Origin: Rossellomorea orangium
Lineage (GTDB): Bacteria; Bacillota; Bacilli; Bacillales; Bacillaceae_B
Direction of reading: 5' to 3'
NCBI RefSeq assembly: GCF_019334305.1
Contig: NZ_JAHWGH010000018.1
Span: 258,009 to 322,008, forward strand
DNA length: 64,000 bases
Below, in pieces: positions 1-64,000 of the stretch. How positions within the stretch are numbered: position 1 is the first letter of the stretch; every line of letters begins with the position of its first letter. The position numbers and the translations under genes are program-made. The notes below the pieces were generated by a model, which was not told where the DNA came from, searched no databases, and worked only from the letters and a program-made list of their open reading frames with translations.

Positions 1-27
1 ATGCAGTTCGCATTCTCACTTGGCAGT

Positions 28-68
28 AAAAGGACTGCCCCCTAATGTTCCATCTTGGGACAGTCCAA
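28..68 (-). terminator. Terminator after sigD (hairpin family copy A)
   Basis: On the minus strand a stem formed by GGACTG(T)CCC and GGGGGCAGTCC is followed by TTTTACT, 25 bases after the sigD stop codon. It looks like the Rho-independent end of the fla/che operon. Its core is shared with hairpins near 16431, 32988, 45797 and 61293. Confidence 0.65.
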
Positions 69-92
69 CCGTCTTTTCGAACCTTTCTGATA

Positions 93-851
93 TTACGATC
101 CCAGCAGTTTTCGTAATTTGAAAATGGATTTTGAATGGATCTGTGAAATTCGAGATGTTGATAACTTCATGACTTCCCCTATTTCTGTCAGAGTAAGTTC
201 TTCCTTGTAGAATAAACTTAGTACAAGCTGCTCTTTCTCTGAAAGGGTTTCAATCATTCTTTCTAATTCAGCCAGTTTTTCACCCTTCAAAACTTCTTCC
301 TCGGGTGAAATGGTTTTGTGATCTTTAATAGAGTAGTTCTGAGATTCATGATCCTCATCAGTCAATTGCTCATCCATGGAGAGAACATTGGCAAAGAAAT
401 GTTCATTTGTGGTTTGGTAAACTTCCTCAGGTGTCATCTCCAGGGAAGCTGCTACTTCATCGGCAGTCACGTGGCGTAAAAGCGATTGTTCCATTTCCAC
501 GGTCTTAGCCTCGATTTTTTTTGCCCGGTCCCTCGTAGAACGTGGAAGCCAGTCTTCTTTCCTAAGACCGTCAAGAATGGCTCCTCTGACCCGAAAGGAG
601 GCGTATGTATCAAACTTTAAATCCCTTGAAGGGTCAAACTTCTGAAGAGCATCCAATAATCCCATCAACCCAAGACTCTTTATATCTTCTCTAGAGACGT
701 TCCTTGGCAACCCAACGGAAATTCGCTGAACATGATACGACACCAGGGGCATGTACTTCTTCACTAACATATCCCCCGCTTCAGTATCACGACTGTTTAT
801 CCATTTCTCCCAATATTTTTGTTCATCTGTTCGAGTGGGTTGTTGAGACAT
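93..851 (-). CDS. sigD: RNA polymerase sigma factor for flagellar/motility genes (SigD/FliA)
   Basis: Sigma-28 class factor of 252 residues that directs polymerase to late flagellar, motor and autolysin promoters; FlgM is the family's usual antagonist. Region 2 (about residues 20-100) contains the FDTYASFRVRGAILDGLR core-binding and -10 recognition segment, and the last 50 residues (LTLTEIGEVMKLSTSRISQI) form the region 4 helix-turn-helix. The start ATG has a clear AAGGAGG eight bases upstream. It is the last gene of the fla/che operon here, 81 bases after cheD. A terminator follows directly, so no downstream partner such as swrB is seen inside the window. Length matches the family. Confidence 0.97.
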   Translation of the reverse strand: MSQQPTRTDEQKYWEKWINSRDTEAGDMLVKKYMPLVSYHVQRISVGLPRNVSREDIKSLGLMGLLDALQKFDPSRDLKFDTYASFRVRGAILDGLRKEDWLPRSTRDRAKKIEAKTVEMEQSLLRHVTADEVAASLEMTPEEVYQTTNEHFFANVLSMDEQLTDEDHESQNYSIKDHKTISPEEEVLKGEKLAELERMIETLSEKEQLVLSLFYKEELTLTEIGEVMKLSTSRISQIHSKSIFKLRKLLGS

Positions 852-932
852 AAGAATCCTCCTTGCTAACTATTTTCTTTCGCGGGAACGGTTGGCTTCT
901 TGATCATTTAAACTGAAATGGGATCCATACCT

Positions 933-1430
933 TCATAATTCCTTCGTCCCTTCATTGACTGTCCGGACCTGGAGAATCCTTGTTGAGGTGAAGAATTCGA
1001 TGGTTCTCCCTTTGTTGCCCCCTATATCCTCTGCAACTACCGGAACTTTATATTTTAAAAGGGTTTCTCTTACGGCTTCTGCATTCCTCGGTCCAATCCT
1101 CATCACATCACTCTTGGATTGGAATTGAAACATCTGCGCACCACCCGCCATTTTGCACTGAAGTCTATTCAAGTTTGCTCCCCGGTTTTTTAACTGTCGT
1201 ATGAGCTCTTCAATTCCTGTATCGGCATATTTGGCCAAATTGAGTGTTTGATCATTCCCCAATGAAGAATAGGGAAGCATTACGTGAACCATTCCGGCAA
1301 GCCCAATAAGCTCATCGTACAAAACGACCCCTACGCATGACCCAAGACCCGAGGTACGAATCGAGCTTCCGTTCAGGGCGATATTCATATCTGCGATTCC
1401 TACCTTGACTACAGAGCCTGTGATCATCAT
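933..1430 (-). CDS. cheD: Chemoreceptor glutamine deamidase CheD
   Basis: Protein of 165 residues. CheD deamidates receptor glutamines and, in Bacillus, binds CheC and boosts its CheY-P phosphatase activity. The papain-like catalytic pair is visible: Cys32 in GLGSCVGVVLYD and His49 in MVHVMLP. Its start codon overlaps the cheC stop codon (ATGA), so the two partner proteins are translationally coupled. A second in-frame ATG follows immediately; either could be used. Confidence 0.95.
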   Translation of the reverse strand: MMITGSVVKVGIADMNIALNGSSIRTSGLGSCVGVVLYDELIGLAGMVHVMLPYSSLGNDQTLNLAKYADTGIEELIRQLKNRGANLNRLQCKMAGGAQMFQFQSKSDVMRIGPRNAEAVRETLLKYKVPVVAEDIGGNKGRTIEFFTSTRILQVRTVNEGTKEL

Positions 1431-2062
1431 AGCTTTACACCCAATGCCAGAAATATGATTTCTAATGAATCCGGGTCGGGCAACAGGAAAAAATGTCCTT
1501 TAACACTTTCAGACTCATCCACTTCCTCTTCTTTCAAGGCAGTGTCTATGACGATTGCATAGTCACTTACCTGCGAGATTTCCAGAAGTCCGAAGCCTAT
1601 GATCGCACCTGCCATATCGACAGATAAAGCAGGTACAGATGGTAATAGCTTAAGGCTTGTGAAATCAGACAGAGATGACAAATAAGAACCCGAAAGGATA
1701 TTTCCAAGTTCCTGCATGGCAGATAACCCCAGCTCTGAATAGGGAGGGTCGCTAAATGAAAAGGAACGATCGTTAATCATGGTCCTGATATACACGGACG
1801 CCTCATCAAGGGGCAACAAGAAGAACATACTTCCCGGTGCTTCCCCTTCGATTCTAAGAAATACACTTACGACAACGTTATCGGGTCCTCCTGCCATATC
1901 CATCATCTCATCAAATGACACGACTTTAACGCTGGGTACTTTCATATCGATCTTTTTGTCAAGAAGCGTTGATAGGGCGGTCGCTGCATGACCAGCCCCA
2001 ATGTTTCCGATTTCTTTCAATATATCCAAGTGCATTGAAGTTATTTTTTTTTCATAGCCCAA
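1427..2062 (-). CDS. cheC: CheY-P phosphatase CheC
   Basis: Protein of 211 residues of the CheC/CheX/FliY phosphatase family, which removes phosphate from CheY-P during adaptation. Both duplicated active-site helices are intact: EIGN near residue 17 and ELGN near residue 118, each followed by the usual helix and proline. The start is TTG with AGGAGGG six bases upstream. It lies between cheW and cheD and shares four bases with cheD, fitting the CheC-CheD complex. Confidence 0.95.
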   Translation of the reverse strand: MGYEKKITSMHLDILKEIGNIGAGHAATALSTLLDKKIDMKVPSVKVVSFDEMMDMAGGPDNVVVSVFLRIEGEAPGSMFFLLPLDEASVYIRTMINDRSFSFSDPPYSELGLSAMQELGNILSGSYLSSLSDFTSLKLLPSVPALSVDMAGAIIGFGLLEISQVSDYAIVIDTALKEEEVDESESVKGHFFLLPDPDSLEIIFLALGVKL

Positions 2063-2076
2063 ACCTATCCCTCCTT

Positions 2077-2523
2077 TTAGATGGATTCAAGAATTTTATC
2101 TAAATGGATAAGGATCAGGAGTCTCTTGTTCTGTTTTACAACTCCACCTATGTACTCAGCCTCTAATACACCAACTACTTCGGGTGAAGGTTCGATCGCT
2201 TCTCTTGAGACATCCAGTACATCATTGGCAGCGTCCACGATCAATCCAACTTCTTTATCGTCTAATCCTGCAATGATCACTCGCGTACTCTCCGTTGGTT
2301 CTGTTGGCGGTAATTCAAACCGGCTCCTTAGATCAATTATTGGTGTAACCACTCCACGTAAATTAATAACACCTTTTACATAGGAGGCGGTCCTTGGAAC
2401 TCTGGTAATATGTTCAAGCTTCTCTATGGATTTGACTTGATTCACAGGTATGGCATATTCCTTGTCAACCAATTGAAAAACGATAAGCTTTAAATCTTCC
2501 ACTGCATCTACTATTTCACTCAT
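2077..2523 (-). CDS. cheW: Chemotaxis coupling protein CheW
   Basis: Single CheW domain of 148 residues, the adaptor joining chemoreceptors to CheA in the polar signalling array. The sequence KEYAIPVNQVKSIEKLEHITRVP followed by VKGVINLRG is the hallmark first half, and GLIVDAANDV the second. It follows cheA after 12 bases and precedes cheC by 14, so it is part of the same transcript. Nothing is unusual. Confidence 0.96.
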   Translation of the reverse strand: MSEIVDAVEDLKLIVFQLVDKEYAIPVNQVKSIEKLEHITRVPRTASYVKGVINLRGVVTPIIDLRSRFELPPTEPTESTRVIIAGLDDKEVGLIVDAANDVLDVSREAIEPSPEVVGVLEAEYIGGVVKQNKRLLILIHLDKILESI

Positions 2524-2535
2524 TACCCGTACCCC

Positions 2536-4581
2536 CTACTTTATTAATGCATTACAATCAACAATCAGTGCTACCTGTCCGTCTCCCAGAATAGTTGCAC
2601 CTGAAATCGCAAAGACTTCATTTAAATAATTCCCTAATGATTTCAATACAACTTCCTGCTGACCAATAAAGGAATCAACGACCAGCCCGGCCATTTTCTC
2701 TCCTTTTCGTACGATGACCACAGAATATAACTCTTCTTCCTTTGAATGTTTCGGTACTTCAAACACATCCTCAAGAAATAGTAACGGCACAACTTTCCCT
2801 CTAAAGTCAATCACTCTCTGATTATGTGCTTTCATGATTTCTTCCTTTTTCACAATAGCGGTTTCAATTATAGAAGAGAGAGGGATGGCATACTTTTCAT
2901 TTTCGATTTCAGTAAGCATGACAGAAATGATTGATAATGTGAGCGGCAGTTGGATGGAAAATAATGATCCTTGTCCAACCGTGGAGTCTATTGTAATTGA
3001 ACCTCCAAGCGACTCTATCGTCGCTTTTACTACATCCAATCCGACACCCCTTCCGGAAATATCCGAAATCTGTTCAGCTGTAGAAAAGCCCGATGCCAGA
3101 ATGAGCTCGTAGATTTGTCTATCTGATAAGGTTTTGGCTGTTTCTTCTGAAACAATACCTTTCTGGATAGCCTTTTCGAGGACCCTCTCTTTGTTGATCC
3201 CCGCTCCATCATCTTCAAGTTCGATAAACACATGATTTCCGCTATGATACGCTTTTAACTTGACGGTTCCCTGTTCGGATTTACCATTTTTGACACGGAC
3301 TTCAGGATTTTCGATTCCATGGTCCAGGGCATTTCGGATTAAATGGACAAGGGGATCCCCGATTTCATCAATCACGGTCCGATCAAGTTCCGTCTCAGCA
3401 CCTATGATTTCCAATTCGATTTTTTTATTCAGGTCTCTTGCCAGCTGCCTGACCATGCGTGGGAAACGGTTAAATACCGTCTCTACAGGTACCATACGCA
3501 TATTGAGAATAATGTTCTGCAGGTCGCCTGATATTCTCGTCATCCTCTCCACCGTTTCATTCAACTCTGGATTATTTAAATCCCTTGAGATTTGTTCAAG
3601 CCTTCCTCTGTCGATGACAAGCTCCTCAAAGAGATTCATTAGAACATCGAGTCGTTCAATGTTCACCCGAATCGTTTTGCTAGAAGGGGCCGATTGTTTC
3701 GATACGTTTCCGGCCGGTTTATTTGCTTGATCCTCACTACGACCTTTTTCCACTTGCACTTTTTTTGCAGGCTCTGTTATTGAATCTTCTGGTTTATTCT
3801 GATTCTGAAGGTGCTCTGCCGTCAGCTCTAGAACAGTGACTTCCTCAACTTCAGATACTTTTCGCACATGATTCTCTAAGTCAATTGCCTCTTCTTTCGA
3901 TACAACAGCTATAACGAAAGAATGATCGAACTGCTCCTCTTCAAGCTGATCAACCGTGGGTAGGGATTTAATGACCTCACCCATTTTTCCAAGCACTTCG
4001 AAAACCATATATACCCGGGCTGCTTTAAGCAGACAATCCTCCCGCAAGGTAACGGAAATTTCAAAGCATCGGAACCCCTGCTCATAGGATTCCTGAATAA
4101 CCGTTTGTTCGAAAGCTTCGTACTGCATGGATAACAATTCTATGTCAGTCGTTGCGGCAGCCGCAGCGACCTCATTCAATGCGTGAGAGGAAGGAATCGT
4201 CTCTCCTTTTTCAATTGCCTGGAGCATGGCTACTACTTCCGTTACATCCCGCTTACCATCTCCTCCATCTGCAATGGAAAACACCATGGCTTCAAGATCA
4301 TCGACGGACTTAAACACAATGTCGAGTATTTCGGGTGTTACCTTTATTTTTTCGTTTCTGATGGCATCAAGGACATTCTCCATTTTATGTGTAAGGTTAG
4401 CTAAATCCTCAAACCCCATCGTGGCAGACATCCCTTTTAAGGTATGAGCTGACCGAAAGATCTCATTAACGATTGCAAGATCTTCCGGTTTTTTTTCCAG
4501 TTCCAGCAGCTGTTCATTACAGGTTTGCAGATTTTCTTTGCTCTCTTCTATAAATACTTCTAAATATTGACTCAATTCCAT
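2536..4581 (-). CDS. cheA: Chemotaxis histidine kinase CheA
   Basis: Kinase of 681 residues that phosphorylates CheY and CheB in response to receptors. Domains in order: HPt with phospho-accepting His46 in SAHTLKG, a CheY-binding P2 domain, a low-complexity linker near residue 270, the dimerisation helices, the ATPase with N box (RNALDHGIE), G1 (DDGAGI) and G2 (GRGVGLDVV), and a C-terminal CheW-like domain. I place the start at the ATG giving MELSQYLEVF, which lines up with the family and sits eight bases from GAGGTG. A GTG three codons upstream falls inside that ribosome binding site. Confidence 0.97.
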   Translation of the reverse strand: MELSQYLEVFIEESKENLQTCNEQLLELEKKPEDLAIVNEIFRSAHTLKGMSATMGFEDLANLTHKMENVLDAIRNEKIKVTPEILDIVFKSVDDLEAMVFSIADGGDGKRDVTEVVAMLQAIEKGETIPSSHALNEVAAAAATTDIELLSMQYEAFEQTVIQESYEQGFRCFEISVTLREDCLLKAARVYMVFEVLGKMGEVIKSLPTVDQLEEEQFDHSFVIAVVSKEEAIDLENHVRKVSEVEEVTVLELTAEHLQNQNKPEDSITEPAKKVQVEKGRSEDQANKPAGNVSKQSAPSSKTIRVNIERLDVLMNLFEELVIDRGRLEQISRDLNNPELNETVERMTRISGDLQNIILNMRMVPVETVFNRFPRMVRQLARDLNKKIELEIIGAETELDRTVIDEIGDPLVHLIRNALDHGIENPEVRVKNGKSEQGTVKLKAYHSGNHVFIELEDDGAGINKERVLEKAIQKGIVSEETAKTLSDRQIYELILASGFSTAEQISDISGRGVGLDVVKATIESLGGSITIDSTVGQGSLFSIQLPLTLSIISVMLTEIENEKYAIPLSSIIETAIVKKEEIMKAHNQRVIDFRGKVVPLLFLEDVFEVPKHSKEEELYSVVIVRKGEKMAGLVVDSFIGQQEVVLKSLGNYLNEVFAISGATILGDGQVALIVDCNALIK

Positions 4582-4596
4582 ATATTCCACACCTCT

Positions 4597-5676
4597 CTAA
4601 TCCATGTACGTCATTATTGATCGAGGAATATTCCCGATATGTTCCACCCTGTCAACTAGCTTTGTTGCGATTGCCGATTTCGGCATCCCAAACACAATAC
4701 ATGTCTCTTTTGATTCTGCAATGGCCCGCACATTTCCGCGTTCTTTAAGCTTAATCAACCCTTCGGAACCATCAGAACCCATACCTGTCATGATGACGGA
4801 TATTTTGCTGTAATTCCGAATCAGACTAGCAGACTCGAACAATATATCCACAGAGGGTCTATGGCCATTTCTAGGTGCTTCATCCTTTGAAAGCTGAATC
4901 GATAGAGTCTTTCCATTTTCCATTATTCTGGTGTGGAAACCACCTGGGGCAATATAGGCTGTGCCATTTTGAAGAACTTCCCCATCTTCGGCTTCCTTTA
5001 CATGAATGGCAGATTGACCATCTAAACGGTCAGCGAGTGATTTTGTAAATCCCGGAGGCATATGTTGTACCACAACGATTGGCGCTTTCAGCTGATGCGG
5101 CAATGCTGTCAACACGTTTTGCAGAGCGCGTGGGCCTCCTGTCGATGTCCCAATTAATATTAACTTAGGGGGATTTAATCCCATGTGACGGTCAATTGAT
5201 AAAGGCTCTGTATCTTCACTCACGGTTGATAACGGTGCACACGTTGATTTCTTTTGGTACACATCCCTTATTTTCGTAACATTCACCTTACTTGCTGACA
5301 CTACTTTCTCTACCAGCTCTTCTTGAATCTTATGAAGGTCCAAGGAAATGGTACCAGAAGGTTTCGCGATGAAATCAACGGCACCAAGCTCCATGGCTTT
5401 GACGGTTTCCTCCGTCCCTTCTTTCGTTGTAGAAGAAATCATCACAACAGGTACCGGGCATTCCTCCATGATGCGCTTCAAAGCTTCGATCCCATTCATC
5501 TTGGGCATCTCCACATCAAGGGTGACGACATCGGGATGGAATTTCTTTATCTTCGTGATCGCGTCTTCTCCATTCCTTGCAATGCCAATCACTTCTAGTT
5601 CACCTGTGGCCGTTAAAAAATCACTAATCAGCTTCCTCATAAATGCTGAATCATCTACAACTAAAACCTTTTTCAT
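4597..5676 (-). CDS. cheB: Chemotaxis response regulator methylesterase/glutamine deamidase CheB
   Basis: Protein of 359 residues that demethylates receptors when phosphorylated by CheA. The N-terminal receiver has Asp54 in VVTLDVEMPKMNG. The C-terminal esterase carries the catalytic triad Ser178 (GTSTGGP), His205 (VQHMPPGFT) and Asp302 (GMGSDGSEG). The linker around residues 130-165 is variable, as usual. It lies between flhG and cheA. The ribosome binding site GGGAGG is about 12 bases from the ATG, slightly long. Confidence 0.97.
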   Translation of the reverse strand: MKKVLVVDDSAFMRKLISDFLTATGELEVIGIARNGEDAITKIKKFHPDVVTLDVEMPKMNGIEALKRIMEECPVPVVMISSTTKEGTEETVKAMELGAVDFIAKPSGTISLDLHKIQEELVEKVVSASKVNVTKIRDVYQKKSTCAPLSTVSEDTEPLSIDRHMGLNPPKLILIGTSTGGPRALQNVLTALPHQLKAPIVVVQHMPPGFTKSLADRLDGQSAIHVKEAEDGEVLQNGTAYIAPGGFHTRIMENGKTLSIQLSKDEAPRNGHRPSVDILFESASLIRNYSKISVIMTGMGSDGSEGLIKLKERGNVRAIAESKETCIVFGMPKSAIATKLVDRVEHIGNIPRSIMTYMD

Positions 5677-5685
5677 TCAGGACTT

Positions 5686-6543
5686 TTACCTCCCAAAAAA
5701 TAATTTTCGAATCGTCTTTACAAAGCCTGTTCCTTTAGTACCCTGATATTCCGTTCCCGTTAGATGGTGAACCATCGCTCGAAGACTCAACGACATCACT
5801 GAAGATGGATGACCTACGACAATCGGCGTTTGATTGATGACGGCCTTCCTGACTGCTGAATCCTCTGGAAGGACTCCAAGTGATACGATTTCTTTATGCA
5901 GAAACTTCCTGACGGTTTCTTGTAATCTAGTAATCGTTTCAAGACCTTCTTTTTTGAACTCCGCCCGATTGCATATGAGATAAAACGGTTTTTCCCCATC
6001 TCTTAAATAAATATATTTCATCATAGAATAGGCATCGGTTACAGATGTTGGTTCAGGAGTCGTAACAACGATGATTTCATCCATTGCTAGGAGAAACTCC
6101 AGTGTTTCTCTTGTAGCACCTGCACCCATATCAAAAAGAATATAATCATAATGATGAGTCGCATAATCCATCACCTCGAAGAAGCGTTGTACTTGCTTCT
6201 CCTGCCAATCCACTATATTCTTCAAGCCATTCCCGCCGCTTATGTAAGAAATACCATGAACATTCTCACATATAATCGTGTCGATTTCTAGTACTTTTTC
6301 CTCAATATAATCCATTATTGAGTAGGTATGATGACTCCCTAGTAAAATATGAATATTCCCCATCCCTATATCCAGATCAAACAGGAGCACCTTTTTATTC
6401 TCTTTAGCAAGAAGAATGGAGAGGTTCGTCGATATATTCGATTTACCAACCCCTCCCTTTCCACTTACAATTGCGATCGTCTTAGCAGGAACCGAGTCTG
6501 TCAGGAGCATTTTCCTCCTTAAGTTATACGCTTGATCTTTCAT
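5686..6543 (-). CDS. flhG: Flagellar number/placement MinD-like ATPase FlhG
   Basis: ParA/MinD family ATPase of 285 residues (YlxH in older Bacillus naming). It works with FlhF to set flagellar number and pattern, and in B. subtilis with FliM/FliY during C-ring assembly. The deviant Walker A motif GKGGVGKSNISTNL starts near residue 28, and the DLDIGMGNIHILLG switch segment follows. The gene overlaps the end of flhF by 20 bases, the usual coupling of this pair. The N-terminal DQAYNLRRKM stretch corresponds to the FlhF-activating segment of the family. Confidence 0.95.
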   Translation of the reverse strand: MKDQAYNLRRKMLLTDSVPAKTIAIVSGKGGVGKSNISTNLSILLAKENKKVLLFDLDIGMGNIHILLGSHHTYSIMDYIEEKVLEIDTIICENVHGISYISGGNGLKNIVDWQEKQVQRFFEVMDYATHHYDYILFDMGAGATRETLEFLLAMDEIIVVTTPEPTSVTDAYSMMKYIYLRDGEKPFYLICNRAEFKKEGLETITRLQETVRKFLHKEIVSLGVLPEDSAVRKAVINQTPIVVGHPSSVMSLSLRAMVHHLTGTEYQGTKGTGFVKTIRKLFFGR

Positions 6544-7687
6544 GGCAGAATCCTTTCATAAGCAATCGAACGATTTCATCCTCATTCACTTCTGTAATAT
6601 CTTCGGGGACATCCTGGCCATTTGTTACATAAGCTGCACCAATACCCGCTTCAGACATCATATTGATCATTGATCCGTAGCTCGACGTCTCATCTAGTTT
6701 CGTAAAAATAAACCGATCGATATGAATCGAAGAAAATTGGGAAATGATCTCCCTCATGTCTTTTTCTTTACTTGTTAAGGATAGAACCAGATAGGTTTCC
6801 ATCTGATGATCAAAATCAATGACTTTTTGCAAATCCTCTACATATTTCTTTTCCCTGAAGTTACGACCCGCCGTATCAATGAAAACATGATCGTAGTCCA
6901 TGAATTTATCGATCGCTTTCTTAAAGTCCTCTATTTTATAAACGACTTCAACCGGCACATTCAGAAGACCTGCGTAGGTTTTTAATTGCTCAATTGCAGC
7001 GATCCGGTATGTATCTGTCGTGATGAAGGCGATTTTCATCCTTCTTTCAATCACTGCTTCTGCAGCCATCTTGGCGAGCGTCGTTGTTTTTCCCACCCCT
7101 GTAGGACCTATGACATTAATATATTTTCGTTTATAGCTTATTCCTCCATATTCAATTCCTTTTAAATGATGATGAAGAAAATGCTTCACTTCTCTGGTAG
7201 CCCACTCATCCCGTCTGTCCACTGGCAGCGTTCCGGCTTGGATCTTTTTTTCCAACTGGTCTCCCAGTTGAAACAAAGTTGAATCACTCACATCATGGTT
7301 CATTAGGTGAAAAAGGATATCCTGCACTCCCTCAGTGAATGTTTCAAATCGATTTTTAGATTTCAGGGTGGTAATCATTTGTTTCAATTCCTTTAATTCC
7401 GCTTCAACCGATGAATTAGATTCATAGTTTTCCTTTTTCTCATTAGCCGGCTGAATGATTGATTTCGAAGCGGTCTTCGTTTTCACTCTGCTGATTTCCA
7501 TCTTTTCATTTTCAACATCTGGATCTATGGCAGCGATGACTTCAATCATTTTTTTCTTAAACAACCCCATGAATCCGCCTATGTAGGTGACTTTAGAATT
7601 TAATATGACTGCATTTTCTCCCAGTTCAGACCTAACCTTCTTCATGGCTTCACTCATTGTTGAAGCAGAATATTTCTTTACCTTCAT
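6524..7687 (-). CDS. flhF: SRP-type GTPase FlhF, flagellar placement
   Basis: Third SRP-type GTPase, beside Ffh and FtsY also present in this window. It has 387 residues: an N-terminal basic B domain (MKVKKYSASTMSEAMKKVRSELG), a poorly conserved linker near residues 75-110, then the N and G domains with P loop [20 protein letters not shown] and the TKLDE specificity motif. It recruits early basal-body parts to the membrane. Its 5' end overlaps the flhA stop by four bases and its 3' end overlaps flhG. Confidence 0.96.
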   Translation of the reverse strand: MKVKKYSASTMSEAMKKVRSELGENAVILNSKVTYIGGFMGLFKKKMIEVIAAIDPDVENEKMEISRVKTKTASKSIIQPANEKKENYESNSSVEAELKELKQMITTLKSKNRFETFTEGVQDILFHLMNHDVSDSTLFQLGDQLEKKIQAGTLPVDRRDEWATREVKHFLHHHLKGIEYGGISYKRKYINVIGPTGVGKTTTLAKMAAEAVIERRMKIAFITTDTYRIAAIEQLKTYAGLLNVPVEVVYKIEDFKKAIDKFMDYDHVFIDTAGRNFREKKYVEDLQKVIDFDHQMETYLVLSLTSKEKDMREIISQFSSIHIDRFIFTKLDETSSYGSMINMMSEAGIGAAYVTNGQDVPEDITEVNEDEIVRLLMKGFCHERSSV

Positions 7688-9720
7688 CCTATATTCACCA
7701 CCCCTAAACTTTGTACTTCAACATTTGCCTCTAATTCGTTATACGATATGATCGGAACCTGTGGAAAATATCTTTCCGTCAGCTGTCTAACGTACATTCT
7801 CACTGCTGGTGAACACAGAATGACGGGAGATTCTTCCATCAGGGACAGCTGCTCTACTTGATTTGCAACAGCTTCCAAAATGCCCTGCGAGTCATTTGGA
7901 TCCATGGATAAATAATTGCCATGTTCCGTTTGCTGAATGGAATCCGCTATCATTTTTTCCACCTTGCCGCTCATGGTGACCACCTTTAACGAAGTATCAC
8001 CCTGAACATATTGATTCGTAATCTGTCTTGCGAGTGATTGCCTTACATACTCTGCTAATAAATCTGTATCCGAACTCATCTTCCCATAATCTGCGAGAGT
8101 TTCAAAAATGATAGGTAGATTGCGAATAGATACATTCTCTTTTAATAGTTTGGAAAGGACCTTTTGCACTTCCCCGACTGTTAATGGATTCGGGGTCACT
8201 TCCTCAACAAGGATCGGGTAAGATTCCTGCAGATGATCAATGAGTTGCTTCGTTTCCTGTCTGCCGAGGAGTTCGTGAGCATTGTTCTTGATCATTTCCG
8301 TAATATGAGTCGAGACTACAGATGGAGGATCCACTACTGTATAGCCAAAGATCTCTGCCTGCTCCTTCATTTCTTCTGAAATCCATTTAGCTGGAAGTCC
8401 AAATGAAGGCTCGATGGTATCGATTCCTTCAATGGAATCATCTTCCACCCCAGGACTCATGGCTAAGTAATGATCTAAGAGCAACTCGCCACGGGCCATT
8501 TCATTCCCTTTGATTTTCAACCGGTATTCGTTGGGCTGAAGCTGAATATTATCCCGGATCCTGACAACAGGGATGACAAGGCCAAGTTCTATGGCCAATT
8601 GCCGCCTGATCATGACGATCCTGTCGAGGAGGTCTCCTCCCTGATTTGTATCAGCTAATGGAATCAATCCATATCCGAACTCAAATTCAATTGGGTCGAC
8701 ATTCAGAAGATTCACTACGCTTTCAGGACTCTTCATCTCATCCTGCTCTACTTCTTCTTCCATTTCCATCAGGTCTGTTTCATTCTCTTTAGGTGATCTC
8801 GATAGCATGTATCCACCGACCCCTAACAGGGCGGCAACAGGGATTGTTAAGATATCATTGATGGGAGTAGCGACACCGAGCATAAAAATCGTGAACGCAG
8901 ATACATAGAGCATGACGGGATACGCAAGCAGCTGGTTCATAATATCCTGACCAAGATTTCCTTCGGATGCGGCCCTCGTGACCACAATTCCTGTGGCTGT
9001 CGAGATCAAAAGTGCCGGAATTTGACTGACGATCCCATCTCCCACGGTAAGCAGTGAATAGCGGGTTGCCGCCTCTGCAATCGGAAGCCCCTGCTGAGTC
9101 ATTCCGATGATGATCCCGAAAATTAGATTGATCATGACAATGACAATTCCTGCAATCGCATCACCCTTTACAAATTTAGAAGCACCGTCCATTGCACCAT
9201 AGAAGTCGGCTTCTTTCCCCACTTTCTCACGTCGATTCCTTGCATCATGCTCAGAGATCATACCAGCATTTAAATCGGCATCGATGCTCATTTGTTTCCC
9301 CGGCATAGCATCGAGGGTAAAGCGTGCGGCAACCTCAGATACACGTTCGGATCCTTTCGTTATGACGATAAATTGAATGACAATCAATATGATGAATACC
9401 ACAAGTCCGACAAGTATATTTCCACCTACAACGAATGTTCCAAAGGTTTCCACAACGTCCCCCGCTTCACCCTTACTAAGGATTGATCTCGTTGTGGAAA
9501 CATTTAGACCCAATCTGAAAAGCGTCAATAGTAATAATAGCGATGGAAATATAGAAAACTGTAAAGGTTCATTCATATTCATGGAAATTAGGAGGACAAG
9601 TAAGGCAAGTGAAATATTAATAATGATCAATAAGCTCAATAACCACGATGGGAAGGGAATGATAAGCATGGCAACGATTAATATGACACTTGCTAGTACG
9701 GATAAATCTCTTGCTGACAT
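7684..9720 (-). CDS. flhA: Flagellar type III export gate protein FlhA
   Basis: Export gate component of 678 residues. The first 310 or so residues hold about eight membrane helices with the FHIPEP-family loop (KFVKGDAIAGIVIVMINL). The rest is the cytoplasmic domain that docks chaperone-substrate complexes and forms the nonameric ring. It follows flhB by 18 bases and overlaps flhF. Family length and order fully match; no unusual features. Confidence 0.97.
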   Translation of the reverse strand: MSARDLSVLASVILIVAMLIIPFPSWLLSLLIIINISLALLVLLISMNMNEPLQFSIFPSLLLLLTLFRLGLNVSTTRSILSKGEAGDVVETFGTFVVGGNILVGLVVFIILIVIQFIVITKGSERVSEVAARFTLDAMPGKQMSIDADLNAGMISEHDARNRREKVGKEADFYGAMDGASKFVKGDAIAGIVIVMINLIFGIIIGMTQQGLPIAEAATRYSLLTVGDGIVSQIPALLISTATGIVVTRAASEGNLGQDIMNQLLAYPVMLYVSAFTIFMLGVATPINDILTIPVAALLGVGGYMLSRSPKENETDLMEMEEEVEQDEMKSPESVVNLLNVDPIEFEFGYGLIPLADTNQGGDLLDRIVMIRRQLAIELGLVIPVVRIRDNIQLQPNEYRLKIKGNEMARGELLLDHYLAMSPGVEDDSIEGIDTIEPSFGLPAKWISEEMKEQAEIFGYTVVDPPSVVSTHITEMIKNNAHELLGRQETKQLIDHLQESYPILVEEVTPNPLTVGEVQKVLSKLLKENVSIRNLPIIFETLADYGKMSSDTDLLAEYVRQSLARQITNQYVQGDTSLKVVTMSGKVEKMIADSIQQTEHGNYLSMDPNDSQGILEAVANQVEQLSLMEESPVILCSPAVRMYVRQLTERYFPQVPIISYNELEANVEVQSLGVVNIG

Positions 9721-9738
9721 TGTTTCTCTCCTAACTGC

Positions 9739-10821
9739 TTACATCTGGTTTTTTATTCGGTAAACATAAGCTAAAATTTCTGCTACTGCCTTGAAAAATT
9801 CTTCAGGAACGGCATCCCCTATTTCGGCTGAATCATAGAGTGAACGTGCGAGTGGCCGGTTCTCTACCATCACGACATCATTTTCACCTGCAATGTATTT
9901 TATTTTTTGGGCAAGGTAGTCGACACCTTTTGCCACGACATATGGGGCATCCATTTTATTTTCGTCATATTTAAGGGCAATGGCAAAATGAGTGGGATTG
10001 GTTATCACCACATCCGCTTCGGGTACTTCCTGCATCATTCGTCGCATGGCCATCTCCCGCTGCCTTTGTTTAATTTTCGACTTTATAAGGGGGTCACCTT
10101 CAATGTTTTTGTGTTCATCCTTCAAATCCTGTTTCGACATCCGAATGTTCTTCTCAAAATCATATTTCTGATAAAGAAAATCAAAAAGAGATAAGAATAA
10201 TAGAGCCAACGAAGCTGCAATGCCCATTTGGATCGTTAAACTTGCCATCGTCGTCAAGGAATCCCCAACCGACTTAAAGGATAGACTCAGTACCCGGTCG
10301 ATGTTCATCCAGAGGATGACAAATGTTATCGCCCCTACAAATGAAATCTTTAAGATTGATTTCATTAATTCTACAATTGCCCGCAATGAAAAGATTCGTT
10401 TAAACCCTTTTATGGGGTCGATCTTCTCCAATTTAGGCTGTAAAGGCTCTGTCGTGAACATAACGCCCACTTGTATATAATTAGCGACCAAACCGGCAAG
10501 GAGCGCAACGAGCATGATTGGTCCAAGAAGTAAGGCTATCTCCTTCATCAAGTCCATCGTGATGACGTGAACGGTATTTTCCGTAAGATCCATGAGCATA
10601 TATTCCTGAAATGTTTGATGAAACAAATCAAAAACGATATCCCCAATATAGGAAGCACTGAAAGTCAGAAATAAAAATACGGCAAGAAGGATGATGGCTG
10701 TATTGACATCCTGGCTTTTCGCCGTTTGACCTTTCTTTCTGGCGTCTTCCCTCTTTTTCGGGGTCGCTTTCTCTGTCTTTTCCCCACTGAAAAACTGTAA
10801 GTCTAATGATAGCCACTGCAA
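9739..10821 (-). CDS. flhB: Flagellar export switch protein FlhB
   Basis: Export protein that switches specificity from rod/hook to filament substrates. Four membrane helices are followed by the cytoplasmic domain with the self-cleaving NPTH motif at about residues 275-278. I place the start at a TTG preceded by GGAGG with an eight-base gap; this gives 360 residues and an N-terminus ending in SLDLQFFSGEKTEKAT, in register with B. subtilis FlhB. The longer reading begins with a TTG inside the ribosome binding site. A free-standing relative of its C-terminal domain is ylqH near 38837. Confidence 0.96.
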   Translation of the reverse strand: MQWLSLDLQFFSGEKTEKATPKKREDARKKGQTAKSQDVNTAIILLAVFLFLTFSASYIGDIVFDLFHQTFQEYMLMDLTENTVHVITMDLMKEIALLLGPIMLVALLAGLVANYIQVGVMFTTEPLQPKLEKIDPIKGFKRIFSLRAIVELMKSILKISFVGAITFVILWMNIDRVLSLSFKSVGDSLTTMASLTIQMGIAASLALLFLSLFDFLYQKYDFEKNIRMSKQDLKDEHKNIEGDPLIKSKIKQRQREMAMRRMMQEVPEADVVITNPTHFAIALKYDENKMDAPYVVAKGVDYLAQKIKYIAGENDVVMVENRPLARSLYDSAEIGDAVPEEFFKAVAEILAYVYRIKNQM

Positions 10822-10822
10822 T

Positions 10823-11599
10823 TTACGTGCCTCCAATAATTTTCATTAAATCCCTCATGGTTACAAACATCATTTCAAATAACTGCTGCACGACAGCAAA
10901 CGTGACCCCCATGACTATGAACAATACGATAAACGCTACGGCAATCTTAATAGGAAAACCCACGACGAATACGTTTAACTGGGGTACGGTCCGTGCTACG
11001 ATTCCCAGTGCCACGTCTACCAGGAATAATGTAGCGACCACAGGAACGGACATTTGGAAGGCAATGACGAACATGGAATTAAAGGCCGAAATGACGTAAT
11101 CGGCTAAGTTCTCATTACCAAATGGAATCCACGGCCGGTCGATGGGAATTAATTGATAGCTATAGAAGATCCCATCGAGTAATAGATGATGACCATTAAG
11201 GGCAAGCAATAGCAATAGGGCGAATGTATACAGATATTGTCCTGTCAAAGGACTTTGGGCACCTGTTTGAGGATCAATCACGTTTGCAATGGCAAAACCC
11301 ATCTGAAAATCTATGAATCCCCCTGCAATCTGAATGGCAGACACAATCATATAGGCAACAAAACCGATCAACAGGCCGACCATGGCTTCTTTCATGATCA
11401 ATAAGAAGTACTGGCCATTGATTTCAAAAGCCTTTGAATCAATGGTGTAATACATCACCCAGGAAAGCACAACTGAAAAGGCGATCCGGTGCTGTGCAGG
11501 TATATTCCGGTATGAAAATAACGGCATCGTGACAAAAAATGCCGAAACCCTGACAAACACGAGCAGGTATACCGATAGAACGGGTACGAGTTCAGCCAT
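10823..11599 (-). CDS. fliR: Flagellar export apparatus protein FliR
   Basis: Membrane protein of 258 residues with about six hydrophobic helices; with FliP and FliQ it builds the export gate. The central stretch (IDFQMGFAIANVIDPQTGAQ) is the conserved FliR signature. The stop codon lies one base ahead of the flhB start I chose. The ribosome binding site is weak (AGGGTAAGAGA), and the gene begins only a few bases after fliQ, so coupled translation is likely. Confidence 0.95.
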   Translation of the reverse strand: MAELVPVLSVYLLVFVRVSAFFVTMPLFSYRNIPAQHRIAFSVVLSWVMYYTIDSKAFEINGQYFLLIMKEAMVGLLIGFVAYMIVSAIQIAGGFIDFQMGFAIANVIDPQTGAQSPLTGQYLYTFALLLLLALNGHHLLLDGIFYSYQLIPIDRPWIPFGNENLADYVISAFNSMFVIAFQMSVPVVATLFLVDVALGIVARTVPQLNVFVVGFPIKIAVAFIVLFIVMGVTFAVVQQLFEMMFVTMRDLMKIIGGT

Positions 11600-11603
11600 T
11601 CTC

Positions 11604-11873
11604 TTACCCTACGAACCTTGTTAAATCCGAAAAAATTTGAGATGTATATGTCACAAGCTTTGTTAACATCCACGGTCCAAAGAAAACAATACCGATCATG
11701 ACGGCCACAATTTTCGGGATGAATGCAAGTGTCTGTTCTTGTATTTGTGTTGTGGCCTGGAATATACTGACGATCAACCCGACAACAAGGGCCAAAAGCA
11801 ACAATGGCCCTGACACGATGAGAGTTACGTAGATTCCCCTCTCTGCTATGGCAATTACGGATTCAGCATTCAT
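11604..11873 (-). CDS. fliQ: Flagellar export apparatus protein FliQ
   Basis: Protein of 89 residues, exactly the family length, with two membrane helices separated by a short loop containing FQATTQIQEQTLAFIPKI, the FliQ hallmark. Four copies pack with FliP and FliR in the export gate. It sits between fliP and fliR in the standard order. Confidence 0.96.
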   Translation of the reverse strand: MNAESVIAIAERGIYVTLIVSGPLLLLALVVGLIVSIFQATTQIQEQTLAFIPKIVAVMIGIVFFGPWMLTKLVTYTSQIFSDLTRFVG

Positions 11874-11887
11874 TGAAACTCACCTAC

Positions 11888-12553
11888 TTAAAAGCTTTGT
11901 AAAAGAGATTTTATTACTAAATACCAGCCGTCCACTAAAACAAACAATAAAATTTTGAACGGCAGGGAAATCATGACTGGCGGAAGCATCATCATCCCCA
12001 TGGACATAAGGACACTTGCTACGACCATGTCGATGACCAGGAATGGAATGAAAATCATGAAACCGATTTGAAACGCCGTCTTGATTTCACTTAATGCAAA
12101 AGCCGGCACTAAGGATGTAAGCGGAATATCTTTCACTGACTCCGGGCGTTCAGCACCTGAATATTCCAGAAATAACTCCAAATCCTTTTGTCTTGTCTGC
12201 TTACTCATAAACTCTTTAAATGGTATAGATGCCTTGTCATAAGCTTGTTCCAGATTGATTTCCTCATTAAACAAAGGAGTCAGGGCTTCATCATTCACCT
12301 CTTGGAAAGTAGGAGCCATAATAAAGAATGTAAGAAATAAAGAAAGTCCAATTAACACTTGATTTGGCGGCATTTGCTGTGTGGCAAGTGATGTCCGTAC
12401 GAATGACAGGACAATCATGATCCGGGTAAATGAGGTCATCAATATCAGAATACTTGGTGCGAGCGATAAGACGGTGAACAGCAATAACAGCTTTACACTC
12501 GTGGAAACATTATCTGCCGAACTGCTGTTAAAAAACTCCATGAATTCATTCAT
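11888..12553 (-). CDS. fliP: Flagellar export apparatus protein FliP
   Basis: Protein of 221 residues, the main gate component (five copies). Conserved blocks RTSLATQQMPPNQVLIGL and GFMIFIPFLVIDMVVASVLMSMGMMMLPP are present, with four membrane helices. This Bacillus form lacks the long cleaved signal peptide of enteric FliP. It overlaps the end of fliO by eight bases. Confidence 0.97.
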   Translation of the reverse strand: MNEFMEFFNSSSADNVSTSVKLLLLFTVLSLAPSILILMTSFTRIMIVLSFVRTSLATQQMPPNQVLIGLSLFLTFFIMAPTFQEVNDEALTPLFNEEINLEQAYDKASIPFKEFMSKQTRQKDLELFLEYSGAERPESVKDIPLTSLVPAFALSEIKTAFQIGFMIFIPFLVIDMVVASVLMSMGMMMLPPVMISLPFKILLFVLVDGWYLVIKSLLQSF

Positions 12554-13181
12554 CTGAATGATTCCCCTTGTTCTTTAACTCTTCAAGCATCTTTTTTCTT
12601 CCCTTGTTCATTTCCTCAAGCTGGGATTTCAACTGTGACTGAAATGAGCTTTCAGCGGATTTAGGAGCTGTCCCCTTAAGCTTCGTCATCAAGCTTGATA
12701 TCGTTGTTTTAGCGATAGGAATTTGGGGTTCTTTATAGTAAGAGAGAATCTCTTCTTTTTCCCCCTCATCCTTTACCTCTTTTAAAAGCTGTATGTCTTC
12801 ACCTACACCGAGTACGAGTACCTGTTTGCCTACCTTTACAATCTGGACGGAGCGATTACCTCCAAGAGGGGCTCCGCCTAAATGATTGATTAACTTTGTC
12901 TGTTGAAACGATCTTCCCTTTTGATTGATGAACTTCAATAATAAATAAATGAGTGCCACGACAAAGACCAGGGCGATGATCATCTTAAGGTAATCTACAA
13001 ACGTAACGGAAGTGGCGATTCCTGTTTCTGAACCATCCCCTCCATTCGTTTGTTGCCCACTGCATGTATCCGGATGTTCAATGCAGTCCTTCACATTATT
13101 CACTTCTGCATGTGCTGTATGTTGCACGGATCCAACCAATAGGAAGAACAGAATGCTTATTAGAATTTGAAACTTTTTCAA
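12546..13181 (-). CDS. fliO: Flagellar biosynthesis protein FliO (FliZ in older Bacillus naming)
   Basis: Protein of 211 residues from the TTG I prefer, which has AAGGTG six bases upstream and gives a KKFQILISILFFLLVG signal-like N-terminus ending near an AHA cleavage-type site. A single transmembrane segment near residues 67-90 separates a short extracytoplasmic part with two cysteines from a basic cytoplasmic tail. FliO helps FliP assemble. The alternative GTG start adds three residues. It follows cheY and overlaps fliP. Confidence 0.9.
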   Translation of the reverse strand: MKKFQILISILFFLLVGSVQHTAHAEVNNVKDCIEHPDTCSGQQTNGGDGSETGIATSVTFVDYLKMIIALVFVVALIYLLLKFINQKGRSFQQTKLINHLGGAPLGGNRSVQIVKVGKQVLVLGVGEDIQLLKEVKDEGEKEEILSYYKEPQIPIAKTTISSLMTKLKGTAPKSAESSFQSQLKSQLEEMNKGRKKMLEELKNKGNHSDE

Positions 13182-13203
13182 TACATGCACCTTCTTATTG
13201 ATG

Positions 13204-13566
13204 TTAGCTTAACGCTTTCTGAATCGCTTCAATGACGCGATCGGCCTGGAACGGCTTTACGATAAAGTCCTTCGCTCCCGCCTGGATGGCATCGATGACC
13301 ATGGCCTGTTGTCCCATAGCAGAACACATGATGATTTTCGCACCGGCATCAATCGCTTTGATTTCTTTCAAAGCTGCGATTCCATCTTTTTCAGGCATTG
13401 TAATATCCATGGTGACAAGGTCCGGTTTTAATTCTTTATATTTATCGACAGCCTGACTTCCATCCGCTGCTTCTCCTACTACCTCAAACCCATTTTTTGT
13501 TAAGATATCCTTGATCATCATTCTCATAAAGGCTGCATCATCCACGATAAGAATTTTATTTGCCAT
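13204..13566 (-). CDS. cheY: Chemotaxis response regulator CheY
   Basis: Single receiver domain of 120 residues. Phospho-accepting Asp54 lies in VTMDITMPEKDG, the acidic pair Asp9/Asp10 in LIVDDAAFMRMM, and the lysine in FIVKPF. CheY-P binds FliM/FliY at the switch. The start ATG with GGAGG nine bases upstream matches the B. subtilis protein; an ATG three codons further upstream would fall closer to the ribosome binding site. It sits between fliY and fliO, as in B. subtilis, rather than with the other che genes. Confidence 0.97.
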   Translation of the reverse strand: MANKILIVDDAAFMRMMIKDILTKNGFEVVGEAADGSQAVDKYKELKPDLVTMDITMPEKDGIAALKEIKAIDAGAKIIMCSAMGQQAMVIDAIQAGAKDFIVKPFQADRVIEAIQKALS

Positions 13567-13604
13567 TATCTTCATCCTCCATCATCTAATTAAGAATCAT
13601 TTCA

Positions 13605-14762
13605 TTACTTTAATTTTTTTATTCGATCACTTTGACTGACGATGTCCGTAATCCGGACGCCAAAGTTTTCATCAATCACAACGACTTCTCCCTTGGCCAT
13701 TAGCTGGCTGTTCACCAGTATATCCACCGGTTCTCCCGCTAACTTATCCAGTTCGATGATCGATCCTGAAGATAATTCCAGGATGTCCCTGACTGATCGG
13801 TTTGTTCTCCCTAGCTCCACTGTTACCTGAAGGGGGATATCCAATAACATATTCAGGTTTTTGGTTTCCTGCTGTCCTAGGCCAGCCGGTTCAAAGCTGC
13901 TAAATGTAGCAGGTTGCACATTTACTGGCTCAGTGTACGATCCTTGGCCACCTAAATGCTGTGGATGCGACTGTGTTCTGTCTGAAGTTTCCTGAGCATG
14001 ATGATCTAATGATTCTGGTGCTCTATTAGGTGCGTCCACAGGCGAAGCTGCAACTGCCACTTCTTCCTCAGCACCACCATTCATCAATTCATCTACAAGG
14101 CTTCTGGCAAAACTTAACGGCAGTAACTGCATGATATTAGAATCGATCAGATCTCCAATCTTTAAAGAAAAAGATACCTTTACAAGAAGATCCTGATCCG
14201 GCAGATTCTCCTCACCTTCGCCTTGTGGAATATACATAAGATCAATAGACGGAGGTGAAATATCCACTTTCTTGCTGAATACCGTCGACATGGATGTAGC
14301 AGCAGAACCCATCATTTGGTTCATGGCTTCCTGGACAGCACTGAGCTGAATTTCACCTAAATCACCCGAAGGATTTCGGCCATCCCCACCAAGCATCAAA
14401 TCGGCAATGATTGAGGCATCCGATTGTTTAATCACCAGTAAATTCACACCGGAAAATCCTTCAGTATATTTAACTTGGATGGCTACATATGGATGTGGGA
14501 ATTCTTCCTCTAAATAATTCTTATTAATAATGGATACTTTAGGGGTCGTTATCTCTACCTTCTGGTTAAGCAATGTGGAAAGTGCTGTTGCTGAACTCCC
14601 GAAAGATATGTTCCCGATCTCACCTAAAGCATCTTCTTCCATCGAGCTGATATAATCACTCATATTGATCTCTTTACGGTCTTCTATCGCTTCTTCAGGC
14701 TCTGCTGATCCTCGAAGCAATGCATCTATTTCATCTTGCGATAACATATCATCACTCATCAT
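13605..14762 (-). CDS. fliY: Flagellar switch protein and CheY-P phosphatase FliY
   Basis: Switch component of 385 residues found in Gram-positive bacteria in place of a short FliN. In order: an N-terminal CheY-binding peptide (LSQDEIDALLRGS), two CheC-type phosphatase helices (EIGNISFGSSATAL and AVQEAMNQMMGSA), a variable linker rich in Glu/Gln/Ser near residues 225-285, and a C-terminal SpoA/FliN domain. It both completes the C ring and dephosphorylates CheY-P. The start overlaps the last codons of fliM. Confidence 0.96.
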   Translation of the reverse strand: MMSDDMLSQDEIDALLRGSAEPEEAIEDRKEINMSDYISSMEEDALGEIGNISFGSSATALSTLLNQKVEITTPKVSIINKNYLEEEFPHPYVAIQVKYTEGFSGVNLLVIKQSDASIIADLMLGGDGRNPSGDLGEIQLSAVQEAMNQMMGSAATSMSTVFSKKVDISPPSIDLMYIPQGEGEENLPDQDLLVKVSFSLKIGDLIDSNIMQLLPLSFARSLVDELMNGGAEEEVAVAASPVDAPNRAPESLDHHAQETSDRTQSHPQHLGGQGSYTEPVNVQPATFSSFEPAGLGQQETKNLNMLLDIPLQVTVELGRTNRSVRDILELSSGSIIELDKLAGEPVDILVNSQLMAKGEVVVIDENFGVRITDIVSQSDRIKKLK

Positions 14763-15750
14763 CGTCTTCTCCCCCCTTCAATGAATCTAATATTTGGACA
14801 GCCATTCTTTTATTTGATTTACCTGGCTGAGCCGTAAACTTAGGAATCTCACCCACTCGAATAGTCAAAGGATCATCGATTCGTGTTTTCATTTCAATGA
14901 CATCACCGATTGAAAGCATAAGGAATTCCTCAATCGTAATATCCGATTGGCCTAATTCAGCGACAATCGGTACATGCGCCTGCTTGATTCTTCTTTCAAG
15001 AAGAGCGGTGTCTTCAGGGTTACTTTCCTTCCGTTTTGACTCCATCCAATAACTGCCTGATAGCTTCGGAAGAATGGGCTCCAATACAACGTGGGGAATG
15101 CAAATATTGATCATTCCACTCGTTTCACCTATCGTTGTATTCAACGAAATGACCACTACGGTCTCATTGGGAGAGACCATTTGTAGAAACTGAGGATTTA
15201 CTTCAAATTCTGCAAATACCGGATCAACATCCACCACTGTGCTCCAAGCTTCTCTGAGATTCTCAAACGCTTTTTCAAATAATTGGCTCATGATCCTGGT
15301 TTCAATTTCAGTCAATGACTCAACCTTATTGACGCTGACCCCTTTTCCACCCATCACACGGTCCATCATGGAATAAGCAATATTCGGATTGATTTCCATG
15401 AGGATCCTTCCGTCAAGCGGCGGCAGTTCATACACATTCAAGATTGTCATTTTCGGAACGGAACGTATGAATTCTTCATAAGGAATTTGATCGGCAGAAG
15501 CCACGTTTATTTGAACATATGTTCTTAATTGGGCAGAAAAATAAGTCGTTAAAATTCTTGCAAAGTTCTCATGGATTCTGGTCAGACTTCTGATTTGATC
15601 TTTGGAAAACCGGAGTGCCCTCTTAAAATCATATACTTTGACTTTTTTCTCTTCTTCTTCTTTCTTGAAATCATCCGCACTCATCTCCCCTGTGTTTAGG
15701 GCAGATAACAATGCGTCAATTTCGCTTTGGGACAATATTTCACTTGCCAT
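14752..15750 (-). CDS. fliM: Flagellar motor switch protein FliM
   Basis: Protein of 332 residues. The N-terminal CheY-P docking peptide (LSQSEIDALLSAL) is followed by an acidic/basic linker, the CheC-like middle domain without phosphatase residues, and a C-terminal SpoA domain. It joins FliG to FliY in the C ring. It follows fliL by 34 bases and overlaps fliY, so the switch proteins are co-translated. Confidence 0.97.
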   Translation of the reverse strand: MASEILSQSEIDALLSALNTGEMSADDFKKEEEEKKVKVYDFKRALRFSKDQIRSLTRIHENFARILTTYFSAQLRTYVQINVASADQIPYEEFIRSVPKMTILNVYELPPLDGRILMEINPNIAYSMMDRVMGGKGVSVNKVESLTEIETRIMSQLFEKAFENLREAWSTVVDVDPVFAEFEVNPQFLQMVSPNETVVVISLNTTIGETSGMINICIPHVVLEPILPKLSGSYWMESKRKESNPEDTALLERRIKQAHVPIVAELGQSDITIEEFLMLSIGDVIEMKTRIDDPLTIRVGEIPKFTAQPGKSNKRMAVQILDSLKGGEDDDE

Positions 15751-15784
15751 CTCTCCACCTCCAAACCTTCCACTCGCTGGTGTC

Positions 15785-16210
15785 TCATTGAATCATCATA
15801 GAGGTGATATACACTTTTTCTACTGCGCCTTCCTGCATAAGGGAGTTCACTTTGTCTTTCACCTTGGTTTCGACCAATTCTTTACCTTTTTTCCCTTGCA
15901 GTTCTTCCGCTTTCAATTCTGAAAGCTCTTCTATGATAATATTATTTACCTGAAAGTCTCTCTTTTCTAATTCTTTCTTTGCTTTCTTGCTATCCGTCTG
16001 GATTTTAAAAGAAATCCGGATAAAATCGTTGCTCATTAAATTCGTTGTCGTTTCAGGTATATCCACCGAGTTTTCTATCACTTCCTCAATGGAAGGCCCT
16101 TTTGCCTTCTCTTCCCCTGAAAACCTAAGAATGACAACCAAGGCAATAACACCGACGAGGGTTATGGTCACCAATGAAATCATCATGATGGTAAGGGCTT
16201 TACTCTTCAA
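15785..16210 (-). CDS. fliL: Flagellar basal body-associated protein FliL
   Basis: Membrane protein of 141 residues with one N-terminal transmembrane helix (LTIMMISLVTITLVGVIALVVI) and an extracytoplasmic stomatin-like domain; the family supports stator function. The start is TTG with GAGGGAG six bases upstream, overlapping the flbD stop codon, so it is likely coupled to flbD translation. Confidence 0.93.
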   Translation of the reverse strand: MKSKALTIMMISLVTITLVGVIALVVILRFSGEEKAKGPSIEEVIENSVDIPETTTNLMSNDFIRISFKIQTDSKKAKKELEKRDFQVNNIIIEELSELKAEELQGKKGKELVETKVKDKVNSLMQEGAVEKVYITSMMIQ

Positions 16211-16422
16211 TTTTTACTCCCTCCCTCCTGTTGTAAATTCAGTAGATTCGCTTTTTGGTAGAAAGAAAGTGACAGGGCATCCACCTCGTCCACTGTTTCT
16301 TTCACAACATACCGTCTACCGTTCGTTAACAGGATGGTCGTATCAGGAAACGCTTCGATTGTTTCTATGTATAGGGCATTTAACGTAAACGATTTACCAT
16401 TCAGTCTTGTTAAAGTAATCAA
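16207..16422 (-). CDS. swrD: FlbD/SwrD family protein, motor power factor
   Basis: Small protein of 71 residues beginning MITLTRLNGKSFTLNALYIETIEAFPDTTI, the FlbD family pattern. In B. subtilis the homologue SwrD raises flagellar torque and is needed for swarming. The start is TTG, fixed by the conserved N-terminus. No ribosome binding site lies directly upstream: the AAGGGAGGAA is separated from the start by a 44-base perfect-ended hairpin. The gene ends inside the start region of fliL. Confidence 0.92.
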   Translation of the reverse strand: MITLTRLNGKSFTLNALYIETIEAFPDTTILLTNGRRYVVKETVDEVDALSLSFYQKANLLNLQQEGGSKN

Positions 16423-16430
16423 TAGTTTTT

Positions 16431-16474
16431 GGGACTGACTAAGCGGATCAGCTGCTTACCGATCAGTCAGTCCC
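16431..16474 (-). repeat. Hairpin family copy D between Shine-Dalgarno and start of flbD
   Basis: An inverted repeat with GGGACTGACT and AGTCAGTCCC arms and an inner TAAGC/GCTTA stem. On the minus strand it is preceded at once by AAGGGAGGAA (16475-16484) and followed by AAAAACTA and the flbD TTG. It lacks a T run, so it should not terminate. Removing it would leave the ribosome binding site eight bases from the start codon, an ideal gap. Confidence 0.85.
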
Positions 16475-16493
16475 TTCCTCCCTTAAGTACGTA

Positions 16494-17717
16494 TTATCGC
16501 TTCAAGTTTACAAGCTCTTGCAGGATTTCATCTGACGTCGTGATGATACGCGTGTTTGCCTGGAACCCACGTTGGGCAGTAATCATTTCCGTGAATTCTT
16601 CGGAAAGGTCTACGTTTGACATTTCAAGAGATCCGGATTGGAGTGACCCGCGTCCATCTCCTGCAACCCCCTGATTCGGAAGACCTGAGTTGTTCGAAGC
16701 CTGAAACAGATTGTTTCCTGCTTTCGTCAACCCACCGGGATTGGAGAAAGTAGCCAACGCCAATTGGCTCAGCACTCTTACTTCACCGTTTGAAAACACT
16801 CCGTTCACTTCACCGGAAGAACCGATATTGAAGCTTTCCAGATATCCCTCTGAGTTTCCATCAACAGTATCTACGTTAGCAGAAGAGGAGCTGTCGAACT
16901 GAGTGATTTTAGAGAAATCCAGGTCAATAGTTTGTGTCTGAGTTCCACCTGTTTGATTATCTAATGTAATAGGAAACGGCATCTGAGAAGTCATTTTCCC
17001 TTGCTCGTCGAAAGTCAATGAAGTCGTTTGACCTTGAGACAATGTAACATCATTTGTAAGACTGGAGATCGTAACACCCCATGTATTCTGGGCTGTCTTT
17101 GTCATTAATAATCTAAGACTGATATCCTTTCCGAGCGAATCCTTTACTTTGGTTTCCAGTTCCACTTCTGTACCATTTGGTGCACTGGACTTCAAGTTCC
17201 CATTGTAGGAAGCTTCTGTTGTCGCTTGTGGTGCCATGGTCGTATTCGTATCAATTTTAATATCCTCAGCACCGCTTTTATTGACTTCACCCGCAGCATT
17301 AACTGGATACCCCTGCACCAAATTCCCTTGACCAGTCACAAGATTTCCATTTGAGTCCAAATAAAAGTTTCCTGCACGGGTGAACATTTCGTTGTTACCT
17401 TGTCTGACAACGAAGTATCCGTCTCCTGAAATGGCAACATCCAATGATCGTCCGGTTGTCTGAAGGCTCCCCTGTGTTTGAATTGTATCAATTGATGATA
17501 AGGAAGATCCCAGACCCACTTGCTTTGCATTCTGACCTCCACGGTTAGCAGTTGCTCTACTGGCACCGGACACGGTCTGGTTCATGAGATCCTGGAACGT
17601 CACCCGGCCTTTTTTATAACCGTACGTATTCACGTTTGCAATATTATTACCGATGACGTCGAGTTTTGTTTGAAAATTTTTCATTCCACTTATACCTGAA
17701 TACATTGAACGTAGCAT
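16494..17717 (-). CDS. flgE: Flagellar hook protein FlgE
   Basis: Hook protein of 407 residues. The N-terminal rod-type helix (MLRSMYSGISGMKNFQTKLDVIGNNIANVNTYGYKK) and the C-terminal helix (SNVDLSEEFTEMITAQRGFQANTRIITTSDEILQ) are the axial-protein hallmarks. It follows the TIGR02530-type gene and precedes flbD. The middle (about residues 140-300) is much longer than in B. subtilis 168, whose hook protein is about 264 residues, and resembles the long enteric form. An AAGGGG ribosome binding site precedes the ATG. Confidence 0.94.
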   Translation of the reverse strand: MLRSMYSGISGMKNFQTKLDVIGNNIANVNTYGYKKGRVTFQDLMNQTVSGASRATANRGGQNAKQVGLGSSLSSIDTIQTQGSLQTTGRSLDVAISGDGYFVVRQGNNEMFTRAGNFYLDSNGNLVTGQGNLVQGYPVNAAGEVNKSGAEDIKIDTNTTMAPQATTEASYNGNLKSSAPNGTEVELETKVKDSLGKDISLRLLMTKTAQNTWGVTISSLTNDVTLSQGQTTSLTFDEQGKMTSQMPFPITLDNQTGGTQTQTIDLDFSKITQFDSSSSANVDTVDGNSEGYLESFNIGSSGEVNGVFSNGEVRVLSQLALATFSNPGGLTKAGNNLFQASNNSGLPNQGVAGDGRGSLQSGSLEMSNVDLSEEFTEMITAQRGFQANTRIITTSDEILQELVNLKR

Positions 17718-17788
17718 GAATGTTTTCCCCTTTCGTATGAGCTGCTTCAGTCATTCCACAGCGTTAGGCTTCCTTTTTAAGGTCCGGC

Positions 17789-18172
17789 CTATGAATCAAT
17801 TAATATCGTACCGTTAATATTCGTGAAAATTTGAGAATAAGCTTCTTCTCTGTCCAATGCCGTGATCACTGTTTGATTCTTAGCACTCACAATCAAGGCG
17901 GCGTCCTTCAATATCACGAGAGAATCCTTTACGCCTTTCCCTTTTGCCTCATTCACTCTCTTCCCGATTTCATCCCAGGTCTCCTTAGAAATGGAAATCC
18001 CTCTTTGTTCCATCCTCACCTTCGCATGTTTACTTATTTGTATTGGACGTACGTCTTGAATCGCTTCGTCCAATTGAGCTGAAAAAGACGGGCTTGCAGA
18101 TCGATTAACTGCTTTCTTATGGTACTGAGGTGTGATAGGTTGCGGTGAGCGATGAAAATACGTCTTTTCCAT
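17789..18172 (-). CDS. Flagellar operon protein, TIGR02530 family, function unknown
   Basis: Protein of 127 residues, without signal peptide or membrane segment. The core (ISKHAKVRMEQRGISISKETWDEIGKRV ... DSLVILKDAALIVSAKNQTVITALD) matches what I recall of the small family found between flgD and flgE in many Firmicutes and other flagellated bacteria. The N-terminal 45 residues are basic and disordered-looking. Its place between the hook cap and the hook gene suggests a role in hook assembly, which is inference only. Confidence 0.85.
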   Translation of the reverse strand: MEKTYFHRSPQPITPQYHKKAVNRSASPSFSAQLDEAIQDVRPIQISKHAKVRMEQRGISISKETWDEIGKRVNEAKGKGVKDSLVILKDAALIVSAKNQTVITALDREEAYSQIFTNINGTILIDS

Positions 18173-18183
18173 TCAACCACTCC

Positions 18184-18816
18184 CTATGATTCAATTTTCA
18201 TCAATGCTTCACTGGAGATTTTCTCTCCTTCAACTGTATGAACCCAGATTTGTGAATCTTTCTTCGAGACAGACTGAACAACTCCGCCGAGCTCGCCTTC
18301 TTCCCCGTTCCATGTCACTTTTTTACCTATTAACAAGGAAGCACTTACGAGAGAAGAATCTCCGCTGCCTTCAGTATTCACTTGAGATATATTTCCCGGA
18401 GTCAATATTGTTCCGTCTTCCATAATGAATTCTACAGAATCCCCCTTAAAGCGGACACCTTTCACAAGACCTTGTCCTTCTTGAATTTCTGGGGTTTCAG
18501 TCGATTCCGATTCGATGATTTTATGCCAAGTGACTTGTTTCCCTACAAATTGATTGTAAGCGATCAATTGTGTTTGACTTTGATTGTCCACGAACTTCTC
18601 CATCGTTTGAGTCAAATTCGTCATTTGTTCCAATGAAGAAAATGTAGCCATCTGAGCGATGAAATCCTTATCTTGCATCGGATTTAATGGATCTTGATTC
18701 TGCAATTGAGTCATGAGGATTTTCAGGAAATCATCTTTCCCTAAAATGTCTTTTCCTCCTTCACGTTGCTTCGTTTGAAGGGTGGAATACAGTAAATTCG
18801 GATCGATTTTCGTCAT
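18184..18816 (-). CDS. flgD: Hook cap/scaffold protein FlgD
   Basis: Protein of 210 residues. The N-terminal export/cap segment shows the FlgD signature LGKDDFLKILMTQLQNQDPLNPMQDKDFIAQMATFSSLEQM, and the rest is a beta-rich FlgD tudor/Ig-like part. It caps the growing hook so that FlgE can polymerise. It lies between fliK and the TIGR02530-type gene with 8-11 base gaps. Confidence 0.95.
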   Translation of the reverse strand: MTKIDPNLLYSTLQTKQREGGKDILGKDDFLKILMTQLQNQDPLNPMQDKDFIAQMATFSSLEQMTNLTQTMEKFVDNQSQTQLIAYNQFVGKQVTWHKIIESESTETPEIQEGQGLVKGVRFKGDSVEFIMEDGTILTPGNISQVNTEGSGDSSLVSASLLIGKKVTWNGEEGELGGVVQSVSKKDSQIWVHTVEGEKISSEALMKIES

Positions 18817-18824
18817 GTCATCAC

Positions 18825-20096
18825 CTATATTTCGGTATTTACGAGGTAATCCTTAAAGGATTTCTCCCCTTCTTCCTGGGTCATGCCAGGTTGTTCAGAT
18901 TGTGGCTGTTTATGATGTTGTGAAGACTGCTGCTGCGATTGCCCTTTATTCTGTCGCTCCGTGTCTGAGAGTGTCTGCGATATCTCTATCTTCTCCACTT
19001 GCAGATTCTGAGACGAAAACGCATGCTTCAAGCCTTGAATTTGAGAATCCAGCATTTCTTTTGCAGTGGAGGTTGATGCCAATATTTTGGCTGTCATCAC
19101 ACCGTTGTGCTGAAGAAGTTCAATTCTTAGTGATCCTAATTGCTCCGGATAGAGTTTAATCAATAATTTACTCATGTTTGGTTGAGACACCATATTGGAC
19201 TTACCGAGAATATTCTGGAATTCTTTCACAAATTGCTCATATTGAAGGGACTTATTATTTGGCGCAAGGCTCATTGAAAATGTTTCAGACTTGGGAAGAG
19301 AAAAGTGAATTTGATTCCCCTGTACTTGGATGCTTTTCTTTTCTAAGGCGTTTGCCTCTGCTTCAGCAGGTTGAGTATCCGCTTCAATCGCTTGGCGGGT
19401 ATAAGCTTCTTTAAGGAGACGTGACCAATCTTTTGATACATTAAACATTCCTGTTAATGTACTTTCAATTCCTTTTTTCAGGCTCTTCATCATCTCTTTA
19501 AGTTCATTTGCTTTTGATGCTTCTGTGATGTGCATATCACGACTTTGAGTGAATAATTCAATCACCTTAGCCAGTCTGATGACATCCTCTACACGCCCCT
19601 GGCCTTCTCCCTGTCCTTGAGGGTTATCTTTCTTCATCAAGCCTTTTATATCATTCGTAAGGTGAGATTGCAGAAGTTGCAGTGTTGCAAGCAGGATGTC
19701 ATAATCGTCTTCTCCATCAGCCTGAGGTCCTGCTGTCTCCGTTCCTAATAGCGCAGTTTGCAGTTCAAAATAAAATGATGCGATTTCCTCTACATTCACA
19801 CCTATCATTTCAGCGATCTGACTAATATCCAGCCCTTTTACTTTTGCCAGATCATCTATCTGCTGAGACGTAAGACCGATACCTGCAAGATCAACACTAC
19901 CAATAAGATCTTCGAGGTTAATGAGAAAGGTCTCTGAATCTTGCTTCGTTATCGGGGTCTTCATTACATTCTGATTGGAAACAAACCCCAGAAGATGGCT
20001 AGAGAATCCTTCAATATCTGCCTTTGGAAGTGTCGACTCCTGACTCGAGACTTTTATTGAATTTACCCTCTGAACACCGATTCCTATTTCCATCAT
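18825..20096 (-). CDS. fliK: Flagellar hook-length control protein FliK
   Basis: Protein of 423 residues. The first two thirds are low in conservation and act as a molecular ruler in the family. The C-terminal domain (LLIKLYPEQLGSLRIELLQHNGVMTAKILAST...) is the conserved FliK switch domain, followed by a Gln/Ser-rich tail. When the hook is full length it signals FlhB to switch substrates. Two adjacent ATG codons follow GGAGGTGAC; the second has the better spacing. A FliK-like paralogue, ylqG, lies near 39115. Confidence 0.92.
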   Translation of the reverse strand: MMEIGIGVQRVNSIKVSSQESTLPKADIEGFSSHLLGFVSNQNVMKTPITKQDSETFLINLEDLIGSVDLAGIGLTSQQIDDLAKVKGLDISQIAEMIGVNVEEIASFYFELQTALLGTETAGPQADGEDDYDILLATLQLLQSHLTNDIKGLMKKDNPQGQGEGQGRVEDVIRLAKVIELFTQSRDMHITEASKANELKEMMKSLKKGIESTLTGMFNVSKDWSRLLKEAYTRQAIEADTQPAEAEANALEKKSIQVQGNQIHFSLPKSETFSMSLAPNNKSLQYEQFVKEFQNILGKSNMVSQPNMSKLLIKLYPEQLGSLRIELLQHNGVMTAKILASTSTAKEMLDSQIQGLKHAFSSQNLQVEKIEISQTLSDTERQNKGQSQQQSSQHHKQPQSEQPGMTQEEGEKSFKDYLVNTEI

Positions 20097-20122
20097 GTCA
20101 CCTCCTTTACATACAAGCTAAT

Positions 20123-20713
20123 TCATTCATCGGTTGAAAGAAGCCCTGTATATCTTGCAGCATCTTCCGGTGGCATTTTTTCCAGTATATCTGCAAGCGT
20201 ATCTGGCTTGATGCTAGAAAGAATCTTCATCGCCTCTTCATCTTCCATCTCCATGAGAACAGGGGCTGCGCTCTTTGCAGACATCGCTTCGAATGTGCTT
20301 ACAACTTCTTTAAATGCACGCTTGTTTTCTTCACCAATCTGACGTAGTTCTTCAAGCTCCCCTTTCTGCTGCTGAATGGTTGCCTGGAGTTGTTCGTTAC
20401 GATTATCCTTTTGATCCAATTCGCTTTGAAGCTGGGCCATTTTAGCTTCTTGATCTTCAATGGAGGCATTTAAAGTGAGAATCTTCTCTTGTAATTGTTT
20501 TTGGTCCTCAACATCATTTGAAGGGATGACCTTGGCCAGGAAAGGAATTTCCGAGCTTAATGATTGTGCCTTTTCAAAAATATTTATCCCTGCAAACGTC
20601 ATGATGACCAACGCGAAGGTGATTGCAAACAAGAGAGGAATGATGATGATGAAAATGAATCTTTGAAAACGACTGTACGAATCTTTCTTTTCCTCTTCTA
20701 TTACCTTTGCCAT
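20123..20713 (-). CDS. ylxF: YlxF, MotE-like membrane coiled-coil protein
   Basis: Protein of 196 residues: a basic N-terminus, one transmembrane helix (residues about 20-45), a coiled coil (about residues 70-130, repeated Gln/Glu/Leu), and a C-terminal stretch (VLMEMEDEEAMKILSSIKPDTLADILEKMPPEDAARY) resembling the MgtE N-terminal repeat. This MotE/YlxF architecture is often mislabelled as a magnesium transporter. Position between fliJ and fliK is the family norm. A stator or export helper role is inference. Confidence 0.88.
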   Translation of the reverse strand: MAKVIEEEKKDSYSRFQRFIFIIIIPLLFAITFALVIMTFAGINIFEKAQSLSSEIPFLAKVIPSNDVEDQKQLQEKILTLNASIEDQEAKMAQLQSELDQKDNRNEQLQATIQQQKGELEELRQIGEENKRAFKEVVSTFEAMSAKSAAPVLMEMEDEEAMKILSSIKPDTLADILEKMPPEDAARYTGLLSTDE

Positions 20714-20717
20714 GAAA

Positions 20718-21164
20718 TCACCTTACTCCCCGTTTCAAATATTGGGCGACGGACACTTCGTCTAACTGCTTATTTTCTGCAAATTGGATATTCTCCAGGA
20801 AACGCTTAAAATCTTTTTCTTTCATCTTTTCATATTTCTTGACTTCAACATTCATATCCACTAGCTTCTCTTCGTACCAATTCATCCGATTTCTCGCTTG
20901 TATCACGAGATCCTGATAATAAGAAATGGTTTTCTCAAGATTAGTAATGAATTGTTGATGGTGACGAATATCCTGAACAGATAATCCATCCTGTAATTTT
21001 GTTTCCTGATGATTCTCAAGGGATTCTTTCTTTTTCAAAAATTCATAAAGTTTCTCGGCAACTCTTTCAAATTTTTCGATTGCTCCCCTGTACATCTCCT
21101 GTACTTCATCTTTTTCTTTTTCTTTCACCGTTAAAATCCTTTGGAACTTATACTGATAACTCAT
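20718..21164 (-). CDS. fliJ: Flagellar export chaperone/stalk protein FliJ
   Basis: Highly charged, almost wholly helical coiled-coil protein of 148 residues, the FliJ stalk that fits into the FliI ATPase ring and contacts FlhA. I place the start at MSYQYKFQRIL, which aligns with B. subtilis FliJ and has GGTGG nine bases upstream. An ATG three codons earlier overlaps the fliI stop codon and is possible. Confidence 0.9.
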   Translation of the reverse strand: MSYQYKFQRILTVKEKEKDEVQEMYRGAIEKFERVAEKLYEFLKKKESLENHQETKLQDGLSVQDIRHHQQFITNLEKTISYYQDLVIQARNRMNWYEEKLVDMNVEVKKYEKMKEKDFKRFLENIQFAENKQLDEVSVAQYLKRGVR

Positions 21165-21169
21165 TTGAA

Positions 21170-22489
21170 TCATCCACCTTTTTCCGATAGCTTGATAAGC
21201 TCATCAACACTTGCAGTAAGAGATATCTGTTCATATACCCCCTGCTTCAGGAAAGAAATGATTCCCGGATAATAGTTAATGGCTTCATCCACTTCACGGG
21301 AGGTCCCTTTTTTATAGGCTCCGATTTGAATCAAATCTTCCGAATTCATATACGTACTTAATAACTCCCTAATTCTCGTGGCAGCATGTAAATGTTCTTT
21401 TGAAGCCAGGTGGTTCATCAATCTGCTGACACTCTTAAGAATATTGATTGCCGGGTACTGCCCTCGATTAGAAATTTGACGGTCCAGTACGATATGACCA
21501 TCGAGTATCCCCCTCACTGTATCCGAGATGGGTTCATTTAAGTCATCACCATCAACCAGGACCGTATAAAATGCCGTAATGCTCCCATTCAGGTTGGTTC
21601 CTGTTCTCTCGAGTAACTTTGGTAATATCGCAAAGACTGATGGAGTATATCCTTTGGTAGTAGGTGGCTCTCCCACCGCCAGTCCGATTTCCCTCTGTGC
21701 CATGGCTACCCTGGTGGCAGAATCCATCATCAGCATGACGTCCATGCCTTTATCACGGAAATATTCTGCAATCGCAGTTGCTGTGAATGCTCCTTTTATT
21801 CTCATGAGTGCAGGCTGGTCAGATGTAGCGGCCACAACAATGGTTCGTTTCAGCCCTTCTTCACCTAAATCTCTTTCAATGAATTCTCTCACTTCCCTGC
21901 CACGCTCACCTACAAGTGCAATAACATTCAAATCCGCTTTCGTATTCCTCGCAATCATTCCTAGCAATGTACTTTTTCCGACACCGCTACCGGCGAAAAT
22001 CCCAACTCTCTGTCCCTTTCCAACTGTCAACATACTGTCGATGGCTTTTACGCCAACCTCCATTTTTTCATCGATTGGAGGTCTTGATAAGGGATTGGGA
22101 GGTTCCTGTTCCGTATAGGATGTGCTTAACCCTGACGGTAATTGACTGCCATCGAGGGGGTGTCCCAGGGAGTCGATCACTTTTCCAATTAAAGATGGGC
22201 CAATCTTGATTTCCAAAGGCTTTGATGTGGCCTCTACTAGACTTCCTGGAGAAATATCCTGCATGTTTGTATAGGGCATAAGGATGACTAAATCATCATT
22301 AAAGCCGACAACTTCTGCCTGGATCACTTTTTGCTTGCCCCGGGATATAATATGGATGTGACACACTTCGCCTACAGAACTTGCAGGTCCTTGTGACTCG
22401 ATCATCAACCCTACAACCCGCTTCACTTTTCCATACTTCTTGAAAGTCGGAATGTGGGGGATATGTGCTATAAGATCTGCTGCTTTCAT
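21170..22489 (-). CDS. fliI: Flagellum-specific export ATPase FliI
   Basis: ATPase of 439 residues, related to F1 beta subunits, that unfolds and feeds export substrates. The Walker A GSGVGKSTLLGM starts near residue 167, and the Walker B region VMLMMDSATRVAMAQREIGLAVGEPPTTKGY is the flagellar/type III signature. It overlaps fliH at its 5' end by four bases and nearly abuts fliJ. Confidence 0.97.
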   Translation of the reverse strand: MKAADLIAHIPHIPTFKKYGKVKRVVGLMIESQGPASSVGEVCHIHIISRGKQKVIQAEVVGFNDDLVILMPYTNMQDISPGSLVEATSKPLEIKIGPSLIGKVIDSLGHPLDGSQLPSGLSTSYTEQEPPNPLSRPPIDEKMEVGVKAIDSMLTVGKGQRVGIFAGSGVGKSTLLGMIARNTKADLNVIALVGERGREVREFIERDLGEEGLKRTIVVAATSDQPALMRIKGAFTATAIAEYFRDKGMDVMLMMDSATRVAMAQREIGLAVGEPPTTKGYTPSVFAILPKLLERTGTNLNGSITAFYTVLVDGDDLNEPISDTVRGILDGHIVLDRQISNRGQYPAINILKSVSRLMNHLASKEHLHAATRIRELLSTYMNSEDLIQIGAYKKGTSREVDEAINYYPGIISFLKQGVYEQISLTASVDELIKLSEKGG

Positions 22490-23259
22490 CCCGAATCACC
22501 TTCCAGGAGATGGTGTAGCTTCAGCTTTAATTCATTTAATTGAGAATCGATGCTGATCATCACTCGTCCCTGATTCGTTTCAATGTAACATTCATCGGGA
22601 CCGAGATCTTCATTCGCATAAATGAAGCATTGAATATCAGTCGGGAACATCACTTCGAGTTCTGATTTATTCTGTGCAAGAAGCACATGTCGGGAAGGAT
22701 GAACATGTATTTGGATGTGTGGTAAATCCCTCACTTCCTTCAATCCCCGTTTCACGATAGAAAGGAATACATCCGGTTCTTCATTAAGCTTTTGATTCAT
22801 GATTTTCTCTGCACTAGTGAGTCCAAGATTGAGAATCACTTGCTCTGCCCTCTGGATATAATCTTCATATTGTTCCTTGTTCCAGTCGACTAATGTATTG
22901 GCTTCCTGCAGTTTGGCCTGATATTCTTCGTAGCCTTTCCTTTTTCCTTCTTCTTCTCCTTGAAGAAACCCTGCGTTATAAGCCTCCTGCATAAGCTGCT
23001 CACGTTCTGTTATCCAATTATCCTTTTCATACAGTAAGCGCTCTAGTTCTTTTTCTGCATTTTCCCTGGCTGCCCCGATGATTCTCTCTGCTTCTATGGT
23101 CGCTTGCTCTATGATCTGATCTCTACGCAGAGAAGCATTTCCAATGAGCATACTCTCCTCTGGGGTTGCCTCACCTGTTGGCTTGAATTTCTTGAGGGAA
23201 ATGACTTTTTGGTTTTCCCCATCACTTTGAGCTAAAGTAGACTTTATGATCCTAGACAA
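22486..23259 (-). CDS. fliH: Flagellar export ATPase regulator FliH
   Basis: Protein of 257 residues, helical and rich in Glu/Lys, that holds FliI inactive and delivers it to the C ring. The start I choose is a TTG giving (M)SRIIKSTLAQ, as in B. subtilis FliH, with GGAGGGG nine bases upstream. The longest reading would overlap fliG by 47 bases and its first codons read fliG sequence, so it is unlikely. The C-terminal half matches the FliH/V-ATPase E-like domain. Confidence 0.9.
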   Translation of the reverse strand: MSRIIKSTLAQSDGENQKVISLKKFKPTGEATPEESMLIGNASLRRDQIIEQATIEAERIIGAARENAEKELERLLYEKDNWITEREQLMQEAYNAGFLQGEEEGKRKGYEEYQAKLQEANTLVDWNKEQYEDYIQRAEQVILNLGLTSAEKIMNQKLNEEPDVFLSIVKRGLKEVRDLPHIQIHVHPSRHVLLAQNKSELEVMFPTDIQCFIYANEDLGPDECYIETNQGRVMISIDSQLNELKLKLHHLLEGDSG

Positions 23260-24265
23260 TAATATCGTCCCCTCCACCACGGGCAATGATGATTTCACCT
23301 GAATCCTCTAATCTTCTTATCACTGCTACAATCCGTGACTGAGCTTCTTCTACATCACGCAAACGCACCGGCCCCATGAATTCCATCTCTTCTTTAAGGG
23401 TTTCGACCATACGATTGGACATGTTCCTGAAGACCACTTCTTTCACTTCGTCACTTGATACTTTAAGCGACAAAAGAAGATCTTCATTATCACAATCACG
23501 TATGACCCTTTGAATGGAGCGTCCGTCCAGGGTAACAATATCTTCAAAGACAAACATTCTCTTTTTAATTTCCTCTGCCAATTCGGGATCTTGAATCTCC
23601 AAGGCATCAAGGATCGTTTTCTCTGTAGAACGATCCACCCCGTTCAACACTTCTACTACAGCTTCCACTCCACCGGTTTGGGTGTAATCCTGTGTGACTG
23701 TCGCTGAGAGTTTACGCTCGAGAATGGCTTCAACCTCGCTGATCACTTCTGGAGAAGTACCATCCATCACTGCAATACGTCTTGCGATATCCGCCTGAAC
23801 TTCCTGTGGTAGTTCAGAGAGGATCTGGCCTGCCTGCTGTGGGTCAAGATAAGACAGAATCAAGGCAATCGTCTGAGGATGTTCGTTTTGGATGAAATTA
23901 AGAATTTGAGCAGCATCCGCTCTCCTTGCGAAATCAAAGGGCTTGACCTGCAAAGATGAGGTCAGGCGATTTATGATGGCTGAAGCCTGATCAGAACCCA
24001 GCGCCTTTTCTAATACGGTTTTGGCATAGCCGATCCCACCTTGGGAAATATAGTCCTGGGCGATGGCAATATGATGAAACTCTTCTAAAATCTCTTCCTT
24101 CGCTTCCGTTTCTACTTTCTTCACTCCAGAAATCTCCAAAGTCAATTTCTCGATTTCTTCTTCCGACAAATGCTTGTACACAGATGCAGAAACATCAGGA
24201 CCAAGGGAGATCAGGAGAATGGCTGCCTTTTGTTTACCTGTTAAGCCTTTCTCTCTTCTAACCAT
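23252..24265 (-). CDS. fliG: Flagellar motor switch protein FliG
   Basis: Switch protein of 337 residues with three armadillo-like domains. The middle EHPQTIALILSYL motif binds FliM, and the C-terminal torque helix carries alternating charges (KKRMFVFEDIVTLDGRSIQRVIRDCDNEDLLLSLK). It links FliF to the C ring and touches the stator. The start ATG giving MVRREKGLTGK has AGGAGGG eight bases upstream. It follows fliF by 11 bases. Confidence 0.97.
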   Translation of the reverse strand: MVRREKGLTGKQKAAILLISLGPDVSASVYKHLSEEEIEKLTLEISGVKKVETEAKEEILEEFHHIAIAQDYISQGGIGYAKTVLEKALGSDQASAIINRLTSSLQVKPFDFARRADAAQILNFIQNEHPQTIALILSYLDPQQAGQILSELPQEVQADIARRIAVMDGTSPEVISEVEAILERKLSATVTQDYTQTGGVEAVVEVLNGVDRSTEKTILDALEIQDPELAEEIKKRMFVFEDIVTLDGRSIQRVIRDCDNEDLLLSLKVSSDEVKEVVFRNMSNRMVETLKEEMEFMGPVRLRDVEEAQSRIVAVIRRLEDSGEIIIARGGGDDIIV

Positions 24266-24276
24266 GTTCATCCCTC

Positions 24277-25875
24277 CTAATCCTCTGCTAACCAGGTGCG
24301 TAACAATTTCGCAAATTCATCTGGTTTATCTTTAGCCATTCTTTCAAGCTGCTTCCTGCGAATCGAGCCCTCTGTTTCTTCTTTTGGTTCGATTTCGGGT
24401 ATATGCACAGGCTCCCTTGTTTCTTCATATTCCAGTTCTTCCATCGAATCTTTCTTACGGGATCGCATTAAGAAAAATACTAATAGAAGAATCACCACTA
24501 GCAGAATGCCACCAATGACGTATGTCCACCATGGGAGAAAAGGTTTCACTTTAGATGGGACATCCACTTTTCCATTAAATGGTTGGACAGAGACGACCAC
24601 TTTATCCTGGATTGCTTCGTCTGTCAGTTCAGGGTTTGCATCTTTGTCAATGGACGTTCGGACGATCGTGGACAATACTTGGCGTATATCATCCACCCGA
24701 TCCTGCGGTAATGACGCTATTTCTTCTGGGTTAGGCGGTTCCACCATGACCTGAATCCCAAGATCCCTTATTTTATATGGGCTTTCTACAATTTCTTTTT
24801 TTATGCGATTAACTTCGCTGTTAATCGTTTCTTCCATTCGCTCATAGTCACCATTTGATTCTGAGCTGGAACCGTATGTAACCCCGCTGTTGGTCGGTTC
24901 ATTCCCATCTCCCGCTCCTGCAGTGCCACCTGGATTAGCTCCTTCTCCAGAGAAGGTTTCAGTGATTCGCTGTGCACTGACAGCGATCCCTTCCATGTTT
25001 TCTTTATCGACAGGCTCCACTATGTTTGCTTCACTGGTTTCCTGGGTAAAGTCAATGTCAGTGGTAACGGAAACCACTACCTTGTTAAAACCGATCAGCG
25101 TACCGAGCATATTCTGTACCTGTCGTTGAATATCCCGCTCAACCTCTTTCTTTACATTCATTTGTTGAGCAAAATTACCGCTTCCCGTAGAATTATTCTC
25201 AGATTCTAAATCAAAATACTCAAAATATTGATTCATGATGACGATATTCTCAGTAGGGAGGTCTGGGACACTTTTCGAAACAAGGTGATAAAGTGATTTG
25301 ATTTGTTTCGGATCAAAAGTGAAACCAGGCTTTGTATCCAACACGATGGATGCAGATGCATTTTGAACATCATCACTTAAGAAAATTTCTTTCTCTGGAA
25401 GATTAATCATGACTTTAGCATCCTGGATTCCATCAATTCCCTTCATCAAATTCGCCAATTCAGTTTGCATGGCATCCAGCTTCATAACATTGAATTCATT
25501 ATCTGTCATACCGAACCCGGCATTTTGACTAAAAAAGGTGTAGTCGATGCTCCCGGAGTTGGGGATCCCCTCTGCTGCAAGTTCAACTTTCAGGGTATCC
25601 ACTTGTTCCTTTGGTACCATGATGGTCGATCCACTATCAGTAATTTCCGAAGGGATTCCTCTGCCATCCAAATTTTCTTTAATGGTTCCCGTTTCAGATG
25701 GGGATAAATTACTATACAAAGGTTCGAGTTTCGTTCTTGTTGTAAAATAACTCATCGCCCCGATAAGAATGACTGATAGCAGGAAGATGGATCCCATACT
25801 GATTTTTTGTTTTCTGGTTCTACTTGTCCAATACGTTTTTATCTGTTCTGTATATTTCTTAAACGATTCATTCAT
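24277..25875 (-). CDS. fliF: Flagellar MS-ring protein FliF
   Basis: Protein of 532 residues. Two transmembrane helices (about residues 27-45 and 445-465) flank the extracytoplasmic ring-building modules (YscJ/FliF domain with NLPEKEIFL). The last 60 residues end in the FliG-binding tail. An acidic/Gly/Ser-rich loop lies near residues 300-340. It is the first platform of the basal body and the anchor for export. It precedes fliG directly. Confidence 0.96.
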   Translation of the reverse strand: MNESFKKYTEQIKTYWTSRTRKQKISMGSIFLLSVILIGAMSYFTTRTKLEPLYSNLSPSETGTIKENLDGRGIPSEITDSGSTIMVPKEQVDTLKVELAAEGIPNSGSIDYTFFSQNAGFGMTDNEFNVMKLDAMQTELANLMKGIDGIQDAKVMINLPEKEIFLSDDVQNASASIVLDTKPGFTFDPKQIKSLYHLVSKSVPDLPTENIVIMNQYFEYFDLESENNSTGSGNFAQQMNVKKEVERDIQRQVQNMLGTLIGFNKVVVSVTTDIDFTQETSEANIVEPVDKENMEGIAVSAQRITETFSGEGANPGGTAGAGDGNEPTNSGVTYGSSSESNGDYERMEETINSEVNRIKKEIVESPYKIRDLGIQVMVEPPNPEEIASLPQDRVDDIRQVLSTIVRTSIDKDANPELTDEAIQDKVVVSVQPFNGKVDVPSKVKPFLPWWTYVIGGILLVVILLLVFFLMRSRKKDSMEELEYEETREPVHIPEIEPKEETEGSIRRKQLERMAKDKPDEFAKLLRTWLAED

Positions 25876-25908
25876 TACAATCCTCCGGTACTCGACTGCA
25901 TGAGTCTA

Positions 25909-26214
25909 CTACATTGGCATTCTCATAATCTCTTGGTAGGCTTCCACTACTTTGTTACGCACTTCCATCGTCGTTTGCAGGGTGATACTCGCCTTTTGTG
26001 AAGCAATCATCACTTGATGAAGGTCAACATTTTCACCCCTGACAAGTTTTTCCGTCAATTGATCCGACTGCACCTGCATCTTATTGACTTCATCGATTGA
26101 ATTTTTTAATAACTGACTGAAATTATCGGATCCAACTGCAGGGGAATTATTTTTTTTTGCGAGTGACGGACTAATAATCCCAGGTGATATCGAATTAATT
26201 TGATGAATTGCCAT
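25909..26214 (-). CDS. fliE: MS-ring/rod junction protein FliE
   Basis: Protein of 101 residues linking FliF to the rod. The C-terminal pattern (VNKMQVQSDQLTEKLVRGENVDLHQVMIASQKASITLQTTMEVRNKVVEAYQEIMRMPM) is the FliE signature. It follows flgC by 17 bases and precedes fliF. Confidence 0.96.
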   Translation of the reverse strand: MAIHQINSISPGIISPSLAKKNNSPAVGSDNFSQLLKNSIDEVNKMQVQSDQLTEKLVRGENVDLHQVMIASQKASITLQTTMEVRNKVVEAYQEIMRMPM

Positions 26215-26231
26215 AGAATTAAAACCTCTCT

Positions 26232-26690
26232 CTATTTACCAATTTCTAATGACTTCATTAACATCGCTTTATTTGCATTAAAGACAGTTACATTTGCTTC
26301 ATACGAACGCGTTGCTGAAATAAGGTCCACCATCTCTCTCAATGGATCGACATTCGGCAGACTGACATATCCCTCATCATTTGCATCGGGATGTTCTGGA
26401 TCATAAACCATTTTAAATGGAGTTTGTTCATCTTCCTCAATCCTTGATACTTGTACGCCTCCGGCTGTGTGACCGTCTTTCGTATTCATCGCCTTGTTCA
26501 AGAAAGATGAAAACTGATTTCCCTTAGGCACCATAACCACAGACTTCCTTTGGTACGGCTGCCACTCGCCATCCACCATCTTCCCTCTTGTTGTGTCGAC
26601 ATTCGCCATATTCGATGAAATGACATCCATTCTTAACCGTTGGGCGGTAAGTGCGGAAGCGGTTGTATTCATACCCGTAAACAAGGTCAT
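26232..26690 (-). CDS. flgC: Proximal rod protein FlgC
   Basis: Rod protein of 152 residues with the conserved N-terminal MNTTASALTAQRLRMDVISSNMANVDTTR and the C-terminal NVDPLREMVDLISATRSYEANVTVFNANKAML. I start at the ATG nine bases from GGAGG (MTLFTGM, matching MTAFHSLN of B. subtilis); the ATG two codons earlier is too close to the ribosome binding site and overlaps flgB. Confidence 0.95.
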   Translation of the reverse strand: MTLFTGMNTTASALTAQRLRMDVISSNMANVDTTRGKMVDGEWQPYQRKSVVMVPKGNQFSSFLNKAMNTKDGHTAGGVQVSRIEEDEQTPFKMVYDPEHPDANDEGYVSLPNVDPLREMVDLISATRSYEANVTVFNANKAMLMKSLEIGK

Positions 26691-26692
26691 GA

Positions 26693-27082
26693 TCATTTTC
26701 CTCCTCTTATGACTGATTGGAGACTGTTAAACTTTCCATTTATCCTGTCAGTCAGGGCATTGAAATAAATCTGGTTCGTTGCCATCTCTGACATTTCCTG
26801 ATCCATGTCCACTCCATTACCATTATGGTTATATTGAAAAGCTGACTTCGTCTTGACTGAAGGATGTTGATTATCAGAACGAAAGGAGAAGTGACGTTGA
26901 TTTGTTCTTTTAGCTTCAAATTGTTGAAGGGACTGATCAAAAAACGTCTTAAACTCTACTTCTTTAGCTTTATAATTTGCAGTATCAGCGTTCGCGATAT
27001 TTTGAGAAATGACTTTCTGATTTAATGAGGCATAATTCAGCCCGTTTTCCAGCGAATTGATTGTATTGGAAAAAAGTTTCAT
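26693..27082 (-). CDS. flgB: Proximal rod protein FlgB, first gene of the fla/che operon
   Basis: Rod protein of 129 residues from the ATG preceded by GAGGTG. Motifs: NSLENGLNYASLNQKVISQNIANADTANYKAKEV at the N-terminus and the NGVDMDQEMSEMATNQIYFNALT helix at the C-terminus. A longer reading of 12 codons upstream runs through the ribosome binding site and is unlikely. It heads about 27 kb of co-directional flagellar genes. Confidence 0.95.
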   Translation of the reverse strand: MKLFSNTINSLENGLNYASLNQKVISQNIANADTANYKAKEVEFKTFFDQSLQQFEAKRTNQRHFSFRSDNQHPSVKTKSAFQYNHNGNGVDMDQEMSEMATNQIYFNALTDRINGKFNSLQSVIRGGK

Positions 27083-27130
27083 GGTAGGCACCTCTATCCG
27101 TATTTTGACATGAATCAACTATTTTTGACA

Positions 27131-27159
27131 TATTTAGCATACAACAGTATTTATTGTAA
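27131..27159 (-). promoter_or_regulatory. Proximal sigma-A promoter candidate for flgB
   Basis: TTACAA, 17 bases, TAAATA on the minus strand, with TG one base upstream of the -10 (extended -10). Transcription would begin near 27124, leaving a leader of about 40 bases before flgB. Confidence 0.5.
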
Positions 27160-27194
27160 TGTTTAGCAACATTAGTGTCTATGAATATTCCGTA

Positions 27195-27209
27195 AATTTT
27201 CTTGAAAGA
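27195..27209. promoter_or_regulatory. Weak CodY-box candidate upstream of flgB
   Basis: AATTTTCTTGAAAGA matches 11 of 15 positions of the CodY consensus AATTTTCWGAAAATT. It lies about 35 bases upstream of the proximal promoter candidate. CodY repression of fla/che is established in B. subtilis; the site here is inference. Confidence 0.3.
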
Positions 27210-27343
27210 GATGGATAATCATCAATTTCGTGACTTTTAATCCACTTTTATCCCTTATATTCCCATGGTTGTTTTTAACATAAATAAATATATTTTACTT
27301 TTATTGTTACATTAACGTTACAAGAGGTAGTGATTTTAAAAAC

Positions 27344-27376
27344 GGCACGAGCATAAAAACTTTAAAATGGCACGAG
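27344..27376. repeat. Direct repeat of CTCGTGCC, 25-base period
   Basis: Two identical eight-base copies (plus strand GGCACGAG at 27344-27351 and 27369-27376), each flanked by T/A-rich runs, so the similarity extends to about 15 bases (TTTAAAA(C/T)GGCACGAG). They could be a tandem protein site; no known regulator is recognised. Confidence 0.5.
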
Positions 27377-27401
27377 AAAAACATCACCTTTCTTCAGGTG
27401 A
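27376..27401 (-). terminator. Weak terminator-like hairpin in codY-flgB spacer
   Basis: Stem TCACCT/AGGTGA with a six-base loop followed by TGTTTTT on the minus strand. The stem is short, so it may attenuate rather than end transcripts from the distal promoter. Confidence 0.35.
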
Positions 27402-27472
27402 ATGCATTATTCTTTCAATCTGGAAACATTAGTCTCTCTATGTCGAATTGAGTCGTAATATTGTTGTAACTT

Positions 27473-27501
27473 TATTGTACTATCCGTACAATAGATGACA
27501 A
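27473..27501 (-). promoter_or_regulatory. Distal promoter candidate overlapped by a perfect dyad
   Basis: On the minus strand TTGTCA (27496-27501), 16 bases, TACAAT (27474-27479). A perfect inverted repeat TATTGTAC-TATCC-GTACAATA (27473-27493) covers the spacer and the -10 box, an arrangement typical of a repressor operator. The leader to flgB would be about 385 bases. Confidence 0.5.
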
Positions 27502-27640
27502 TACCAAAAGAACGATTGCCAGTAGTTCATTCGACTTATTTTCCCTAAACAGTCTGACATTTCAATTCTTTCAGCCTACATATGCTAATTTGATAAGAGG
27601 TTGTTCACTCTGTCGCTGCTTTTTCTTGTCCTTATACCTC

Positions 27641-27677
27641 AAAAAAAAAAGCTGTTTCCAAAGGGAAACAGCTTTTA
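27641..27677 (-). terminator. Rho-independent terminator after codY
   Basis: Perfect nine-base stem GCTGTTTCC/GGAAACAGC, loop of four, followed by ten T on the minus strand, beginning about 10 bases after the codY stop codon. This separates codY from the fla/che promoters. Confidence 0.93.
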
Positions 27678-27682
27678 GAATA

Positions 27683-28462
27683 TTAGTTTGTACGTAATTT
27701 ATCCAATTCAACTAAGAATTTATTATTTAATACTTTAATGTAAGTACCTTTCATTCCAAGGGAACGCGATTCAATGACACCCGCACTCTCCAGTTTACGT
27801 AGGGCATTAACGATTACAGAGCGTGTAATACCGACCCTGTCGGCAATTTTCGATGCTACAAGCAGTCCTTCATTTCCATTTAGTTCTTCAAAGATATGCT
27901 CGATGGCTTCAAGTTCACTGTACGACAATGAACTGATCGCCATTTGTACGACTGCCTTGCTTCTTGCTTCCACTTCGATTTCCTCGGCTTTCTCACGAAG
28001 AATCTCCATTCCCACAACAGTTGCACCATATTCACCCAGAATCAAATCGTCATCTTCAAAGCTTGCTTCCAGACGGGCAAGGATCAGCGTACCGAGTCTT
28101 TCTCCCCCTCCGATAATCGGGACGATCGTCGTTAGGCCGTTTTTAAAAAATTCTCTATTTTCAACAGGGAAAGCAGTATATTCACTGTTTACATCCAAGT
28201 TAGGAGATGTTTCCTGTACGTTGAATAAGTTTTGAGTATACTCCTCAGGAAATTGACGGTCTGCAAGCATTTGTTTCATACGCTCGTTTTCAATTTGTTG
28301 ATTGATGGCATAACCCAATAACTTACCGCGACGACTCACAACAAATACATTCGCTTCAATAACCTTACTTAGCGTTTCTGACATTTCTTTGAAGTTCACC
28401 GGTTTCCCAGCTGCTTTTTGCAACATGGCATTGATCGTTCTTGTTTTACCTAATAAATTCAT
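27683..28462 (-). CDS. codY: GTP- and branched-chain amino acid-sensing global repressor CodY
   Basis: Protein of 259 residues, the family length. The N-terminal GAF domain binds Ile/Leu/Val, and the C-terminal winged helix ([44 protein letters not shown]) is nearly identical to B. subtilis CodY. The start ATG ([14 protein letters not shown]) has GGAGGA eight bases upstream; upstream in-frame codons are non-coding. It ends the xerC-hslV-hslU-codY cluster and lies next to one of its known targets, fla/che. Confidence 0.98.
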
Positions 28463-28558
28463 TACGTTTCCTCCTACTACAACTAAAGTGTATCTATTAT
28501 TTAATTTGTTATTATCCTTGATCCATCTACCTTTACCCATAAGAGGGAAAGTGAAAAC

Positions 28559-29974
28559 TTATAGGATAAACTGACTTAAATCCTTATCTTTGGAAATTGC
28601 GCCTAATTTATCATCCACATATTGCGGCGTGATCTTTACCGTATCCAATGTGATTTCAGGTGCTTCAAAGGATAAGTCTTCAAGAAGTTTCTCCAAAATA
28701 GTATGAAGTCTTCTGGCCCCGATATTATCGGTATTTTGATTAACATCATAGGCAATTTCAGCGAGTCTACGAATAGCATCGTCAGAAAATTCAATTTGTA
28801 TACCTTCTGTTTCCATTAATGCGATATATTGTTTTATAATTGCATTATCCGGTTCAACCAGGATCCTTACAAAGTCATCTGTAGACAATTTCTGAAGTTC
28901 AACCCTGATTGGAAAACGCCCTTGTAATTCAGGGATAAGATCAGAAGGTTTGCTCATATGAAAGGCACCTGCAGCAATGAAAAGGACATGATCTGTCTTC
29001 ACCGAACCATATTTAGTTACAACGGTCGACCCCTCCACCACAGGAAGGATATCACGCTGAACACCTTCTCTGGATACATCCGCTGAAGATTGCCCTGAGC
29101 TCTTGCTTGCAATCTTATCAATTTCATCAATGAAGATAATCCCGGATTGCTCGGCACGGCTGACTGCCTCCTGGGTCACTTCATCCATGTCAATTAGCTT
29201 TTGGGCCTCCTCATTCGTCAGTAGCACCCTTGCTTCTTTTACTTTTAATTTTCGCTTTTTCTTTTTCTTAGGCATGAAATTACTTAGTGCATCCTGCATA
29301 TTCATACCCATTTGTTCCATCCCGGATCCTTGAAGCATATCAAACATGGATGCTTGCTGCTCCTCGACCTCTATCGTGATGAATTCTTCTTCCAATTCAC
29401 CATTTTCAAGTCTCTTTTCCATCCTTCTTCTTTGCTCTTGAAGTGAAATCTCTTCTTGTTTCTCTTCTTCTTCTTCAGATGTTGACCCTTGAGTCGCATT
29501 ACCACCAAAGATCATTTCAAACGGGTTCTTATAAGAAGAGGGTTTCTTCTTGGATGGGACAACAAGTTCAACCAAGCGACGATTCGCGTTTTCAGCGGCT
29601 CTTTCACGGACGCCGACCATTTTTTCCTCTTTTACAAGGCGAACGGACGTTTCAACGAGATCCCTGACCATCGACTCGACATCCCGCCCGACGTAGCCCA
29701 CTTCAGTAAACTTGGTAGCCTCCACTTTTACAAAAGGGGCACGAACGAGCTTCGCAATTCTTCTTGCAATCTCTGTTTTACCGACTCCAGTCGGTCCCAT
29801 CATCAGAATGTTCTTCGGAATCACTTCGTCTTTCAATACGTCTGACAGAAGACTACGTCTATAGCGGTTTCTAAGAGCGACAGCAACGGCTCTCTTCGCA
29901 TCCTTTTGACCTACAATATATTGATCCAATCTTTCGACTATTTGCCGAGGGGTTAAGTGATCAGTACTCTTCAT
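28559..29974 (-). CDS. hslU: ATPase subunit HslU (ClpY) of the HslUV protease
   Basis: AAA+ unfoldase of 471 residues from an ATG with AAGGAG about 10 bases upstream; the in-frame GTG four codons earlier lies on that site. It shows Walker [14 protein letters not shown], the GYVGRD pore loop, the inserted I domain (about residues 135-250, acidic and variable), Walker [12 protein letters not shown], and the C-terminal DLSQFIL tail that inserts into HslV. It follows hslV directly. Confidence 0.97.
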
Positions 29975-30040
29975 CAAGTGGCACACTCCTTACTCCTAAT
30001 AGTGTTAGAGAATGTCGTTACAAAGTTGAAAAACGACCTT

Positions 30041-30583
30041 TTACAGTTCTTCAACAATAATTTGGTTATTCGTGTAAACACATATATCGGCAGCAATCTG
30101 AAGGGAAGACCGGGCAATTTCTTTAGCAGACAAGTGGTCACCGGCATAAAGTTTCAATGCCCTTCCGGCAGATAGTGCATAATTACCTCCTGAACCGATG
30201 GCAAGAATCCCATCATCAGGTTCAATAACTTCACCTGTTCCGGAAATCAGCAGAAGGTGACTTTCATCCATTACAATCAACATAGCTTCAAGCTTTCTGA
30301 GCACCTTATCGCTTCTCCACTCTTTAGCAAGCTCGACTGCGGCCCTCTGGAGATTTCCATTGAATTCTTGAAGCCTGCCTTCGAACATTTCTGACAAAGT
30401 GAATGCATCGGCGACAGAACCCGCAAATCCGGCCAATACTTTTCCGTTGAATAATTTACGCACTTTTTTTGCCGTGTGCTTCATGACAACGGAATTGCCG
30501 AATGTAACCTGTCCGTCACCTGACATGGCACATTTGCCTTTATGCTGCACTGCAAAAATAGTGGTTGCATGGAATTGTTCCAT
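30041..30583 (-). CDS. hslV: Protease subunit HslV (ClpQ/CodW)
   Basis: Peptidase of 180 residues, proteasome-beta-like. The start ATG with GGAGG seven bases upstream gives [16 protein letters not shown]. The B. subtilis protein starts [16 protein letters not shown] and has been reported to use an N-terminal serine; here that serine is absent (Glu-Gln), while Thr7, aligned with the catalytic Thr1 of E. coli HslV, is kept. [14 protein letters not shown] and the Gly/Ser residues of the active site are present. Confidence 0.95.
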
Positions 30584-30602
30584 ATCATGACCTCCAACTC
30601 TT

Positions 30603-31502
30603 CTAAGCACGGGGATGATGTGCTAAATAGGTTTTTCTCAGCTGATCTTTAGTTACATGCGTATAAAGCTGAGTGGATGATAACTGAGCGTGTCCAAGAA
30701 GTTCCTGGACCGTCCTTAAATCGGCACCATTATTCAATAAATGAGTAGCAAAGGTGTGCCGCAGCATATGAGGATGTATTTTCCCCGTTAATGATGCATT
30801 CTCGATAATCTTATTTAAGATCAGACGCACACCTCTTTGGGTTAACGCTCCTCCACGATGATTGACCAACAGTTGTGTGTGTGTCTCATTCTTCATCAAC
30901 TTGGGCCTGGAATGTGTTATGTATTGTTCAAGGGCATCGTGTGCGAAGCTCCCAAATGGGACATATCTCTCTTTATTCCCTTTACCTTTCACCAGGATGG
31001 TAGATAAGCGGAAATCAACGTCAGCCAACTGTATACTCGTACACTCACTTACGCGGATTCCCGTTGCATAGAGTAGCTCAAATATAGCCCGGTTGCGTAT
31101 GTCCATTGGTGTGTTCCCAGCGCATGCTTGAAGCAGGGCTTCAATTTCCTCCTCATAAAAGAAGTTAGGCAAACGCTGTTCTTTTTTGGGCAGATTGACA
31201 AACGAAAAAGGGTTCTCGAGCAGCTGCTTTTCCCGGTTTAAATAACGGTAGAAACTTCTTATGCTGGAAACCTTCCTTGAAATGGAAGATCTCATTAATC
31301 CATGATCATGAAGCTTAGTTAAAAAAAGCCTCGCATCTGAATACTCGACATCTTTTAATGAACGTAAACCTTGTTCTTTCATAAATACGTAGAACTCTTC
31401 GATATCATGACGATATTGTTCAAAAGTATGAACAGAATAATGCTTTTCTATTTGTAAATATTCAGTAAAGGATTGTAATTGTTCATCTAATTTTTTTTCC
31501 AT
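30603..31502 (-). CDS. xerC: Site-specific tyrosine recombinase XerC (CodV)
   Basis: Recombinase of 299 residues that resolves chromosome dimers at dif with XerD. The N-terminal SAM-like domain binds the core. Catalytic residues: Arg in ATGIRVSE, Lys in KGKGNKER, His-x-x-Arg in [14 protein letters not shown], His in [10 protein letters not shown] and Tyr in LYTHVT. The ATG giving MEKKLDEQ has GAGGTG upstream; the longer reading is not needed. It starts the cluster leading to codY and overlaps nothing. Confidence 0.96.
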
Positions 31503-31563
31503 GTTTAACACCTCACAAGGGCTACTAAATAGTAACACAACAGAGCTACCCTTGCAATGAATT

Positions 31564-32862
31564 TTACACTTTTTTCACAAAGTTCTGAATTGTTTCTAAT
31601 GCCCTATTCGCGTGTTGCTCATTCCGCTCTTTTTTACCTTTAACCTTTTTTGGCAGATCAGGGAAAAGCCCAAAATTGGCATTCATCGGTTGAAAGTTAT
31701 GTTTATTCGCTGTGGTGATGTATCTTGCCATACTTCCGATGGCCGTATCATACGGAAACACAAGTGGTTTTTCTTCATTCGCAAGTTTTGCCGCATTGAT
31801 CCCTGCGATCAGACCGCTTGCTGCTGATTCTACATACCCTTCAACCCCTGTCATTTGACCTGCGAAAAAGAGGTGTTCATGACTCTTCAGCTGATAGGTA
31901 TCCTTTAGAACATTTGGTGAATTGATGAAAGTATTCCTGTGCATGACACCGTAACGGACAATATCCGCATTCTCGAGGCCAGGGATCAAACGAAGCACCT
32001 CTTTCTGTGGCCCCCACTTTAGATGGGTCTGGAAACCGACAATATTATAGAGTGTCCCTGCGGCATCATCTTGTCTTAATTGTACTACAGCATACGGGCG
32101 CTTTCCCGTTTTAGGATCTTCTAATCCAACCGGTTTAAGCGGTCCGAATAACATTGTCTTCCTTCCCCGTTCAGCCATGACCTCGATTGGCATGCAGCCT
32201 TCGAAGAAAACTTCTTTCTCAAATTCCTTCAACGGGACCGTCTCCGCAGCAATAAGGGCTTCATAGAAAGTATTGAACTCACTTTCAGTCATCGGACAGT
32301 TCAGATAAGCAGCCTCCCCTTTGTCATAACGGGATTTCAAGTAGACTTTATCCATATCAATGGAATCTTTCTCAATGATTGGTGCAGCTGCATCATAGAA
32401 ATATAAATGTTCTTCCCCCGTAAGTTGCTTGATTTGCTTTGACAGACTTTCACTTGTAAGGGGTCCGGTAGCTATTATCGTAATCCCCTCGGGTATGGTT
32501 GTAACTTCTTCATTCATCACCGTAACATTCGGGTGATTTTTCACTTTATCTGTAACCAACGCTGCAAATTCATGGCGGTCTACGGCCAATGCCCCTCCAG
32601 CCGGAACGGAACAGGCATCAGCTGCTGACATGATGACTGAATCCAAATGTCTCATTTCTTCTTTTAACACTCCTACTGCATTCGTAAGAGTATTTGCCCT
32701 TAGTGAGTTACTGCACACAAGCTCTGCAAATTTATCTGTATGGTGGGCAGGTGTTTTAACAATGGGTCTCATTTCAAATAGATTGACTTTAATTCCCCTT
32801 TTAGCGATCTGCCAAGCGGCTTCACTACCTGCTAGCCCTGCTCCGATGACGTTTACTGACAT
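31564..32862 (-). CDS. trmFO: Folate-dependent tRNA (uracil-54-C5)-methyltransferase TrmFO
   Basis: Flavoenzyme of 432 residues that makes ribothymidine at tRNA position 54 using methylenetetrahydrofolate, the Gram-positive alternative to TrmA. The FAD-binding [12 protein letters not shown] opens the protein at the chosen ATG (GGAGG eight bases upstream). Other marks are [11 protein letters not shown], the Cys motif [15 protein letters not shown] and GPLKPVGL. It precedes xerC by about 60 bases. Confidence 0.97.
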
Positions 32863-32977
32863 GATTCTACCTCCTACAGTCCGAGCTTTATCCAATCTGC
32901 ATTGTACACGAAGGGACAATGATAAGAAAGATAAATGTATATTGAAAATGTATGATGATTATGACAAATTTTGAAAC

Positions 32978-33036
32978 AAAACACAAAAGGGCTGACCCAT
33001 TAGGTAATAGAGAAATCACCTGTTGGGACAGTCCCT
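32978..33036 (-). terminator. Terminator-like hairpin between topA and trmFO (family copy B)
   Basis: On the minus strand AGGGACTGTCCC pairs with GGGTCAGCCCT with single bulges, with an inner seven-base stem AGGTGAT/ATTACCT, followed by TTTTGTGTTTTG. It probably ends topA transcripts. Same architecture as copy C near 45797. Confidence 0.65.
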
Positions 33037-33042
33037 CGTTAC

Positions 33043-33071
33043 ATTGTATTCGTTCATTGTTCAACAATCAA
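33043..33071 (-). promoter_or_regulatory. Sigma-A promoter candidate firing into hairpin B
   Basis: TTGATT, 17 bases, TACAAT on the minus strand. The predicted first transcribed base (about 33036) is the first base of the hairpin, so the product would be either an attenuated trmFO leader or a short RNA of about 55 bases. Confidence 0.45.
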
Positions 33072-33188
33072 TGTTTTTATTGACTCTGTCGACAATTTTG
33101 GCTGATTCAGCAGTTCTTAGTGATTAATGGCAATTCTCCAACAGGTCCTCCCGGATTAAGAATCGTCGCCAAGAATGACAAACCAATC

Positions 33189-35264
33189 TTATTTCTGAGG
33201 TTCTTCCTTATAATCACAGTTCGTACACTGAATTTGATTACCTTTTTTAAGCTTCTTCTCTACGAGTAACTCAGCACATTTAGGACATTTGCGTTCAATC
33301 GGTTTATCCCAGGATAAGAAATCACACTCAGGATACTGATCGCATCCGTAGAAAATACGTTTTTTCTTACTTTTCCGTTCAATGATGTTTCCTTTTTCAC
33401 ATTTAGGACATTTTACACCGATCTCCTTGACGATCGCCTTGGTGTTCCGACAATCCGGAAAATTGCTGCAAGCCATGAATTTCCCGTATCTACCCATCTT
33501 GATCACCATCGGATGCCCACATTCCTCACAATCTTCCCCGGCGGGTTCATCGCGGATTTCGATTTTCTCCATCTCATTTTCCGCTCTTTCCAAGTGCTTT
33601 TCAAAGTCTTGATAAAAGCGATCGATGATCCTTTTCCACTTGACATTACCGTCTTCAATATCATCAAGACTGCGTTCCATGTTTGCTGTAAATTCGACAT
33701 CAATGATATCCGGGAAGAATTCCCTTATCAATTCCAGAACGATTTCACCAAGCTCGGTTGGAATGAAACGCTTATTATCAAGAGTCACATATCCCCTGCG
33801 TTGAATCGTATCGAGAGTCGGCGCGTAGGTGGAAGGTCTTCCGATACCGAGTTCCTCTAAGGTCTTAACCAATCTTGCTTCGGTATACCTTGGTGGCGGC
33901 TGGGTGAAATGTTGATTCGGGTCAATGTTTTCACTTTTCACCTTATCACTTTCTTCCAATGCCGGAAGAAAATTATCTTTTTCTTCTTTTTGATCGTCAG
34001 ACCCTTCTACATATACCTTCATGAATCCTGGAAACTTCACTTTCGAACCAGTCGCCCTGAACATGACCGAATTGTTCACAAGATCTACACTCATGGTGTC
34101 CATGATGGCAGGAGCCATCTCACTGGCAACGAATCGTTCCCAGATCAATTTATAGAGCCGGTACTGATCTCTTGAGAGAAACTCTTTCACCGAAGATGGA
34201 TCCCTTAAAGTGCTGGTTGGTCGAACTGCTTCGTGGGCATCCTGGGCTTTTTGCTGTTTTTTCTCTTTGCGGTCAGACTGCTTCATAAATTCCTGACCAT
34301 ATTTATTCACGATGTATTCATTTGCTTCTTTTTGAGCTACTTCAGAAATACGGGTGGAGTCCGTTCTCATATAGGTGATAAATCCAACGGTTCCTTGTTT
34401 TCCCATCTCAATTCCTTCGTACAATTGTTGAGCCAGCATCATCGTCTTTTTAGCCCGGAAATTTAATTTCCTGGCTGCTTCCTGCTGTAGGGAAGAAGTG
34501 GTAAACGGAGGAGCCGGATTCCTTTTTCTTTCCTTCTTCGTCACTTTATTCACTTCAAAGGATTTTCCTTTTACTTTTCCGAGCACTTCTTTTACATCAT
34601 CCTCGGTCTTCAATTCAACCTTCTTCCCGTCAATTCCATAAAATGATGCTTGGAACGTATCGTTCCCTTTCGTGAATTCAGCTTCTATGGACCAGTACTC
34701 TTCAGGGGTGAAGTCTTTGATTTCATTTTCTCTGTCAATAATTAAGCGGACGGCAACGGATTGCACCCTGCCGGCACTGAGCCCCTTTTTGACCTTTTTC
34801 CATAGTAACGGGCTAATATTGTATCCTACCAATCGATCCAGAACCCTTCTGGCTTGTTGTGCATCGACCAGGTCCATGTTGATTGCGCGGGGATGTTTAA
34901 AAGATTCTTTGATTGCATCCTTTGTGATTTCGTTGAATACCACACGGCATGCAGAAGATGTGTCCATATCCAGACTGTGTGCAAGATGCCACGCAATCGC
35001 TTCCCCTTCTCTGTCGGGGTCGGCCGCAAGAAAGATTTTCTTTACTTTTTTCGCTGCCGTTTTCAGTTCTTTTAATACAGGTCCCTTGCCGCGTATCGTA
35101 ATATACTTCGGTTCGAATTCGTTTTCAACGTCCACACCCATCTGACTCTTCGGCAAGTCGATGACGTGACCCATTGAAGCCCTTACCTTATATTTTTTCC
35201 CTAAATAACGTTCAATTGTTTTCGCCTTAGCCGGCGATTCCACTATTACTAAATAATCTGCCAT
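33189..35264 (-). CDS. topA: DNA topoisomerase I
   Basis: Type IA topoisomerase of 691 residues that relaxes negative supercoils. The Toprim domain ([20 protein letters not shown] ... [16 protein letters not shown]) is followed by the core with the catalytic Tyr in [14 protein letters not shown]. Three C-terminal zinc fingers of the Cys4 type start near residues 577, 620 and 659. The ATG has AAGGAGG eight bases upstream and gives the length of B. subtilis TopA. It follows dprA after about 290 bases. Confidence 0.97.
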
Positions 35265-35299
35265 CCAATAAGCCTCCTTAAAGAGGAAAATAATCACTG

Positions 35300-35344
35300 T
35301 TTATAGTACCTTGGAATGTTCAAGAGCAAACGGAAACGTTTACA
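35300..35344 (-). promoter_or_regulatory. Weak topA promoter candidate with adjacent cre-like sequence
   Basis: TTGCTC, 18 bases, TATAAA on the minus strand (35300-35329) just upstream of topA. Immediately upstream TGTAAACGTTTCCG matches 10 of 12 fixed positions of the catabolite-repression consensus TGWAANCGNTNWCA. Both are weak and untested. Confidence 0.3.
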
Positions 35345-35433
35345 CTTATATTCACATAGGTATGAAATTGATTTCAGTGTAGAATAGTATTGCACTTAAC
35401 TATTTTTTTCTCTTAAATACAGTTTTGATACCT

Positions 35434-35470
35434 GTTGCAAAATGTATAACAGTTTTACCATAATTGCAAC
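35434..35470. repeat. Inverted repeat in dprA-topA spacer
   Basis: GTTGCAA and TTGCAAC, perfect seven-base arms 23 bases apart, with a direct repeat ACAGTTTT just beside and inside. No T run follows on either strand, so it does not read as a terminator. It may be a binding site or a chance structure. Confidence 0.35.
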
Positions 35471-35556
35471 CATTTTGTATAAATAACTTGTATTTATTCA
35501 ATTCTTCACGTGTGAAAAACGGTCTTGATCTACCATTTTTTCTTCATTTTTTCCGT

Positions 35557-36432
35557 TTAAACATGAAGTTCCGAAAAAATATCTTCTATTGATAAGACCA
35601 TTTTTGCTCCTTCTTGAATGAGTGTGTTTGTCCCTTCTGCCAAAGGGTCATAGATCGAGCCGGGTATACAGAGCACTTCCCTTCCTTCATTCAATGCATA
35701 ATCTGCCGTTATGAAGGTACCGCTCTTTTTTCTGGCTTCTGTAACCAGGACAGCGTCACTAAGACCACTGATGATCCGGTTTCTAAATGGAAAATGCCAT
35801 TTTTCGGGTTTTGTATACGGTGGATATTCTGAAATAAGCAAGTGATGATTCATCATATACCCGGCAAGGTCAACATTCTGTCTTGGATAAATATGCTGGA
35901 ACCCTCCACCCAGTACACCAATCGTTTCCCCCCCTGATCTTATCGCTTCTTTATGAGCGATCGTATCTGCACCCTTAGCGAGTCCGCTTACGATGACCAC
36001 TTCTCTTTCGGTCAATTGAGGAATCATATTATGAAGAATTTTTTCAGTATAGAGGGTGGCATTTCTCGAGCCGATCACTGCCAATTTAGTTGAGCCTTGA
36101 AGCAGTCTCCTGTCCCCTTTTAAAAAGAGCAGGAAGGGTGGATCATATACGTTTTTCAATAATTCAGGATAATCATCATCGAACAGGGTGATCCACTCTA
36201 TATCATTTTCCTCATAGAGTTTCATATAACGATGGGAAGGAAAGGAATGAAGGTCTTTATAGAAGAGTTCTATATTCATAGAGCTTGCAGTGGTTATTTG
36301 TTGGAGCTTGGTTGGGGATAGATTAAATATAGAGTGAAGATGACGATAGCTTTCTATCAGTCGTTTGATTCCTTTTATACCTATGCCCCTGCAATGATGA
36401 ATATGAAAGAGCATTCGACGATTATCTTTCAT
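35557..36432 (-). CDS. dprA: DNA processing protein DprA (Smf)
   Basis: Protein of 291 residues that loads RecA on incoming single strands during natural transformation. A helical N-terminal region (about 1-75) precedes the Rossmann fold with the DprA motifs GSRNATLYT, VSGLAKGADTIAHKEA, IGVLGGG and FPFRNRIISGLSDAVLVTEA. The C-terminal winged helix of longer DprA proteins is absent, as in B. subtilis. The ATG has AGGAGG seven bases upstream. It starts only 32 bases beyond the sucD terminator. Confidence 0.95.
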   Translation of the reverse strand: MKDNRRMLFHIHHCRGIGIKGIKRLIESYRHLHSIFNLSPTKLQQITTASSMNIELFYKDLHSFPSHRYMKLYEENDIEWITLFDDDYPELLKNVYDPPFLLFLKGDRRLLQGSTKLAVIGSRNATLYTEKILHNMIPQLTEREVVIVSGLAKGADTIAHKEAIRSGGETIGVLGGGFQHIYPRQNVDLAGYMMNHHLLISEYPPYTKPEKWHFPFRNRIISGLSDAVLVTEARKKSGTFITADYALNEGREVLCIPGSIYDPLAEGTNTLIQEGAKMVLSIEDIFSELHV

Positions 36433-36464
36433 TTACAACCTCCTGTACTTATATTTATCAAAGA

Positions 36465-36500
36465 TAAAACTGAGACTGATAGCATTGCTATCAGTCTCAG
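36465..36500 (-). terminator. Strong terminator after sucD
   Basis: Perfect 14-base stem CTGAGACTGATAGC/GCTATCAGTCTCAG with a three-base loop, followed by TTTTAT on the minus strand, eight bases after the sucD stop codon. Confidence 0.93.
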
Positions 36501-36507
36501 AACTGGA

Positions 36508-37410
36508 TTAGTGGGTTTTACATTTATCGAGGATACCCTCTTCTTTCAGTACCTTGATCAATGTTTCTCCCATATCTGATGGTGTCGGAGCCACTTGGAT
36601 TCCACATTCATTCATCACACGGATTTTCTCATCAGCCGTTCCTTTACCTCCTGAAATAATCGCACCGGCATGGCCCATACGCTTCCCTGGAGGTGCCGTA
36701 CGTCCACCGATGAATCCTACTACAGGCTTGGTCATATTGGCTTTGATCCACTCAGCTGCTTCTTCTTCAGCTGTACCGCCGATTTCACCAATCATGATGA
36801 CCGCATACGTATCTTCGTCTTCATTGAAAGCTTTCAATACATCGATAAAGTCTGTTCCATTTACAGGATCTCCACCGATACCTACTGCCGTAGACTGTCC
36901 GATTCCAGCTTGTGAAAGTTGGTGTACGGCTTCATACGTCAGTGTACCAGAACGGGAAACAACCCCAACGTGACCTTTTGTATGGATGTAGCCAGGCATG
37001 ATCCCGATTTTACACTCGTCAGGAGTGATGACTCCGGGACAGTTCGGCCCGACAAGGCGTGTTTTCTTACCTTCCATATAACGTTTAACCTTTACCATAT
37101 CCAGTACTGGGATATGCTCTGTGATACAAATAGCCAAATCAAGCTCGGCATCTACCGCTTCCATGATTGCATCTGCTGCAAATGGTGCAGGAACATAAAT
37201 GACGGAAGCATTTACGCCAGTTGCTTTTTTTGCTTCTTCAACAGTATTGAAGACAGGTACGCCTTCAACCTCTGTTCCGCCTTTTCCAGGTGTAACACCT
37301 GCCACGATCTGTGTACCGTATTCAAGCATTTGCTTTGTGTGGAAAAGAGCTGTTGATCCTGTAATTCCTTGTACAACAACCTTGGTATCTTTATTAATAA
37401 ATACGCTCAT
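36508..37410 (-). CDS. sucD: Succinyl-CoA synthetase alpha subunit
   Basis: TCA cycle subunit of 300 residues. The CoA-binding Rossmann domain opens with [21 protein letters not shown]. The active-site histidine that carries phosphate lies in [21 protein letters not shown]. With sucC it makes ATP (or GTP) while turning succinyl-CoA to succinate. It follows sucC by 16 bases and ends in a strong terminator. Confidence 0.97.
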
Positions 37411-37426
37411 TAGTCCCCCGCCTTTC

Positions 37427-38587
37427 TCAGCCTACTTGCTCAACGATTTTTTGTGCGCCGTCTGCCATGGATTCAGCTGCAATAATATTCAATCCTGATT
37501 GATTCAGGATTTCTTTTCCTAAATCGACATTCGTACCTTCAAGACGTACGACAAGAGGTACTTGAAGCCCGATTTGCTTAGCTGCTTCTACTACACCTGT
37601 TGCAATCACGTCACATTTCATGATTCCACCGAAGATATTCACGAAAATACCTTTAACGTTTTCATCAGAAAGGATGATTTTGAATGCTTCCGTTACCTTT
37701 TCTGCTGTGGCACCGCCCCCAACATCAAGGAAGTTAGCGGGATCTCCGCCATAATGCTTCACGATGTCCATCGTAGCCATGGCAAGACCTGCACCATTAA
37801 CCATACAGCCGATATTACCGTCGAGGGAAATATAGCTCAGGTCATATTTAGATGCTTCGATTTCTTTTGCATCTTCTTCTTCAAGATCGCGTAATTCAAT
37901 AACATCTTTTTGACGGTATAATGCATTTGAATCGAAGTTGAACTTCGCATCTAGTGCCATTACGTCTCCGTCACCCGTTACAACTAATGGATTGATCTCA
38001 ACAATCGAAGCATCCTTTTGGATGTAAACATTATAAAGACCCATCATGAACTTTGCTGCTTTCCCAACAAGTTTTTGAGGAATATTGATATTGAAAGCAA
38101 TGCGTCTCGCTTGGAAACCTGTTAATCCAACTACTGGATCAATGTACTCTTTAAAGATTTTTTCAGGTGTTTCTTCTGCTACTTCTTCGATTTCTGTACC
38201 GCCTTCTTCTGAAGCCATAAGGACAACCTGGGAAGTCGCACGATCGAGTACCAGACCTACATAATATTCTTTCTTGATATCACAGCCTTCTTCGATAAGT
38301 AAGCGCTTTACTTCCTTACCTTCAGGACCAGTTTGGTGAGTTACTAAAGTTTTACCGATTAACTCATCTGCATATGTACGCACTTCGTCAAGGCTTTTAG
38401 CGATTTTAACTCCGCCAGCTTTACCTCGACCACCTGCATGGATTTGGGCTTTAACTACATACACGCTGGAATCTAACGTCTTCGCCGCTTCTACTGCTTC
38501 TTCAGCTGTAAAAGCCACTTTACCATTTGGTACGGACACCCCGTAATTTCTGAGGATTTCTTTACCTTGATATTCATGGATATTCAT
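37427..38587 (-). CDS. sucC: Succinyl-CoA synthetase beta subunit
   Basis: ATP-grasp subunit of 386 residues beginning [16 protein letters not shown], with GGAGG eight bases before the ATG; a longer reading through the promoter is not real. [15 protein letters not shown] is the nucleotide-binding block, and [18 protein letters not shown] with [13 protein letters not shown] the C-terminal signature. A promoter with a cre-like site lies directly upstream, so the sucCD pair is an operon of its own. Confidence 0.97.
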
Positions 38588-38619
38588 TTTCCATCCTCCT
38601 ATCAAACTCTTCAAAAAAT

Positions 38620-38633
38620 AGACTGCGCTTTCA
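38620..38633. promoter_or_regulatory. cre-like site at the sucCD start point
   Basis: TGAAAGCGCAGTCT on the minus strand matches 10 of 12 fixed positions of the CcpA site TGWAANCGNTNWCA. It begins at the last base of the -10 box and covers the predicted start point, a position where CcpA would repress. Confidence 0.4.
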
Positions 38634-38661
38634 TTGTATAAAATGACAGTATATATGTCTA
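38633..38661 (-). promoter_or_regulatory. Sigma-A promoter for sucCD
   Basis: TAGACA, 17 bases, TACAAT on the minus strand; one mismatch in each box. Start point near 38626, leader of about 40 bases to sucC. Confidence 0.7.
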
Positions 38662-38836
38662 CCATTATGCTAAAAATATTATATTAATTTAAAAATTCTG
38701 AACATATTTTGATAGTATTCGTCCTCATCACGCCATGTTTCTTGAGGGTAACGCCCATAAATTATTATACTCAAAAAATATATTTTACATTTCGAACTAT
38801 TGAATTCATATATTAAATACAGGGAAAAACCATTAT

Positions 38837-39118
38837 TTATTCCTTTTTGGATATACCTCTGTCCAAACGATAGATGAATGCAAAGACTTCTGCCACTGCC
38901 CCGTATAATTCCTCCGGGATCGATTCACCGATATCCAGGTTCCCGAGCAGGGACAGAAGGCTCTTATCTTCTTGTACAGGTACACCATGCTCAGCCGCTT
39001 TTGAAAGAATGTTGTCAGCAATCATGCCTTTTCCTTTTGCTACGACTTTTGGAGCAGACCCATGATGCTGATTATACCCTAATGCGATTGCTTCTCTCCG
39101 CTCGTGCCGGCTTTTCAT
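38837..39118 (-). CDS. ylqH: FlhB C-terminal domain-like protein YlqH
   Basis: Protein of 93 residues that looks like a free-standing copy of the FlhB cytoplasmic segment after its NPTH cleavage site. EAIALGYNQHHGSAPKVVAKGKGMIADNI lines up with FAIALKYDENKMDAPYVVAKGVDYLAQKI of FlhB in this window, and SIPEELYGAVAEVFAFIYRLDR with AVPEEFFKAVAEILAYVYRIKN. It lacks the NPTH motif and membrane helices. It overlaps ylqG by four bases, so the two are co-translated. A role in export switching is inference. Confidence 0.9.
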   Translation of the reverse strand: MKSRHERREAIALGYNQHHGSAPKVVAKGKGMIADNILSKAAEHGVPVQEDKSLLSLLGNLDIGESIPEELYGAVAEVFAFIYRLDRGISKKE

Positions 39119-40878
39119 ATTTTCACATCAACTCCGGAAAATGTTCGATTAGACTCATCACTTAAGATTTTATCTGATAGATTTGCATGTTTATCAGGGG
39201 CCTTCACCTTTAGGGTCGAAAACTGATAGTCAAGCTTATCCAGTCCTTCCTTCAACTCTGGAATGAATGATTGTGACAAAGCTTCGATCCCAGGGTGGTC
39301 ATTCCAAATAGTTAGGGAAATCACACGATTTTGAACCTGCATATCGATCAATGTTTCATTGATTCCCTCCAGGTTCAAATAGAATAATACACGGCAGTAG
39401 TCCCCATCTATTACCCCCTTCTCTTTTTCTTTTCCTGTCCACTGTAATGTGATATCCGTGTTTCGCCCAAACAGATACAGTGGAAATTGTTGCACGATTG
39501 TCAGAAACGGAGATTGGTCCTGGGATTGAAGCACCTGATGGTTCATTTTCAGAACAATGTCATCTGCTAATTGGCGGATGTCTGGTGCAGAGTGATGCAG
39601 GCTTAGCCCAATGAGATGCTCCTTGAGTGTCTGACCCTGGATCTCATATCCTTTATGAAACTGAGCTTCATAGTTGATCCCGAAATCACCAATCACCCTT
39701 TTCAATACTTTAGCCAATTCTTCTCCCTTGAGTTGTTGAGTGAGTTCTAATACCGTTTGGTGATGAAGCTGTTGAAAGATCTTCTCCTGATTGGACGAAG
39801 GGACACGCCCTCCCCACATTTCTTCAAGTCTGGTCAGATTCTTCTCCAACAGATTCTCCTTTCCCGCCAATTTGACAAGCTGTTTTGCCGCTGATTCGGA
39901 AGCACCATCTTTGTTTCCCGTCAGTGTGTTCAACCATTTTTCAACAAGGGAGTCAGCTGCTTTTTGGGATTCCGGCCTGCTGCCAATCTTCGCTGAAATC
40001 TGATTCAGTTCATTCCGAAGATTCTCAGTTGAACGATTTTGGGGTGAAGTGCCTTGTAAAAGCTCTCCATCTCGCTTTCCTTCTGAAGTTTTCCCTTCCA
40101 GAATCATCCCTGTTAACCCTTCCTTCCATTGATGCATGAATGTTTCATTCGAAAAGAATCCAAGGGTCTTCAATAAATCAAAATGGCCCAATCGGTTTGA
40201 AAAGGTTTGGGAAGAATCTGCTAACCCAGTCAAGGCTTTGATGACAAGGTTTTCGGATATGATCATCCTTATAGGTTGCTGAAGCTTTTGAAGCAAATGA
40301 AGAGTGCCTGCATCCCTCCCTGTTTCCCTCAACTTTGAAGAGAGTGTGTCCAACATGGAAATGAAATCACCCTTTTCTCCGGATTTCATTGAAGAAAATA
40401 TCCTGTCTGTAAACGGTAAATTCCTTTTTGCCATTTCAACAATTATCTTGATGTTAAGAGATGCCTCTTTGCCATTGACATACTTCTCTGCAAATAGAAG
40501 CATTTCTTTATGAATGGGTATCTTATTCTTCACAAGCTCCATCACTAATGAAGTCATTTCTTTCTCTTTGGTCGAAATGGATAGATGATGTAAGAGTTTG
40601 GATGCAATACTCTCCCCATCTTCATTTTGAGATGGTATCAACTTGAGGCTTATCCCACTCTCCGTTTGCTTCACCTCCACCCAGTACCGCTCTCCTTCTT
40701 TCAAAGGAGCTTCGAGTTTTGCCACAAAACGCTGACCATTAGCAGATACTTCTGCAGAATCATTACCCAATAGCTTATGTACTTTTATATTTAATACCTT
40801 TCCTTCTTGTAATGAAAATGGTTTCCCGCCCGCAGTGGGGAGTGGCTGACTGCCTGCAGGACCATGAATGTGGGTCAT
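39115..40878 (-). CDS. ylqG: FliK-like protein YlqG
   Basis: Protein of 587 residues, mostly helical, with no signal peptide or membrane helix. The C-terminal 110 or so residues (VLFYLNLEGINETLIDMQVQNRVISLTIWNDHPGIEALSQSFIPELKEGLDKLDYQFSTLKV) resemble the FliK C-terminal switch domain. I start at the ATG with AGGGGG nine bases upstream; seven codons further upstream is possible. Its pairing with a FlhB-C-like gene mirrors the FliK-FlhB partnership. B. subtilis has the same pair at the same place. Confidence 0.85.
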   Translation of the reverse strand: MTHIHGPAGSQPLPTAGGKPFSLQEGKVLNIKVHKLLGNDSAEVSANGQRFVAKLEAPLKEGERYWVEVKQTESGISLKLIPSQNEDGESIASKLLHHLSISTKEKEMTSLVMELVKNKIPIHKEMLLFAEKYVNGKEASLNIKIIVEMAKRNLPFTDRIFSSMKSGEKGDFISMLDTLSSKLRETGRDAGTLHLLQKLQQPIRMIISENLVIKALTGLADSSQTFSNRLGHFDLLKTLGFFSNETFMHQWKEGLTGMILEGKTSEGKRDGELLQGTSPQNRSTENLRNELNQISAKIGSRPESQKAADSLVEKWLNTLTGNKDGASESAAKQLVKLAGKENLLEKNLTRLEEMWGGRVPSSNQEKIFQQLHHQTVLELTQQLKGEELAKVLKRVIGDFGINYEAQFHKGYEIQGQTLKEHLIGLSLHHSAPDIRQLADDIVLKMNHQVLQSQDQSPFLTIVQQFPLYLFGRNTDITLQWTGKEKEKGVIDGDYCRVLFYLNLEGINETLIDMQVQNRVISLTIWNDHPGIEALSQSFIPELKEGLDKLDYQFSTLKVKAPDKHANLSDKILSDESNRTFSGVDVKI

Positions 40879-41002
40879 CTTTCTATCCCCCTGTCCCATG
40901 ATTTAGTCGTAATACTGGAACTCATCCTTTTATATTTGGCTGTTTAAAAGCGCTGGGTGACAGAGCTTAGCGAGATTCTGTTTTCAAACGGATCATCTCT
41001 AC

Positions 41003-41021
41003 GAAATACGCTTTGTATTTC
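41003..41021. repeat. Inverted repeat after rnhB
   Basis: GAAATAC-GCTTT-GTATTTC, perfect seven-base arms, 12 bases downstream of the rnhB stop codon. No T run follows on the minus strand, so it is a poor terminator and might protect the transcript 3' end. Confidence 0.4.
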
Positions 41022-41032
41022 CATTTTGTCAC

Positions 41033-41815
41033 TTAATGACCGGAGTGAAGAATCTCTTTTACTGGTGCAAAGCTTTTTCGATGAAGAGGTGTGACACCTA
41101 ATTGCTCCAATCCGATTAAATGGTCTTTTGTTCCATAGCCTGCATTTTTCTCGAAAGCATAGCCGGGATATTTCAGAGCATATTCCTTCATCATCCGGTC
41201 CCTTGTTACTTTGGCGATAATCGAAGCTGCAGCAATGGAAATGCTTTTCGCGTCTCCTTTAATGATTGACTGACTCGGATATGGTGATTGAATTTTCATT
41301 GCATCAATCAATAAATAATCAGGCTCAACCGGCAGCTCCACGATTGCTTCATTCATCGCCTTTTTCGTCGCTTGATAAATATTGATGGAATCAATCTCTT
41401 CAGCATGAACCATACCTATGCCAATTGATATGGCGTGCTTTTGGATATATTCATAATACTCTTCTCTTTTCGCCTCTGAGAGCTTCTTGCTATCATTCAA
41501 CCCCGCCAAATAGAAGTTAGATGGCAGGATGACGGCTGCCGTGACGACCGGCCCTGCAAGCGGTCCCCTCCCCACCTCGTCTATACCTGCGATATGGGTA
41601 AAGCCCTGTTGGCGAAGCTCCGTTTCGTACCGTGTGAGAATATCGAATTCTTCTTTCTCCTTTTCCTGCTTCATCCGTTCCCGATCTAGCTGCATCAGAA
41701 GTTTCTGAACCCCTTTTCTATCATCCTGTTTCAATTCCTCCAAAATCGGATCAGAATCAGACAGTGTCCCGATCAATTCTTTTACCTCTTTGATCGTTCT
41801 ATGTACTTTCGTCAC
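41033..41815 (-). CDS. rnhB: Ribonuclease HII
   Basis: Enzyme of 260 residues that cuts RNA at single ribonucleotides or primers in DNA. The RNase HII core has the catalytic block HIAGIDEVGRGPLAGPVVTAAVIL with its Asp and Glu, DSKKLSEAKRE, and DYLLIDAM. The N-terminal 70 residues form the helical extension seen in Bacillus RnhB. The start is GTG with GAGGAGG eight bases upstream. It is preceded by the rbgA terminator. Confidence 0.96.
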   Translation of the reverse strand: MTKVHRTIKEVKELIGTLSDSDPILEELKQDDRKGVQKLLMQLDRERMKQEKEKEEFDILTRYETELRQQGFTHIAGIDEVGRGPLAGPVVTAAVILPSNFYLAGLNDSKKLSEAKREEYYEYIQKHAISIGIGMVHAEEIDSINIYQATKKAMNEAIVELPVEPDYLLIDAMKIQSPYPSQSIIKGDAKSISIAAASIIAKVTRDRMMKEYALKYPGYAFEKNAGYGTKDHLIGLEQLGVTPLHRKSFAPVKEILHSGH

Positions 41816-41850
41816 GTTTCTTCCTCCTCGTATATATCGGATAATCCCTG

Positions 41851-41903
41851 CAAAAATAAAGAGGCTGTGTAAAAGAGATTCGTCCCTTTATCCAGCCTCT
41901 TTT
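41851..41903 (-). terminator. Terminator after rbgA
   Basis: Perfect ten-base stem AAAGAGGCTG/CAGCCTCTTT with a 25-base loop and TTATTTTTG on the minus strand, starting just after the rbgA stop codon. Confidence 0.85.
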
Positions 41904-41905
41904 CG

Positions 41906-42772
41906 TTATTCATCATGCTGCTCAGTTTCACCAATGAAATCAAACGTCATGGGTCCTAATTGTACATTCCGGATATCCCTGACGATAATTTCAGACGTCT
42001 TGTCATAATTCACTTCTCCGCCTGCCATCAGACAGCCCCGTTTTGCCCCGATCTTATCGAAGCTATCCACAACCTCTTCCGATATCCCATCGAGGCCGTA
42101 ACGCTCTTCCAGTCGCTCAGGATAGTGTTCTGCAAGAAAGCGCAAACCATATACAGCTATATCCTGTAAGTTCAGGATCGTATCCTTGATTGCACCTGTT
42201 AACGCCAGTTTATAACCAACCTTTGGATCTTCAAACTTCGGCCACAGTATCCCCGGAGTGTCAAGCAATTCCAGCTCTTTACCGACTTTGATCCATTGCT
42301 GGGCTTTTGTAACTCCTGGGGTATTTCCGGTTTTCGCAATATTTTTCTTCGCCAACCTGTTGATTAATGTAGATTTCCCTACATTAGGAATCCCCACTAT
42401 CATCGCCCTGATGGCACGTGGTCTCATCCCCCTCGACTTCATGCGGTCGAATTTATCTTTCAGGATTTCTTTAGCTGCCTGCACGATGACTTGAAGGCCT
42501 TTGCCTGCCTGTGCGTTTACCGAAAGGGCAGTGACACCCTGTTCATTGAAGTAGGCAATCCACTCTTTCGTCCTCTTAGGGTCAGCCATATCCGCTTTGT
42601 TTAATAAGACGAGTCGCGGCTTTTGACCGATAATTTCTTCAATCATCGGATTTCTTGATGATAATGGAATTCTTGCGTCTACTAATTCAATTACAATGTC
42701 TACAAGCTTTAATTTCTCAGTAACTTGCCTACGAGCTTTAGCCATATGCCCTGGAAACCATTGTATTGTCAT
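41906..42772 (-). CDS. rbgA: Ribosome biogenesis GTPase RbgA (YlqF)
   Basis: Circularly permuted GTPase of 288 residues needed for a late step of 50S assembly. The motif order is G4 (NKADMAD) first, then G1 ([14 protein letters not shown]), then G3 (DTPGILWP), which defines the YlqF class. The N-terminus [15 protein letters not shown] is the family mark. It follows lepB by 28 bases, and close proximity to rplS fits the shared role in the large subunit. Confidence 0.97.
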
Positions 42773-42800
42773 ATGACCACCTCCAAACGACTTTTTTCTA

Positions 42801-43340
42801 TTATTTCACCAAACCGAAATCTTTAACAGGCCAATAGATCACTTTTGTGTCCCCGATCACTTCATCCGTCGAAACCGTTCCGATATGGCGACTATCCTTA
42901 CTGAATCGACGATTATCACCCATCACAAAGATTTCCCCATCCGGAACCGTTTCTTCACCGGTAATATCCTTCAACGTGAAATCTTCGGTTAAGACACCAC
43001 CGTTCAATTGGTCTTTGTATTCTTGTAAATATGGTTCAGCATAAGCTTTTCCATTAATATATAGTGTATCATTTTTATATTCTACCTTATCTCCCGGCAA
43101 TCCAATGACACGCTTGATATAGTCCTTGTGTTCAGGCGCATGGAATACAACGATATCGAATCTCTCGGGCTCGCCAAGTTTACTTACAATCATTCGATCA
43201 CCATTATGTAAAGTAGGCATCATAGATAAACCATCAACCACTATAGGTGCAAATAAGAAGAATCTGATAATAGCAGCCAAACCTACTGCAATCAACAGTG
43301 CCTTCATCCACTCCCACCACTCGTTTTTCTCCTTAACCAC
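42801..43340 (-). CDS. lepB: Type I signal peptidase
   Basis: Membrane-bound Sip-type signal peptidase of 179 residues. One N-terminal transmembrane helix precedes the catalytic Ser39 ([11 protein letters not shown]) and Lys76 ([12 protein letters not shown]); [16 protein letters not shown] is the C-terminal box. I choose a GTG start with GGTGG seven bases upstream; a TTG five codons earlier lacks a good site. It sits between rplS and rbgA, a place where B. subtilis 168, to my recollection, has no signal peptidase gene. Confidence 0.93.
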
Positions 43341-43473
43341 ATCTCCACCACCCAAAATATTTTCTATCTTTTTCTATTCTACTAGAAATCCTTCTAATTC
43401 TCATTAAAAAAAGGTGGTTTCCCTAAATTAGTCTTGATTCTCCCTTAAGCCCAATATGACGAAAGGTTTTAGG

Positions 43474-43507
43474 AAAAGGAAAAGGAGCTTGTCTCCAAGC
43501 TCCTTTT
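43474..43507 (-). terminator. Terminator after rplS
   Basis: Perfect 12-base stem AAAAGGAGCTTG/CAAGCTCCTTTT with a four-base loop, ten bases after the rplS stop codon and followed by CCTTTTCC. It is nearly symmetrical and could act on both strands. Confidence 0.88.
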
Positions 43508-43516
43508 CTTACGTTC

Positions 43517-43861
43517 TTATCGAATTTCTTTAATACGAGCCGCTTTACCACGTAGATTACGTAGGTAGTAAAGTTTCGCACGACGGACTTTACCGCGACG
43601 AATAACTTCTAACTTAGCGATCTTTGGTGTGTGTACTGGGAAAGTACGCTCAACACCAACACCGTAAGAAATTTTACGAACCGTAAATGTTTCGCTGATA
43701 CCGCCACCGCGGCGTTTGATTACTACTCCTTCGTATACCTGAATACGTTCACGAGTACCCTCAACGATGTTAACGTGTACACGTACTGTATCACCAGGAC
43801 GGAAAGATGGTAGATCAGAGCGAAGTTGTTCTTTCGTAATATCTTCGATTAATTTGTGCAT
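43517..43861 (-). CDS. rplS: Large ribosomal subunit protein bL19
   Basis: Protein of 114 residues located at the 30S-50S interface. [32 protein letters not shown] and [17 protein letters not shown] are the L19 signature. The ATG has AAGGAG nine bases upstream. It has its own promoter and a leader of about 100 bases, and ends in a terminator, so it is a single-gene unit. Confidence 0.98.
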
Positions 43862-43958
43862 CTTTTTCAACTCCTTCCAACAGATGCTCTTACAAAAGCG
43901 ATAGATTGCAGCGGAACATCGGGATCAATGACTCTGGGAACTAACTCCTCAAGCCACA
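43862..43958 (-). ncRNA. rplS leader, probable L19 leader
   Basis: About 97 transcribed bases between the rplS promoter and its ribosome binding site, with short complementary blocks (e.g. GGAACATCGGGATC near GATCCCGATGTTCC-type pairing is not perfect). Bacillaceae carry a known autoregulatory L19 leader here. I place it by position; I did not verify the fold. Confidence 0.45.
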
Positions 43959-43964
43959 AAGAAT

Positions 43965-43993
43965 ATAATATCATATGGGCATGCAGGATGCAA
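43965..43993 (-). promoter_or_regulatory. Sigma-A promoter for rplS
   Basis: TTGCAT, 17 bases, TATTAT on the minus strand, in the gap after trmD. Start point near 43958. Confidence 0.8.
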
Positions 43994-43997
43994 GAGT

Positions 43998-44735
43998 CTA
44001 TTTAGACTTTCTCCATTCTTCAATCCATGCCTTCTGCTCATCTGAAAGTGTATAACTCTCCAATAAATCGGGTCTTCTCTCGAAGGTTCTCCTCAGGCTT
44101 TCTTTCTCTCTCCATTCCTCTATCAGGCGATGGTTTCCGGAAATCAATTCGCCTGGTACCTTCATTCCTCTGAAATCGGCTGGACGGGTGTAATGAGGGT
44201 GCTCCAGTAGCCCTGACGAGAATGAATCCAGTATAGGGGAATCCTCGTTCCCCAGAACCCCTGGAAGAAGGCGTACAACGCTGTCGATGACCACCATGGC
44301 CCCAAGCTCCCCACCCGTGAGTACATAATCTCCGATGGATATTTCGTCTGTCACAACATGCTCCCTGATTCGTTCATCATAGCCTTCATAATGACCACAA
44401 ATAAACACGAGGTGATCTTCTTTCGCAAGCTCCTCTGCCTTTTTCTGGGTATAGCGTTCTCCCTGTGGGCACATGAGGATGACTCTTGGCTTTAATTTTT
44501 CTTCTTTCTTCAACGCCTCAACTGCATCAAATATCGGCTGAGGCTTCAAGACCATACCGGCTCCCCCGCCGTAGGGATAATCATCTACCTGATTGTGTTT
44601 GTTATCCGCGTACTCACGGAAGTTAATCACATTATATGAAACGGCTTCTTTTTCAGTAGCTTTTTTTAAAATTGAGTCACCGAAGATACCTTCAAACATT
44701 CCTGGGAATAGGGACAGGACATCAATTCTCATCAT
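43998..44735 (-). CDS. trmD: tRNA (guanine-37-N1)-methyltransferase
   Basis: SPOUT-class enzyme of 245 residues that prevents +1 frameshifts. The knotted SAM-binding site is visible in [11 protein letters not shown] and [17 protein letters not shown], and [18 protein letters not shown] is the substrate loop. Its ATG overlaps the end of rimM by four bases. It is the last gene of the rpsP-khpA-ylqD-rimM-trmD series. Confidence 0.97.
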
Positions 44736-45250
44736 GATAATAGACCTTCCATCGGTTCAATGGTTATGAGCTGCTCCTCGATATCGACACTGATCACAAT
44801 ATCCTCTATGTATGGGATAAGGTACTCTTTTCCCCTCTCTCCCTTTACTACCCATACATCGTTCGCCCCCGGACTCAGGATCTCTTTGACGGTACCCAGA
44901 TCTTCTCCTCCGGTCGTCACGACCTTACAGCCTACAATCTCGTGGAGATAGTATTCCCCTTCGCCAAGTTCCTGCAGCTGGTCTTCCTGAACCTTCAGAA
45001 TTCCTTCTTTGAACTTCTCAACCTCATTGATATTTTCAAAGCCTTCGAAGGTAAGTAAGTCAAAGCTTTTATGATTTCTGTGAGATTTGATCACAAGTTC
45101 GATTGGGTTTTGTCCTTTATTTTGGAACAAATAAAGGGTATTTCCTTTTTGATAACGTTCTTCAGGGAAATCGGTTGTGGAAACGACCTTTACCTCCCCT
45201 TTGACACCATGGGTATTGACAATCTTCCCTACATTAAACCACTTTTCCAT
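44732..45250 (-). CDS. rimM: Ribosome maturation factor RimM
   Basis: Protein of 172 residues that helps mature the 30S head by binding uS19. The N-terminal RimM domain ([19 protein letters not shown]) is followed by a PRC-barrel ([12 protein letters not shown] ... [15 protein letters not shown]). The ATG I chose has GAGGTG six bases upstream; longer readings run back into ylqD. It precedes trmD as in most bacteria. Confidence 0.96.
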
Positions 45251-45267
45251 CGCATTCACCTCTTGCA

Positions 45268-45654
45268 TTAGCGTATTTCTTTCACGATACCATCTTCTAT
45301 TACTATCGTCTTTGAAAGGGTTTCTTCCTCCCAATTGTCACCAACTTGGATGTCCATCATACCTTGGACCTCCTTTTCCTTCAGCTCGCTTCCAATTGGC
45401 AGGATGTCCAGCTGTTCCATCTGAAAATCCAAAAGTTTGATTTTCTCAGCACGCTCATTTAATTCTCTTTCAAAATGCTGATTTAATTTAGTTGACGGGT
45501 ATTTCTTTCCCCTCTCAATTTTTTTCATTTCGAATTGCAGCTGGTCACTTTCCTTTTTCAAATGAAACTTCTGGTTTTCATATCGTCTCATCAGCAGGTC
45601 TTTACTCTTTTCAGTCAGAACCTGTTTAACTGTAATTGTATGTATCACTTTCAA
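45268..45654 (-). CDS. ylqD: YlqD family protein of unknown function
   Basis: Small, strongly charged protein of 128 residues. The middle (about 15-85) is a predicted coiled coil ([22 protein letters not shown] ...), followed by a short beta-rich end. The start is TTG with GGAGGAGGAAG just upstream. Conserved in Bacillus between ylqC and rimM; the context hints at translation, but I assign no function. Confidence 0.85.
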
Positions 45655-45791
45655 ACGTTCTTCCTCCTCCTTCTATTCACCCCTCACTGAAGTTGAGATC
45701 CTTAAGGGTGTTCTTAGGGGAGTGGCGGCTTGTATGAGGGCCTCATAACCCTCTTTTACTATCATACCATTGATTAGCAATATTCCCTATG

Positions 45792-45845
45792 AAAAAGGGG
45801 ACTGACGTCTTAAGGCTAATAAGTAACCTTTATGGGTCAGTCCCC
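45792..45845 (-). terminator. Terminator-like hairpin after khpA (family copy C)
   Basis: Perfect ten-base outer stem GGGGACTGAC/GTCAGTCCCC with an inner stem AAGGTTA/TAGCCTT, followed by TTTTTC on the minus strand. It should end or attenuate the rpsP-khpA transcript before ylqD. Confidence 0.8.
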
Positions 45846-45885
45846 TAATTCCTATAGATGGTGTCAGGAGCTTATGAAAGCATCC

Positions 45886-46119
45886 TCACTCCACTATCTC
45901 TAAAAAGATTTTCTTCTGTTGTGAAGATCCTGCTGCAGCGTATACCACAGTTCGAATCGATTTAGCTACTCTCCCTTGTTTCCCAATGACCTTTCCCATA
46001 TCCTCGGGATGAACGGATAACCTATAGGTTAAGCCGTTCGTTCCTTCATCCAAATCGACGCGGACAGCTTCAGGATGGTCCACCAAGGGTTTCACAATCG
46101 TTAGAATAAGATCTTTCAT
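45886..46119 (-). CDS. khpA: KH-domain RNA-binding protein KhpA (YlqC)
   Basis: Protein of 77 residues, essentially one KH domain with the RNA-contacting loop GKVIGKQGRVAKSI. KhpA pairs with KhpB (Jag) in RNA binding and cell-size control in other Firmicutes. It follows rpsP by 12 bases. Confidence 0.94.
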   Translation of the reverse strand: MKDLILTIVKPLVDHPEAVRVDLDEGTNGLTYRLSVHPEDMGKVIGKQGRVAKSIRTVVYAAAGSSQQKKIFLEIVE

Positions 46120-46131
46120 CGATCTAATCGA

Positions 46132-47866
<1,735 letters not shown>

Positions 47867-47878
47867 TCATGCCGCCTC

Positions 47879-48211
47879 CTAATCCAATATTTCAAGATCA
47901 TCAATGAGTTTTAAACAAAGAGAAGAATCGATTGATGGCTCTTCTATTTTTTGTCTTAATTGATCAAGAATCTCGTTGCGTTCCTGAAATTTATTAAATA
48001 ATAAAAGCTTTTCTTCGTACTCCTCAATCATGGCCTCTGTCCGCTTAATGTTATCGTACACTGCTTGCCGGCTAACATTATATTCCTCGGCGATTTCACC
48101 CAATGAGAAATCGTCCAGATAATAGAGGGACATGTAGCTTCTTTGCTTTGGAGTTAACAAAGACTGATAAAAATCGTAGAGATAATTCATTCTGGTCGTT
48201 TTCTCCAGCAC
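47879..48211 (-). CDS. ylxM: SRP-associated helix-turn-helix protein YlxM
   Basis: Protein of 110 residues with a sigma-region-4-like helix-turn-helix ([24 protein letters not shown], about residues 30-55) and a helical C-terminus. It is widely linked to ffh in Firmicutes and has been implicated in SRP function. The start is GTG with AGGAGGG upstream. It has a strong promoter, so ylxM-ffh is its own unit. Confidence 0.93.
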
Positions 48212-48251
48212 GGATATCCCTCCTTGTTAAGTGAAAAACCTTTACATATGA

Positions 48252-48280
48252 AGAATACAGTGTTTATGGGTGTTTGTCAA
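48252..48280 (-). promoter_or_regulatory. Sigma-A promoter for ylxM-ffh
   Basis: TTGACA, 17 bases, TATTCT on the minus strand: a consensus -35 box. Start point near 48245. Confidence 0.85.
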
Positions 48281-48327
48281 GGATACTTATTGATTTTTCA
48301 TAGGTGAAACCCATTCCGTACTCTATG

Positions 48328-48380
48328 AAAAAAAGAGCAGCCTGCAAGACTACATCTTCAGAGTCTCACATCAGGCTGCC
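48328..48380 (-). terminator. Terminator after ftsY
   Basis: Stem GCAGCCTG/CAGGCTGC, with an inner GAGACT/AGTCTT pairing, followed by TCTTTTTTT on the minus strand, 15 bases after the ftsY stop codon. It separates rnc-smc-ftsY from ylxM-ffh. Confidence 0.88.
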
Positions 48381-48394
48381 CTATCAAGTATGAT

Positions 48395-49384
48395 TTATTC
48401 TTCTTGTTGATCTACGAGGGTTGAAAACAGTCCATATACGTACTTTTCAGCGTCGAACGGCTGAAGATCATCCATTTTTTCTCCCAGTCCTACATATTTA
48501 ACAGGGATTTCGAGTTCGTTTCTGATTGCAAGTACAATCCCACCTTTTGCTGTACCATCCAACTTCGTCAGGACAATTCCTGAGACGTTTGTTGCTTCTT
48601 TAAAGGTTTTCGCCTGTACCATGGCATTTTGACCTGTGGTTGCATCAAGAACGAGCAATACTTCGTGAGGTGCTCCAGGAATTTCTCTTTCAATCACCCG
48701 CTTGACTTTTTCAAGCTCTTTCATTAGGTTTACTTTATTTTGCAATCTACCTGCTGTATCGCAAATAAGAATGTCTGCTTTTTTCGCTTTTGCAGATTGA
48801 ACGGCATCAAACATCACTGCCGCAGGATCGCTTCCCGCTGCCTGCTTAATGACCGGTACCCCGACGCGCTCACCCCATACTTCAAGCTGTTCGATGGCTC
48901 CCGCACGGAATGTGTCACCTGCTGCAAGAACAACATTCTTACCCTGTTCTTTGAACATATGAGCCATTTTTCCGATGGTTGTCGTTTTCCCTACCCCATT
49001 AACTCCGACAAACAGTAAAACCGTCAGTTGGTCTTCCTGAATGTTCAGGGTACTGTCCTCTTCACGGTCCCCCTGGTAGATCTCAACGAGCTTTTCTGAG
49101 ATGACAGATTGCACATCTTCCGTGTCTTGAATATTTTTCCGCTTCACTTCAAGCTTAAGTTCATCGATCAACTCCATGACGGTATCAAAGCCGACATCCG
49201 CTCCGATCAGGATTTCTTCCAGCTCCTCAAAGAACTCCTCATCGACTTTGCGGTATCTCGCGACCAGGTCATTCACTTTAGATGTGAAGTTGTTTCTCGT
49301 TTTACTTAAGCCATCTTTAAATTTCTCTGTTACATTATCACTCGACTGTGTAAATTTATCTTTAAGCTTCTTAAAAAAACTCAC
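48395..49384 (-). CDS. ftsY: SRP receptor FtsY
   Basis: Receptor GTPase of 329 residues. A short charged A region (about 1-30), without the long acidic stretch of enteric FtsY, precedes the NG domain (P loop [34 protein letters not shown]). It receives Ffh-ribosome complexes at the membrane. The start codon is GTG with a modest ribosome binding site, 15 bases after smc. Confidence 0.97.
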
Positions 49385-49399
49385 TTTCCCACACCCTTT

Positions 49400-52300
49400 T
49401 TAAGTTTCAAGTAGTTCCTTTGTTTCCTGTAATCTGACAGATACTAATTTAGACACACCGGATTCCTGCATCGTAACTCCGTATAGTACGTGCGCTTCTT
49501 CCATGGTACCTTTCCGATGAGTGATGACGATGAATTGTGTCTCGTCACTGAATTTCTTTAAATATTGGCTGAATCTCTGTACATTTGCCTCATCCAGTGC
49601 CGCCTCCACTTCATCGAGTATACAGAATGGTACCGGACGGATCTTTAATATTGAAAATAGCAGGGCAATGGCGGTCAGCGCCCTTTCCCCACCGGACATC
49701 AGCCCAAGGTTCTGAAGCTTCTTACCCGGAGGCTGGGCTACTATATCCACACCGGTATGAAGTAGATCAGACGGATCCGTCAGCTTTAACTGAGCTCTCC
49801 CCCCGCCAAACAATGCTTTGAACACTCCTTCAAATTCCTCCTGAATACTCGTGAAGGTTTGATCAAATCGTTTAATCATTTCCGTGTCCATTTCATTGAT
49901 GACTAGATAGAGGGTGTCCTTCGCTTCTGACAGATCATTTTTTTGATCAACTAAGAATTCGTACCTTTCCTTGACACGTTCATATTCATCAATCGCACCC
50001 AGATTGACAGTCCCGAGTTCTTCCAGTGCCAGTTTCACTAGTTTAACTTTCTTCCTTGCTTCATCGACTTCTATCGTAAGGGGGTAATCTGCCTTCGCCG
50101 CTTCAAATGATAGCATATACTCATCTCTTAGATGATCAAGGCGGTTCTCCAGCTCAACATCAAGACGATTGATTTTCACTTCCTCGTCTCTTAATGCTCC
50201 GACCAGTCCTTTATGTTGACGCTTCAACTCTTTAAGCTCGAGCTCTTCATCTTCTACTTTTTGCTGAAGGGCTGAGCGCTCGTCCCGGCGCACAGCAATC
50301 AACCCAGAAGTTTCTTCCTTTTGAACTGCACACTCTTCAGCTTTTTTGCCGATCTGTTCTTCACCGGAGAAGTTATCCTTCATTTCGGTCTGCAGCCATT
50401 CAAGGTCATCCTCTAAAGTTGCTTTTCGCTTGTTTGTTTCCAGTATTGTATTTTGAACTCTTTTCAATTGATGGCGGCTGTTAACGAGCTGCTCATTCCT
50501 TGCAGCAAGTTCTGCCTTAATATCACTGATTTCATTCAGCAAAGCATCTTTCGAGGTACGTTCACTGTTTTTCTGACGCGTCAACTCACTAATCTTTTGA
50601 TCAAGATCGGAAACCTCTTCACCTATTTTTTCGAGAGACTCTTCCAATTCCTTTGTTCTGGAATCATGTTTTTCCTTAATCGATGTAAACTCTCTTTTCT
50701 CCACGTCATATAAGGAAAGCCTGTCGTCAAGGTTTTGCTTGGACAATTCGATTTCACGGAGCTGCGAAAGAAGTTCCTGCTCTTTAAGACGCAAGTTCTC
50801 TCCTTTCACTCTCATTTCTTCCAGCTTCTTCTCGCGGAAAACGCTCTCTTCCTTGAGTGACTTCACTAGGGATTGAAGCTCGCCTGTCTGACTTTCCATA
50901 GCAGAAAGCTTTTCTTTCATCTCTTCAAGTTCACCTTTTCTGGATAGGAGTGAATTTTTCTTCTGCTTTACGGTACCACCAGACATCGATCCGCCGGGAT
51001 TGACCACATCTCCATCCAACGTAACGATCCGATAGCGATATTGAACAAGCTTGGCTATTTCGTTAGCGCCTTTTAAATTATCTGTGATGATGACATTACC
51101 GACCAGGTTGGAAATAATCATTGTATAGCGATCTTCAAATTTCAGGAGATCCGCTCCAACCCCAACAAAAGAAGGGTGCCCTTTCAGCATATTTCTCTGA
51201 CTTTCCGGAATCGATTTTCCTTTAATCACATTCATCGGCAAGAAAGTGGCGCGCCCATATTGGTTCTTCTTCAAAAAGGCAATCGCTTTTCGGCCATCCT
51301 CTTCGGTATTCACCACAATATGTTGCATCGAAGCAGCAAGAGCCGTCTCCATTGCCGTTTCATACGATTTTGGAACAGTAATAAGTTCAGCAACAGCCCC
51401 CTGGATGCCTGTTAACCGGCCTTCACGCTCCTTAAGGACTTCTTTCACCCCTTGGAAAAATCCTGAATAGTCTTCTTCCATTTCTTCCAGCATTTCTTTC
51501 CGGGATTTTGCTTGTTGAAGGTATTGAAAAGCCTGATACAGGGTTTTTTCCTGTTTTTCATATTTGGCTTTCACAGTTTCAAGCTTTTTCTGTTCTTCCC
51601 GGTACAGGAAGATATGCTCTTCGATATGTTCTTTTTGCTCTTGAAGTTCTTTCGACTTTTCCTTGTGGCGCAGATGTAATTCGTCACGCTGCGTGACATA
51701 TTTTTCGTTTTCTGCCTCCAATCGGCCATTACGGCTCGATTGCTGTTCCAACTGCTGCTTCAGGTATTGAATTTCATTTTTCGCCGATGCTTGTTGATTT
51801 AGTTTTTCGATATAATCACTTTTATAAGATTCAATGACATCTTCAATGTTTTCATTGTAATGCTTGAATTGATTCTGTTTCGTTACAAGGAGTTCCTTTA
51901 GCCCGGATACTTCAGAATTGATTCTTTCAAAGTCAAGCTCTGCTTTCTCTTTTTCAGTAGCTAAAAGATCGATTTGTGTTTTTGCTTCCTCAATGGATTG
52001 CTTCAACTGAGATTCGTTTGTGGAAGAATTTTTCTTTCGTTCCACCAAAACCTGTTTTCTACCTTCAAGTTTCTCTAATTCCTCACTGGTAGCAAGGAGA
52101 ACTTCCTGCAGGTTTGAGATGGACTCATCGAGAGCGGCTATTTTATCCCGCGTTCGAGTCAGGATTGCTTCTTTTTTGTGGATCGATGCAGAAAGGGACT
52201 GCTCCTCTTTCCCATGTTTCTCGAATTCATCACTAAGACGTTCCCACTGCTTATGTAAATCTTCAATGTCATAAACGGTTAAGGCAACTTCAAACTTCTC

Positions 52301-52966
52301 AAGTTCTTCTTTTTTCTCCAGATAATCCCTGGCCATAGAAGCTTGAATCTTCAGGGGTTCTACCTGCCCTTCCAATTCGTGAAGGATGTCATTTACACGA
52401 TTAAGATTTTCCTGTGTTTCAAATAACTTATTCTCAGCCTTTTTCTTACGTGATTTATACTTTAATACCCCTGCAGCCTCTTCAAAGATCGTTCTTCTTT
52501 CTTCAGGCTTACTATTCAGGATTTCTTCTACTTTTCCCTGACTGATGATGGAAAATGCCTCTTTCCCCAGACCTGAATCCATGAAAAGCTCAATGATGTC
52601 CTTCAGCCTGCACGGCTGTTTATTTAGCAAATACTCACTATCTCCCGATCTGTAGACCCTTCTTGTGACACTCACCTCACTATAGTCGATAGGAAGTGCA
52701 CCGTCCTCGTTATCAAGAACAAGTGTCACTTCCGCTATATTGAGTGCTTTTCTGGAATCACTGCCGGCAAAGATGACATCTTCCATTTTAGAACCGCGCA
52801 GGCTTTTGGCAGATTGTTCACCAAGTACCCACCTGATTGCGTCTATAATATTGCTTTTTCCACTTCCGTTTGGACCAACGACTGCCGTGACACCCGGGAC
52901 AAACTCCACGGATATTCTTTCTGCAAAAGATTTAAACCCCATTACTTCTAGTTGTTTGAGGAACAT
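49400..52966 (-). CDS. smc: Chromosome segregation ATPase Smc
   Basis: Condensin subunit of 1188 residues. The N-terminal head has Walker A GPNGSGKSNIIDAIRWVLGEQ. Two long coiled coils (about 170-500 and 670-1010) flank the hinge (about 515-660, GAVAELITVPKSYETAMETALAAS with a Gly-rich GGSMSGGTV). The C-terminal head carries signature LMSGGERALTAIALLF and Walker B FCILDEVEAALDEANV. It acts with ScpA/ScpB. It lies between rnc and ftsY, as in B. subtilis. Confidence 0.98.
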   Translation of the reverse strand: MFLKQLEVMGFKSFAERISVEFVPGVTAVVGPNGSGKSNIIDAIRWVLGEQSAKSLRGSKMEDVIFAGSDSRKALNIAEVTLVLDNEDGALPIDYSEVSVTRRVYRSGDSEYLLNKQPCRLKDIIELFMDSGLGKEAFSIISQGKVEEILNSKPEERRTIFEEAAGVLKYKSRKKKAENKLFETQENLNRVNDILHELEGQVEPLKIQASMARDYLEKKEELEKFEVALTVYDIEDLHKQWERLSDEFEKHGKEEQSLSASIHKKEAILTRTRDKIAALDESISNLQEVLLATSEELEKLEGRKQVLVERKKNSSTNESQLKQSIEEAKTQIDLLATEKEKAELDFERINSEVSGLKELLVTKQNQFKHYNENIEDVIESYKSDYIEKLNQQASAKNEIQYLKQQLEQQSSRNGRLEAENEKYVTQRDELHLRHKEKSKELQEQKEHIEEHIFLYREEQKKLETVKAKYEKQEKTLYQAFQYLQQAKSRKEMLEEMEEDYSGFFQGVKEVLKEREGRLTGIQGAVAELITVPKSYETAMETALAASMQHIVVNTEEDGRKAIAFLKKNQYGRATFLPMNVIKGKSIPESQRNMLKGHPSFVGVGADLLKFEDRYTMIISNLVGNVIITDNLKGANEIAKLVQYRYRIVTLDGDVVNPGGSMSGGTVKQKKNSLLSRKGELEEMKEKLSAMESQTGELQSLVKSLKEESVFREKKLEEMRVKGENLRLKEQELLSQLREIELSKQNLDDRLSLYDVEKREFTSIKEKHDSRTKELEESLEKIGEEVSDLDQKISELTRQKNSERTSKDALLNEISDIKAELAARNEQLVNSRHQLKRVQNTILETNKRKATLEDDLEWLQTEMKDNFSGEEQIGKKAEECAVQKEETSGLIAVRRDERSALQQKVEDEELELKELKRQHKGLVGALRDEEVKINRLDVELENRLDHLRDEYMLSFEAAKADYPLTIEVDEARKKVKLVKLALEELGTVNLGAIDEYERVKERYEFLVDQKNDLSEAKDTLYLVINEMDTEMIKRFDQTFTSIQEEFEGVFKALFGGGRAQLKLTDPSDLLHTGVDIVAQPPGKKLQNLGLMSGGERALTAIALLFSILKIRPVPFCILDEVEAALDEANVQRFSQYLKKFSDETQFIVITHRKGTMEEAHVLYGVTMQESGVSKLVSVRLQETKELLET

Positions 52967-52977
52967 CTTCTTTCCCC

Positions 52978-53721
52978 CTATTTAGCGTCTAGCTTCTGTT
53001 TTAACTTTTCCAGAGCCTTTTGTGCGGCTTGTTGTTCAGCCTCTTTCTTAGATCGGCCCTTTCCAATTCCCAGTTCTTCATCATTTAAACTCACTCTGGA
53101 AATGAATTGGCGATTATGGGCCGGACCGCTTTCTTCCAAGATACTATATTCGATCATACCTGCGCTGCCTCTTTGAACCAGCTCTTGTAACTGACTCTTG
53201 TAATCCATCACATGAGAAAAAGCACCGACATTAATCTTTGGATAGACAACTTTTTCAAGGATTGAAACGACCGTCTCTAACCCTTGATCCAAATATACCG
53301 CCCCGATAAAAGCTTCGAAGACATCGGCAAGCAGAGCCGGTCTCTCACGTCCCCCGGTCATTTCTTCCCCTTTTCCCAGGAGAATGAGTTCACCGAAGTT
53401 CAATTCGATTGAAAACTTCACCAAGGATGGCTCACAAACGATGGCCGCCCTTAATTTCGTAAGTTCACCCTCGCTCATCATGGGATACTTCTTGAAGAGA
53501 AATTGAGATACCGTCAATTCCAGGACGGCGTCACCGAGAAATTCTAAGCGTTCATTGTCTTCATAAGGCTTGCGACGATGCTCATTCACATAGGATGAAT
53601 GAGTAAAAGCTTGTTTAAGGAGTTTTTCGTCTTTAAATTGAATTCCCATTTGATTTTGAAATGTCTTGAATTTCAAATCATTTTTATGTTTAGATAATCC
53701 GTTTCTGCTTTGCTTTCGCAT
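52978..53721 (-). CDS. rnc: Ribonuclease III
   Basis: Double-strand RNA endonuclease of 247 residues for rRNA and scRNA processing. The signature [18 protein letters not shown] (about 57-75) holds the metal ligands; [16 protein letters not shown] is the second acidic site. The C-terminal dsRBD follows ([14 protein letters not shown] ... [16 protein letters not shown]). I use the ATG eight bases after GGTGG; the GTG four codons upstream lies inside that site. Confidence 0.96.
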
Positions 53722-53765
53722 AAGGCACTCCACCTTGCTAATATGTTCTCAATGTATACTAATCA

Positions 53766-53794
53766 AGTTTATTCTAAAAAAATGATTTACGCAA
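53766..53794 (-). promoter_or_regulatory. Promoter candidate for rnc
   Basis: TTGCGT, 17 bases, TAAACT on the minus strand, between the acpP terminator and rnc. A second candidate (TTGATT, 17, TATTAG) lies just downstream. Confidence 0.5.
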
Positions 53795-53826
53795 AAAATT
53801 CTTGCGTGTGAGGTTAGAACACAAAT

Positions 53827-53860
53827 AAACTTGGTAGAGATGAAGCCCCTACCAAGTTTT
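53827..53860 (-). terminator. Terminator after acpP
   Basis: Perfect 11-base stem AAACTTGGTAG/CTACCAAGTTT with an 11-base loop, followed by ATTTG on the minus strand. It closes the fapR-acpP operon. Confidence 0.8.
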
Positions 53861-53912
53861 AAATGGTTTGAATATAAGATGACAGGTGCCATCTGTCAAT
53901 TCAATCTAACGA

Positions 53913-54146
53913 TTAAGCCTTTGCTTGTATGTAGTTCACAGCATCACCTACTGTGCCGATTTTTTCAGCATCATCGTCAGAGATTTCCATGTCGAATTCA
54001 TCTTCAAGTTCCATAACCAGCTCAACTACATCAAGGGAGTCAGCTCCTAGATCTTCTTTGAAAGAAGCTTCAAGAGTTACTTGAGATTCATCTACACCTA
54101 GACGATCAACGATAATTTTTGTTACACGATCTAATACTTCTGCCAT
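53913..54146 (-). CDS. acpP: Acyl carrier protein
   Basis: Carrier of 77 residues for growing fatty acyl chains. Ser37 in [10 protein letters not shown] is the phosphopantetheine site. The protein is acidic and four-helical as expected. The ATG has GGGAGGTG nine bases upstream. It is the last gene of the FapR operon and also has a promoter of its own. Confidence 0.98.
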
Positions 54147-54167
54147 TTTTGTCACCTCCCCTCAAGT

Positions 54168-54196
54168 ATTATAGAGCATTTTGACCTCTAATGAAA
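54168..54196 (-). promoter_or_regulatory. Internal sigma-A promoter for acpP
   Basis: TTTCAT, 17 bases, TATAAT on the minus strand: a perfect -10 with a weak -35. It would allow acpP to be made in excess over the rest of the operon. Confidence 0.55.
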
Positions 54197-54240
54197 AGAG
54201 TATACATGAAAACGATGAATATTTTATTATTTCCTTACCT

Positions 54241-54984
54241 TTACATGACCATTCCGCCATCGATGTGGAGAGTTTGTCCCGTCATATAAGCAGCTGAATC
54301 AGAAGCAACAAATGTTACTGTCTTTGCGATATCTTTCGGGTCCCCAAAACGGCTGAGAGGGATTTGCTTCAGCATTTCATTGCGGACATCTTCAGGAAGC
54401 TTATCTGTCATATCCGTGGAAATGAATCCAGGAGCAATCGCATTCACCGTGATGCCGCGTGCTGCTAATTCTTTGGCCGTAGTTTTCGTCAATCCGATTA
54501 CACCGGATTTGGCTGCTACATAGTTTGCCTGTCCCGGATTCCCGCTTACTCCGACTATGGAAGAGATATTGATGATTCTTCCACTTCTCTGCTTCATCAT
54601 TTGGCGCGTAACGGCTTTCGTACAAAGGAAGACACCTTTAAGATTGATGTTGATGACATCATCCCATTCCGTTTCTTTCATCCTCATCAACAAATTATCT
54701 TTCGTGATGCCGGCATTATTCACAAGGATATCGATAGAACCAAATTGACCGATCGTTTCCTTCACCATGGCCTGAACCGCTTCACCATCCGATACATTAC
54801 ACTGGACAGCGATTGCTTCTCTGCCTAAGCTCTTGATTTCATCTACCACTTCGTTTGCTTTCGCTTCGCTTCCCGCAAAATTCACTGCAACATTACAGCC
54901 TTCACGGGCAAGTTCAAGAGCAATCTCTCTTCCGATTCCACGGGATGCTCCCGTAACAAGTGCCACTTTACCTTCTAAATTCAT
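54241..54984 (-). CDS. fabG: 3-oxoacyl-[acyl carrier protein] reductase FabG
   Basis: NADPH-dependent short-chain reductase of 247 residues for the first reduction in fatty acid elongation. Cofactor motif TGASRGIG starts at residue 11; catalytic Ser142, Tyr155 and Lys159 lie in [21 protein letters not shown]. It directly follows fabD with no gap. Confidence 0.97.
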
Positions 54985-55929
54985 TTACGCTTCCTCCTTC
55001 AAGGCCTGAATGGTTTGTTCCAAGGATGCTTCATCTTGAACGGAATAAGTCTTCACTCGTCTGTTTACTTTTTTCACTAATCCTGAAAGGACTTTACCCG
55101 GTCCTACTTCGACAAATGTATCCACGCCCAACTCAAGAAGCTTCTCAACTGTATCTTCCCATTGAACAGGGGAGAATAATTGTTCAATTAATAAACGCTT
55201 GATCTCTTCACGTTCGGTCACAGGTTTGGCAGTTACGTTTGCTATGACTGGTACAGAGGCATCTTCAATCACAATCGAATCCAGAATCGATACAAATTGA
55301 TCCGCAGCAGGCTTCATCAATTGAGAATGGAAGGGCCCACTGACTTGAAGGGGGATGACCCTCTTTGCTCCAGCTTCTTTCGCTTTTGCCGATGCAAGCT
55401 CCACACCCTTCACCGTACCTGAAATGACGATCTGTCCAGGACAATTTAAATTTGCGAGCCCGACGATATGACCCTCTTCCGTTACTAGGTCGGTAACTTC
55501 CTTAAGGGAATCTCTATCCATACCAAGAACAGCCGCCATCGTGCCTTCTCCATCCGGAACTGCTTCTTCCATGAATTCCCCTCTTTTACGGACAGCATAC
55601 ACACCATCTTCAAATTTCATGGCACCTGAAGCAACCAGGGCAGAATATTCACCTAAGCTGTGTCCGGCTGTATAGTCCGCCGTAATTCCTTCAGCTTTTA
55701 AACGATCGAGGATAGCCATACTGGTCGTTAATAACGCAGGCTGTGCATTTGTAGTCTGCGTAAGCTCCTCCTGTGGACCTTCAAATATGACTGAAGAAAG
55801 ATTTGTACCCAATCTTTCATCTGCTTTCATGAAATACGACTGTACCTCAGGGTATTGATCAGCTAAATCCTTTCCCATTCCCACCGTTTGGGAACCTTGT
55901 CCAGGAAAGATGAACGCAATTTTACTCAT
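54985..55929 (-). CDS. fabD: Malonyl CoA-acyl carrier protein transacylase FabD
   Basis: Enzyme of 314 residues that moves malonyl from CoA to ACP. Nucleophile Ser91 lies in the GHSLGEYSAL elbow, the partner His in GPFHSQLM, and FPGQGSQ opens the protein. The start is the ATG giving MSKIAFIFPG; longer readings overlap plsX. It lies between plsX and fabG. Confidence 0.96.
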   Translation of the reverse strand: MSKIAFIFPGQGSQTVGMGKDLADQYPEVQSYFMKADERLGTNLSSVIFEGPQEELTQTTNAQPALLTTSMAILDRLKAEGITADYTAGHSLGEYSALVASGAMKFEDGVYAVRKRGEFMEEAVPDGEGTMAAVLGMDRDSLKEVTDLVTEEGHIVGLANLNCPGQIVISGTVKGVELASAKAKEAGAKRVIPLQVSGPFHSQLMKPAADQFVSILDSIVIEDASVPVIANVTAKPVTEREEIKRLLIEQLFSPVQWEDTVEKLLELGVDTFVEVGPGKVLSGLVKKVNRRVKTYSVQDEASLEQTIQALKEEA

Positions 55930-55930
55930 A

Positions 55931-56920
55931 TTATTCCACACTCCCCTTAATAGCATCTTTAATAGTATTGGAAACGTCGTGCTTCACCATTTCCCTTGCC
56001 TGTCTCATGGCATTATATAGCGCCACTTCATTCGATGAGCCATGGGCTTTGATTACCGGGGCCTTTAGCCCAAACAATCCTGCTCCGCCATACTCAGTAT
56101 AATCAAGCATATTCTTTAATCCTTTAAGGTCATTCTTCACCAATCCTGCAGCAATTTTATTTTTCGTTGACGCCGTAAAGGTCTTTTTAAGCATGGAGAA
56201 GACAGAAAGTGCCGTTCCTTCGATGGTCTTCAACACCATATTACCAGTGAAACCATCTGTTACGACTACATCGGCCGGTCCATCCAGCAAGTCCCTGGAC
56301 TCTACATTTCCGACGAAATTTATTGGCAGGTCCTTCATTAACTGGAATGACCGTTTCGTTAATTCATTTCCTTTTTTGTCTTCTGTCCCAATATTCAATA
56401 ACCCTACGCGTGGATTTTTAATTCCTCTCACATTTTCGGCGTAAATGCTCCCCATGAGGGCATATTGCGCAAGATGCTCAGGCTTCGCATCAACATTTGC
56501 ACCCAAATCAAGCATAAGGAATCCATTTCCGTCAAGGGTAGGTAAAGTTGGAGCAAGGGCTGGGCGTTCGATGCCTTCGATTCTCCCGACGATAAATAGT
56601 CCAGCCGTCATCAGAGCACCTGTGTTCCCGGCAGAAATACACGCATCGGCTTCCCCGTTTTTGACCGCCTGAGCCATCAGTACCATGGACGCGTTCTTTT
56701 TACGCTTTACAGCTCTGACAGGCTCGTCGGTCCCCTCAATCACTTCATTTGTGTGTACGATTGTCAGCCTGTCTGAAGGAGTGATGTATTGTTTGATCTG
56801 TTCTTCATCACCATATAATAGCACTTCAATATCATTAAATTCATTCAATGCTCGCTTCACACCGAGTACGATCTCTTTCGGGGCATGATCTCCGCCCTTT
56901 GCATCAACGGCTAATTTCAT
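55931..56920 (-). CDS. plsX: Phosphate acyltransferase PlsX
   Basis: Enzyme of 329 residues that converts acyl-ACP to acyl-phosphate for phospholipid synthesis with Pls[22 protein letters not shown] is the N-terminal signature, and [25 protein letters not shown] the active-site block. Its ATG directly follows the fapR stop codon, so regulator and target are coupled. Confidence 0.97.
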
Positions 56921-57502
56921 CTACTCTTCATCCTTTACAGATTTTTTAGAGCGATACATTTCAAATTCACCTGTAAAAACGAGCTCACCACCGACTGCAC
57001 TTTGAACTTCTACCGTTGTTCGGTCCTTTTGATCCTTCATATGTATCACTTTTGCTTTCGCTACTACCCGCTCCCCTTCTTTTACAGGTCTGGTAAAACG
57101 GATCGTTGACTTGGCGGTCAAGGCCAGGTCATCATTTATGACGGCTACTGCAAGTGAATTTGCTTGAGCGAACAAGTGATGTCCCCTTGCAATTCCGTTT
57201 CTGACAAAAACATGCTCCTGCTTCACGTCAAAAATGGAAATAGCACTTTGGTCTAATTCTATATCAATAATTTCTCCAATAATTTCTTCGATAGGCAATG
57301 ACTTTACTTCGTCTTCAAACGATTTCTCAGCCACATACTTAATTCGTTCACGAAGCTCAGGTATGGATAATTCCATACGATCCAAACGGATTGTCTGAAC
57401 ACTCACCCGAAACCGTTCCGCTAATTCTTCATCAGTAATGAAAGGATTTTCTTTAATCGTGTCTGTCAGGTTTCCCTGTCTTTCTTTTTTCGAAAGTCTC
57501 AA
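56921..57502 (-). CDS. fapR: Fatty acid and phospholipid biosynthesis repressor FapR
   Basis: Repressor of 193 residues released by malonyl-CoA. The N-terminal DeoR-like helix-turn-helix ([37 protein letters not shown]) is joined to a hotdog-fold effector domain ([18 protein letters not shown]). I choose a TTG start giving (M)RLSKKERQ, in register with MRRNKRERQ of B. subtilis; a GTG three codons upstream is possible. It represses its own operon through the operator at 57521. Confidence 0.96.
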
Positions 57503-57520
57503 TATTAACACCGTCCAGTA

Positions 57521-57537
57521 TTAGTACTAGGTACTAA
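57521..57537. promoter_or_regulatory. FapR operator
   Basis: TTAGTACCTAGTACTAA on the minus strand, an exact 17-base palindrome matching the FapR box of Bacillus fap promoters. It sits just downstream of the -10 box and covers the predicted start point. Confidence 0.93.
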
Positions 57538-57541
57538 TAGT

Positions 57542-57570
57542 AGTATATAATCTAAAAAAGCAGATTGCAA
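57542..57570 (-). promoter_or_regulatory. Sigma-A promoter of the fapR operon
   Basis: TTGCAA (57565-57570), 17 bases, TATACT (57542-57547) on the minus strand. The -35 box lies inside the 3' arm region of the recG terminator hairpin. Confidence 0.85.
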
Positions 57571-57590
57571 GAAATAATCTCACAATCTGC
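57554..57590 (-). terminator. Terminator after recG, overlapping the fapR promoter
   Basis: Stem GCAGATTG/CAATCTGC with a 15-base loop followed by TTTTTT on the minus strand, five bases after the recG stop codon. Its 3' arm and T run are the -35 box and spacer of fapR. Confidence 0.88.
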
Positions 57591-57594
57591 CTTT

Positions 57595-59646
57595 CTAGTC
57601 CAGCTTTTCCCCTTCTAATATTCCTGACCTGGCCAAATACTCCCTGAGCGGTTCGAACTCGGGATCATGCCAAAAATGGTCTGATTGAATCAAAGTAGCA
57701 GCATCATCCCTAGCGACTTCCAATGCCCGGTAATCATGCACCATATCGGCCACTTTGAACTCCGGCATACCACTCTGCTTTCGGCCGAAGAAATCACCCG
57801 GCCCCCTCAGCTCAAGGTCTTTCTCACTAAGAACAAATCCATCATTTGTTTCGGTCATGATCTTCATCCGTTCTTTCCCGACTTCGGTCTTCGGTTCAGC
57901 AAGGAGAATACAATATGATTGATGTTCTCCCCGTCCTACCCGTCCTCTCAGCTGGTGAAGCTGACTCAAGCCAAATCGTTCTGCATCATAGATGAGCATA
58001 AATGTCGCATTCGGAACATTCACACCGACCTCTACAACGGTAGTGGAAACAAGCACTTGAAGATGATTCGCACTAAACTCCCGCATGACTCCATCTTTAT
58101 CTTCAGGATGAAGTCTTCCGTGCATGAGTCCGACTTTGTATCGACCTTCGAAATAGTGGACCAGTTGATTATAAACGTCTATGGCATTCTGCACATCCAG
58201 CTTGTCTGACTCTTCGATCAGCGGACATATCACATAAGCCTGACGCCCCTGATCTAATTCTTTATCCATGAACGAAAGCACCCTGGGTAACATATCCGCT
58301 TTCGCCCAATAGGTTTCAATCGCCTTTCGTCCTGCAGGCATCTGATCGATGATACTGACATCCATCTCACCGAATACCGTGATGGCAAGTGTCCTTGGAA
58401 TCGGGGTCGCAGTCATGAACAATACATCAGGGCTCTCTCCTTTTTCTCTAAGGACCCGCCTTTGATTGACACCAAAACGGTGTTGTTCGTCGGTGACAAC
58501 GAGACCAAGGTGTTTGAATTCAACATCTTCCTGGATCAGTGCATGGGTTCCAATGAGAATATCGATTTCTCCCTCTTTCAGCTTGTCCAGTAATAGACGT
58601 CGCTTCTTTCCTTTTACAGAACTTGTTAGAAGGGCGACGGAAAGTCCCCTGGGAGAAAGCAGTTCACTGAGGGAGTTCGCATGCTGCTCTGCTAGAATTT
58701 CCGTCGGGACCATCAAGGCCCCCTGATATCCTGCTGTCACACTGGAAAAAAGGGCAATGGCAGATACAACCGTCTTACCGGACCCCACATCCCCTTGTAG
58801 GAGACGATTCATCCGATAAGGAGATTTCATATCTGCTGATATCTCATTCACTACCCTTTTTTGGGCATCTGTCAATGGAAACGGCAAAGATTCAATGAAT
58901 GCTTTAACCTTATCCAAATCGTAAAGTTGTTGTATACCGGAAGAATGTTCCCTTTCGAATTTTCTCAGGGCCTGCATCTTCAATTGAAACAGCAGAAATT
59001 CCTCATACACGAATCTCCTTCTCGCCTGTTTCATATCTTCGGTGGAATCTGGAAAATGAAGATGATACAAGGCATCTTTCCGACTAGAAAGCTTATATTT
59101 TTCCATCAAATGAGAGGGTAGATTCTCGGTGATCATATCGCTATATTCACTGAAGCCCTTTTTGATGAATTTCCTGAGAGTATTGTTTTTCATTGTGCCC
59201 TTCAATGAGTAAACCGGCTCAAAATCACCCTGCTTGTCCTGAGGTCCAGAGTGAAAATACTGGACCGTTATGATTTGTCTGTTTTTATCCCATTTACCTG
59301 TCACAGTCACCGTATCATGAAGATTTATTTTCTTCTTCAAGTATGGCTGATTAAAAAACACAGCTTGCACTAAATTCCTGCCCACCAGTATCCTCACGGT
59401 CAATCGTGATTTCTTTCTGCCATAAAACATCAGTGCAGGTTCAGAATGAACTTTCCCTTCAACTGTGACCCGCTCATCGTGTGCAACTTCTTCCAAATCC
59501 CTTAGCCTGTAATCCTCGTAGCGATAGGGTAAATATTCCAACAGATCCAGAACAAAAAATATCCCCATATCATTCAGCTGTGAAGCTGTTTCTTCACCAA
59601 TCCCCTTGATGTTCTGGATCGTCAGTTCTCCATTACGAGTCTTCAC
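57595..59646 (-). CDS. recG: ATP-dependent DNA helicase RecG
   Basis: Fork-remodelling helicase of 683 residues. The N-terminal wedge/OB domain (about 1-230) binds branched DNA. The SF2 motor shows motif I (QGDVGSGKTVVSA), DEQH box (VVTDEQHRFG), TATPIPRTL, and motif VI (QLRGRVGRGEHQSYC). The start is GTG, 14 bases inside the end of sdaAA, so recG seems translationally linked to it. Confidence 0.97.
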   Translation of the reverse strand: MKTRNGELTIQNIKGIGEETASQLNDMGIFFVLDLLEYLPYRYEDYRLRDLEEVAHDERVTVEGKVHSEPALMFYGRKKSRLTVRILVGRNLVQAVFFNQPYLKKKINLHDTVTVTGKWDKNRQIITVQYFHSGPQDKQGDFEPVYSLKGTMKNNTLRKFIKKGFSEYSDMITENLPSHLMEKYKLSSRKDALYHLHFPDSTEDMKQARRRFVYEEFLLFQLKMQALRKFEREHSSGIQQLYDLDKVKAFIESLPFPLTDAQKRVVNEISADMKSPYRMNRLLQGDVGSGKTVVSAIALFSSVTAGYQGALMVPTEILAEQHANSLSELLSPRGLSVALLTSSVKGKKRRLLLDKLKEGEIDILIGTHALIQEDVEFKHLGLVVTDEQHRFGVNQRRVLREKGESPDVLFMTATPIPRTLAITVFGEMDVSIIDQMPAGRKAIETYWAKADMLPRVLSFMDKELDQGRQAYVICPLIEESDKLDVQNAIDVYNQLVHYFEGRYKVGLMHGRLHPEDKDGVMREFSANHLQVLVSTTVVEVGVNVPNATFMLIYDAERFGLSQLHQLRGRVGRGEHQSYCILLAEPKTEVGKERMKIMTETNDGFVLSEKDLELRGPGDFFGRKQSGMPEFKVADMVHDYRALEVARDDAATLIQSDHFWHDPEFEPLREYLARSGILEGEKLD

Positions 59647-60526
59647 GTTTACTCAGGGAAACCCCAAAGATTTTTGCTTCAAGCTCTCTTCCGGTCGGTG
59701 TAGCCGCCAGACCCCCTTGAGCCGTTTCACGCAGTGCCACCGGCATTGTTTGACCGATTTTATACATGGCATCAATCACTTCGTCACAAGGAATCCGACT
59801 AGTAATGCCTGCGAGAGCCATATCTGCCGCAACCATCGCATTGGCAGCACCCATCGCATTGCGTTTCACGCATGGAACTTCTACGAGACCCGCAACGGGA
59901 TCACAAACGAGACCCAGCATATTCTTCAAAGTGATCGCCATGGCTTCTGCTGATTGACTAGGCGTACCTCCTGCCATTTCAACGATGGCGGCAGCAGCCA
60001 TTCCACTTGCAGACCCCACCTCTGCCTGACAGCCTCCAGCTGCACCTGAGATCGATGCGTTATTTGCCACAACAAAGCCAAAGGCACCAGACGCAAATAA
60101 AAAGCGGATCATTTCATCCTTTGTAGGATTCAGCTTGTTTTTCACAGCAAACAAGGTTCCCGGCACTACCCCCGCAGATCCCGCAGTAGGTGTTGCACAA
60201 ATGGTCCCCATCGCTGCATTCACTTCGTTCGTTGCTACCGCTTTACTGACCGCATCCAATATCGTATCACCGCACAATGAACGTCCTGAATCAATATATT
60301 TCTGCAGTAATACTGCATCACCGCCAGTCAATCCTGAATGGGATTTAACACCTTCAAGACCTCTCGCTACTGCCTGCTCCATTACTTCCAGGTTCTTCTC
60401 CATCTGACTGTAAATTTGTTCAAATGTTTTACCTGTAAACTCCATTTCCTGTTCGATCATAATATCAGATATTTTCTTATTCTGACTTTCAGCAAGTTCA
60501 ACCAACTCTGCTACATTTCGAAACAT
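59633..60526 (-). CDS. sdaAA: L-serine dehydratase, iron-sulfur-dependent, alpha subunit
   Basis: Catalytic subunit of 297 residues of the two-subunit serine deaminase that makes pyruvate and ammonia with a [4Fe-4S] cluster. Cysteine-containing blocks GRSLCGDTILDAVSKAV, MGTICATPTAGSAGVVPG, GGCQAEVGSASGMAAAA and LGLVCDPVAGLVEVPCVKRNAMG are the family marks. It follows sdaAB by 48 bases and overlaps recG. Confidence 0.96.
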   Translation of the reverse strand: MFRNVAELVELAESQNKKISDIMIEQEMEFTGKTFEQIYSQMEKNLEVMEQAVARGLEGVKSHSGLTGGDAVLLQKYIDSGRSLCGDTILDAVSKAVATNEVNAAMGTICATPTAGSAGVVPGTLFAVKNKLNPTKDEMIRFLFASGAFGFVVANNASISGAAGGCQAEVGSASGMAAAAIVEMAGGTPSQSAEAMAITLKNMLGLVCDPVAGLVEVPCVKRNAMGAANAMVAADMALAGITSRIPCDEVIDAMYKIGQTMPVALRETAQGGLAATPTGRELEAKIFGVSLSKREDS

Positions 60527-60574
60527 TCCAATAACCTCCTCGCCTCATGTAAACGCTGTCATTATAGTAATTGT

Positions 60575-61237
60575 TTAATCGGAAATCCGTGTTACCTGGG
60601 TAATGTTCGGCAAAGAGCTCAATTCCTTGATAACAGCCTCATCAATCGGCTGATCGACCTCAATGGTCATCAAGGCCATTTGGCCTTTCTCTTTCCGGGA
60701 TACATCCATGTGACCAATGTTCAATTGATGCTTGGCAATGATGTTGGATACAGATGCTATCGCACCGAACCGGTCATCATGCACAACAAGTATCGCTGGA
60801 TGATGCCCTGAAAGTTTAAGCTCAAAGCCGTTCAATTCGATGATTTCAACTTTCCCGCCACCAATGGAAATACCGACAAGCTCTATTTCACCCTGCTCAT
60901 CCCCCATGCGGATCCTAGCCGTATTCGGATGATCCGTGATGGCCTCTTCTTCTTGAAATTTAATTTTAATCCCTTTTTCCTTAGCTACTTTTATCGATTC
61001 GATGATTCGCTCATCAAATGTATCATAGTCAAGAATCCCACCTACGATGGCAACGTCAGTTCCATGGCCTTTGTACGTTTTGGCAAACGAACCGTAAAAG
61101 GAGATCGTCGCCCATTTCGGTTCCCGCCGAAACAAATTCCTTGCCACTCTCCCAATTCTTGCGGCACCGGCCGTGTGAGAACTGGATGGACCAATCATAA
61201 CAGGCCCTATAATGTCAAATACACTTTTATATTTCAT
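60575..61237 (-). CDS. sdaAB: L-serine dehydratase, iron-sulfur-dependent, beta subunit
   Basis: Subunit of 220 residues. The N-terminal beta domain opens with SVFDIIGPVMIGPSSSHTAGAARIGRVAR, and the C-terminal ACT domain (PAILVVHDDRFGAIASVSNIIAKHQLNIGHMDVSRK) probably binds serine or a regulator. GGGGGAAAAGCG precedes the ATG. A TATAGT -10-like sequence lies just upstream without a good -35 box. Confidence 0.96.
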   Translation of the reverse strand: MKYKSVFDIIGPVMIGPSSSHTAGAARIGRVARNLFRREPKWATISFYGSFAKTYKGHGTDVAIVGGILDYDTFDERIIESIKVAKEKGIKIKFQEEEAITDHPNTARIRMGDEQGEIELVGISIGGGKVEIIELNGFELKLSGHHPAILVVHDDRFGAIASVSNIIAKHQLNIGHMDVSRKEKGQMALMTIEVDQPIDEAVIKELSSLPNITQVTRISD

Positions 61238-61292
61238 CGCTTTTCCCCCTAACTATACATCCAATCTATACTACCATTCTAACATAGATGAA

Positions 61293-61320
61293 GGGGACAA
61301 ACTCTTATAGAGCTGCCCCC
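61293..61320 (-). terminator. Terminator-like hairpin after yloV (family copy E)
   Basis: On the minus strand GGGG(G)CA pairs with TG(T)CCCC, with an inner CTCT/AGAG stem, 12 bases after the yloV stop codon. The following TTCATCT is a poor T run, so termination may be partial. It is the most diverged copy of the hairpin family. Confidence 0.5.
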
Positions 61321-61332
61321 TCGCTTCATTCC

Positions 61333-62991
61333 TTATTCAACTGAGAATATATAGGAGTAAAGTGGCTGTTTACCATTATGAACTTCCACTTCAACGTCTT
61401 CATAATGCTCTTCAACATAATCTCTGAGTGACTCAACCTCTTTTTCCGTTACACCCTCACCATAGAGAATGGTTAAGATCTCGGAATCTTCATCCAGCAT
61501 CTTTTCCAATAAGCTTTTAGAAGACTTTTGACGGTCAGAATCGGAAACGACAATCTTGCCTTCTGAGATTCCCATGAAGTCATCCTTTGAAATCGCAACA
61601 CCGTCAATCGTTGTGTCTCTGACAGCAAATGTGATTTGACCAGTCTTGACCTGCTTTGAAGCTTCCGTCATCAACTGCTTGTTATCTTCAACCGTAGCAG
61701 ATGGATTGAAAGCTAGCAATGCCGCCATGCCTTGAGGAACTGTCTTCGTCGGAACGACAGCTACTTCCATTTCAAGAACTTCAGCCGCTTGCTCAGCAGC
61801 CATGATGATATTCTTGTTATTCGGCATGATGATCACTTTCTTGGCATTCACTTCTTCAACGGCTTTCACGATATCCTCCGTACTTGGATTCATCGTTTGT
61901 CCGCCTTCAATTACAGCAGTGGCACCGATACTCTTGAATAACTCGGCAATGCCTTCACCCATTGATACGGTAACAATGGCAAAGTCGACTTCCTGGGTCT
62001 TTGCCGGAGCTTTGACCGGTTTAGACTCCCCTACAATACTGCTATGCTGCTGTCTCATGTTTTCAATCTTGATATTGATGAGACTTCCATATCGATGACC
62101 ATATGTTAATACATCACCAGGTTGTTCAGAATGGATATGTACTTTAGCCAACTCTTCATCACTTATTACGAGCAGCGAATCACCGAATTCACTCAAATCC
62201 TGACGAAAGTCTTCTTCTACAAAGGATTGTTTATCCTCTTCGAATCGGACCATGAATTCCGTGCAATAACCAAACTCAATATCTTCAGTGCTCATGAAAT
62301 CCTGGGCAGCTTTGTGATGCTCAGCGCTGACAAGGTCATTCATGGACGGAAGTGATGACTGATTGGATACTTTTTCACCTTTGAGCTCTGCTAGGAAACC
62401 TTCGTAAACAAATAGAAGCCCCTGTCCACCACTATCGACTACTCCCACTTCCTTTAATACAGGAAGTAAATCAGGTGTACGATTCAATGAAGCCTGTGCT
62501 TCATCGACGATTGCCTGCATCAACTTAACGAAATCAGTTTCTGTTTCAGCTGCCGTCACACCTTTTCGTGCAGCATCTTTCGCAACCGTTAGAATCGTTC
62601 CTTCTACAGGTTTCATCACAGCTTTATAAGCCGTTTCTACACCTGTTTGAAGTGCGTTGGCAAACTCTGCACTCGATAAGGATTCTTTCCCTTCAATCGC
62701 TTTACCAAAGCCTCTGAACAATTGGGATAAGATAACACCTGAGTTACCTCTTGCCCCCATTAATAACCCTTTCGAAAGGGCAGTAGCCACATTTCCGATA
62801 TGATCTTGAATATGGTTCTGGACTTCCTTCGCTCCAGAAGTCATTGATAAATTCATATTTGTTCCAGTATCACCATCAGGAACAGGAAAAACGTTAAGCG
62901 CGTCAACCAGCTGCGCGTTAGCAGATAATTGAGTGGCACCTTGTATCACCATTTGGGCAAAACGTTTTCCTTCCAAAGATGTAATCGACAC
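61333..62991 (-). CDS. yloV: YloV, DAK-domain fatty acid kinase FakA family
   Basis: Protein of 552 residues. The N-terminal DhaL-like kinase domain shows NVFPVPDGDTGTNMNLSM and ARGNSGVILSQLFRGF, and a middle and C-terminal DegV-like part (VTVSMGEGIAELFKSIGATAVIEGGQTMNPSTEDI) follows. In staphylococci the relative FakA phosphorylates fatty acids carried by FakB. It is not a dihydroxyacetone kinase despite frequent naming. The start is GTG with GGAGG upstream; yloU lies 15 bases before it. Confidence 0.92.
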   Translation of the reverse strand: MSITSLEGKRFAQMVIQGATQLSANAQLVDALNVFPVPDGDTGTNMNLSMTSGAKEVQNHIQDHIGNVATALSKGLLMGARGNSGVILSQLFRGFGKAIEGKESLSSAEFANALQTGVETAYKAVMKPVEGTILTVAKDAARKGVTAAETETDFVKLMQAIVDEAQASLNRTPDLLPVLKEVGVVDSGGQGLLFVYEGFLAELKGEKVSNQSSLPSMNDLVSAEHHKAAQDFMSTEDIEFGYCTEFMVRFEEDKQSFVEEDFRQDLSEFGDSLLVISDEELAKVHIHSEQPGDVLTYGHRYGSLINIKIENMRQQHSSIVGESKPVKAPAKTQEVDFAIVTVSMGEGIAELFKSIGATAVIEGGQTMNPSTEDIVKAVEEVNAKKVIIMPNNKNIIMAAEQAAEVLEMEVAVVPTKTVPQGMAALLAFNPSATVEDNKQLMTEASKQVKTGQITFAVRDTTIDGVAISKDDFMGISEGKIVVSDSDRQKSSKSLLEKMLDEDSEILTILYGEGVTEKEVESLRDYVEEHYEDVEVEVHNGKQPLYSYIFSVE

Positions 62992-63006
62992 GAATCTTCC
63001 TCCTCA

Positions 63007-63369
63007 CTACGGGTTCGTGACACGAACCCCCTGCACAAAAATATTTACTGAATCTACCGCCAAGCCGACGGTCTTATCAAGAGTATATTTAACCTTGGAT
63101 TGTACATTATGGGCAATCTCAGAAATTTTTGTACCATAACTCACAATAATATACATATCAATATGTACTTCCTCTTCATCTTGACGAACAATCACTCCGC
63201 GAGTGAAATTTTCTTTACGTAAGATATCTGTGAAACCGTCTTTAATTTGGTTCTTTGAAGCCATTCCAACAATTCCGTAGCAATCCACCGCTGCACCTCC
63301 AGCAATCATTGCAATGACATCATTCGTAATATCAATTTGTCCGTACTGCGTTTTTAATTCGATGGACAT
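63007..63369 (-). CDS. yloU: Asp23/Gls24 family envelope stress response protein YloU
   Basis: Protein of 120 residues with the Asp23 fold: GQIDITNDVIAMIAGGAAVDCYGIVGMASK, then RGVIVRQDEEEVHIDMYIIVSYGTKISEIAHNVQSKVKYTLDKTVGL. The family is linked to the cell envelope and, here and elsewhere, to yloV. I start at MSIELKTQ with AAGGGGG upstream; the longer reading adds 14 unlikely residues. Confidence 0.93.
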   Translation of the reverse strand: MSIELKTQYGQIDITNDVIAMIAGGAAVDCYGIVGMASKNQIKDGFTDILRKENFTRGVIVRQDEEEVHIDMYIIVSYGTKISEIAHNVQSKVKYTLDKTVGLAVDSVNIFVQGVRVTNP

Positions 63370-63409
63370 GGAATGTTTTCCCCCTTTAATTACATGCTTG
63401 GCTAAAAAC

Positions 63410-63438
63410 ATTTTACTATAAGTATGCTGTTTTTGAAA
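63410..63438 (-). promoter_or_regulatory. Promoter candidate for yloU-yloV
   Basis: TTTCAA, 17 bases, TAAAAT on the minus strand, about 35 bases upstream of the yloU start region. The -35 box is weak. Confidence 0.4.
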
Positions 63439-63569
63439 GCTAAACTATTATCTCAAGCTTCATTTGTTGGGTTTACCCTCTATTTTTTCCTTATTATTCA
63501 AAGATTAATCATTCTCATTCCAAGAGTATATGTCTTCCGTATGACTGATTTGATCATGGGAGAATGAAA

Positions 63570-63595
63570 AAAGACGCCTGAATCAGGCGCCTTTC
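63570..63595 (-). terminator. Terminator after rpmB
   Basis: Eight-base stem GGCGCCTG/CAGGCGTC with one G-T pair, three-base loop, followed by TTTTTTC on the minus strand, 12 bases after the rpmB stop codon. Confidence 0.88.
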
Positions 63596-63606
63596 CATTT
63601 TAAGTA

Positions 63607-63795
63607 TTATACGCGTTCTACTTTACCAGATTTCAACGCTCTTGCAGAAACCCATACTTTCTTAGGCTTTCCGTCTACAAGAATTCGAACTTTTTGCAGG
63701 TTTGCACCCCAAGTACGCTTGTTCGCATTCATTGCGTGAGAGCGAGCGTTACCTGAGCTTGCTTTACGGCCTGTTACTACGCATTGTTTTGCCAT
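63607..63795 (-). CDS. rpmB: Large ribosomal subunit protein bL28
   Basis: Basic protein of 62 residues beginning [29 protein letters not shown], the L28 signature. The two-cysteine-pair zinc knuckle of some L28 proteins is absent; only one Cys is present. The ATG has GAGGAGGG about eight bases upstream. It is a single-gene unit with its own promoter and terminator. Confidence 0.97.
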
Positions 63796-63876
63796 AATAT
63801 ATTCCCTCCTCACTAACAAGAAGCTGAAGTTAATTTCAGTTCCACATTTCGCTTATTATCATAAAGATACTTTAAT

Positions 63877-63905
63877 AATTTATCACACAACTTTCTATAA
63901 TGCAA
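63877..63905 (-). promoter_or_regulatory. Sigma-A promoter for rpmB
   Basis: TTGCAT, 17 bases, TAAATT on the minus strand. Start point near 63870, leader of about 75 bases with a small CTGAA/TTCAG hairpin. Confidence 0.7.
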
Positions 63906-63949
63906 TACTACAATTTAAACCTTTCAAGAAAAAATACTTTACAGACATA

Positions 63950-64000
63950 AAAGCGGAGGCGGCTTGGTCAGACCCGACAAGCTTAAGGTGAATCAACCGG
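63950..64000. repeat. Edge of a possible Bacillaceae intergenic repeat, cut by the window end
   Basis: GC-rich compared with its surroundings, with a hairpin GCTTG(G)TC/GACAAGC after GCGGAGGCG. From memory, sequences of the type GCGGAGGCG...GGTCAG.CCCGACAAGC recur between genes in many Bacillaceae. The element continues past the window. Confidence 0.4.

Follow-up and report, generated by a model that had tools for sequence, protein, structure and literature searches.

A putative split ribosome-binding site ahead of flbD/swrD, with a hairpin between the Shine-Dalgarno sequence and the start codon, in Rossellomorea orangium and much of its order

How might translation of flbD/swrD begin in Rossellomorea orangium, where a hairpin separates the Shine-Dalgarno (SD) sequence from the start codon? 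The junction lies in a 64,000-nucleotide stretch of DNA (the window), in which direct reading of the minus strand gives the order flgE stop, GGGAGG SD, 44-nt hairpin, 8 nt and the TTG of flbD/swrD. The upstream gene, flgE (hook protein; 16494..17717, minus strand), ends in a TAA stop codon at 16494-16496 and is followed by the SD AAGGGAGGAA (16475..16484, minus strand), whose GGGAGG core occupies 16477-16482. The hairpin (16431..16474, minus strand) has arms at 16459-16474 and 16431-16446, with GGGACTGACT...AGTCAGTCCC as its ends, and the 8-nt stretch AAAAACTA (16423..16430, minus strand), likewise read directly, leads from it to the TTG start codon (16420..16422, minus strand). This start codon is assigned from the open reading frame (ORF) and the PF06289 match, and is the first ATG, GTG or TTG past an in-frame stop; the 71-a.a. 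product of flbD/swrD (16207..16422, minus strand) matches PF06289 with an E-value of 1.3e-24. An earlier note on this DNA had placed a hairpin between the SD and the TTG, with the SD more than 50 bases from the start in unfolded RNA and near it in folded RNA. Both points are borne out, as the GGAGG lies 54 nt from the TTG in linear sequence and 10 nt (2 + 8) from it once the hairpin is excised, with 8 nt from hairpin to start. The 91 nt around the hairpin fold at -28.2 kcal/mol (z -3.93), and none of 200 shuffles is equally stable. Downstream of flbD, fliL and fliM follow on the same strand. The TTG start of fliL lies within the end of flbD in a 4-nt overlap (16207-16210), with the fliL SD in the coding end of flbD, and the same offset of -4 occurs in the 12 relatives listed.

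In principle, transcription could be terminated or attenuated at the hairpin between flgE and flbD, as the stem is GC-rich and its core is common to a second hairpin of the window (45788-45854). This reading is very improbable, however, since AAAAACTA follows the stem, the corresponding linkers of relatives consist of 50% A and 25% T (1152 nt) with no U run, and fliL and fliM continue on the same strand; an intrinsic terminator was rejected for want of a U-rich run directly after the stem. It had also been proposed that a mobile hairpin landed at this site, sharing its core with hairpins elsewhere in the window. The shared core holds for the hairpin at 45788-45854, which has 31-nt arms that are 74% complementary and carries GGGACTGAC, but it does not extend to an enrichment in the genome: the 9-mer GGGACTGAC has 32 genome matches as compared to 31 for the reversed control. 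The insertion of a mobile or repeated hairpin in this strain is thus close to inconceivable, despite the GGGACTGAC core of the second hairpin, as GGGACTGAC occurs at chance level, is not a dispersed repeat, and orthologous junctions of relatives bear other hairpins at the same spot. An origin from REP/RAYT elements was rejected as well; the genome has three Y1_Tnp matches, yet GGGACTGAC is not enriched. Another inverted repeat of the window, at 36470-36500, is a perfect 15-bp repeat with a 1-nt gap (CTGAGACTGATAGCA / TGCTATCAGTCTCAG).

The flbD/swrD junction is, with high probability, a split ribosome-binding site in which the hairpin loops out between the SD and the start codon. The features found are those of such a site: a distant SD with no nearby alternative, a stable hairpin between SD and start, and a spacing that is cut to approximately 5-11 nt. 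According to this model, the SD right behind the flgE stop would be too distant from the flbD/swrD start in extended RNA, and a hairpin of about 10 base pairs or more would fold aside, leaving the start approximately 10 nt from the SD, slightly over the usual 7. At such a distance the start would be usable while 16S rRNA is base-paired to the SD, and the 30S subunit, by analogy with known cases, would initiate without melting the hairpin, which would remain outside the mRNA path. A spacing of 10 rather than 7, together with an A-rich linker, may provide room for the base of the helix. Translation of flbD would presumably depend on the fold, and the split site may set flbD output relative to flgE and fliL. 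That folding brings the distant SD to the start codon, as the earlier note had suggested, is strongly supported by sequence comparison, given the near-constant excised spacing, the covarying stems, the rarity of other SD sequences, and the presence of the arrangement through most of the order (121 of 127 genomes).

FlbD was found in 59 of 61 relatives; the order gave 281 positive genomes of 299, the class 144 of 200 and the phylum 130 of 199. In addition, 80 of 408 matching loci were kept from named genomes (Rossellomorea, Cytobacillus, Geobacillus, Anoxybacillus, Priestia, Metabacillus and others), whose names point to Bacillales as the order. Junctions were read at 219 loci from the relatives, order and named sets, and 167 of these are distinct; the extra junctions were hand-chosen among the matches listed for genus spread, with strong FlbD matches favored. 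All but three of the 167 distinct junctions contain a listed SD core; the exceptions, L012, L183 and L212, have none past the stop and are absent from the spacing counts. Along the linear sequence of the remaining 164, the core lies a median of 39 nt from the start (IQR 35-43, range 5-84 nt). In the 160 junctions that fold at -3 kcal/mol or better, the spacing after excision has a median of 10 (IQR 9-11, outliers 3 to 48), and among the 156 with an excised spacing of 3-17 the standard deviation is 2.1 excised vs. 9.7 linear. Because the excised spacing is derived from a predicted hairpin, its constancy depends in part on the folding model, which is addressed in part by dinucleotide shuffles: a fold of -8 kcal/mol or better together with an excised spacing of 8-12 is observed in 127/164 junctions vs. 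303/3280 shuffles. Between core and start, 159 of 164 junctions fold at -6 kcal/mol or better and 145 at -10 or better, with a median junction fold of -18.6 kcal/mol, and the hairpin spans 14-67 nt. On the SD side of the stem the gap has a median, and commonest value, of 2 nt, and on the start side a median of 8 (IQR 7-9). For ordinary sites in the R. orangium genome, the median GGAGG-to-start distance is 7 (309 frames, with a crude choice of start). The Geobacillus-type junctions L035, L093, L099 and L114, on the other hand, have folds that leave only 1 nt before the start, which counts against the split-site model.

Other start signals for flbD are rare, as an SD core lies 20 nt or less from the flbD start in just 4 of 167 distinct junctions. 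The same distance holds for fliL in 87 of 95 readable loci when the start is chosen blind to the SD (89/95 in an earlier control, in which the choice of start favored those with an SD). Across the 167 distinct junctions, flbD starts with ATG in 98, TTG in 53 and GTG in 16. The closest relative read (L002) has ATG in place of the TTG of R. orangium, and its hairpin is closely similar.

The stems vary in sequence between junctions. The 157 hairpins that have 5 stacked outer pairs carry 69 different 5′ arms, combined into 87 unique arm pairs. When outer arms are exchanged between junctions, full pairing results in 324 of 7482 combinations, compared to 87/87 for each junction's own arms, which pair by construction. 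In a MAFFT alignment of 32 junctions, hand-picked for similar length, compensatory changes on both sides are found in 10 of 10 stem pairs, and 88.9% of cells pair. The covariation score of this alignment is 0.623, vs. 0.275 (sd 0.022) when shuffled and at most 0.222 with one side slid. RNAalifold draws its own 10-pair helix, 9 pairs of which are common with the hand-drawn helix; in 13 of the 32 junctions, one outer pair (columns 10-55) does not form. The loops in the 32-junction alignment have no common sequence.

A hairpin in this position could act as a regulated switch: its opening or closing, triggered by temperature, by a protein or a second RNA, or by a ribosome completing flgE, would tune flbD translation up or down. 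A purely passive spacer would not seem to call for such long conservation, and within the 860 kb of the scan the structure is confined to a single gene; flbD begins with TTG or GTG in 69 of the 167 distinct junctions; and the SD pairs part-time with the flgE end or the hairpin. In the computed ensemble, the unpaired probability of the SD has a median of 0.44 and exceeds 0.5 in 60 of 159 junctions. This incomplete exposure of the SD, close to that with shuffled flanks (0.39), speaks against the split-site model. We nonetheless consider such a switch unlikely, as a span of 14-67 nt and loops that lack a common sequence leave no obvious shared binding site, and the folds are very stable (median -18.6 kcal/mol) and do not suggest a thermometer. 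The SD lies 0-149 nt from the flgE stop, and in 10 junctions it is separated from the upstream stop by at least 35 nt. Eight of these 10 still place the hairpin between the SD and the start codon, with an excised spacing of 7-15; in one of these eight (L075), the upstream frame ends unlike flgE, leaving 7 safe cases. The persistence of the arrangement in these junctions, one of them uncertain, counts against a switch and suggests that the hairpin belongs to the flbD start rather than to the flgE end, which argues both against a pure role at the flgE 3′ end and against a need for ribosomes finishing flgE. Sequestration of the SD as the purpose of the stem is not supported, as the SD pairs more with the flgE end (mean 0.29) than with the hairpin and spacer (0.17), and its accessibility is about that found with shuffled flanks.

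A comparison of relatives for an uninterrupted ribosome-binding site, as the earlier note had advised, shows the split arrangement in 121 of 127 genomes from 40 families of the order, with 3 canonical, 2 neither and 1 both. Thirty-six of the 40 families are wholly split, many of them represented by one genome read. The 3 canonical junctions (L176, L048, and L199) all come from family f22 and have a nearby SD, ordinary or weak, and no split, which counts against the split-site model; 3 other members of f22 are split. L176, with a GGAGG 5 nt upstream of a GTG, constitutes a natural unsplit version. The named genomes contribute 51 further distinct junctions, 49 of which are split and 2 neither (L093 and L114); both of these, as well as L012, L035 and L042 from the order set, count as neither by the thresholds applied, with a hairpin visible. 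The arrangement has apparently been kept by selection across many bacterial families.

Outside the order, 35 loci of the class (15 from the class search and 20 fetched) comprise 17 canonical, 10 split, 4 neither, 2 both and 2 unparsed junctions. Eight of the 10 split loci, and one scored as neither with a visible hairpin, belong to family f49; the remaining split loci are L289 and L297. Similar stems of the GGGCCGG type occur in the f49 loci L223, L225, L229, L235, L237, L239, L241, L242 and L246, which belong to another order. The 29 loci of the phylum sample comprise 19 canonical, 4 both, 3 neither, 2 unparsed and 1 split. Strong folds also precede ordinary sites: among the phylum loci (L251-L280), 18 of the 24 with an ordinary SD fold at -12 kcal/mol or better over the 60 nt preceding it, where 9.3 are expected from shuffles, and for the loci fetched from other orders of the class the count is 12 of 15 vs. 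8.2 expected. From these upstream folds in the phylum sample, the intercistronic hairpin may be older, and placement of the SD on its far side may be an innovation of this part of the Bacilli. The same 18 of 24 junctions favor a reading in which the flgE mRNA is processed at, or has its stability set by, the intercistronic hairpin, which the split site merely accommodates. This seems distinctly unlikely for the order, though, as its hairpins are tied to the flbD start (median gap 8) and to the SD (2) and not to the flgE stop, which is 0-149 nt from the SD.

Split sites of the kind preferred here are, to our knowledge, on record for individual phage genes and a single E. coli leader. According to a review, structure in the initiation regions of bacteriophage T4 shortens the SD-AUG spacing of gene 38 from 22 nt to 5 nt and that of gene 25 from 27 nt to 11 nt, and destabilizing mutations lower initiation (PMC3014915). 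The split site of gene 25 is reported for close T-even phages and is missing from more distant ones. As in genes 25 and 38, the SD of flbD/swrD is too distant, with a structure between that reduces the spacing to a working distance. Unlike the T4 cases, the gene here is a chromosomal flagellar gene, its spacer is longer (54 to 10 nt in the window), and the putative arrangement occurs in most sampled families of an order. By analogy, the swrD site would most likely work like the split sites of T4 genes 38 and 25. In the E. coli thrS leader, the SD is preceded by the hairpin, and the gene product represses the site; in swrD, by contrast, the hairpin lies between SD and start. At thrS, the ribosome accommodates a long hairpin without unfolding it (PMC3936740).

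The swrD/ylzI gene of Bacillus subtilis encodes a protein of the same family (PF06289). In a review, swrD is described as enhancing flagellar motor power under swarming conditions (PMC9195833). It is possible, though rather doubtful, that the junction is an order-wide, vertically kept cellular split site whose hairpin sets, and conditionally changes, the amount of SwrD relative to hook protein and FliL, with stem stability as a selected dial of motor torque. By every sequence feature tested, the junction is a split site in an unexpectedly wide bacterial setting. A literature search, which had most subscription papers outside its reach, found no report of the split flgE-swrD arrangement. Well over 100 distinct natural versions amount to a natural experiment on how much structure between SD and start the 30S subunit can tolerate, call for caution with programs that predict start sites from an SD no more than about 15 nt away, and provide a handle on the setting of SwrD dose, perhaps of motor power too.

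Within the R. orangium genome, simple ORFs were scanned over approximately 860 kb, overlapping the window by about 4 kb so that a few of the 921 ORFs enter the counts twice. An ordinary SD close to some start is present in 777 ORFs and neither form in 141, and a strong SD, hairpin and start with no ordinary SD occur in 3 of 921. Of these, flbD is far the best at -25.8 kcal/mol, the others folding at -10.9 and -10.2, and no second case comparable to flbD was found in the approximately 860 kb scanned. A comparison of 2101 bases around the site with 4227 Rfam families gave four matches (E up to 10), all far below the gathering thresholds and none on the hairpin. A covariance model of the site (R1) has a single match in the 4.57-Mb genome with an E-value of 1 or better, namely the flbD site, which belongs to its training set; 150 of 809 first-look candidates were scored in this search. 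Applied to 31 genomes with the same limit, R1 gives a match in 24. Among the 34 matches listed for these genomes, all 13 with E below 0.05 are at the flbD start (6 of the 13 loci are in the training set), as are 5 of the 21 weaker ones. Stricter filters across 41 genomes give 13 genomes with a match, and 9 of 9 matches with E below 0.05 are at flbD. As a general finder, R1 is weak. One of its off-target matches (L361, E 0.07) is a hairpin behind another gene, which we take to be that for transketolase.
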